From Bacteriovoracaceae bacterium (GTDB lineage Bacteria > Bdellovibrionota > UBA2428): DNA of 33,500 nt. A program made the position numbers and the translations under genes. Below are positions 1-33,500 of this stretch, piece after piece. The notes under the pieces were generated by a model. That model worked only from the letters and a program-made list of their open reading frames with translations. It made no database searches and was not told the origin of the DNA. The stretch lies in NCBI GenBank assembly GCA_947467125.1, contig CANIGN010000004.1:1-33500 (forward strand), read 5' to 3'. Positions within the stretch are counted from its first letter, which is position 1, and the number at the start of each line of letters is the position of its first letter.

Positions 1-29
1 AAGATTCATTTAGGTTTATTCTTAGCGCC

Positions 30-800
30 ATGAGTGCTCATTTGGAAAGCCCCGATCATCCCCTGCATTACATTCAGAACATAGATTTTCATATGACTCG
101 ATCGGACTGTCGTTCGGTGTGGCTGGACTATCATTTGGCTGAGCGATTTGCGGGAGAGCTTCCTTCTCAAAAAGTAATTGTTGCGCGCTCAGTGGAGGTT
201 GGGCTGCCTGAGATTCAAGTTGGGCCTTTTGAGGGACATTTAATTTTATTGATGCTTCAAATGATGCAAGCCAAGCGAGGAATCGAAATTGGAACTTTGG
301 GTGGATACAGCGCAAGTTGGATTTGTCGTGCGATTGAAAAGCAAGAGGGGGCTCACCTTGACTGCTTAGAGATGAACGCGAAATTTGCGGAGATTGCAAA
401 TGAGAATCTCGCTCCTTGGAAGGGGCTTTTTGATATTCATGTGGGCCCTGCTCAAAAAACTTTGGAAGAAAAGTTTTCGAATGTTTTTGATTTGGATTTT
501 GTTTTTATCGATGCAGATAAAGCAGCGTATCCTGCGTATTTTGAGTGGGCTTGGGCTCACATCCGAAAGGGTGGAGTAATTTTGCTTGATAACTTTTATG
601 CAAGAGGGGCTGTCTATTTTGGAAAGCAGGATTTTCCCTCTCGAGAAAAGGATACGCCCAAAAGATTTTGGGAGCATTATTCTGAAACCCAAAGAACCGC
701 GATGAAAGTTCTGTGGCAACGCTTAGAAGATTTGGGAGATAAGGCAGAAAAAACAATTCTCCCCACAAGCGAAGGGCTTGGGATTGTTCGGAAGCTTTAA
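30..800 (+). CDS. SAM-dependent O-methyltransferase (caffeoyl-CoA OMT-like family)
   Basis: ORF 256 aa; motifs GIEIGTLGGYSASWICRAI, DFVFIDADKAAYPAYFEWAWAHIRKGGVILLDN typical of the class I OMT family. Confidence 0.9.
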   Translation: MSAHLESPDHPLHYIQNIDFHMTRSDCRSVWLDYHLAERFAGELPSQKVIVARSVEVGLPEIQVGPFEGHLILLMLQMMQAKRGIEIGTLGGYSASWICRAIEKQEGAHLDCLEMNAKFAEIANENLAPWKGLFDIHVGPAQKTLEEKFSNVFDLDFVFIDADKAAYPAYFEWAWAHIRKGGVILLDNFYARGAVYFGKQDFPSREKDTPKRFWEHYSETQRTAMKVLWQRLEDLGDKAEKTILPTSEGLGIVRKL

Positions 801-818
801 AAAATTAATAATAATCAA

Positions 819-2096
819 TTAATAATAATCAAAAGTGGGATCATCACCTTTGAGAAGACGATCGAGGTAATACGCGTTGAAGTTTTCTTGGTTCTCAAGT
901 TGATAAGTTTCGGAGCCCCAAAATAATTCAGCAGGATGAGTGCTTTCGGTAAGGTGGTCTCGGATTTGATCGTTGATGAGATCGTAAATGCGAACCAAAT
1001 TATTCATGTTCGCTTTTCTAAGTTCTTGCTTAAAATTGAGGTCTTGTTCAGACATCGCGGATTGAACTTTTTCTTTCAGCTTTTTAATGGCACTGAGTTT
1101 GTTGGCTGCTTGCGATCGCTCGCTTTCAATTTTAACAGAGATTCCTGTTTTGGGATCTGTTGCAATAACAGCTGTTTCTACTTTGTTGGCATTTTGGCCT
1201 CCGCTTCCAGAGGACTTTGCAAACTCTAGTTGAATTTCTTTTTCAGAAAAATGAACTTTCTCTAATGGGCGCTCGGGAACAACATTTACCCATACATCAG
1301 AATTGTATCGCGGATTGAACTTTTTCTCGTAGTGCATTTGAAAAACGTGCTTGCCACTTTCAGCTCTTAAGAGAATCCAAGCGCGTGGATCGTAGATGTG
1401 AAGACTGATTTTGCTAATCACACGAGATCCCTTGTTTGAGATTTTATCTTCAATGCTTTCGGAAACTCGAATTCCAAATTTTTTAACAAGTTCAATATAG
1501 TGGTCGGCCAGTTGGCGTATGGCGAGAGTGCTTTCGTTGCCGTTTCGTACGGTCAGTTCTACAAGTGTGGCTTCGGGGGCCTTATGTTGCAAAAAGTTAA
1601 TGAGCGATTTGTTGACGAGTACGAAGCTTTTTTGAATTTTGACTAATCGAGGGGCTGTTTCTTCTTCGGGATTGAGCCCTAAATCGAGAGCGGCTTCTCG
1701 GTCTTGCTCAAAGCCTTCTGTTTCTTTTTTAAGGGTTTCGTATTCGGCTATAAGCTCGCGAAGTTCTTTGACCTTGAAGGCAGACATGTCGCGGTCGCCA
1801 TAATAATGAGGGCCTTTTTCTAAAAGAAGTTCTTTGAGCTTTTCTTCGAGTTCGGAAGTTTTCTCTAAAAAGGCTTCTATTTCTTTAAGAGGACTGATTT
1901 TATTCATGACTCTTAAAGAAAAGAGACAGTTTTTGAGTGAAGAAGGGACTTTTTGAGATTCTTCAGGTTTTGCATTGACCGCGTTGAGGTAAAGTCCAAA
2001 GCCCATGACAAAAAGCATGGGTTTAAGCAAGTTCATGCCTTGCTTGCGTTGTAACTCTCTTTGTTGAAACATAAATGCGGACTTAAGAGATAGCAT
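819..2096 (-). CDS. Class-I peptide chain release factor-like protein with apparent N-terminal signal peptide
   Basis: SSGSGGQNANKVETAV...GISVKIESERSQAANKLSA = GGQ domain; RIYDLINDQIRDH matches the RF1/2 C-terminal region; N-terminal coiled-coil domain present. Internal Met at 2036 begins MNLLKPMLFVMGFGLYLNAVNA-KPEES, signal-peptide-like; true start may be 2036. Confidence 0.85.
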   Translation of the reverse strand: MLSLKSAFMFQQRELQRKQGMNLLKPMLFVMGFGLYLNAVNAKPEESQKVPSSLKNCLFSLRVMNKISPLKEIEAFLEKTSELEEKLKELLLEKGPHYYGDRDMSAFKVKELRELIAEYETLKKETEGFEQDREAALDLGLNPEEETAPRLVKIQKSFVLVNKSLINFLQHKAPEATLVELTVRNGNESTLAIRQLADHYIELVKKFGIRVSESIEDKISNKGSRVISKISLHIYDPRAWILLRAESGKHVFQMHYEKKFNPRYNSDVWVNVVPERPLEKVHFSEKEIQLEFAKSSGSGGQNANKVETAVIATDPKTGISVKIESERSQAANKLSAIKKLKEKVQSAMSEQDLNFKQELRKANMNNLVRIYDLINDQIRDHLTESTHPAELFWGSETYQLENQENFNAYYLDRLLKGDDPTFDYY

Positions 2097-2216
2097 GCTT
2101 TGAAGCCTGTTTCGGCTTTCTGCAGATAAATACTGTTATTCAGTTAAAAATAGTATCTTCGTTGGGATCTATGCCTTTGCAAAGCCAGAAAGTTTTATTA
2201 AGCTCATGGCACCTCT

Positions 2217-4334
2217 ATGGCAATTGATAATTCATTACTTTTCACACGTAACTTTGGTATTTCTGCGCATATCGACTCAGGAAAAACAACTCTTTCTGAG
2301 CGTATCCTTTATTACACTGGAAAAATTCACAAGATCGAAGAAGTAAAAGGAAAATCCGGCGTTGGAGCAACCATGGACTCCATGGATTTGGAGCGTGAAA
2401 AAGGAATCACGATTCAATCAGCAGCGACTTACTGTGATTGGGGCGATTATCACATGAACTTGATCGATACCCCAGGACACGTCGACTTTACGGTCGAAGT
2501 AGAGCGCGCTCTTCGTGTATTGGACGGAGCGATTCTCGTTCTTTGTGCCGTTGCAGGTGTTCAATCTCAGTCAATTACAGTTGACCGTCAGATGAAACGT
2601 TACGGCGTTCCTCGTTTGGCGTTCATCAATAAAATGGACCGTGCTGGTGCGAATCCTTTCCGCGTTGTAGATATGCTTCGCGAAAAACTCAATCACAATG
2701 CACATTTGGTAACTTACCCTATTGGAGCAGAGGATAACTTCAAAGGTGTTGTGGATCTCTTGACTATGCAAGCGATTTATTTTGATGGTGATAACGGTGA
2801 AAATATTCGTCGTGAAGATTGCCCGGAAGATATCAAAGACAAGGCTGTTGATTATCGTAATAAATTGATCGAAGCGTTGGCAGATTTTGATGACGCTTTA
2901 GCTGAAAAATATTTGGATGGTAAAGAAATTACCCCTGCTGAATTAGTTCCAATCATTCGTAAAGCGACCATGTCTTTGAACTTTACTCCTGTTTTCTGTG
3001 GGACTGCTTTCAAAAACAAAGGCGTTCAGCATTTGTTGGATGGTATCTGTAGCTACTTGCCAAACCCAACTGAAAAAGTAAACAAAGCTCTCGACCAAAA
3101 TAACAACGAACAAGAGGTTATTCTGAGTTCTGAGACAGGAAAGCCGTTTGTTGGATTGGCGTTCAAACTTGAAGATGGTCGCTATGGTCAGTTGACTTAT
3201 ATGCGTATTTATCAAGGTAAAGTCACAAAGGGTGATTTTATTTTCAACATTAACCAAGGTAAGAAGAAAGTTAAGATTCCTCGTATTGTGCGCATGCATT
3301 CGAACGAAATGCATGACATTGATAGCGCAAGTGCGGGTGAAATCGTGGCTCTCTTCGGAGTTGAGTGTGCATCAGGTGAAACATTTACAGATGGCAACGT
3401 TTCTTACTCCATGACTTCTATGCATATTCCGAACACGGTTATTTCGCTTTCAATTAAGCCTAAGAATCGTGATGGTCTTGCAAACTTTTCAAAAGCTTTG
3501 GGTAAATTTACTCGAGAAGATCCTACTTTCCGTGTGTCACGTGACGAAGAATCAGGTGAAACTTTGATTGCGGGTATGGGTGAATTGCACCTTGAAATTT
3601 ACGTTGAACGTATGAAGCGTGAATTCGGTGTGGAAGTAGAAGTGGGTAATCCTCAGGTTGCTTATCGTGAAACGATTTCAAATGTGACTCCTTATGAATA
3701 TACACATAAGAAGCAAACAGGTGGTGCGGGACAATTCGCAAAAGTTTCAGGTCGCTTTGAGCCACTTCCTTCAGACGCGGTTAATCCTTATGAATTCGTG
3801 AGTGAAGTTGTGGGTGGATCTATCCCTCGTGAGTTTATTCCAGCAGTAGACAAAGGATTCCAAGAACAACTTTCAAAGGGATTGCTCATCGGAGCTCCTG
3901 TTGTAGGTGTTCGAGGTGTTGTGAGCGACGGTTCCTATCACGCGGTCGACTCTTCAGAGTTGGCTTTCCGCTTGGCAGCTATGGCAGCGGTTCGTGAGCA
4001 TTATCAAGCGTGTAAACCAGTTATTCTTGAACCCATCATGAAGGTGGAAGTTTCTGCTCCAGAAGAATTCCAAGGTTCAGTGATCGGTCAGTTAAACCAA
4101 CGTCGTGCGGTGATTATGGAATCAGGCACAAACGAAGGTTACTTTACGGCTATTTGTAACGTTCCTTTTGCGGAAATGTTCGGATATTCAACTGATTTGC
4201 GCTCAGCAACTCAGGGTAAAGGTGAGTTCTCGATGGAATTTGAGAAGTACGAAACGGCACCTCGCTCTGTGCAAGAAGAATTGATCAAAAAGTATCAAAA
4301 GAAACGTGCAGACGAATCTGCTGCTAGAAAATAA
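2217..4334 (+). CDS. fusA: Translation elongation factor G (mtEFG1/spdEFG1-like subtype)
   Basis: 705 aa; [91 protein letters not shown]. Confidence 0.97.
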
Positions 4335-4340
4335 GGTTTC

Positions 4341-5279
4341 ATGCAAAACGGGCTTAGAAATCTATTTTTGATTTTTGCTCTTCTTTTTGTCTCTCTTGCA
4401 AAAGCAGAATTGGGTTATTACGAAGATCATTTACCCAATTTGGTGGCATCACCTGCTGCTTTTCGAACAAGAGATGTTTTCTTTTTGCCTGAAGAAGGTG
4501 GTTTTTTAAGCTCAACCGAATTGTCTTTTGATTTTAAAAAATCTGCTTTTTCTGACGCAAATAAAACAACTTCAAAAGAACTAAGTGCTTCTGTATTTGA
4601 AACTTTAAACTACGCCCTAAGGGATAATTTTCTTTTGGGTGGGGGCTTTGGTTTTTTAAGTGGAAAAACTGAAGATATGAAGGCTTCTGGAAAAGAAACT
4701 TTTTCTTTATCCGGCATGAAAGATCCTCTTTTGTCTCTTCTCTATCGAGCAGTCGATCAAAAAGAGGCTCCGTATTTTTTGGATTTACAGATCTTGTTTA
4801 ATCCTTCTGTTGGGCAAAGCTTGTATAGCAATGCTTTGCGGGGCGGTCATAAATTAGAAGGAGTCTTGTCTTGCGGACAGGTTCTTTGGAATTTTGAGTA
4901 TAAATTTTCTTTTTTCGGAATTTATTACGCTCTTGCAAAAGTTCAAGATGGAGATGTGATCGTGAATCAAAATCCCTCTTATGCATTAGGGGCTTCGACT
5001 TTACTTCAGTATGATTTTGATCGTGATTTTTCTATGGATATGGGGTTTGGGATAAGCGTTCCTCGTAAGGTGCAAAATCAAAATGATTTAGATTATGAAA
5101 AGCCTCTCTATGCTTTTGTTTTTGACGTGGGTCCATCGTATCAGTTCAGTGATTTTTTTTCGTCTTCTTTAAAGTTTAAGGCTTCTTATGAGCAAGGGGA
5201 TATGCGTAGAAGTCCGAATATTTATAAATATACAACGACCTCTTATGGTTTGATGGCGAATCTAAATTACGCTTTCTAA
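4341..5279 (+). CDS. Predicted outer-membrane beta-barrel protein (paralogue 1)
   Basis: Signal peptide MQNGLRNLFLIFALLFVSLAKA; alternating amphipathic strands; C-terminal ...NLNYAF. Confidence 0.7.
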   Translation: MQNGLRNLFLIFALLFVSLAKAELGYYEDHLPNLVASPAAFRTRDVFFLPEEGGFLSSTELSFDFKKSAFSDANKTTSKELSASVFETLNYALRDNFLLGGGFGFLSGKTEDMKASGKETFSLSGMKDPLLSLLYRAVDQKEAPYFLDLQILFNPSVGQSLYSNALRGGHKLEGVLSCGQVLWNFEYKFSFFGIYYALAKVQDGDVIVNQNPSYALGASTLLQYDFDRDFSMDMGFGISVPRKVQNQNDLDYEKPLYAFVFDVGPSYQFSDFFSSSLKFKASYEQGDMRRSPNIYKYTTTSYGLMANLNYAF

Positions 5280-5361
5280 GACTATTCTTTTATTTTTTAC
5301 GCGCTTTGTTTTTTTTTCTCGTTGAATTGCTTTAAAAAAATCAAGTTGTTAAACCGGATTT

Positions 5362-6240
5362 ATGTTTAAAAACATAAATAAATTATTTTTATCTGTTTTC
5401 GTTTTGGGAACTCTTGCCTCTGCAGAGCCAGGATTGGTAAGTCGGGATCTTTTTTTCTTGCCTTTGAGTGGTGAGTTTCAAAGTAAGTCTCAGTTTAATT
5501 ATGAAACTCGTAAGGAAACAACTGAAGGAACGAGTCCTTTCGATCTAAGTAAAGCATCTTTGACGTTGGGTGAAGGTCTTAGTTATGCGTTTTACGATGA
5601 TCTTGTTGTGGGAGCCCAAGTAGGTTTTAAAACCTTAAAGCAGGACCTTACAAAAACGACATCAACTTCAACAAGTGGTTTGCTGGACCCAAATTTTTCC
5701 ATTCTTTATAGAGTTTATGATCAAAGTTATTCCCCTGTTTTCTTTGATGTGTCTTTAGCTTTGAGCCCGTATTTTGGAAAAAATCGTAGCAATAATGTGC
5801 TTCGTGGCTCTACTGAGGTAGATTTTGAGCTTGCTATTGGTCAAGAGCTTTATGCTTGGGCCTATAAGCTAAGTCTCTATAGCACTTGGTTCTCGAGAGA
5901 AATAACTGGGGGTTCAGCATCTGATTCTATTACTCAATCTCGCTTTGATCTTGGTGGAAAAGCCGCTCTTCAATATGATTTTGATCCACAATGGGCCGCT
6001 AACTTTGAATTAGGCTTGCGTCTCCCCGGTAAAAGACAAAAAGATAAGTCTACATCTTATACAGATCCAAATTATGAGTTTTCTTTTGCAACGGGCCCTG
6101 TTTATCAATTTCATCGTGATTTATCAGGAGCCTTTAAGTTTTTTACAAAATATGAAAAGGGATCTTCATACGCCGCTACTAAAACTACATATCATGCAAC
6201 GACCTACGGTATTAATTTAGCGCTTGATTATATTTTCTAA
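5362..6240 (+). CDS. Predicted outer-membrane beta-barrel protein (paralogue 2)
   Basis: Signal peptide MFKNINKLFLSVFVLGTLASA; shares RD(V/L)FFLP, S(L/I)LYR..DQ, N(A/V)LRG, LQYDFD motifs with the upstream ORF; C-terminal ...LALDYIF. Confidence 0.7.
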   Translation: MFKNINKLFLSVFVLGTLASAEPGLVSRDLFFLPLSGEFQSKSQFNYETRKETTEGTSPFDLSKASLTLGEGLSYAFYDDLVVGAQVGFKTLKQDLTKTTSTSTSGLLDPNFSILYRVYDQSYSPVFFDVSLALSPYFGKNRSNNVLRGSTEVDFELAIGQELYAWAYKLSLYSTWFSREITGGSASDSITQSRFDLGGKAALQYDFDPQWAANFELGLRLPGKRQKDKSTSYTDPNYEFSFATGPVYQFHRDLSGAFKFFTKYEKGSSYAATKTTYHATTYGINLALDYIF

Positions 6241-7334
6241 GTTCTAAATTTAAAAAAATAAACTGCGGTTGCTATCGCTATGGTGGCAACCGCTATAATA
6301 ATTCCCATTACTTTCTTGTTTTTTGAAGCAACCTTAACTCCGTGAGTGCTCGTTTTTTCGGAGATCTCAACTTTTTGGTAATCACCCGCTAAGAAACCTT
6401 GTTTCATAAGTAGCTGCTGAACACGTGATTCAAGAGAGGCAGGATAATTCTGCAAAATAAAACTTTGTAAGCCTTCGCTTAGTTTTTTTGCAGATCCCGC
6501 GCGCTTGCTGGGATTAACTTGTAAGCAATCGTCAATCGTTCGAATAATAAAAGGCGATACATCCGAGCGAATGTCTTCGATGCGAGTATATTTTCCGCTC
6601 ACAATTCTTGTGAAAACAGTTTCAGTATCTGTTTCTGTAAAAGGTCTTTTTCCAGTCAGCATTTCATAAAAAGTAATTCCAAATGCAAAAAGGTCGACTC
6701 TTGAATCGATCTTGTGGCCCTGGATTTGTTCGGGTGCAAGATAGTGAGGTGAGCCAATCAAAACACCAGGTTGGGTGAGATTGGATTCACTTGGATCGTA
6801 AGCAATTCCAAAATCCATGATCTTCACATCCCCTCGAGTGGTGATTCGAATGTTTTCAGGTTTTAGATCGCGGTGGACCATTCCGTGGCTGTGGACGAAG
6901 GCAAGACCCGATAAAACTTTAGAAGCAATTCCAAGCGCAACATCAACAGGAAGAGGAGCTGATTTGTGAATCACATCGGCGGCATCAAAACCATCGATAT
7001 ACTCCATGATGATATAGGCTTCATTTGCACTTTCGACATAGTCGTAAACGTGGGCGAGGTATTGGTGAAGTAGGTTGGCAGCTGCACGAGCTTCGCGTTT
7101 GAATCTTTCTCGAATATCTTTGTTGTCGCGCAGGTCGGGGCGTATGCGTTTGATGGCTACAGGTCGATCGAGGCTGCGTTGGCGAGCACGATAAACTTCG
7201 GCCATTCCGCCGATCGCCATTTTTTCAATTTGATCGAAAGAGTCGCCAAGGCCATCTAGCTTTTCAAAAATTTGTCCCGTCACTGTCGTGCCATCCCCTT
7301 TAACAGTGTAACAGGCATCGGCCCCAAGCCCCAA
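6237..7334 (-). CDS. Membrane-anchored Ser/Thr protein kinase (Hanks type)
   Basis: IGGMAEVYRARQ P-loop, AIKRIRPDL, HRDLKPENI, MDFGIA, SPHYLAPEQ, C-terminal TM helix VMGIIIAVATIAIATAVYFF. ORF starts with TTG at 7334; a GTG near 7283 is a plausible alternative start. Confidence 0.92.
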   Translation of the reverse strand: MGLGADACYTVKGDGTTVTGQIFEKLDGLGDSFDQIEKMAIGGMAEVYRARQRSLDRPVAIKRIRPDLRDNKDIRERFKREARAAANLLHQYLAHVYDYVESANEAYIIMEYIDGFDAADVIHKSAPLPVDVALGIASKVLSGLAFVHSHGMVHRDLKPENIRITTRGDVKIMDFGIAYDPSESNLTQPGVLIGSPHYLAPEQIQGHKIDSRVDLFAFGITFYEMLTGKRPFTETDTETVFTRIVSGKYTRIEDIRSDVSPFIIRTIDDCLQVNPSKRAGSAKKLSEGLQSFILQNYPASLESRVQQLLMKQGFLAGDYQKVEISEKTSTHGVKVASKNKKVMGIIIAVATIAIATAVYFFKFRT

Positions 7335-7348
7335 GAAGTGTTTTGAAT

Positions 7349-8671
7349 CTATTCGCTTTTTTGCTTTACGATCGTAAGCACGGAGCCCTTGTGAAGGCGT
7401 ATCTTGAGGAGGTCGCCAGTCTGAATTTTGTCACTTGATCGAATGGCGAGCCCTTTTTCATTTTCGACAATTGAGTAGCCTCGTTCCAGTACTTTAAGTG
7501 GGGAGAGGGCTTCAAGTGTAGCGGCGAATTGTTGAACTTTAGCGTTGAGTTGATCAAGGCGAACTTTCATCGCTCTTTGCATGCGTAAGGAGAGCTGAGT
7601 CATCACTTGTTGTTGAACTTTGAGGCGATTGTGAGGAGCTTTGGAAATAATTTGTGACCAGAAAAAATCAATCTTTTGTGAAAGATCATTCATTTTGATG
7701 CGAAGACTTTTTTTGAAAGTTTCTAAATTATTTTGAATTTGATTTTTTAGAAAGCGAATATCAGGCGTGCTTTCTTGAGCGGCATGAGAAGGGGTAGCGG
7801 CTCGGTGATCAGCCACAAAATCACAAATCGTAAAATCTATCTCGTGTCCGATAGCTGAAATGGTGGGAAGTGAGCAAGCGGCTACTGTGCGAGCTAGAGT
7901 TTCATCGTTAAAACAGAAGAGGTCTTCGTAGCTCCCGCCTCCTCGAGCGATGATCAAAATATCGAGTTTTTTATTTTGTGAAAATTTTTCAGCTCTTTTA
8001 ATCGCGGCACAAACTTCTTTAGGGGCCTGTTCACCTTGGACGCTTGCTTGAAAAAAATAGAGCTCCACTAACGGATAACGTTGGGCAAAGATTTTGAGCA
8101 TATCTTGAAGCGCGGCTGTTGATTTTCCGGTGATAAGACCAATTCGAGAAACAGCGTCTGGAATAGTTTTTTTTCGAGTAGGATCAAAAAGCCCTTCTTT
8201 GGAGAGCTTTTCCTTAAGTTGTTCAAATTTCAGCTGCAACGAACCGATCCCTAGAGGCTCGATAGATTCAGCCACAACTTGAAGAGACCCTCCTGCACCA
8301 TAAAAATCAACACTTCCGCTGACGATCACTTCTAATCCTGTTTTGATTTCGAAGGGAATTTTTTGAGCAACTCCCTTCCATACAACAACGCGTATTTGAG
8401 AATTTTCATCTTTAAGGCCCATGTAGACATGGCCTGAGCGGTGCATCCCTTTGAAGTCGCAGATTTCACCTTTGACCATAATTTTACTGAACTGAGAACG
8501 AAGGTGTTCGCGCAAATCTTTAGCGAGTTCAGAAACAGACCAAATTCGAGGTTCTTTTTTTTGAGCTATTGGGGCTGCTTGAGTGAGTTGAGGCGGAGGC
8601 GTGCTTTCTTCTGGCTTTTCGAAAGCATCTAAAAAAGAAGTCTGTGATTCACTCTTTTTTTTAGGCGACAC
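7349..8671 (-). CDS. xseA: Exodeoxyribonuclease VII large subunit
   Basis: WSVSELAKDLREHLRSQFSKIMVKGEICDFK (OB fold), RIGLITGKSTAALQDML, ARGGGSYEDLFCFNDETLAR, SAIGHEIDFTICDFVADHRAATPSHAAQ. Confidence 0.96.
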   Translation of the reverse strand: MSPKKKSESQTSFLDAFEKPEESTPPPQLTQAAPIAQKKEPRIWSVSELAKDLREHLRSQFSKIMVKGEICDFKGMHRSGHVYMGLKDENSQIRVVVWKGVAQKIPFEIKTGLEVIVSGSVDFYGAGGSLQVVAESIEPLGIGSLQLKFEQLKEKLSKEGLFDPTRKKTIPDAVSRIGLITGKSTAALQDMLKIFAQRYPLVELYFFQASVQGEQAPKEVCAAIKRAEKFSQNKKLDILIIARGGGSYEDLFCFNDETLARTVAACSLPTISAIGHEIDFTICDFVADHRAATPSHAAQESTPDIRFLKNQIQNNLETFKKSLRIKMNDLSQKIDFFWSQIISKAPHNRLKVQQQVMTQLSLRMQRAMKVRLDQLNAKVQQFAATLEALSPLKVLERGYSIVENEKGLAIRSSDKIQTGDLLKIRLHKGSVLTIVKQKSE

Positions 8672-8726
8672 AAAACTAACTTACTTGAATAAAGGAGTAC
8701 GGTCACGATCTTGAGATAGAAGAACT

Positions 8727-9518
8727 TTAGTTTTTAGGGGGAAGGAGAAAAAACGCAGATGTTTTTTCTTTGTAAGGCTGAAAATCGCTTCTTCTAAGAG
8801 CTGAGCCTTCTTCAGAAATTTTAATTCCCGTAAATTGAGTTAAAAAAATATACATCGTGAGCGGACACAGTAAAGCAAGGTAGCCACGGGGATAATGAAT
8901 AAGAATCACGCTAATACCCACCCAAAAGCTCCATTCAAAGAAATAATTAGGATGTCGGGAGTAGCGCCAGAGGCCTTGTTGGCAAGTTTTTCCGATATTT
9001 TTTTTGTTTGAGAGAAAATTTTTAAGTTGTTTGTCAGCAACTCCTTCTCCCAAGATAGAAACAAGGCTTATGAGAATGCCAAGAATGAGTGTCGGTTGAA
9101 TTTGGCTTGAATCGCTCCACAACAAAAGTCTTTGGGGAAGAACTAAAAGAGTGACGAGTAAGGCGTTCATCATAAAAATGAAAAAGCTTGTTTTTCGCCA
9201 TTTTTCTTGAGCCTTGTTTTTGATTTTCTCGTATCGAAGGTCTTCTTTTTCTCTATGGCTCAGTAACCTTTGGCAGAGATGAGAACTTAGTCTCAGACTC
9301 CACATTAAATAAAGAAGTGAAAGAAGTGTGATTGGTTTTGTAAATGAAAAAGAGCTTTCCCAAAAGCGCAAGTGTTCAAGGCTCCACATTCCAATAGAAG
9401 CAGCCCAAAACACATCAACCCAAGAGACACGCGCCCATGTTGTGCAAAAAATCCATGCAAAAGAAAATAAGATGAAATTTACTGAAAAAACGGACAGTAA
9501 ATCAAAGAGAGCTCCCAT
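8727..9518 (-). CDS. DUF1295-family membrane protein (steroid 5-alpha-reductase/ICMT-like)
   Basis: Multiple TM segments; GLWRYSRHPNYFFEWSFWVGI signature. Confidence 0.85.
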   Translation of the reverse strand: MGALFDLLSVFSVNFILFSFAWIFCTTWARVSWVDVFWAASIGMWSLEHLRFWESSFSFTKPITLLSLLYLMWSLRLSSHLCQRLLSHREKEDLRYEKIKNKAQEKWRKTSFFIFMMNALLVTLLVLPQRLLLWSDSSQIQPTLILGILISLVSILGEGVADKQLKNFLSNKKNIGKTCQQGLWRYSRHPNYFFEWSFWVGISVILIHYPRGYLALLCPLTMYIFLTQFTGIKISEEGSALRRSDFQPYKEKTSAFFLLPPKN

Positions 9519-9527
9519 GATGTGAAT

Positions 9528-10025
9528 TTATTTCTCTTGTGCTTTGAGTCTGTTTTTGACGAAAGAAATTACGTTCTTAAGAACAGGAACTTGTTCGTAG
9601 ATAAACTCGCCCATATCAAAATAGTCTCTGTGGTAAATACATTTTCCACTTTCAGTTGAAAAGACAATATGCGAATTGCCAGAGACAGCAATTTCTTTTC
9701 CTGAATTGAGTCCCTTTGCTCTCAAGTGCATCACCCAAAATAAGACTTCTTCATTTCCACTGACGAGCTGTTTTTCAAAATCAAATTTAATATAATCAAC
9801 GTTTTTATAAAGATGAGAATAGTAATCTTTTACTTGCGCAGAACCACGTAGCTCGTTGATAGGATCTCGGAAGACAATTTTGGAATCATAAAATTCATCC
9901 ACAAGATTCATGGATTGAGCTGTGAGTTTAGAAAAGAATTCTTTTGATCCGACTTTGGGTGCCGCCATAAGGACTTTAGTTTGACCTAAAAAAATAAAAG
10001 AAACGATTAAGAAAATCTTTTTCAT
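9528..10025 (-). CDS. Exported SnoaL/NTF2-like protein
   Basis: Signal peptide MKKIFLIVSFIFLGQTKVLMAA; FRDPINELRG and YHRDYFDMGEFIYEQVPVLKNVISFVKNRL motifs. Confidence 0.75.
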   Translation of the reverse strand: MKKIFLIVSFIFLGQTKVLMAAPKVGSKEFFSKLTAQSMNLVDEFYDSKIVFRDPINELRGSAQVKDYYSHLYKNVDYIKFDFEKQLVSGNEEVLFWVMHLRAKGLNSGKEIAVSGNSHIVFSTESGKCIYHRDYFDMGEFIYEQVPVLKNVISFVKNRLKAQEK

Positions 10026-10085
10026 GAAATGAGCTTAGTAGAATTATGCTGCAAATTGCCAAACCCTGACGCAGCGAACTTGGTC

Positions 10086-10712
10086 TTAGTTTGTAGTTGT
10101 ATCTTTTATTCCGCGACTTTTTAAAGTTCGTTCTACCATTTTTAGAAAAACAGACTCGAGTCTTTGTTGAGTCTCTTCACCCTCGATTGCACCCAGTGCG
10201 AGGGCAATAGCTTCGAAGGTTGCAAGTCCAGAAAACTTGGGTTCTCTTCTGAGTTTGTATTGTGATTCGCTCCCTTTGAACACTTTTACATGAGGGACGT
10301 CTTCGAGGAGGCTTTCTCTTTTTGCCACTTTAGAGGCTTGGCGCCAGCTCCCATCAGGAACAATCAGGGTGATCGGACGAGAAATTTTAGAAAGATATTC
10401 TGGCGTTAGAACTTCAGCTTTTTCTGAAGGGTAAAGAAGAAGGGGAGTGTTTGCGGAATTAAGGATTTCTTCAAGAGGGACGCTTTGCTCAATCATGCCT
10501 CTCAAGTGAATTTCACAACGAGGAAGGCAGAGTTTTGCAAGGCGAGCTGTATTTGTTGTGAGGAAGCGTTCTCGGTGATGCATCAAAACGTGCACAGAGC
10601 TTTGAATGTTTTGAAGCGACTTTTTGCATTCTTGAGCTTCAAGGCAAAGACAATAATTGAGCAACATTTGGCAAGTCTGGCAGCGGTTGTGGGGTTTGTA
10701 TTGTCGACTCAT
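10086..10712 (-). CDS. tapT: DTW-domain protein, probable tRNA-uridine aminocarboxypropyltransferase (TapT-like)
   Basis: N-terminal Cys cluster CQTCQMLLNYCLCLE; LIVPDGSWRQASKVAKRE (DxxW motif); LRREP..SGLATFEAIALAL. Confidence 0.85.
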   Translation of the reverse strand: MSRQYKPHNRCQTCQMLLNYCLCLEAQECKKSLQNIQSSVHVLMHHRERFLTTNTARLAKLCLPRCEIHLRGMIEQSVPLEEILNSANTPLLLYPSEKAEVLTPEYLSKISRPITLIVPDGSWRQASKVAKRESLLEDVPHVKVFKGSESQYKLRREPKFSGLATFEAIALALGAIEGEETQQRLESVFLKMVERTLKSRGIKDTTTN

Positions 10713-11539
10713 GGTTTTTGTGAGGCTCTTAAGTTTTTCATGATCCTTGGAATTTCAGTCAAAAGATCACTCGCCATCAAACCTAAATAATCTATATTTT
10801 CGATCCATTCATCTGCAATTTTTCCGTGTAGGGTTGCGCTAAGGCAGGCAGCCTTTAAGGGAGAGAGTCCTTGAGCTAAAAACCCAGCGATCATTCCTGT
10901 TAAAACATCTCCAGTCCCAGCTTTTGCAAGAGTTTTGTTTCCTGTTTGAATCTGGATGATGCCGTCATCGTTTGCAATGAGTGTTTGTTTCCCTTTGAGT
11001 AGGATGTGGCAACCGAATTTCTTTTGAGCCAAGAGAATGTATTTAAGTCTGTTTTCATGAATTTCAACAGCTTTTTTTTTAAGTAAGCGAGCAAGTTCTC
11101 CTTCGTGAGGAGTCAGTATCCACGATTTTGGTAATTGAATGTTTTTGAGTTGAGCCAATATATTGAGGGCATCAGCGTCGAGGACAACGTTTGGTTTTTG
11201 AGAGAGAAGAAGAGTTTTTAAAAGATTTTGAGCAGTTAAGGATTTGCCAAGGCCAGGACCAATAGCAACGGATTGAAAGAGGGCTAAACTTTTTTTGAGA
11301 GATTTTTTTTCACAAATTAAAAAATCAGGAAAATTTTTGGAAATAAAATATGGAGAAGTTTTTAAAAGATAAACATATCCTGCGCCCACACGAGAGGCTG
11401 CCGTCGCAGAAAGTATGGCTGCTCCAGGCATTTGAGGAGAGCCCGCAATAATGAGAGTTTTTCCTCCCATGTTTTTATAGGCGGATTCTGTTCTCTTAGG
11501 AAGAGCTTTTTGAGTTTCTTTGAGTGAGAAACTTTTCAT
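10709..11539 (-). CDS. nnrD: ADP-dependent NAD(P)H-hydrate dehydratase (stand-alone, no fused epimerase)
   Basis: GKTLIIAGSPQMPGAAILSATAASRVGAGYV, AIGPGLGKS, VLDADALN, LTPHEGELARLL, LAKAGTGDVLTGMIAGFLAQG. Confidence 0.93.
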   Translation of the reverse strand: MKSFSLKETQKALPKRTESAYKNMGGKTLIIAGSPQMPGAAILSATAASRVGAGYVYLLKTSPYFISKNFPDFLICEKKSLKKSLALFQSVAIGPGLGKSLTAQNLLKTLLLSQKPNVVLDADALNILAQLKNIQLPKSWILTPHEGELARLLKKKAVEIHENRLKYILLAQKKFGCHILLKGKQTLIANDDGIIQIQTGNKTLAKAGTGDVLTGMIAGFLAQGLSPLKAACLSATLHGKIADEWIENIDYLGLMASDLLTEIPRIMKNLRASQKP

Positions 11540-13713
11540 GAAATATTTCTATTCCAAGATTGAAGGTCTGTTTGAAGAAGAGAAGCTTCTTTTTGAAGTT
11601 GTTCGATGAGTTCATTGTTTTGAGGTGTTTTTTCGAGATCTTCACAGATTGAAGAAAGCTTTGTAGCTCCAATTGTCGAGCTTCCTGATTTAAGACGGTG
11701 AGCACTTTGTTTAATCTTTTCTAAATCACGATTGGCTTGAGAGCTTGTGATGGATTCAAGGGCATTGGGAAGAGTTTCTAAGAAAGAATCAACAACTTTT
11801 TGGATAGTTAAAAGATCTGTTTGTTCTGCGAGCTTTTTTAGAATTTCCCATTGGATTGAGGAATGAGCGGGTATCTCGTTTGTCAGAAAATAACTTTTTA
11901 AAACGATTTCTAGATCGTTCCTTCGAATAGGCTTAATGAGTTGAGTTTTCATTCCTGCAGCAGCACAGCGCTCTTTGTCGCCGGGGAGGGCGCTTGCGGT
12001 CATTGCAACAATGGGTATATGGGGATTTATCTTGTGAATTTCTTGGCTTGCCTCAAATCCATTCATTTCAGGCATTTGGCAATCCATAAGAATAATTTTG
12101 TATTCATTTTTTTGTGCCGCTATGAGAGCTTTTTTTCCATTATCAACAATATCTGCTGTAATGTTAAATCGCTTGAGGTGTTCGAGCATAACTATTTGAT
12201 TTACGGGATCATCCTCAGCAACAAGAACGGAAGCTCCTTTTGACGGAGTTTTCCAAGAAGAGACATTTTTATAAGACTGAGTTTTTTGAGGTGGAGAAAG
12301 TTCTTTATCTTCGGTTATTTTTTTATCTATGTTTGTGTGTGATGGCAGTATGAGAGGAATTTCAAAATAAAATGTTGCCCCTTTACCTGCATCACTTTTA
12401 ACTCCAATGCTCCCTTTCATAAGATCAACAAGTTTTTTGGAGATTGCTAAACCCAATCCTGTTCCATAATTCTTAGATCCATTTGTGGTAGAAGATTGGG
12501 AAAAGGGTTTGAAGAGATTTTCTTTGAGATTTAGATCCAGTCCCGGACCGCAATCGGAGATACTAAATCTCAAAAGTTTTGATTGAGTGTCATAATCCTG
12601 AGCGATTTCAATCGATGCTTTGATCTCGCCTTGATCAGAAAACTTAACAGCATTTGAAATAAAATTCGCAAGTACTTGAGAAATGCGACCCCCGTCACCC
12701 AGGGCTTGGGGGGGAACTTTATCCGAAATAAAAGTTGAGATTTGAAGCCCCTTATTTTTAGCGCGAGCTTCAAAGAGGTCGCATGCAAAACGCAGGAGAT
12801 GTTCTGGAGAAAAAACTCCGACTTCTAAATTGAGCTTCCCTGCTTCAATCTTTGAGAAATCAAGGACTTCATTTACTATTCGGAGAAGGGATTCGCCCGA
12901 TGTGCGAATGATGTGAACGAAGTGACGGTCTTCGGGACTTAATCTTTCAGAATTTTCAAAAAGATCGGCCGTGCTGATGATTCCATTGAGAGGGGTTCTG
13001 ATCTCATGGCTGATGTTTGCTAAGAATTCTGATTTTGCATGTGAGGCGCGGATGGCTTCTTCACGAGCTTGCCTCAGAAAAATTTCGCTTTGTATCCGTC
13101 TTTTGCGTTCAAGATAAAAATAATAAGAAGCAAAAAGCACAATTGTGAAGGCCCATGTTGATCCTAATCCTAGAATCTTCATCGATCGACTCACGCTTTT
13201 TTCGATAAAGTTCATGTTGGAGTGTAATGTTTCTTCTTCGTGTTTATCGATTGAGTCGATGAGTAATAAAATCGTATTGAGGTGATCGACAGCGTTTTCT
13301 TTAAAGAATAATTCAAGAGCCGTGTCTGTGTTTCCTTTACGCATCTCAAGGATGCTGAGATCCATTTCTTTGAATTTAAGAGAAGTAAGTTCTTTTAATT
13401 GACCAAGGTTTTTTTGTTGAGATCTGTCGTTTGATAAAAGCTTATTGAGGTCACTAAGTTGTTTTTGAATATTTTTTGAGGCTTGGTGATATTTTTTTAA
13501 ATAATCTTCTTCTCCACTTAAAAGAAATCCTCTATGTCCAGCTTCTGCATCTTTAAGGGGGTTTCGGATATCATTTAATTTGGCTTGAACTTGGTACACG
13601 TGTCTTTCGGAGTGCCCTAATTCAACAATGTCTTGCATGGTGAGGTAAGTAACAGTGGAGACACTTGCGAGTAGTAGTAATCCTAGTATGAAACTAAGAT
13701 TGATCTTTCTCAT
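11536..13713 (-). CDS. Hybrid sensor histidine kinase (CHASE3-like sensor, HisKA, HATPase, REC, HPt)
   Basis: DAEAGHRGFLLSGEEDYLKKY (CHASE3), SEFLANISHEIRTPLNGII, HATPase GTGLGLAISKKLVDLMKG, REC VLVAEDDPVNQ...ILMDCQMPEMNG, C-terminal HPt SAHRLKSGSSTIGA. ORF extends to 13767, but that extension runs into a terminator-like hairpin, so Met at 13713 is preferred. Confidence 0.93.
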   Translation of the reverse strand: MRKINLSFILGLLLLASVSTVTYLTMQDIVELGHSERHVYQVQAKLNDIRNPLKDAEAGHRGFLLSGEEDYLKKYHQASKNIQKQLSDLNKLLSNDRSQQKNLGQLKELTSLKFKEMDLSILEMRKGNTDTALELFFKENAVDHLNTILLLIDSIDKHEEETLHSNMNFIEKSVSRSMKILGLGSTWAFTIVLFASYYFYLERKRRIQSEIFLRQAREEAIRASHAKSEFLANISHEIRTPLNGIISTADLFENSERLSPEDRHFVHIIRTSGESLLRIVNEVLDFSKIEAGKLNLEVGVFSPEHLLRFACDLFEARAKNKGLQISTFISDKVPPQALGDGGRISQVLANFISNAVKFSDQGEIKASIEIAQDYDTQSKLLRFSISDCGPGLDLNLKENLFKPFSQSSTTNGSKNYGTGLGLAISKKLVDLMKGSIGVKSDAGKGATFYFEIPLILPSHTNIDKKITEDKELSPPQKTQSYKNVSSWKTPSKGASVLVAEDDPVNQIVMLEHLKRFNITADIVDNGKKALIAAQKNEYKIILMDCQMPEMNGFEASQEIHKINPHIPIVAMTASALPGDKERCAAAGMKTQLIKPIRRNDLEIVLKSYFLTNEIPAHSSIQWEILKKLAEQTDLLTIQKVVDSFLETLPNALESITSSQANRDLEKIKQSAHRLKSGSSTIGATKLSSICEDLEKTPQNNELIEQLQKEASLLQTDLQSWNRNIS

Positions 13714-13750
13714 GAATCGATATGATAGCGGGATTTGATTTTGCAGCAAT

Positions 13751-13790
13751 AAAAAAACGACTCCCACATTGAAGTGAAAGTCGTTTTTTG
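13751..13790 (-). terminator. Intrinsic terminator downstream of the Lys/Ala-rich gene (potentially bidirectional)
   Basis: AAAAAAACGACT ccCACattgaaGTGaa AGTCGTTTTTT: inverted repeat flanked by A/T runs between 13821 and the kinase start. Confidence 0.75.
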
Positions 13791-13820
13791 TTTTCTAAAG
13801 TCTAGGCTTTAGAAGTTAAA

Positions 13821-14048
13821 TTACATAGCGGGTGCTGAGCTAGCTTCTTTTTTAGCTTTTTTCTTAGCTTTCTTTTCAGCTTTCTTAGCTTTCTTTGCGG
13901 CTTTTTTAGCTTTCTTTTCTGCTTTTGCAGGAGCTGCAGCAGGTACTGCTTCTGTAGTTGGTACTGCTTCTGGAGCAGGGGCAGCGTCTTGTGCAAAAGC
14001 AGCTCCAGTTGTGAGGGCAGCGATCATTAAATATGTAAATTTTTTCAT
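13821..14048 (-). CDS. Small secreted Ala/Pro- then Lys/Ala-rich protein
   Basis: 75 aa; signal peptide MKKFTYLMIAALTTGAAFA then QDAAPAPEAVPTTEAVPAAAPAKAEKKAKKAAKKAKKAEKKAKKKAKKEASSAPAM; AAGGAAGA-type RBS upstream (tttcttcctttcaag on + strand); terminator downstream. Confidence 0.75.
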   Translation of the reverse strand: MKKFTYLMIAALTTGAAFAQDAAPAPEAVPTTEAVPAAAPAKAEKKAKKAAKKAKKAEKKAKKKAKKEASSAPAM

Positions 14049-14064
14049 GTTCTATTTCTTCCTT

Positions 14065-14496
14065 TCAAGTTTTTTGCATTTGAGTTCTTTGAAATATTTC
14101 AAAGAACGTTTTGCTAATGAGATCCCCACAAAAATTGGGGTCGAGCGGTTTACGCACAAATAATGGCTTCCGCTTTTCATCACTCAGTAATCTTTCATAC
14201 TCAGTGCTGGGAACACTTGAAACGATAATAAATTGAGGAAAGAGAATTTCAGATTCCGAAAAAAGTTTCCATAATTCCAGTCCTGTCATTTCACCTTTTA
14301 AAAAGAGATTACTAATCACAAGACTAAAAGGAGAAGCGCTTTCAAGCGCACTTGAGATGAGCTGCTCTGCGTCTTCAGCGTTTGTTGTAACTGTAAGGTG
14401 ACTTTTGGGATGAATTTTTTGGATGAGTAAAGACCAAAACTGATGCAGCGCAGTGTCTTCTTCGATCAGCAATACATTCGCCCCAATCTCCGACAT
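14065..14496 (-). CDS. Atypical receiver-domain protein (pseudo-receiver, phospho-Asp replaced by Asn)
   Basis: NVLLIEEDTALHQF, SLVISNLFLKGEMTGLELW, FIIVSSVP, FVRKPLDPN align to the receiver acidic pair, beta3, Thr/Ser and Lys positions. Confidence 0.75.
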   Translation of the reverse strand: MSEIGANVLLIEEDTALHQFWSLLIQKIHPKSHLTVTTNAEDAEQLISSALESASPFSLVISNLFLKGEMTGLELWKLFSESEILFPQFIIVSSVPSTEYERLLSDEKRKPLFVRKPLDPNFCGDLISKTFFEIFQRTQMQKT

Positions 14497-14549
14497 GGAT
14501 TAAACTTCTCATGAGAGTGTTGCGATTGTTCCGAGAGAGTTGTGAAATT

Positions 14550-14577
14550 TTCGCAACATAAAATTCGCAACATAAAA
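14550..14577 (+). promoter_or_regulatory. Tandem 14-bp direct repeat TTCGCAACATAAAA x2 upstream of the OmpR-type regulator
   Basis: Exact repeats 14550-14563 and 14564-14577; inverted core TGTTGCGA at 14518-14525. Confidence 0.6.
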
Positions 14578-14579
14578 AA

Positions 14580-15263
14580 ATGGAAAAAATTTTACTTGTT
14601 GAAGACAGTCCTGAGGTCAAAATAGTTGTACAGGCATCACTCAAGGATTTTGAGGTTCACGCCTGCTCTCGCATTCAAGAAGCTGAAGCTGAATTAAAGA
14701 AAAATAAATTTTCTATCCTGATTTTGGATATTGAGCTTCCGGATGGTGATGGTGTTTCATTTTTTTCTCAATTGCAAAGTCGAGCCGAGTTTTCTTCGCT
14801 CCCTACTTTTTTTCTCACTGGAAAAACGGATCTCTCGCAAAAATTAGCTGCCTTTTCTCTCGGTGCCGATGATTTCATTACAAAACCATTTGAACCAGCC
14901 GAATTAAGAGCTCGCGTTCAAGCTCGACTTAAGAAAAATCGCGTTCAATCCCCAAATGAATTGAAAGTTGGCAATCTCACTCTTTTCAAAGATCAAATGA
15001 AAGCGATTATTTCTTTGTCTGATGAAAAACTTGTTGTTCCTTTGACTCTTCTTGAATTTAAGATTCTTCAATTACTTCTCAAAAGCCCTGAACGAATTTA
15101 TGAGCGCGATGTGATTATTGATGAAGTTTGGGGAAAGGGTGTGAGCCTTGTTGATCGGACTGTCGATGCTCACGTAAGTCACTTGCGAAAGAAGATTTCA
15201 AAAAGCAATTTGCATATCGATGCCATTCCTGGAGTTGGATACAAGGCCACTCTTCAGCTTTAG
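14580..15263 (+). CDS. OmpR/PhoB-family DNA-binding response regulator
   Basis: Receiver KILLVEDSPEV...ILILDIELPDGDG...FLTGK...ITKPFEPAEL plus C-terminal winged helix LLEFKILQLLLKSPERIYERDVIIDEVWG...RTVDAHVSHLRKKI...GVGYKA. Confidence 0.95.
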   Translation: MEKILLVEDSPEVKIVVQASLKDFEVHACSRIQEAEAELKKNKFSILILDIELPDGDGVSFFSQLQSRAEFSSLPTFFLTGKTDLSQKLAAFSLGADDFITKPFEPAELRARVQARLKKNRVQSPNELKVGNLTLFKDQMKAIISLSDEKLVVPLTLLEFKILQLLLKSPERIYERDVIIDEVWGKGVSLVDRTVDAHVSHLRKKISKSNLHIDAIPGVGYKATLQL

Positions 15264-16343
15264 TTAGCGGTATTCGTATCTAACTTCAGCAGGTTGAGTG
15301 TCGCTTGATTGAGTGACTTCAAAATGAATACGCCCAACTTCGCGTCCATCCGTTGTTTCAACCGAAACTCTCCAGTCGCCTGCTTCGTAGTTTGCTTTTG
15401 CGATAAATCCTCGGTACCCATCTTCGCGGCCTCCAATGATATTCAAAGGAACTGCGTCTCTGGGTTCCCAGCCTAATTTAGGATTTTTAAAAAACCATCG
15501 AACGGTCAATTGATCTTGAAAGCGAGTGGGTGAAAAAATTTGAACAAAGCAGTGAATTCGATCGCCTGGTTGGGCTTCAAAGCTTTGATCTCCGCTTTGC
15601 CAAAAAAGCCACTTAGATCGAGTGAGTCCAAGTTTGTATTGCGTGCCTTCTTTTTTGATCGAGTGATAAATCCCAATGTTTTTCATAGAAAGGGGAACAG
15701 GCGGTAGAACTTTGAAGAAATATAAAAGTGAATAAAGAGTGATGACAAAAATAAAAGGAAATTGAACATCCTTAAATAGACTTCGATTTTTAATTCGAGA
15801 TTTTAAGAAACGTAAAAAAAAGTGAAGAATTGCGTAGGCGACCGCAATTGAAAGAAGAAAGATTAAGAGGCCCATCGTTTTTGCCAATATGGGAAGCAAG
15901 ATGTTCATATAAGAAATTAAGCAAAGGCCAAAAAGAGCGTTCCGTAAAAAGTTTTTGGAAATTTGCGCGGGTCTCACTTCGTTTAAAAATAAAAGTAGCG
16001 CAAGAAGAGCTAAGAAATAGAGAGAGCTGACGAAAGATCCGCTTTTAAAATAAAAAATTGTATAAACGTTGAGCAAAGTTCCGAGCATGAAATGCAAGAT
16101 CCCTTCGCGATAAGCCCAGATTTTAAGAAACCAAGACGGGATTTGGGTTGCCTTTTCTTCGCAAAATAAATCCCAAGCAATAATAAGCGCCGACAGGGTG
16201 AGGTACGTTGCCTGGTGTATGAGCATTAGGGGATCGTCAATTCGATGAAGAAGAAACGCATCAAAAGAAAATCCTGCTATAAAAAAAGCAAGAGGTTCCC
16301 ATTTTTTGTATTTGTGAAGAGTTGCTTTTAAAGCATCAAACAT
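15264..16343 (-). CDS. Multi-TM membrane protein with C-terminal DUF2914-like domain
   Basis: N-terminal TM segments; C-terminal HCFVQIFSPTRFQDQLTVRWFFKN...GYRGFIAKANYEAGDWRVSVETTDGREVGRIHFEV. Confidence 0.8.
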   Translation of the reverse strand: MFDALKATLHKYKKWEPLAFFIAGFSFDAFLLHRIDDPLMLIHQATYLTLSALIIAWDLFCEEKATQIPSWFLKIWAYREGILHFMLGTLLNVYTIFYFKSGSFVSSLYFLALLALLLFLNEVRPAQISKNFLRNALFGLCLISYMNILLPILAKTMGLLIFLLSIAVAYAILHFFLRFLKSRIKNRSLFKDVQFPFIFVITLYSLLYFFKVLPPVPLSMKNIGIYHSIKKEGTQYKLGLTRSKWLFWQSGDQSFEAQPGDRIHCFVQIFSPTRFQDQLTVRWFFKNPKLGWEPRDAVPLNIIGGREDGYRGFIAKANYEAGDWRVSVETTDGREVGRIHFEVTQSSDTQPAEVRYEYR

Positions 16344-16352
16344 GAATCCATT

Positions 16353-17531
16353 TTAAAACAAATCGACGTTAGAATGAATGAGGACAAGGTTTGTTTCTGC
16401 TTCTTTGAAAACAGAAAAATCATTGTCTGTCACAAGAGCAAGCGTTTGAGCGTCGACTCTTGCGATACCTTCGATTTTTTCGAGCTGAGTGAGACCAAGC
16501 GCTGTCAGATCTATGACGAATTCTTTTTGTGCGAGAGGGCCTTTGTTGAGATCGATTTTGTAAATCTTGTGAATTGATTTGTTGCCTGTTTTGGAGTTTT
16601 GCTCAATGACAAGAAACTTTTTCCCACCAAGAGCAACCGCATCCCCAATCTTATCGGCTTCTAAGGAATCAAGTTCGTAAGTGAATTCATTGGTGACCTT
16701 TTTTTGTTGAGTATCAAATTCAATAATAGGAATTTGTTTTTCAATTTTTTTGTCTTCAAGACTTTTCTTGAGGGGACTTTGTAAAAATGCGTAGATCTTT
16801 TTTTGATCGTAGGCGATCGCTTCAAATCCTCTATTAAGTTGTCTGTCTCTTAAACTTGAAGGGAGAACTTCTTTTCCAAAAAATTTATTTTTTTCATGAG
16901 AATCAATTGGAACAAAGCGATCGATCAACATGTAGTTTGATGAAAAATGAAGAATAGAAGGCCGATATTCCTCACACATCCAAATATCTTTTCGTTCGTC
17001 TCTCGTGATCCCTTCTAAGTCGAGACCCATGGGATCAAGCGGGACTTCATTCCCTTTTGAATCCAGGGGGATTTCGTCGGCATCAGACCTTTTGCTTCTT
17101 GGATCTAAATTGGGGAGACCGGTGATAAATTTTCCATTTTTGTTAAGAAGTGGAATTTGTTCGAGGACTTTGAGGCTTTTGCTTTGTGTGTTGAGTTCGA
17201 GTTTGACAACTAAAGGAGCAAATTGAGGGACGGAAAAGCGTCGAGCAGGAAAATTTGATTTTTTTTCGATGTCGCCGTTTGGTCCCCGGTCGGTATGAGT
17301 TGTGAAAATGAGTTTATTTTTCTTTTTGTTCAGGGATTCGAAATAAAGACCAGAAAATCCTCCTATGCGGAGTTTGCCGTCTCCACCAAAAAGAAGAGGA
17401 GCAGGATCAAGTTTAAAGACCTCATAAGAAAACTGAGCAGATTTTTGAGGTGAGTCTGATTTGTTTTGAAAAACTTTATTGGAAGAACAAGAAACACAAA
17501 AAAGAATTGTTAAAATCAGCCAATTTTTCAT
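16353..17531 (-). CDS. Esterase-like/phytase-like lipoprotein
   Basis: Signal and lipobox-like MKNWLILTILFCVSC; GGFSGLYFESLNKKKNKLIFTTHTDRGPNG, LDPMGLDLEGITRDERKDIWMCEEYRPSI, FEAIAYD, KIGDAVALGGKKFLVIEQN motifs; ORF extends to 17567. Confidence 0.8.
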   Translation of the reverse strand: MKNWLILTILFCVSCSSNKVFQNKSDSPQKSAQFSYEVFKLDPAPLLFGGDGKLRIGGFSGLYFESLNKKKNKLIFTTHTDRGPNGDIEKKSNFPARRFSVPQFAPLVVKLELNTQSKSLKVLEQIPLLNKNGKFITGLPNLDPRSKRSDADEIPLDSKGNEVPLDPMGLDLEGITRDERKDIWMCEEYRPSILHFSSNYMLIDRFVPIDSHEKNKFFGKEVLPSSLRDRQLNRGFEAIAYDQKKIYAFLQSPLKKSLEDKKIEKQIPIIEFDTQQKKVTNEFTYELDSLEADKIGDAVALGGKKFLVIEQNSKTGNKSIHKIYKIDLNKGPLAQKEFVIDLTALGLTQLEKIEGIARVDAQTLALVTDNDFSVFKEAETNLVLIHSNVDLF

Positions 17532-17592
17532 GCATTTACGTATAGGCTTAAATTCTTTTTGACACAAATAAGACAGGAATTAAGTTCAGCTT

Positions 17593-18351
17593 GTGAAAAA
17601 GCTGCTTATCGTTATTTTATTATTCAATTTAAATTCGGCTTTTTCTTATTCAAAAAATTCACTTAAAAACGATTTTACAAGTGACGGCTCTCTTCAAAGC
17701 GAACTTCATTGGAGTCTTTGTGAAAGTTCTTCCAAGGAAATTCTTCGTAAACTTGATTTGGAAATTACAAATAAAGAAGAACGTTCCTCAATCTTCTATG
17801 ATTTTAAAAATCCCAATGGGAGTTATGAGTTTTATTCTCAAGGAATTATTTTAAGGCTTCGTTCAAGTGCCTCAGATGAGTCTACTTCAACGGTTAAGGT
17901 TAAGGTCTCTGGGGTGAATGCTTTCATAAAGGAAGACACAAGTTCCAATGATGAGAAATATAAGTGCGAAGAAGATCGGTATCGAGATAAAATAAACTAC
18001 TTTTGCTCTTTGAGTCAGAGTTTTCATCCACAAAAAGAAGCTCGATTTTCGAAGCATCAAAAAACTTTTTTGAACAAATCTTACGCGGGTTCTTTAGAGA
18101 TTGAAGGCCTTACTCCCTTTGGGCCTGTTTCAAATACTGTATGGACTTTTCATCGCTCAAAAGGTTTTGTCTTGGAAGAAGTAACTTTGCCTCATTCAAC
18201 TTCTTTTTATGAGCTTTCTGTTCGAGTTTCCTTGTCAGAAGCTGAAGAGCGCTACAAAGAGTATTCAGGCCTTCTTCTGGAAAAAAAGCTGAATATTTGT
18301 CCTGTTCAAGAGAGTAAAACTTTGAAGATTCTTAACTTTTTTCAAAAGTAA
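17593..18351 (+). CDS. Exported protein with CYTH-like features
   Basis: GTG start, signal peptide KKLLIVILLFNLNSAFS; SIFYDFKNPNGSYEFYSQGIILRLRSS, STVKVKVSG, GSLEIEGL, LEEVTLPHSTSFYELSVRV resemble CYTH strand motifs. Confidence 0.6.
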   Translation: MKKLLIVILLFNLNSAFSYSKNSLKNDFTSDGSLQSELHWSLCESSSKEILRKLDLEITNKEERSSIFYDFKNPNGSYEFYSQGIILRLRSSASDESTSTVKVKVSGVNAFIKEDTSSNDEKYKCEEDRYRDKINYFCSLSQSFHPQKEARFSKHQKTFLNKSYAGSLEIEGLTPFGPVSNTVWTFHRSKGFVLEEVTLPHSTSFYELSVRVSLSEAEERYKEYSGLLLEKKLNICPVQESKTLKILNFFQK

Positions 18352-18367
18352 TTTTGAGTATAAATCT

Positions 18368-19684
18368 TTAAAGAACTGTGTAGTTGGCTCCACTCTTAAT
18401 TTCATCTGTTTTGACACTTGTCGTGAACTTAATGGTTTTTCCATCAGAGTTTTTGACTTCGAAATCGTACAATCCAGGCTCGAGAACTCTGTAGAACTCA
18501 CCATGGTTAAAGCTGTAATCGCCAAGATTTTTTCCAGCTTTTGAGATACTCACGGAGCCGGTCATGTCTGGGGTCTCTTTAAAATAAAATCCTGCTCCTT
18601 GGTGAATGTTTTTAATGAATTGAAGGAGGGCTGCTTTGTTATCTTGATAGTAGGCGGGGATCTTGTTGTAGTCGGGCCACTTCATATCTGAAAGTTCAAC
18701 TGTAAATTGTAAGTCGTGATAGTAGAATTCGCTCCAGTCTTGCATCCCACCATTGACTTCATACCATGCAAAACCATTTGTGATTCCTTGGCGAAACTCT
18801 CTTGATTGAAAAATGTAGGGAACAAGTTGCGCGTAACTCAGGCTGAGTTCTTTTAAGAGAGAATCAAAGGGGTGGGGAGCCTCTGTTGTATCCCAAGGAT
18901 AGTTGACGACTTCCGAACCTCCGTGAAAATTTGCAGAAAGTGCAAAGTTTCTGTCTGCTTGAAATTTCATAATGGCAGCCGTTTCGATTTGTCGTCCTTC
19001 GGGAGAGTTGTTTGGGTCGGATGTAAAATCAGGGAAGTCTCTATTTAAATCTGCGTTGTTGGCATTAAAACGTTGGTGAAGTTCTGATCCATCGGGATTC
19101 ATGGAAGGCATGATGTAGATTTCAGTATTGTCGATCAACTCTGTGATCTTTGAATCTTTCCCGTATTGTGCAAGAAGATCACCTGCGAGTGAAATCATGA
19201 GCTCTCGTCCTGTGATTTCATCTCCATGCATGCTTGAAATGTATTTGAATTCGGGAAGTCTCTGATCAGACGCGGGGTTTTTGGAGATTTTTAAAAAATA
19301 AAGATCTTTACCACGAACACTTTTTCCGACACTTATTAATTGAGTTTGTTGTGGATAGTTTTTGTGAAGAGTTTTGAGCTTTGCTTCGACTTGTTCAAAG
19401 GAGGGGTAGGTGGATGCGCTCTTTTGGAATCCCACCAGATCAAGCTTTACAAAGGGGATGTGATTTTCTTTTAGAAATTTTGAAAGTTTTTTTGATCCGT
19501 AAAGCTCAAAGCCTTTTGCTTTGCGATGGTCGATGACAAATTCTTTGTTGTTTTTAAGAAAGGTATAGTATTTGAGTTGCGGATCATTAATCCACACGCC
19601 TTCTTCGATGAAGGGAGAGCCGGCATTTGAAACTTGGAGGAGCGAAAAAAAAGCAACAACTAAAGCAATCGATTTTTGAGACAT
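18368..19684 (-). CDS. Secreted M14 zinc carboxypeptidase (N/E-type) with transthyretin-like C-terminal domain
   Basis: YISSMHGDEITGRELM (HxxE), PSMNPDGSE, ADLNRDFPDF, ANFHGGSEVVNYPWD, FTVELSDMKWP; tail VSISKAGKNLGDYSFNHGEFYRVLEPGLYDFEV. Confidence 0.93.
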   Translation of the reverse strand: MSQKSIALVVAFFSLLQVSNAGSPFIEEGVWINDPQLKYYTFLKNNKEFVIDHRKAKGFELYGSKKLSKFLKENHIPFVKLDLVGFQKSASTYPSFEQVEAKLKTLHKNYPQQTQLISVGKSVRGKDLYFLKISKNPASDQRLPEFKYISSMHGDEITGRELMISLAGDLLAQYGKDSKITELIDNTEIYIMPSMNPDGSELHQRFNANNADLNRDFPDFTSDPNNSPEGRQIETAAIMKFQADRNFALSANFHGGSEVVNYPWDTTEAPHPFDSLLKELSLSYAQLVPYIFQSREFRQGITNGFAWYEVNGGMQDWSEFYYHDLQFTVELSDMKWPDYNKIPAYYQDNKAALLQFIKNIHQGAGFYFKETPDMTGSVSISKAGKNLGDYSFNHGEFYRVLEPGLYDFEVKNSDGKTIKFTTSVKTDEIKSGANYTVL

Positions 19685-19780
19685 TCTAATAAGAGTCTAA
19701 CAGAGCTCTTTAGAACTGCGAGTTTTGGAGCCACTTTCACTGCAAGTTGTCAGAGTTTTTAATTGTTTTTTACTGGGTTT

Positions 19781-19987
19781 TTATTTTGTGGATTCTTCGG
19801 TTTTTTTGGCTTCAGAAACAGATTCTGTTTGTTTTGTTCCCGCAAGAGTATTTTCTCTTTTTCTTGTCGGGGTGGGCGTGCCTGGTGTCGCATTTAAGTT
19901 CGTTGCTCCACCAAGAAGACCTGCCATTAAAAATCCATTGAGACGAATTTTGGGAAGACTGTTTCCGAAATAATTTACTTTACGCAT
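19781..19987 (-). CDS. Small hypothetical protein (about 68 aa)
   Basis: ATG at 19987 preceded by AAAGAGGTGCGT (good RBS spacing); MRKVNYFGNSLPKIRLNGFLMAGLLGGATNLNATPGTPTPTRKRENT...; fills an otherwise empty gap. Confidence 0.45.
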   Translation of the reverse strand: MRKVNYFGNSLPKIRLNGFLMAGLLGGATNLNATPGTPTPTRKRENTLAGTKQTESVSEAKKTEESTK

Positions 19988-20167
19988 ACGCACCTCTTTC
20001 GTTTTTTAAAACTGCTTTTAAAGCTGCAAGATAACTAAGATGCAAACGTGCCAAGTTTTAAAGTCAAATAAAAGAAGCTCTGAGGCGGTTATTTTGGAGC
20101 TTTGGCAGAATTTGTTAGACGAAGTGCCTAAGTTTTTTGCAGTCTTTGCTAACAAAAAAAGAATCTT

Positions 20168-20644
20168 TTAAGGTTTCGTTCGAGATAAAGCCAGGATCGT
20201 ATATGTGATTTCACCTTTAGGGCTTTGAATTTTTACACTCTCCCCTAACTTTTTCCCTAAAATAGAGCGGCCTAAGGGAGATTGAAGAGTGATTTTTTCT
20301 CCTGAAGTATCAAACTCATCGGGACCCACGAGTTGAAATGTTTTTTCACTACCCAGAGATGATTGGACTTTGACCCAGGTACCAAAGCGTACCTCATGAT
20401 TGCTTAAGTCGTTTTCTGCTATCACTTCGACATCAGCAAGGCGACTTTGCAAAAACCGAACACGTCGATCAATTTCTCTGAGGCGTTTTTTGCCGTAAAG
20501 GTATTCTGCGTTTTCGGAACGATCACCCAGAGCGGCTGCGGCACTCACTTGTTCTACAACCTGGGGACGTTCTTTTTCGAGTAAGTCTCTCAGTTCTGCC
20601 TTCATGGCATCAAAAGCACTTGGGCTGAGGTAGTTTTTTGCCAT
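20168..20644 (-). CDS. greB: Transcription elongation factor GreA/GreB family (GreB-like)
   Basis: ERPQVVEQVSAAAALGDRSENAEYLYGKKRLREIDRRVRFLQSRL; C-terminal SPLGRSILGKKLGESVKIQSPKGEITYTI. Confidence 0.92.
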   Translation of the reverse strand: MAKNYLSPSAFDAMKAELRDLLEKERPQVVEQVSAAAALGDRSENAEYLYGKKRLREIDRRVRFLQSRLADVEVIAENDLSNHEVRFGTWVKVQSSLGSEKTFQLVGPDEFDTSGEKITLQSPLGRSILGKKLGESVKIQSPKGEITYTILALSRTKP

Positions 20645-20714
20645 TTGTCTGAATTCTATGGTTTTTTACTTTGCTTGTCTTGGCTATTTTTGGGAGCGAG
20701 TTTAATCTATAGTT

Positions 20715-21398
20715 ATGAAAACTATGTATTTTCGCTTCTGCATCATGAGTTTAGCTTTTACTTCTTTTTTGAGCTTTGCTGGACAGGCAAAGAAGTCTGA
20801 TAAGGGTCCTAAGACTGAAGTTACTCAGAATGATCTTAAAGATAAAACGGGAGATAAGAAGAAGGATACAAATATTCCTGAAGGCGGAGCTCTCGTCGTT
20901 CCTCAAGGGGAAGGCTATTTTCCTGGATCTTGCGGATACCGCAAAGCAATTGGTGGGTTGGTAAAAATTTACTACATATGTTTTTTTGGAAAAAACGCGA
21001 AAGCTACAGATTGGACTTCGGTGTTTGAAGCCAGCTCTAAGTCCTTTAAGTTTAAATTAAGTTTTTTACGTGGGATTGGGGGTAAAAAAGTATCTGCTGC
21101 TTTTAGTGAAGGATTCTCTAAAATTCCTTCCGAAAATAAATTAGAAGAATTGGAAAGACAAAAGTTTATCAAATGGTCTTCTGATTTAAAGATTGATCGC
21201 GATTCAGTTTTAGAAATAACATTCAATGATTCTATTCCTTTGCATGTTGAGTTTCATGAAAAAGCAAACGAACAAGCGAGTGCGCTTGTTTTTGAATCAA
21301 AGCAAAAATCTTTGGCAAAATCTTTAGCGGGTATTTGGTTGGGTTCAAAACCTGTGAGTGAAGAGCTTAAGTCTGAATTGTTAAAAGAAGCTAACTAA
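20715..21398 (+). CDS. Exported chalcone-isomerase-like domain protein
   Basis: Signal peptide; YRKAIGGLVKIYYICFFGKNA, LSFLRGIGGKKVSAAFSEGF, SLAKSLAGIWLGSKPVSEELKSELL. Confidence 0.8.
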   Translation: MKTMYFRFCIMSLAFTSFLSFAGQAKKSDKGPKTEVTQNDLKDKTGDKKKDTNIPEGGALVVPQGEGYFPGSCGYRKAIGGLVKIYYICFFGKNAKATDWTSVFEASSKSFKFKLSFLRGIGGKKVSAAFSEGFSKIPSENKLEELERQKFIKWSSDLKIDRDSVLEITFNDSIPLHVEFHEKANEQASALVFESKQKSLAKSLAGIWLGSKPVSEELKSELLKEAN

Positions 21399-21431
21399 GG
21401 TTAAACTTTTACAGGTTAAAGTTCTACAGCT

Positions 21432-22637
21432 TTATAGTTCCACAAAGTCCAAATCGTTTGAAAAGCTTTCTTTAAGTTTACTTGTCCCGTAAAGTGCGAG
21501 GCAACTTGCAGTGCTAATCATGATGAGAGCGGAGCTCACAACGTCAAACCCCATATTACTTTTGAGAAAAGTAAAGTAGATACTGAGCGGTGTAATCATG
21601 CCTCTCGCAAAGTTGGGAGTTGTGGTTGTGACAGTTGACCTGAGGTTTGTTCCGAATTGTTCAGACGCACTTGTGACAAATACAGCCCAGTATCCAATTG
21701 CAATTCCTAGTGGAATGCAAAGTATATAAAGCTCATGGGCGCTTGAGATAGGATATTTTAAATATAAAACCGCTGTGAATAGTGTGAGGCTTTGAAAGAT
21801 AAGTAAAACCTTTTTGCGACTTTTTAGAATTTGACTCAAGAGACCCGAGCCTAAATCTCCAATGACCATTCCGATATAGGAGTAGAGAACCGTTTGGCTT
21901 GCTTCAACTGTTTCGCTGATGCCTTTGAATTTAGCGAGTTCGGGTGCAAAAGTAACAAGTATTCCGAGAACGCCCCAAATAGGGAGTCCGCCAAGAAGGC
22001 AGTTCAAATATTTTTTAAAACGAGGTCCGTTGTTAAAGAGCATGAAAAAACTTCCATGTGCAACTTTCGATTGGGATCGAGTTTTTTGAAACATGGAGGA
22101 TTCGCGCACGGAAATGCGAAGAAGTAAAAGTAAAAGACCCAAGCCACCACCTATAAAGTAGCAGTCTCTCCAGTGAAAAAGATTTGAAACAAGCGCGGCC
22201 GCAATAGCTCCTGTAACTCCCACGGTTGCAACAATGGTTGTTCCAAAGCCACGTTTTTCTTTGGGTAAACCTTCTGAGACGAGAGTGATTCCAGCGCCTA
22301 ATTCACCAGCGAGTCCTATTCCTGCAATAAAACGTAAAATCGCGTAAAGCTCTACAGAATTTACAAATCCGTTGGCAATGTTTGCAAGCGAATACAAAAG
22401 AATGGATCCAAAGAGGACGGAGAGTCGTCCTTTTTTGTCACCCAAAACGCCCCACAGAATTCCACCAATCAACATTCCGATCATTTGAAGGTTTAAAATA
22501 AGAAGTCCGTTATCAAGAAGTTGTGTGCCACTTTGTCCGATATCTTGGAGGCTTCGAACTCTCACTATTGAAAAAAGGATGAGGTCGTAAACGTCTACAA
22601 AATATCCCAGTGCTGCGACAAGAATCATGGCGTTCAT
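21432..22637 (-). CDS. MFS transporter (metabolite:H+ symporter-like)
   Basis: About 12 TM segments; GGILWGVLGDKKGRLSVLFGSILLYSLANI and RFIAGIGLAGELGAGITLVSE motifs. Confidence 0.9.
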   Translation of the reverse strand: MNAMILVAALGYFVDVYDLILFSIVRVRSLQDIGQSGTQLLDNGLLILNLQMIGMLIGGILWGVLGDKKGRLSVLFGSILLYSLANIANGFVNSVELYAILRFIAGIGLAGELGAGITLVSEGLPKEKRGFGTTIVATVGVTGAIAAALVSNLFHWRDCYFIGGGLGLLLLLLRISVRESSMFQKTRSQSKVAHGSFFMLFNNGPRFKKYLNCLLGGLPIWGVLGILVTFAPELAKFKGISETVEASQTVLYSYIGMVIGDLGSGLLSQILKSRKKVLLIFQSLTLFTAVLYLKYPISSAHELYILCIPLGIAIGYWAVFVTSASEQFGTNLRSTVTTTTPNFARGMITPLSIYFTFLKSNMGFDVVSSALIMISTASCLALYGTSKLKESFSNDLDFVEL

Positions 22638-22646
22638 ATGTATTTT

Positions 22647-24443
22647 TTAGCTTCTAACAGTCTCTTCAGAGGTGAGCAATGTGTTGGACTCACTGCTTTC
22701 TAGGTGAGCAAGAATTTCTGCAGAGGGAGTCAAAAGTTCGCTTCCCTTTACTTCTTTCACGAGTTTTCCATCTTGCAAAATAAGAACTCTCTCACATCGA
22801 GTTAGAGTGCTGAGTCTGTGTGCGATAAAAAGACTTGTTCTTCCTTCGCTCACTCTCTCAATTGCTTTTTGAACTTTTTCTTCAAGAACTGAATCTAGAT
22901 TGGCAGTCGCTTCATCGAGAACCATGATGGAAGGATCTTGCAAAAGAGCTCGAGTGAGAGCAAAGAGTTGAGCTTCTCCCTGGCTAAAGTTACTTCCTTG
23001 AGACTGAACAAAGGAATCAAGGTTTCTATTGTTTGAAAGAAGTAAGTCAAAGAGGCCTGTCTGCTGACAAGCGAATTCTATTTCTTTATCTTCAAAGCTA
23101 TTCCCAAGTGTAAGGTTGTCTCGAATCGTTCCGGGCATGAGAAAAGTACTTTGTGAAACAAACGCAATTTGAGATCTCAAAAAACCTAAATCATAATTTT
23201 CAATGGGGAGGTGATCGATCAAGAGTTTTCCTTCTTGGTAGGGGTAAAGTCTTGTGATGAGCGAGATAAGTGTGCTTTTCCCGCTTCCGGTTCTTCCCAT
23301 GATTCCAATTTTTTCGCCTGCTTTCACGTTGAGATTGAAATCTTTGAGAATCCACGGAAGAGCCGAGCTGTATTTCATGGAGACATGATGAAACTGAATG
23401 TGGCCTTTGATTTTTTCGTAAGCAGAAGGAATGGATTCAAAGTTTTCTTTTTCTTCGGAGAGAAAAGTTGTTAAACGCTCTGTGCTCGACATGGCAGTTT
23501 GTATTTGGTGAATCTCCATCATCAAGGCACCTGCGGGACGTGCGAGGTTATCTGAGAGTCGTATGTAGGTAATCAGAATGCCTAGAGGAAGAGCTTGTTT
23601 GATAAATAAAAGACTCCCAATTGAGAAAAGAAAAATTGTGGGAAGGTGTGTGAGAAAAAGTGTTCCCGCACGCATCCATGAATTAAACCAGTTGATCTCA
23701 GAAGAAGCTGTTGCAAAGTCTTTGACTCTTTCTTCATATTTGTTTTGGGACCATTCTTCTAATCCAAAACATCGAATCACAGACATTCCGTTTAAATATT
23801 CAGCAAGGCGTGCGGTAATGGCACTATTTGTGCGGGAGTATTTTCGATAAAGATCATAGGAGTATTTTCGAAAGGACCAAACTAAAAGAATACTCGGAAG
23901 AGTGAGAAGGGCTGCAATGGCTCCTAGCCACCATGTCACTTGGAGCATGACAATGATAACGGTGGTAGCTGTTAAGAAAACTCGAATGAGTCGCGCAAGA
24001 GTTCCGCTGTAAAAAGATTCTAAAGTGTCTACGTCGTGAGTGAGTCGAGTGACGATTCTTCCTGCAGGTTCTCGGTCGTAATAGGAGAGCGGAAGTTGTT
24101 TCATGTGCAGAAAGAGATGTTCTCTCAAGTTAAAGATTGCATGAAGTGCAGTATTTGAGAGTCCTTTTGTTCCGATAAAGATCAAAACAATTGCAAGAAT
24201 TTCAAAAGCAGCTATTAAAAAGGAATCCTGAAATGTTAAAGTGCTTGAGGGGGTAATAAGTTTTTGGATTAAATTTCCGAAACGAGCTTTTGCTAAAGCA
24301 CCCAGCATCCCCCCGCCAAAAAGAACAGCGCAAAACATAGAAAAACGAAGACGATGGCCTTTGGTAAACGTCCAAAGGAAAGAAAAAGTTTCCACAACAG
24401 AAGCTTCTTTTTTAATCGTGTCTTTTTGAATGAACTCAGACAT
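22647..24443 (-). CDS. ABC exporter half-transporter (TMD-NBD), degenerate signature, intact Walker B Glu
   Basis: GIMGRTGSGKSTL, SNFSQGEAQLFALTRALLQDPSIMVLDEATANLDS, LFIAHRLSTL. Confidence 0.95.
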   Translation of the reverse strand: MSEFIQKDTIKKEASVVETFSFLWTFTKGHRLRFSMFCAVLFGGGMLGALAKARFGNLIQKLITPSSTLTFQDSFLIAAFEILAIVLIFIGTKGLSNTALHAIFNLREHLFLHMKQLPLSYYDREPAGRIVTRLTHDVDTLESFYSGTLARLIRVFLTATTVIIVMLQVTWWLGAIAALLTLPSILLVWSFRKYSYDLYRKYSRTNSAITARLAEYLNGMSVIRCFGLEEWSQNKYEERVKDFATASSEINWFNSWMRAGTLFLTHLPTIFLFSIGSLLFIKQALPLGILITYIRLSDNLARPAGALMMEIHQIQTAMSSTERLTTFLSEEKENFESIPSAYEKIKGHIQFHHVSMKYSSALPWILKDFNLNVKAGEKIGIMGRTGSGKSTLISLITRLYPYQEGKLLIDHLPIENYDLGFLRSQIAFVSQSTFLMPGTIRDNLTLGNSFEDKEIEFACQQTGLFDLLLSNNRNLDSFVQSQGSNFSQGEAQLFALTRALLQDPSIMVLDEATANLDSVLEEKVQKAIERVSEGRTSLFIAHRLSTLTRCERVLILQDGKLVKEVKGSELLTPSAEILAHLESSESNTLLTSEETVRS

Positions 24444-26142
24444 AAGCTTCTCCTAGAAAATGATTTTCGATGTAACACTGCCTGTGGCAAAGCTGAAGCG
24501 AAGAGGGTCTGTGTGAAATCAAAAGGACGCTTAAGTCTTTGAGGTTGAGTTCAAGGTTTTTGATGATTTTGGCTTCTGTCATCACGTCTACAGCACTCAA
24601 AGCATCATCTAAAATAAGAAGCTCAGGCTTTCGGCAAAGAGTTCGAGCAAGAGTGAGCCTTTGTCTTTGGCCGCCAGAAAGATTGATCCCCCATTCTCCT
24701 AAGTGCGCTTTAAGACCGTCTGGAATTTTTTTAAAATCATCCACAAGGTCTACGACTTCAAGCCAGTGCCAGATTTCTTCATCCGTAAATTCTTGATTCA
24801 ACGAAAGATTTTCTCGAATGCTGCTTCCAAATAGAAAAGGATTTTGATCTACAAGAAGAACTTTTTTACGAAGCTCTGTATTTTGAAAGTCTCTGACTTC
24901 TGTTCCAAGAACTTTCACGCTTCCTGTGTAATTGGCTTCTAGCCCCGCAACAATTTTTCCAAGCGTTGATTTTCCACTTCCAACTTTTCCGCAGATTCCC
25001 AGTCTTTCTCGAGGTCTCAGGTGAAGTTCAGGTATAGAGAGAATGATGTTTTTTGAATCATAGCTAAATTTTAGATTTGTAATTTCAAGAGGCAGAAAAG
25101 TTTTCTCAGGTAGTTTTTCTGCTTTAAAAATAGGGTCTTGAGGTTCAGCAAAAACGGCAAGAAGTCGCTGAACACTTGTGAGTGACTTTTGCCAGTCGCT
25201 TACAATCCAGCCCAACTCGGAGAGAGGATCTGCAATCATAAAGAGATAAGAGTGAAAGGCGACAAGCTGTCCGGTCGTAAGGCTTCCCTCTTTATAAGAT
25301 TGAATGCCGAATACGAGAAAAAAGATAACAGATAAAGCCGGTGGAAGTGCGGAAGCAGGAAAATATTGAGCCTCTGTTTTTAGAAGAGTGGCTCTTTGGT
25401 CTTGGTAGTGAAGAGCGGCTTTTTTAAGCTGATTGTTCCAGAGGGGAGCGTGGGGGCGTAGCTTCATGAGTTTTGCGGAGCCCACAATGGAATCAACAGT
25501 GTCGTTTAATTTTGAGAGAGAGTTTTGAGATTCTTCGTAGAGTTTGGATTCTTTTTCACAAATAAAATAAACAAGAATCGGAATCACAGGAAAGAGGACA
25601 AGAGAGATCAATGTCAGTTTCACGTTGATCATGAACATTGCAATTGTTGCGAGAGAGAAAAGAAAAAGAAAGTCTGTTGTCGCTACAAAGTGAAAGCCAA
25701 AAGCATTTTGTGCGTTGGCAATGTCACCTGTCCCTAAATTGATGAGTTCGCCGCGAGTAAATTTTTTGTGAAAAACAGACAAGGGAAAAAAACGTGCCCG
25801 ATTCCAAAGTGTTGATTTAAAGTTTGCAGAGCATTGAAAGCTTTGAAGGGCCAAGGTTCTTCGCCACGTAAAGCGACATGCAAATTGCAAAATATAGATA
25901 AGAACTAAGGCGGCAATAAGTTTTGGATAAAAGGTATGTTCCTTTTCGAGAGCGTCGATGTTCATCCCTAAAAGTTTTGGAATGCTGACGTCGACAAGGT
26001 TTGTTCCGGCAACGGCCGCTATTCCTAAAAGATAGGTCCAACGCCTCTCTTTAATTTGATGGGCCCAATAGAGCAGAGTCTCTTTGAGCGGAAGTTGGGG
26101 TGTTCGTATTTCCATTGCGGATGAAAAAGCATAGTAAATCAA
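24436..26142 (-). CDS. ABC exporter half-transporter (TMD-NBD), canonical LSGGQ, Walker B Glu to Asp
   Basis: GICGKVGSGKSTL, INLSGGQRQRLTLARTLCRKPELLILDDALSAVD, LLISHRPSSL; overlaps the next gene by 8 bp. Confidence 0.95.
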   Translation of the reverse strand: MIYYAFSSAMEIRTPQLPLKETLLYWAHQIKERRWTYLLGIAAVAGTNLVDVSIPKLLGMNIDALEKEHTFYPKLIAALVLIYILQFACRFTWRRTLALQSFQCSANFKSTLWNRARFFPLSVFHKKFTRGELINLGTGDIANAQNAFGFHFVATTDFLFLFSLATIAMFMINVKLTLISLVLFPVIPILVYFICEKESKLYEESQNSLSKLNDTVDSIVGSAKLMKLRPHAPLWNNQLKKAALHYQDQRATLLKTEAQYFPASALPPALSVIFFLVFGIQSYKEGSLTTGQLVAFHSYLFMIADPLSELGWIVSDWQKSLTSVQRLLAVFAEPQDPIFKAEKLPEKTFLPLEITNLKFSYDSKNIILSIPELHLRPRERLGICGKVGSGKSTLGKIVAGLEANYTGSVKVLGTEVRDFQNTELRKKVLLVDQNPFLFGSSIRENLSLNQEFTDEEIWHWLEVVDLVDDFKKIPDGLKAHLGEWGINLSGGQRQRLTLARTLCRKPELLILDDALSAVDVMTEAKIIKNLELNLKDLSVLLISHRPSSLQLCHRQCYIENHFLGEAYV

Positions 26143-26186
26143 TAGCTTGAGGAAAGGGGCACTGAGTCGATGATAGCGTTTTTTTT

Positions 26187-26220
26187 AAGCCCTCTTGTTT
26201 GCTTGATGAGAGGCTTTTTG
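26187..26220 (+). terminator. Intrinsic-terminator-like hairpin with no + strand gene upstream
   Basis: AAGCC(C)TCT ... AGAGGCTT followed by TTTGTTTT. Confidence 0.5.
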
Positions 26221-26273
26221 TTTTACAGAATACAAGGGGAAAGAGGAGTAAGTCTCGCTAAACCTCTCTAGGC

Positions 26274-26302
26274 TTTAAGTCACATAAGGGGTGTGACTTA
26301 AA
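26274..26302 (+). promoter_or_regulatory. Perfect 11-bp inverted repeat (hairpin or operator) upstream of the DksA-like gene
   Basis: TTTAAGTCACA-TAAGGGG-TGTGACTTAAA. Confidence 0.65.
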
Positions 26303-26409
26303 AAATATAGAGGGTGGTGATGATCTAGAGCAAAGCTTTAGGTTCCACCAAACAAAGATCTTCGTATCTTTTTTGCGAGAGAGTGCTCCAGAAAAGGGAG
26401 GGGGATTTT

Positions 26410-26922
26410 GTGAAAAAATCACTTCAGACAACTAAGAAGGCAAATAGCCGTTGGCAAACAGTTGCCAAAATAGAAACTTCATTGAACCAACAAAAAAACG
26501 AGTCTGTCGCTCGTAGTAGTGCTTCTGAGCTGTCACTTGCTCAACTTAAGCAACTCAAATTGAAATTGACTGAGATTAGGGAAGAGCTGACTCGTTCAGT
26601 GGAACTCAAAACTCAATCAGTGATCAATCATGCGAATGTGCTTGAGAATACACTGCAAGGAGATGATGCAGAGGTTGCAGAGAAACAGCGACTTAGTAAT
26701 GCAAACTTGCAAGAGCTTGATTTTTTGAAGTCTCGCTTGCAACTCATTGATCGCGCTCTTTTGAAAATGAAAGAGGGTTGCTATGGGATTTGCGAAGAGA
26801 CAGAAGAGCCTATCGGCTTTGAGCGTCTGCAAGTGGTTCCTTGGGCAAGGTTTTCGATCAAGGTTCAAGAGAAGCGTGAAATACGCAGTCGAGACTTTGG
26901 TCGGATTCAAAGAGCAGAATAA
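26410..26922 (+). CDS. DksA/TraR-family protein lacking most zinc-finger cysteines
   Basis: KMKEGCYGICEETEEPIGFERLQVVPWARFSIKVQEKRE aligns to the YGxCxxCGEPI..ERL.A.PWAR.C..CQ motif; acidic coiled-coil tip GDDAEVAEK; RBS gggaggggg precedes GTG at 26410. Confidence 0.85.
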   Translation: MKKSLQTTKKANSRWQTVAKIETSLNQQKNESVARSSASELSLAQLKQLKLKLTEIREELTRSVELKTQSVINHANVLENTLQGDDAEVAEKQRLSNANLQELDFLKSRLQLIDRALLKMKEGCYGICEETEEPIGFERLQVVPWARFSIKVQEKREIRSRDFGRIQRAE

Positions 26923-26924
26923 GT

Positions 26925-27953
26925 TTATTCTAAACTTTTTCGAAAGGCGGATTCAAAACGATCTGCCTCGCGAATAATTCTTGCTCTCAATCGAGGGTAG
27001 AGGCTCCATGATTTTGAGAGAGCCGCTTTCTGTATCGCTTCGTTATGTTCTTTATGTAAGGTGTCTGAAAGAGGTCTGATCCATCTTTGACATCTTTTTT
27101 GACTTTCTAATGCCCATTGATTCTCTAAAAGAGTGTTTTCTTGAGTGAGAAAGCTCACCCATGTGCTGGATTGTTTTTGAAGGCAAGTGAGTTTTCCAAC
27201 GAGAGGTATGAGAGATTCTTTTGCAACAAGAGCTTTACAGTTGATGGGAGATGCAAATATTTCGTAAACCTCACCTGTTTTGAGTTTAAATTTCCCGCGT
27301 TTTAATCCTTCACTTGAGAGCGGAGTGACCTCTGTCTTTTTATCGAGGCCAAGACTGAGTTTTAGGTAGGAGGCCATTTTTTCTTCATTTTCATTAAGGG
27401 GCTTAGCAGGTATTGCGGGAGATTTTTCATCAACACTCGAAGCTTTTTTTTCCTGAAGGCTTTCAGCTAGGTCGATATTGGTAAAAGTTCCTCTGCTTAC
27501 AGGGGGAACGGGGAAGCCCCACTCAGACCAAAATGATTCAAGACATCGGGGACTGTTGACTCCATCGTTTGAGTGAAAACGAGCAAGGAGTTCCATCTCA
27601 AGATCAATCGACAATAAAAGAAGAGCGTGATTGGCGTCTTTTTTATTGGTAAACGAAAAATCTAAAAATGTTTTTCCACTCAGAACGGGTTGCGCAGGGA
27701 AAGTGTTGAGTGAGGGGAATTCTTCGAGCAATTTTTTTTCAAAATCTTCAAATCGAAATGTGTTTGAAAAAAAAGCCCAGTTATTTTCGAGCGCTTGTTT
27801 TTGGGTTTCTTTGTCGAGGGATTCAAAGCGACTTGTTAAATCTCTAAATTCAAGAACAGGTTCTTTGGGTTTGCTTTGGCAGCTTATGAGAAAAAATAAG
27901 ATAATAAGGGTAGAGAGTCGGTACGCTTGGAGGGGTAATTTTTTTTGAATCAT
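26925..27953 (-). CDS. Hypothetical lipoprotein
   Basis: Signal and lipobox STLIILFFLISC-QSKPKEP; no recognised domain. Confidence 0.7.
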   Translation of the reverse strand: MIQKKLPLQAYRLSTLIILFFLISCQSKPKEPVLEFRDLTSRFESLDKETQKQALENNWAFFSNTFRFEDFEKKLLEEFPSLNTFPAQPVLSGKTFLDFSFTNKKDANHALLLLSIDLEMELLARFHSNDGVNSPRCLESFWSEWGFPVPPVSRGTFTNIDLAESLQEKKASSVDEKSPAIPAKPLNENEEKMASYLKLSLGLDKKTEVTPLSSEGLKRGKFKLKTGEVYEIFASPINCKALVAKESLIPLVGKLTCLQKQSSTWVSFLTQENTLLENQWALESQKRCQRWIRPLSDTLHKEHNEAIQKAALSKSWSLYPRLRARIIREADRFESAFRKSLE

Positions 27954-28086
27954 AAAAAAGCTTCGTTGCCATAAGCTAGTGCTTCTTAAAAGAGTAAAAA
28001 ATACTTAAATGAGAGATTTTAATGCGTTCCGCGCCGTTCCAAACTCTTGCCATGAGCCACTTAAACAGGATTATACTGTGCCCACT

Positions 28087-28284
28087 ATGGCAGAAGTATT
28101 AGTCGTTGCGAGCAAAGTACGTTCATACATCAAAGATAAAGGTGAGTGTAATACCGCATCTGAAACAATCGATGCTCTTTCTCAAGCTGTTGAGAAGGTT
28201 CTTGATAAGGCTATTGAAGCCGCTAAGTCTCAAGGCCGCAAAACAGTTATGGCTCGAGACATTGTTGTTCCTTACGGTCAATAA
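28087..28284 (+). CDS. Bacterial histone-fold protein (Bdellovibrio HBb/Bd0055-like)
   Basis: 65 aa MAEVLVVASKVRSYIKDKGECNTASETIDALSQAVEKVLDKAIEAAKSQGRKTVMARDIVVPYGQ; whole protein is one histone fold with the RKTVMARDI loop/strand motif. ORF can extend to 28009, but homology begins at 28087. Confidence 0.92.
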   Translation: MAEVLVVASKVRSYIKDKGECNTASETIDALSQAVEKVLDKAIEAAKSQGRKTVMARDIVVPYGQ

Positions 28285-28299
28285 CTCTCAATTTAAGAA

Positions 28300-28965
28300 T
28301 TGAAGAAATTCAGGCTTAAATATTGGGAAAAGCTTTTTCCTCTACTGTTTGCGCTTGTCTATTTGCCTCCTAAAAAAGATTTAGAGGATTGGCAGAATAT
28401 ACCTGAGGGAATTGTTTTAGGTGAGGATTCTTTAAAAGAGAATCCTCCTTTGGGTAATTCACGTGTTGATCGTTTGCGTTTAGATCCATATAAGCGTTCC
28501 CATTTTATTTTTAATAACAAAGACATGGTTTCCTATGTCGAATCGAAAAAGCCCGAATGGGATATTTCTCTTTCGCCCTCGGAAAAGTCTTTTTTTTGGC
28601 CGAGTGGTGCATGGTCTGCAGTGAGTTTAAAGGCTCAAGAGCTAAGTCACTTTTATATTCGTGAACACAGAAATGGTTTAGAGGCTAAGTTTCGAGCCTA
28701 TCAACTTGCTCCTGATTTTGAGGTTGTGGATTTTGAGTTGTGCGATTCTAAACACGCCTATCTTTTACAAAAAGAAATTCTTTCAAAATATCCCTCCTAT
28801 CGTTTAACTCTTGTCACAATGGTTTCTTCTCAAGAGTTGAGACGAGATAAAGTGTGGAGTTTTGTATTGGCTGCAGATCAAGATATTCTTAAGCTCAATC
28901 CTGAAAGTTGTGATCGAGTGGTGTTTGAGGCTTGGCCCAAATCGTTGAGAATTGATTTTAAATAG
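28300..28965 (+). CDS. Hypothetical protein with N-terminal hydrophobic segment
   Basis: ORF 221 aa with TTG start, KLFPLLFALVYLPP segment; co-directional with the histone and dihydroorotase-like genes; no recognised family. Confidence 0.55.
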   Translation: MKKFRLKYWEKLFPLLFALVYLPPKKDLEDWQNIPEGIVLGEDSLKENPPLGNSRVDRLRLDPYKRSHFIFNNKDMVSYVESKKPEWDISLSPSEKSFFWPSGAWSAVSLKAQELSHFYIREHRNGLEAKFRAYQLAPDFEVVDFELCDSKHAYLLQKEILSKYPSYRLTLVTMVSSQELRRDKVWSFVLAADQDILKLNPESCDRVVFEAWPKSLRIDFK

Positions 28966-28978
28966 GAAGGTCTCTTTT

Positions 28979-30256
28979 ATGTTGGAAATATTTTCAGACA
29001 TTAAGTTTTGGAACGAACAAACGCCGTATGACCTTTGGGTTGAAGACGGAATTCTTATCAAAAAACTTCCTGTGAAAGCAGAAAAACACCCTGAAGGTGC
29101 AAAGGTTTATACGTGTTCAGGGCAAAGTGTTTTGGCTTCTGGAGTGGATGTGCAAGTACACTTGCGGACTCCCGGTCAGGGTGAAAAGGAAACTCCTGAG
29201 ACTGGATTAACAGCAGCTCTTTATGGTGGGTATGGCGCGGTTCTTTCGATGCCCAATACAAAACCGACTTTAGATCATCCCGAAATTTTAGAAGATGCTT
29301 ATGCTCAAACATCAGCTGCTTCTCAAAAAACAGGCATCGCTGCCTATTATTCTTCCTGCGTGAGCAAGGGCCTTGAAGGCAAGGAGTTAGTTGATTTTTT
29401 TGCAATGGCCGATGCGGGAGCAAGAGCTTTTACGGATGATGGCAAAGGAATTGAGCCAGATGAATTTATGCGCGCAGCTTTTCGTGCAAGTGCAGAAACA
29501 GACTTGCCGGTTTTGCAGCATGCGGAGTGGTCGGGGCATGGAGGAGTTCTTGCGGATTGTGTTTTGTCTCGTCGTTTGGGATTGAAAGCGTATGATCGCA
29601 GACAAGAGTGGAGTTTTGTAGAGAGAGATTTGAAGTTACTCAGAGAAGTTTCCGGCGCTCGCTATCATGTTTTGCATGTCACCACTCGAGAGAGTTTGAA
29701 CTTTATTCGTCGAGCAAAAGACAGGGGATTGAATGTCACTGCAGAAGTGAGTCCTCATCATTTGTTTTTTTGTGCAGATGATATCGATTCCAAAAATACT
29801 TCTTTTAAAATGAATCCACCTTTGCATCAGGATGAAGATCGTGAAGCTCTTCGTTCTGCTTTGAATGAAGGCTTGCTGGATTTTGTAGCAACAGATCACG
29901 CTCCACATGAGGAAAAAGCAAAAGGAAGTGAGTTTGCAAAAGCTGCTTTTGGAACAGTTGGCTTAGAATCTTCTTTGCGTGTTTTGCTTACGGGAATCGA
30001 AGAGGGTTGGTTAAAGGCTGAGCGCTTAGAAGAAATTTTTTCGACACGTCCTGCAGCTTTTCTAGGTTTGGATAGTGAGTTTGGAATTCTTCGAGTGGGG
30101 CGCGCTTTTAGAGCGGTCTTTATTGATTCTTCCGAAGAATCAAAGTTTGAAGTGAAGGATCTTAAAAGTCTCTCTAAAAACAGTTGCTTTTTAGGTGTGA
30201 ATTTACGTGGAAAAATTTGTGCTCATTATTCACGTTCAGGCTATCACGGTTTCTAA
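28979..30256 (+). CDS. pyrC: Dihydroorotase-like amidohydrolase (class I type)
   Basis: VDVQVHLRTPGQGEKETPETGLTAALYGGYGAVLSMPNTKPT, FTDDGKG, QHAEWSGHGG, HVLHVTTRESL, TAEVSPHHLFF, ATDHAPH; AGGAAGG RBS before ATG 28979; ORF extends to 28952. Confidence 0.88.
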   Translation: MLEIFSDIKFWNEQTPYDLWVEDGILIKKLPVKAEKHPEGAKVYTCSGQSVLASGVDVQVHLRTPGQGEKETPETGLTAALYGGYGAVLSMPNTKPTLDHPEILEDAYAQTSAASQKTGIAAYYSSCVSKGLEGKELVDFFAMADAGARAFTDDGKGIEPDEFMRAAFRASAETDLPVLQHAEWSGHGGVLADCVLSRRLGLKAYDRRQEWSFVERDLKLLREVSGARYHVLHVTTRESLNFIRRAKDRGLNVTAEVSPHHLFFCADDIDSKNTSFKMNPPLHQDEDREALRSALNEGLLDFVATDHAPHEEKAKGSEFAKAAFGTVGLESSLRVLLTGIEEGWLKAERLEEIFSTRPAAFLGLDSEFGILRVGRAFRAVFIDSSEESKFEVKDLKSLSKNSCFLGVNLRGKICAHYSRSGYHGF

Positions 30257-30354
30257 GTTATTGATTTTCATGGGTTTCTTCTCGGTTTGAGCTTATTTTG
30301 TTTTGCTTTCGTATTTTTTATTGTGAGACTCGTGAATTATCCTCTATCTCTGCT

Positions 30355-30384
30355 TTGACTTAGGGGGCAAGGTCTGGAATAAAT
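30355..30384 (+). promoter_or_regulatory. Candidate sigma70-type promoter for rpsD
   Basis: TTGACT at 30355-30360 with an AATAAA-like -10 about 17 nt later. Confidence 0.35.
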
Positions 30385-30419
30385 GTGAATCCAAGGAATA
30401 GAAAGAGAATACTAAATTA

Positions 30420-31055
30420 ATGGCTAAAAATGTTGTAAGTCGTAGTCCCCGTTTTAAACGTCAACGTCGTTTGGGAGTTGAACTTCCTGGACTCGGTAAA
30501 TCGGGTGCCTTAGATCGTCGTCCTTATCCTCCTGGACAACACGGGAATCAAAAAAGAAAACTCTCTGAGTACGCACTCCGTTTGGAAGAAAAACAAAAAT
30601 TGATTTTCCATTACGGTCTTCGCGAAGAACAACTTCGTCGTTTCGTGCGCGACTCTAAAAAAGGAAAAGCAACTGACTGGGTAGATACACTCGTAGGTCG
30701 TTTGGAAAGACGCCTTGATAACGTTGTTTTCCGTTTAGCTTTCGCTCCAAGCGTAAAAGCGGCTCGTCAGATGATTAGCCACGGACACGTTCTTGTGAAC
30801 GGTAAAAAAGTAACTGTTGGTTCAGCTGTTTTAAAAGCAGGCGATAAAGTTAAACTGATCGCGGCTGCTTATAAGAGCGTGAACTTTATGCAAGCTCAAA
30901 AGGCTCAGCGTTTAGCTCTTGCTGATTATCTTGGAACTGAGCAAAGTGGTGAAGAAGTGATTGGTCTCTTGAAAGAAGTTCCTAACAAGAGCCACATTCC
31001 GTTTCCTTTTGAATCAGGTCTTGTTGCCGAGCACTACGCTGCACGTAAAGCATAA
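30420..31055 (+). CDS. rpsD: 30S ribosomal protein S4 (zinc-free type)
   Basis: SPRFKRQRRLGVELPGLGKSGALDRRPYPPGQHG...VGRLERRLDNVVFRLAFAPSVKAARQMISHGHVLVNGKKV. Confidence 0.98.
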   Translation: MAKNVVSRSPRFKRQRRLGVELPGLGKSGALDRRPYPPGQHGNQKRKLSEYALRLEEKQKLIFHYGLREEQLRRFVRDSKKGKATDWVDTLVGRLERRLDNVVFRLAFAPSVKAARQMISHGHVLVNGKKVTVGSAVLKAGDKVKLIAAAYKSVNFMQAQKAQRLALADYLGTEQSGEEVIGLLKEVPNKSHIPFPFESGLVAEHYAARKA

Positions 31056-31080
31056 GAACTCGATGAAATTTGATCGATTA

Positions 31081-31114
31081 AAAAAGCTGAGGGCGAAAGC
31101 TCTCAGCTTTTTTT
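31081..31114 (+). terminator. Intrinsic terminator after rpsD
   Basis: AAAAAGCTGAGGGC-GAAA-GCTCTCAGCTTTTTTTT. Confidence 0.93.
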
Positions 31115-31195
31115 GTTTCAACTTGCAAGCCTGAATTTTACAAAAAAAATTTACGCCTTCTATAAAAAGACCCTCTTGAGACATAGACTGAAGCC

Positions 31196-32323
31196 ATGCC
31201 GCAGGCTCGTATTTTAATTTCACGATCGGCATTAGAAAAAAACTTGCGCGCGCTCATTGATCACGCGGGAGATTGGTGTGCTTTTCCGGTTTTGAAGGCC
31301 AATGCGTATGGTCTTGGATTCAAGGAAGTGGCGAGTTGTTTTGAGGATTCTTTTTCTCTAGAGCAAGTGCCGTACTTTTGTTTGGCTCGTGTTTATGAGA
31401 TTCAACAAGCTCTTGCTTTTTCGACCAAGAGAAAGCTTTTGCTTTTGAGTGAATGGCCTCAGCAGATCCAGCATCTCCCCGCAGATAAAGTTGAAATATG
31501 CGTGACTTCTTTTGAGGACTTAGAAGTTTTAGCAGATCTTCAGCAACAGAGGTCTTTTCATCTCAAGTTAAATACGGGAATGAATCGTTTGGGTATCAGA
31601 ATTGAAGACATCCTTGCTTCTTCTGATTTGCAGGCAAAGTTTGAAAAATTACTTCTCAAAGTCAAAAAACGCGGACATAAAATGCAGGGAATTCTTTCGC
31701 ATCTTGCGATGGGAGAAGATCGCCGTTCTCGTTTTACATCTGATCAAGAAGAGCTTTTTGAACGGGGCGTTTCTTTTGTAAAAAACTTGTGGAATGAGGA
31801 AATTCCTTGGATGCATCTTTCAAATTCCCCAGGAGTTTTGAATAGAGTTGGAAAAAAAATAAAAGAATTGAATGCTTTTCGTCCAGGAATTCATTTGTGG
31901 GGAGTGCAGGACCCTGAAAAACTTGTCAAGATTTCTCATGTTGTTCAAGTTCGAGCGCCTTTACGTCAGTTGATGTGGATTCAAAAGGGCGAAGGCGTGG
32001 GATACGGAAGACGTTTTGTTGCTTCTCAAAAAACCAGAGTTGGAATTCTAAATATCGGATACGCTGATGGATTGAGGCGTGATTCTTGGAAGTTGGGACT
32101 TTCTTTTTACTATGAGGGAAAACGAGTTCCTTTTTTGGGAACAGTCTCTATGGATATGTGTGCTGTGGATTGTACAAATATAAAAGGGAATCTTTCGTTG
32201 GGGTCAGAGTTTGAATGGGTAGGGGAAAAGCAGTCGCTTGAAAAAGTTGCAGAAGCGCAAAAAACAATTCCCTACGAAGTTTTAACGAGCTTGAGTGCAA
32301 GAGTGGAGAGGGTGATTGTATGA
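31196..32323 (+). CDS. alr: Alanine racemase
   Basis: FPVLKANAYGLG (PLP Lys), LKLNTGMNRLGI, HLSNSPGVL, RPGIHLWGV, VGILNIGYADGLRR, FLGTVSMDMCAVD. Confidence 0.96.
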   Translation: MPQARILISRSALEKNLRALIDHAGDWCAFPVLKANAYGLGFKEVASCFEDSFSLEQVPYFCLARVYEIQQALAFSTKRKLLLLSEWPQQIQHLPADKVEICVTSFEDLEVLADLQQQRSFHLKLNTGMNRLGIRIEDILASSDLQAKFEKLLLKVKKRGHKMQGILSHLAMGEDRRSRFTSDQEELFERGVSFVKNLWNEEIPWMHLSNSPGVLNRVGKKIKELNAFRPGIHLWGVQDPEKLVKISHVVQVRAPLRQLMWIQKGEGVGYGRRFVASQKTRVGILNIGYADGLRRDSWKLGLSFYYEGKRVPFLGTVSMDMCAVDCTNIKGNLSLGSEFEWVGEKQSLEKVAEAQKTIPYEVLTSLSARVERVIV

Positions 32324-33096
32324 AGAATTTTGTAGTTCGTCGTTTTGCTTGGATAAAAGAGTTGGGGGCTTTTGGAATTTTCACAAAGGATGCGCTCGCT
32401 GCTTTTTTTCTTCCTCCTTTTCGAATGAATGTTTTAGTGGATGAAATTGAGTTTATTGGAAATCAAAGTCTTTTTATTATTTGTCTGACTTCGCTGTTTA
32501 CGGGTGCTGTTTTTGCTTATCAGTCGTGGCTTGCATTTTCGATTGTGGGCACTCAATCACTTGTGAGTGTGAGTACGAGTTTGGCTTTGCTCAGAGAGTT
32601 AGCGCCTGTGATGACTTCGATTGTCGTCGCTGGAAGAGTGGGGGCTGCGATGGCTGCCAATATCGGAATTATGAGAGTCACTTCGCAGATTGATGCTCTT
32701 GAGTTGATGGCGATTTCACCATTGCAGTATCTTGTGACTCCTAAATTAATTGCAGCGATTATTAGTGTTCCTCTTTTGTGCGCAGTGTTTTGTTTGATCG
32801 GTAACGTGGGCGGCTACATCGTGGGTGTGGGTGTTTGTAATGTGGATGCGGGAATTTATATTCAAAAACTCAAAGAATATTTAGACCCGATGGATTTGTA
32901 TCATGGAATGATCAAGGCGACTTGCTTTGGCTTTTTGATTTCTGCGATTAGTTGCTACAAAGGCTATCGTGCAAAAAATGGTGCAGAAGGTGTGGGTCGT
33001 GCGACGAATGAATCCGTTGTTCTCAGTATTGTGACCATTCTTGTCCTCGATTATTTTTTAACAGTTTTGATTCCTACAGGAAGACGTTTGTCATGA
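32320..33096 (+). CDS. mlaE: MlaE-family ABC transporter permease
   Basis: SLFTGAVFAYQS, LALLRELAPVMTSIVVAGRVGAAMAANIGIMRVTSQIDALELMAISPLQYLVTPKLIA. Confidence 0.93.
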   Translation: MKNFVVRRFAWIKELGAFGIFTKDALAAFFLPPFRMNVLVDEIEFIGNQSLFIICLTSLFTGAVFAYQSWLAFSIVGTQSLVSVSTSLALLRELAPVMTSIVVAGRVGAAMAANIGIMRVTSQIDALELMAISPLQYLVTPKLIAAIISVPLLCAVFCLIGNVGGYIVGVGVCNVDAGIYIQKLKEYLDPMDLYHGMIKATCFGFLISAISCYKGYRAKNGAEGVGRATNESVVLSIVTILVLDYFLTVLIPTGRRLS

Positions 33097-33500
33097 AAGA
33101 AGAAGTGATCATTAGCATCAAAGATGTTTGGAAAAGTTTTGGAGAGCGAAAGATTCTAAGCGGTCTTAATCTAGAAATCCCCAAGGGAAAAATTGTGACC
33201 ATGCTGGGGTTCTCAGGTACGGGAAAGTCTGTCTTATTGAGACATATCTTGGGTTTGATGAAGCCCGACAAGGGGCATGTTCTTGTCAAAGGGCACGATG
33301 TAGTGAATTTAAAAGGTGAGGCCCTTCGCGAAGTTCGTCAAAGTTTTGGAATGCTTTTTCAGGAAGTTGCTCTTTTTGATAGCTTGAATGTTTATGACAA
33401 TGTGGCTTTTCCTTTGCGTGAGCATCAAGGTTATTTGACGGAAGAGATGATCGAGCGAAAAGTTGAAGATTTATTGACGCTCGTTGAGCTTTCTCGAAAT
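33093..33500 (+). CDS. mlaF: MlaF-like ABC transporter ATP-binding protein (truncated by window end)
   Basis: MKEEVIISIKDVWKSFGERKILSGLNLEIPKGKIVTMLGFSGTGKSVLLRHILGLMKPDKGHVLVKG...FGMLFQEVALFDSLNVYDNVAFPL; ATGA overlap with mlaE. Confidence 0.93.
   Translation, partial: MKEEVIISIKDVWKSFGERKILSGLNLEIPKGKIVTMLGFSGTGKSVLLRHILGLMKPDKGHVLVKGHDVVNLKGEALREVRQSFGMLFQEVALFDSLNVYDNVAFPLREHQGYLTEEMIERKVEDLLTLVELSRN

What the first reader, a model, noticed from the sequence alone, without database searches (positions are those of the whole stretch)
819..2096. Release-factor (GGQ) protein with an apparent Sec signal peptide: an exported translation factor?
Seen: a full-length class-I RF architecture with SGSGGQNANKVETAV, and an N-terminus MNLLKPMLFVMGFGLYLNAVNA-KPEES with a short positive n-region, hydrophobic core and V-N-A cleavage-like site. 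Known: RF1/RF2 are cytosolic. Inference: the protein may be exported (speculatively, in a predatory lineage, for delivery against prey ribosomes) or membrane-tethered, or the start may be downstream (MNKISPLKE...).
Basis: partly seen in the sequence, partly recalled or inferred. Interest (0 to 1): 0.8.

Follow-up and report, generated by a model that had tools for sequence, protein, structure and literature searches.

The report
Exported, stop-blind release factor family
This gene makes a spare translation release factor that carries an export signal and has lost the part that reads stop codons, and four distant relatives show the same combination, so a protein expected to work only on the cell's own ribosomes seems to have been turned into one that is sent out of the cytoplasm.

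Summary
The minus-strand ORF 819-2096 encodes a full-length class-I release factor (RF) homologue with an intact GGQ domain and a Sec-type signal peptide (best start 2036, MNLLKPMLFVMGFGLYLNAVNA|KPEES). The genome also has ordinary RF1 and RF2, so this is a third, very divergent copy.

The deciding evidence is comparative. Among 369 genomes of the phylum I found four more divergent full-length RF paralogues, chosen without regard to their N-termini. All five carry a signal peptide. All have a lone cysteine 5-15 residues after the predicted cleavage site. All have lost the internal cysteine present in 50 of 55 canonical RFs. All lack the PxT and SPF stop-codon motifs and keep GGQ. None of 55 canonical RFs scores as exported. 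Catalytic-domain invariants are kept at 82%, decoding-domain ones at 53%. AlphaFold/Foldseek gives an RF fold.

The "MNKISP" start is unlikely. Delivery to prey was not tested. I found no description of an exported RF in the papers searched. Most likely it is a Sec-exported, stop-codon-blind peptidyl-tRNA hydrolase acting outside its own cytoplasm, perhaps an effector against foreign ribosomes. Export and loss of decoding are well supported; the effector role is inference (about 0.4).

The parts
819..2036 (-). Coding sequence of the exported RF paralogue, 405 aa, preferred start ATG at 2036 (an upstream in-frame ATG at 2096 adds 20 residues)
   Evidence: start chosen by codon log-odds and by homologues
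1971..2036 (-). Signal peptide MNLLKPMLFVMGFGLYLNAVNA, predicted cleavage before KPEES
   Evidence: score 2.98, exported controls 2.66-3.93, 0 of 55 canonical RFs above 1.0
1926..1928 (-). Only cysteine of the protein (residue 37, +15 after the predicted cut); the other four family members have one at +5 to +8
1905..1907 (-). Alternative downstream start (MNKISP), judged unlikely
1341..1775 (-). PCRF-like region (domains 1-2), degenerate
   Evidence: Pfam PF03462 22.2 bits, below cut-off 24; model mc14bf3cf16f3
1296..1349 (-). Place of the RF stop-codon-reading loop, here HVFQMHYEKKFNPRYNSD: no PxT or SPF
   Evidence: alignment with 54 canonical RFs
960..1256 (-). RF-1 (catalytic) domain
   Evidence: PF00472 68.9 bits, cut-off 35; 72.6 bits in the genome search
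1194..1202 (-). GGQ motif
   Evidence: sequence; invariant in all five family members

Best explanation
The gene encodes a member of an undescribed, patchily distributed, fast-evolving family of Sec-exported derivatives of class-I release factors. Supported by the data: a third RF paralogue beside RF1 and RF2, a signal peptide, GGQ-domain surfaces kept, stop-codon-reading elements lost, and a cysteine pattern that fits life outside the reducing cytoplasm. Inferred: the protein crosses the inner membrane unfolded through Sec, is cut after VNA, refolds outside, and acts where it meets ribosomes that are not its own. There it would enter A sites without reading the codon and hydrolyse peptidyl-tRNA through GGQ, so working as an effector that shuts down or strips foreign ribosomes. 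How it would leave the periplasm is unknown. Confidence in 'exported and stop-blind' about 0.85; the figure below is for the whole chain including the effector role.
For: Own RF1 and RF2 present. Five divergent full-length paralogues in four families of the phylum, all with signal peptides, all with one Cys soon after the cut, all without the internal Cys of canonical RFs. PxT/SPF lost 5/5, arginine of QRVP lost 5/5, first-base GG lost 3/5; GGQ, SQ/EQxxN and neighbouring catalytic positions kept; domain-3 invariants 86/105 against 48/90 in the decoding part, p 2e-5. RF fold predicted. Patchy carriage within genera and very long branches are what conflict genes often show.
Against: No measured localisation, cleavage or activity. 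No shared gene neighbourhood, secretion system or immunity gene seen. Host lifestyle unknown. Positions that canonical RFs keep have changed in domain 3 too in this member (13 of 21 kept), so activity could be reduced or lost. The paralogues are no closer to each other than to RF1 by leave-one-out profiles, so one common function is not proven.
Confidence: 0.4

Rival explanations
1. Exported, but not an attack on ribosomes: the RF fold was repurposed in the periplasm or on the surface, for example as an RNA-binding, nucleotide-scavenging or structural protein.
For: Export evidence as above. Very fast sequence change. No ribosomes are expected in the periplasm.
Against: The residues kept are the ones used in the peptidyl transferase centre, GGQ with its flanks and the SQxxN stretch; a structural reuse would not need them.
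Confidence: 0.27
2. Membrane-tethered: the hydrophobic segment is an uncleaved anchor, so the RF-like body stays at the inner membrane, most likely on the outer face.
For: The scorer cannot separate anchor from cleaved signal. Known signal anchors look similar.
Against: Small residues at -3/-1 in all five (VNA, AAA, AHA, AWA, ANA) and short cores suit cleavage.
Confidence: 0.13
3. Cytosolic stop-codon-independent ribosome-rescue factor; the hydrophobic N-terminus is not translated or is read wrongly, and synthesis begins at a downstream Met.
For: Stop-blind RF relatives such as PrfH and ArfB do rescue. No ArfB found in the window genome and no tmRNA above cut-off in this 66%-complete draft.
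Against: The signal segment is coding by codon usage; all five paralogues have one; later starts cut into domain 1; internal Cys lost 5/5; G259 has both ArfB and tmRNA, G055 has tmRNA.
Confidence: 0.12
4. Decaying duplicate, mis-assembly or chance signal-like start.
For: Extreme divergence; draft assemblies, some with contamination (G315 9%).
Against: Intact long ORFs in five genomes with catalytic residues kept; one member lies in a 317-kb contig; a chance signal-like start occurs at about 14 in 572.
Confidence: 0.06

Closest known systems
Bacterial RF1 (prfA) and RF2 (prfB)
   Same: Domain layout, GGQ domain, predicted fold (Foldseek from 2.6e-15)
   Different: Signal peptide; no PxT or SPF; no internal Cys; 23-30% identity; far below the NCBIfam cut-offs (90 of 423 bits for prfA, 80 of 370 for prfB)
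PrfH/RFH (RtcB-linked rescue RF)
   Same: Class-I RF derivative with an altered codon-reading loop and GGQ kept; patchy distribution
   Different: PrfH lacks domain 1, has SxY, is cytosolic and sits beside rtcB (PMC1586002, PMC6514570); this has domain 1, no SxY, no rtcB neighbour, and a signal peptide
ArfB/YaeJ and mitochondrial ICT1/C12orf65
   Same: GGQ hydrolysis without reading a stop codon
   Different: Those are about 140-aa proteins with a GGQ domain and a basic tail; this one keeps the domain 1-2 region and has no such tail match

Membership tests
Class-I release factor superfamily (bacterial RF-PH) | RF-1 domain with GGQ | tested here: met
   PF00472 4.7e-19, above cut-off; GGQ at 1194-1202
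Class-I release factor superfamily (bacterial RF-PH) | Peptidyl-tRNA hydrolysis on the ribosome | not testable with these tools
   needs a release assay
RF1 | PxT stop-codon tripeptide and equivalog score | tested here: not met
   no PxT; TIGR00019 90.1 bits against cut-off 423
RF2 | SPF tripeptide and family score | tested here: not met
   no SPF; TIGR00020 79.5 bits against 370
PrfH | Domain 1 absent, SxY loop, rtcB neighbour, family score | tested here: not met
   405 aa with a domain-1 region, no rtcB-like gene beside it, TIGR03072 68.4 bits against 167
ArfB | Short single GGQ domain plus basic tail | tested here: not met
   NF006718 40.5 bits against 100, only residues 279-310 match
Sec-exported proteins | n-h-c signal peptide with a -3/-1 site | tested here: met
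   score 2.98 within the range of window exported controls; SignalP not available
Sec-exported proteins | Measured export and cleavage | not testable with these tools
   needs fusion or N-terminal sequencing
Lipoproteins | Lipobox with Cys at +1 | tested here: not met
   Cys at +5 to +15, no lipobox

The most novel reading that the evidence does not exclude
A lineage of bacteria turned a translation release factor into an exported weapon: a stop-codon-blind peptidyl-tRNA hydrolase sent out to empty the ribosomes of prey, host or competitor cells.
Probability: 0.38. Interest if true: 0.93.

Novelty: new variant of a known kind. Interest (0 to 1): 0.8.

Why it matters
Class-I release factors are treated as strictly cytosolic. 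A survey of the superfamily (PMC6514570) describes RF1, RF2, ArfB and PrfH and its text contains no mention of signal peptides or secretion. A family that keeps the catalytic centre, drops stop-codon reading and gains an export signal would mean that peptidyl-tRNA hydrolysis has been taken outside the cell's own cytoplasm. That would be a new mode of action for an effector, or a striking case of fold reuse. Either is directly testable with one fusion and one release assay.

Tried and rejected
Single-protein scans of genome contigs with P0001 and of viral contigs with P0001 and own RF1 found no relative; a genome-contig scan with the G055 homologue found only that homologue's own record. A profile of the exported paralogues cannot separate them from RF1, so I counted RF-1 domains per genome and set ArfB against them. 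Phage and plasmid searches returned hits of 23-32% identity, the annotated ones mostly named RF1, RF2 or PrfH. 80 loci from viral contigs gave no RF with a signal-like N-terminus. A shared gene neighbourhood was sought and not found. Lipoprotein was considered because of the conserved Cys and rejected: no lipobox. Hydrophobic stretches ahead of canonical RF1 in L007 and L009 vanish once real start codons are required. Other phyla and metagenomes were not searched effectively. The whole genome was not available as a file, so no genome-wide survey of exported proteins was made.

Full report
What is there. The open frame at 819-2096 lies on the minus strand. It has Pfam RF-1 (4.7e-19) and a weak PCRF match just under its cut-off. 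NCBIfam ranks the RF1, RF2, PrfH and ArfB models in that order, all far below their cut-offs. The closest solved structures by sequence are RF1 and RF2. The same genome has ordinary RF1, followed by a prmC-like gene (NPPY motif), and ordinary RF2, so this is a third paralogue. Its neighbours are an O-methyltransferase (converging) and, diverging across 120 bp, the only EF-G found in the assembly. The assembly is a 1.17-Mb draft estimated 66% complete.

Start codon and signal. Three starts matter: 2096, 2036 (MNLLKP) and 1907 (MNKISP). Codon log-odds trained on the window's other genes are 0.04 for codons 1-20, 0.26 for codons 21-43, 0.12 for codons 44-63 and 0.19-0.24 in the core, which favours 2036. 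None has a strong Shine-Dalgarno match. From 2036 the protein begins MNLLKPMLFVMGFGLYLNAVNA|KPEES. With a plain scorer this reaches 2.98; the window's exported controls reach 2.66-3.93 and cytosolic controls at most 1.82.

Relatives. I searched 369 genomes of the phylum with the protein, counted RF-1 domains and ArfB, and opened the genomes with unexplained extra copies. Five genomes of four families carry a divergent full-length RF: the window genome, G055 (L062 = L070, record JACPWY010000010.1, a groundwater 'Deltaproteobacteria bacterium' MAG), G259 (L063/L072), G315 (L064/L073) and G288 (L071). A sixth extra copy (G066, L061, 297 aa) is RF2-like and has no signal. Carriage is patchy even within a genus (g117: 1 of 5 genomes; g134: 1 of 2), as far as the domain counts show. 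The count method can miss cases in incomplete genomes, so 5 of 369 is a lower bound. The phylum is probably Bdellovibrionota; that is my inference, not a tool result.

Shared features, none used to pick the proteins. (a) Signal peptides in 5 of 5, scores 2.98-4.01, against 0 of 55 canonical RFs above 1.0. (b) One cysteine in each mature protein, 5-15 residues after the predicted cut, against 4 of 26 other exported-looking ORFs with a Cys in the first 20 residues. (c) The cysteine of VVxCQDERSQ, present in 50 of 55 canonical RFs, absent in all five (p 5e-5). (d) No PxT or SPF; the arginine of QRVP lost in all five; the GG said to contact the first stop-codon base (PMC1586002) lost in three. (e) GGQ and the surrounding catalytic positions kept: 86 of 105 domain-3 invariants against 48 of 90 in the decoding part (p 2e-5).

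Phylogeny. The five sit outside RF1 and RF2 on very long branches; L063 and L071 pair with full support, but one origin for all five has only 62/64 support and the tool flags long-branch joins. Leave-one-out profiles score held-out members below canonical RF1. One ancient fast-evolving family and several recruitments are both possible; the shared Cys and signal favour the former.

Structure. AlphaFold2 on 22 aligned sequences gave mean pLDDT 72.8 and pTM 0.64, with the first 32 residues at low confidence. Foldseek against the PDB returned RF1 and RF2 on ribosomes from 2.6e-15, with target TM up to 0.75 for domains 2-4; PrfH is at rank 39.

Mechanism. Shown computationally: a third RF, a signal peptide, catalytic surface kept, decoding surface lost, cysteine pattern altered. 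Inferred: export through Sec, refolding, and codon-independent peptidyl-tRNA hydrolysis on ribosomes that are not the cell's own. The cytosolic-rescue rival is weakened because G259 has both ArfB and tmRNA and G055 has tmRNA, but the other three drafts show neither clearly, so it is not excluded.

Prior knowledge. Searches for release factor with signal peptide, GGQ and periplasm, with Bdellovibrionota, or with secreted effector returned nothing. The superfamily survey PMC6514570 never mentions a signal peptide or secretion. Bdellovibrio's RF1 (Bd0069) is reported up-regulated as an ordinary translation factor (PMC2797640). Subscription-journal papers and preprints were not held, so absence is not proof.

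Limits. No SignalP; a homemade scorer was used. The family was not searched effectively outside the phylum. There is no evidence on delivery, target or lifestyle.

Noticed in passing
L071:519-3209 (-), G288: Beside the exported RF of G288 lies an 896-aa exported-looking protein of about a dozen repeats (W[ST].E.V..GL..L ... AL..AGLP) that resemble, by eye, repeats associated with homing endonucleases; Pfam finds nothing. Its mature N-terminus also has an early Cys (LESCEEVI).
   Followed up: partly
L061 / L074 (G066): A 297-aa third RF of RF2 type, with SPF kept and a shortened N-terminus, on a 6.2-kb contig near an FtsX-like gene.
   Followed up: no
G055:C52:70874-71161, G315:C92:3395-3688 and similar in families f2, f3, f4, f9, f13: Short GGQ proteins (109-173 aa frames) that match PF00472 but are not called by the ArfB model NF006718; possibly a separate short rescue-factor family in this phylum.
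   Followed up: no
window 2217-4334: The only EF-G found in the assembly lies here next to outer-membrane-type genes and away from rpsL/rpsG/tuf, divergent from the exported RF across 120 bp.
   Followed up: partly
L073:1414-2604 (G315): An exported-looking serpin (PF00079, 3.5e-32) converges on the exported RF gene.
   Followed up: no
L076:1348-2352 (Miltoncostaea oceani plasmid): A plasmid-borne 'PCRF domain-containing protein' beside a ParB gene, another extra RF-like protein outside the phylum.
   Followed up: no

Follow-up and report, generated by a model that had tools for sequence, protein, structure and literature searches.

The closest described system, the crystallised histone HBb (Bd0055) of Bdellovibrio bacteriovorus, is a nucleoid-localised, abundant and DNA-bending protein whose gene could not be deleted (PMC10627809, PMC11317129). 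It forms a homodimer that bends DNA, contacting the backbone at minor grooves in a sequence-independent manner (PMC11317129), and the end-on sheath model put forward for it (PMC10627809) was later contested by bending data. This histone has already been reported as persistent in the Bdellovibrionota, where it was found in 67% of genomes (PMC10627809). The alpha3-truncated histones, whose fold HBb adopts, are defined by an alpha3 of 3-4 residues and a shortened alpha2 (PMC11390915); the same fold is seen in HLp of Leptospira perolatii, a face-to-face (FtF) histone whose tetramerisation requires R49, N53 and R55 (PMC12701072).

The window analyzed here, the full 33,500-nucleotide stretch of DNA, spans contig 4 in full, within a fragmented assembly (1.17 Mb, 66% complete) from a poorly sampled relative of the predator B. 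bacteriovorus. An open reading frame located exactly at 28087-28284 on the forward strand encodes a 65-aa protein, MAEVLVVASKVRSYIKDKGECNTASETIDALSQAVEKVLDKAIEAAKSQGRKTVMARDIVVPYGQ, followed by a stop codon. On alignment grounds, the ATG at 28087 is the right start for this protein, since dozens of relatives share its initiating Met and align gap-free with residues 1-16. An in-frame upstream ATG at 28009, which would yield a 91-aa product, was rejected because the homologues share the later start, at 28087, and because no Shine-Dalgarno sequence precedes either ATG. Searches of the assembly identified the histone as a single copy in the recovered genome and did not detect a second one, although other histones of this genome may be missing from a 66%-complete assembly; two genes of the HU/IHF family are present in the same genome. 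An Rfam search of the window returned no match.

Elsewhere in the window, the gene at 819-2096 on the reverse strand encodes an RF-1 domain with a GGQ motif, adding a third release-factor-like protein to the two stronger RF-1-family genes that other contigs carry. Its scores fall well short of the RF1, RF2 and RF-H cut-offs, and an internal N-terminal stretch, MNLLKPMLFVMGFGLYLNAVNA, resembles a signal peptide. At 13821-14048 on the reverse strand, a 75-aa protein combines a signal-peptide-like start with a Lys/Ala-rich tail, AKKAKKAEKKAKKKAKK, and has no informative family match.

Sequence and fold comparisons demonstrate that the 65-aa protein is a histone of the HBb type. It scores 22.9 bits against Pfam PF00808, above the curated cut-off of 21.4, and in a phmmer search of solved structures its best matches are the HBb/Bd0055 chains 8fvx and 8cmp, aligned over residues 1-62 with E-values of about 3e-20, with the next match appearing only at 9e-7. 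An AlphaFold monomer model built with 44 sequences is confident (pLDDT 89.4); the model being of the monomer only, dimerisation is taken from homology to HBb. Foldseek likewise places HBb chains at the top (TM 0.77-0.86), HTkC and HLp second, and archaeal and eukaryotic histones much lower; HTkC (9f2c) and HLp (9qt0) are also the next matches in sequence, at a distance. These searches bear out an earlier note on this DNA, which had read the protein as one complete histone fold closely similar to Bd0055/HBb. That note had also assigned RKTVMARDIV to alpha3, which the model corrects: RKTV falls in loop 2, and alpha3 is reduced to a single turn at residues 56-58. With helix 1 at residues 2-19 and helix 2 at residues 25-48, the modelled protein has both the very short alpha3 and the shortened alpha2 of the alpha3-truncated class.

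To compare the protein residue by residue with HBb, we aligned 85 distinct relatives and tabulated them against a published list of HBb contacts (PMC11317129); in this table and in the tree described below, the B. bacteriovorus locus L073 supplied the two final letters of the HBb sequence. Among the 10 HBb residues making the most simulated DNA contacts in that list, seven are identical here (S9, K10, K16, N22, K52, T53 and R57), one is conservatively replaced (K12R) and two are changed (T8A and S24A, the latter accompanied by A25S). T23, R51 and D58 are also retained, so that the RKT...D motif (R51-K52-T53, D58) is complete, and in the dimer core V11, L31 and I59 are identical and I35V and L38V conservative. 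Several of the replaced residues are almost universal among the relatives: Thr at position 8 (79/85), Lys at positions 12 (all 85) and 13 (82/85, Ser here), Ser at position 24 (82/85), Cys at position 39 (81/85, Leu here) and Asp at position 49 (80/85, Gln here). The Asp at position 49 of HBb braces the RD clamp. With the contacts of T8 and S24 gone and K13 and D49 replaced, DNA affinity or bend angle may differ from those of HBb.

The earlier note had called the protein a useful variant, and real differences do exist in the substitutions at positions 8, 12, 13, 24, 39 and 49 and in the missing Shine-Dalgarno sequence, but the two features it named are not the more informative ones. The Cys in GECNT, at position 21, replaces the Met of HBb, yet Cys is the commonest residue there (48 of the 85 relatives, with Met in 32) and was discarded as a special feature. 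The C-terminal tail is indeed altered, ending in VVPYGQ where HBb has VIDHL and nearly all relatives have IDHL/I or a close form, but the absence of IDHL/I is common to its family, in which each tail is different: those of the same-family loci L005 (NSEDDS) and L006 (ASPAHGG) lack it as well, and that of L019 is cut by the contig edge. Of these loci, L019 shares both A8 and A24 with the present protein, L005 shares A8, and L006 shares A24.

By analogy with HBb, the protein very probably works as a nucleoid-associated bacterial dimer histone, and homology argues strongly for its role as a chromatin protein. Two 65-aa chains would pair via antiparallel alpha2 helices, and at minor grooves the dimer would touch the DNA backbone with the N-terminus of alpha1 (S9, K10, R12 and K16), with loop 1 (N22 and T23), and with loop 2 and alpha3 contributed by the partner chain (K52, T53 and R57, with the R51-D58 RD clamp). 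Binding would be without sequence specificity and would bend the DNA, aiding chromosome compaction alongside proteins of the HU/IHF type. For the present protein, the analysis established the gene, its fold and family, the retention of contact residues and of chromosomal context, and its single copy in the recovered genome; dimerisation, DNA binding, bending, abundance and importance would carry over from HBb.

Translation start signals set this gene apart. In a set of 85 distinct histone genes whose upstream DNA was long enough, the present one included, GGAG or GAGG occurs in the 24 nt upstream of 80 and GGGG upstream of four of the remaining five, leaving the present gene alone with none of these motifs. 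It is instead preceded by a candidate -10 box, TATACT (28072-28077, forward strand), located 9 nt before the ATG with no Shine-Dalgarno sequence in between, and by a weak candidate -35 box, TTGCCA (28047-28052, forward strand), separated from TATACT by a 19-nt spacer that is longer than optimal. An automatic promoter scan paired TTGCCA with GATTAT rather than TATACT, and it found promoter-like sites no more numerous than in shuffled sequences, so the promoter is argued here from position statistics only. In 20 stretches of this genome (the window and G000 L115-L133), -10-like TAnnnT boxes lie 6-9 nt before ATGs more often than in the background (31/184 versus 7.6%, p = 2.5e-5), and 30 of the 31 belong to genes lacking a Shine-Dalgarno sequence; these numbers are rough, the first ATG of each long ORF having been used as its start. 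Boxes were likewise found at 21 of 124 starts in same-family genomes (L135-L149 and L155-L157), all without a Shine-Dalgarno sequence, and enrichment was also seen in mixed Bdellovibrionota loci but not detected in G047, a small sample of 45 genes. The enrichment of -10-like boxes 6-9 nt before ATGs devoid of Shine-Dalgarno sequences suggests that leaderless mRNAs are common in the lineage. Given the TATACT box 9 nt upstream, the missing Shine-Dalgarno sequence and the enrichment of such boxes in the genome, it is plausible from the sequence that the histone mRNA is leaderless or nearly so, with the 9-nt spacing at the edge of the range and a poor -35 match. The 16S gene, and hence the anti-Shine-Dalgarno sequence, was sought in the assembly and not found.

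Matches to the histone are carried by 125 of the 144 sampled genomes of the phylum, not all of which are HBb orthologues, since some matches sit in longer ORFs of about 150-200 aa, which we interpreted as histones of other types, Bd3044-like or otherwise. A second, longer histone is suggested in G001 and G003. With few exceptions, the named relatives in the species collection belong to the Bdellovibrionota. A Bdellovibrio-type histone at L080:1378-1566 lies on a contig labelled as a Streptomyces griseus MAG, and that label is probably wrong because this histone groups with the Bdellovibrionota. An HBb-like histone with 59% identity, on a long branch, was found at L112:4001-4183 in a Chlamydiae MAG, the Chlamydiota being a published host group.

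The chromosomal neighbourhood of the gene is conserved within its family. In all three same-family genomes, one side of the histone is occupied by a DksA/TraR-type zinc-finger protein (here at 26383-26922, forward strand), two ABC exporters and GreA. On the other side lies a pyrC-type dihydroorotase (28952-30256, forward strand), also found in G001 and G002, with ribosomal protein S4 (rpsD) next in G001. In G002 the contig runs out further along, and in G003 it stops within the histone. The TTG listed as the start of the dihydroorotase is mechanically the first start codon, and the true start is probably a few codons further in. Outside the family, genes of this dksA/pyrC/rpsD neighbourhood hardly ever occur close to the histone (flanks of 1.5-4 kb compared). 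Fifteen nt after the histone stop, a 221-aa ORF without a family match (28300-28965, forward strand) is a possible co-transcribed gene; its place in G002 is taken by a 256-aa ORF too diverged to show homology. The other gene flanking the histone, at 26925-27953 on the reverse strand, also lacks a family match, and with ORFs at the same places in G002 but no clear homology, the two flanking genes are either fast-evolving or unrelated to those ORFs.

A histone tree of 64 columns, in which few deep forks are resolved and from which only the same-family clade was used, groups the histones of the family in one clade with support of 100/96. Together with the neighbourhood shared with three same-family genomes, this establishes the histone as resident and inherited in the lineage, and its retention in the same gene surroundings in four genera of the family supports vertical inheritance. 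Patchily distributed bacterial histones can be contaminants (Hocher et al., PMC10627809) and the assembly is fragmented, but the window is a whole contig with neighbours syntenic in three same-family genomes, and this synteny and the single clade make contamination or recent transfer very unlikely indeed, to the point of being nearly negligible.

That the protein is instead an FtF-type tetrameric alpha3 histone, wrapping some 60 bp as in Leptospira HLp and not bending DNA as a dimer, is highly improbable. HTkC and HLp do provide the next-best fold and sequence matches, and without D49 loop 2 resembles that of HBb less, but HBb scores much better in both sequence and fold. Moreover, the Arg and Asn that precede the RKT loop and mediate FtF dimer-dimer contact, R49 and N53 of HLp, fall on A45 and Q49 here when positions are counted from the RD clamp, so that only the RD-clamp Arg (R51 here) of the R49/N53/R55 network is present and an FtF tetramer is not expected. 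A second alternative holds that changed alpha1/loop 1 contacts and a new C-terminus have specialised the histone of this family for another job, such as weaker or regulated binding or contact with a partner protein. The substitutions T8A, K13S, S24A, D49Q and C39L and the loss of the near-universal IDHL/I end, several of them common to same-family sequences, speak for it. We consider it improbable, as searches of the recovered genome turned up no histone but this one and it retains most of the contacts, making a side role unlikely, and the differing tails within the family suggest that constraint has relaxed, not that a new function is being conserved. It is also unlikely that the family's major histone has drifted into a distinct DNA-binding variant through loss of T8, K13, S24 and D49 and new tails, coupled with leaderless translation in the present genome; if so, chromatin density and expression control would differ from those of B. 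bacteriovorus.

Sequence, fold, residue-level and phylogenetic evidence therefore agree in confirming the protein as an HBb/Bd0055-type bacterial dimer histone of the alpha3-truncated class, a moderately divergent but ordinary member of a known family with nothing fundamentally new, which leaves the existing picture of bacterial histones unchanged. As a natural variant with changes on known DNA contacts, it could be used to test which contacts set bending, and its unusual start context also gives it some value. Compared with HBb (PDB 8FVX, 8FW7, 8CMP, 9EZZ, 9F0E; PMC10627809, PMC11317129), it is in the same length class, with about 63% identity over 62 residues, and shares the truncated-alpha3 fold, the S9-K10 and N22-T23 pairs, the RKT loop, R57 and the RD clamp. 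The same-family histones (L005, L006 and L019) share its clade, its neighbourhood, Q49, the absence of Cys39 and a polar uncharged residue at position 13, but differ from it in having a strong Shine-Dalgarno sequence, K12 and tails of their own. The FtF histones HLp and HTkC of Thermococcus (PMC12701072; PDB 9QT0, 9F2C) have the alpha3-truncated fold, RKT loop and RD clamp in common with it at 38% identity in structural alignment, and the archaeal nucleosomal histones HMfA and HMfB, which share the histone fold and the RKT...D motif but have a longer alpha2 and a full alpha3, match it weakly.
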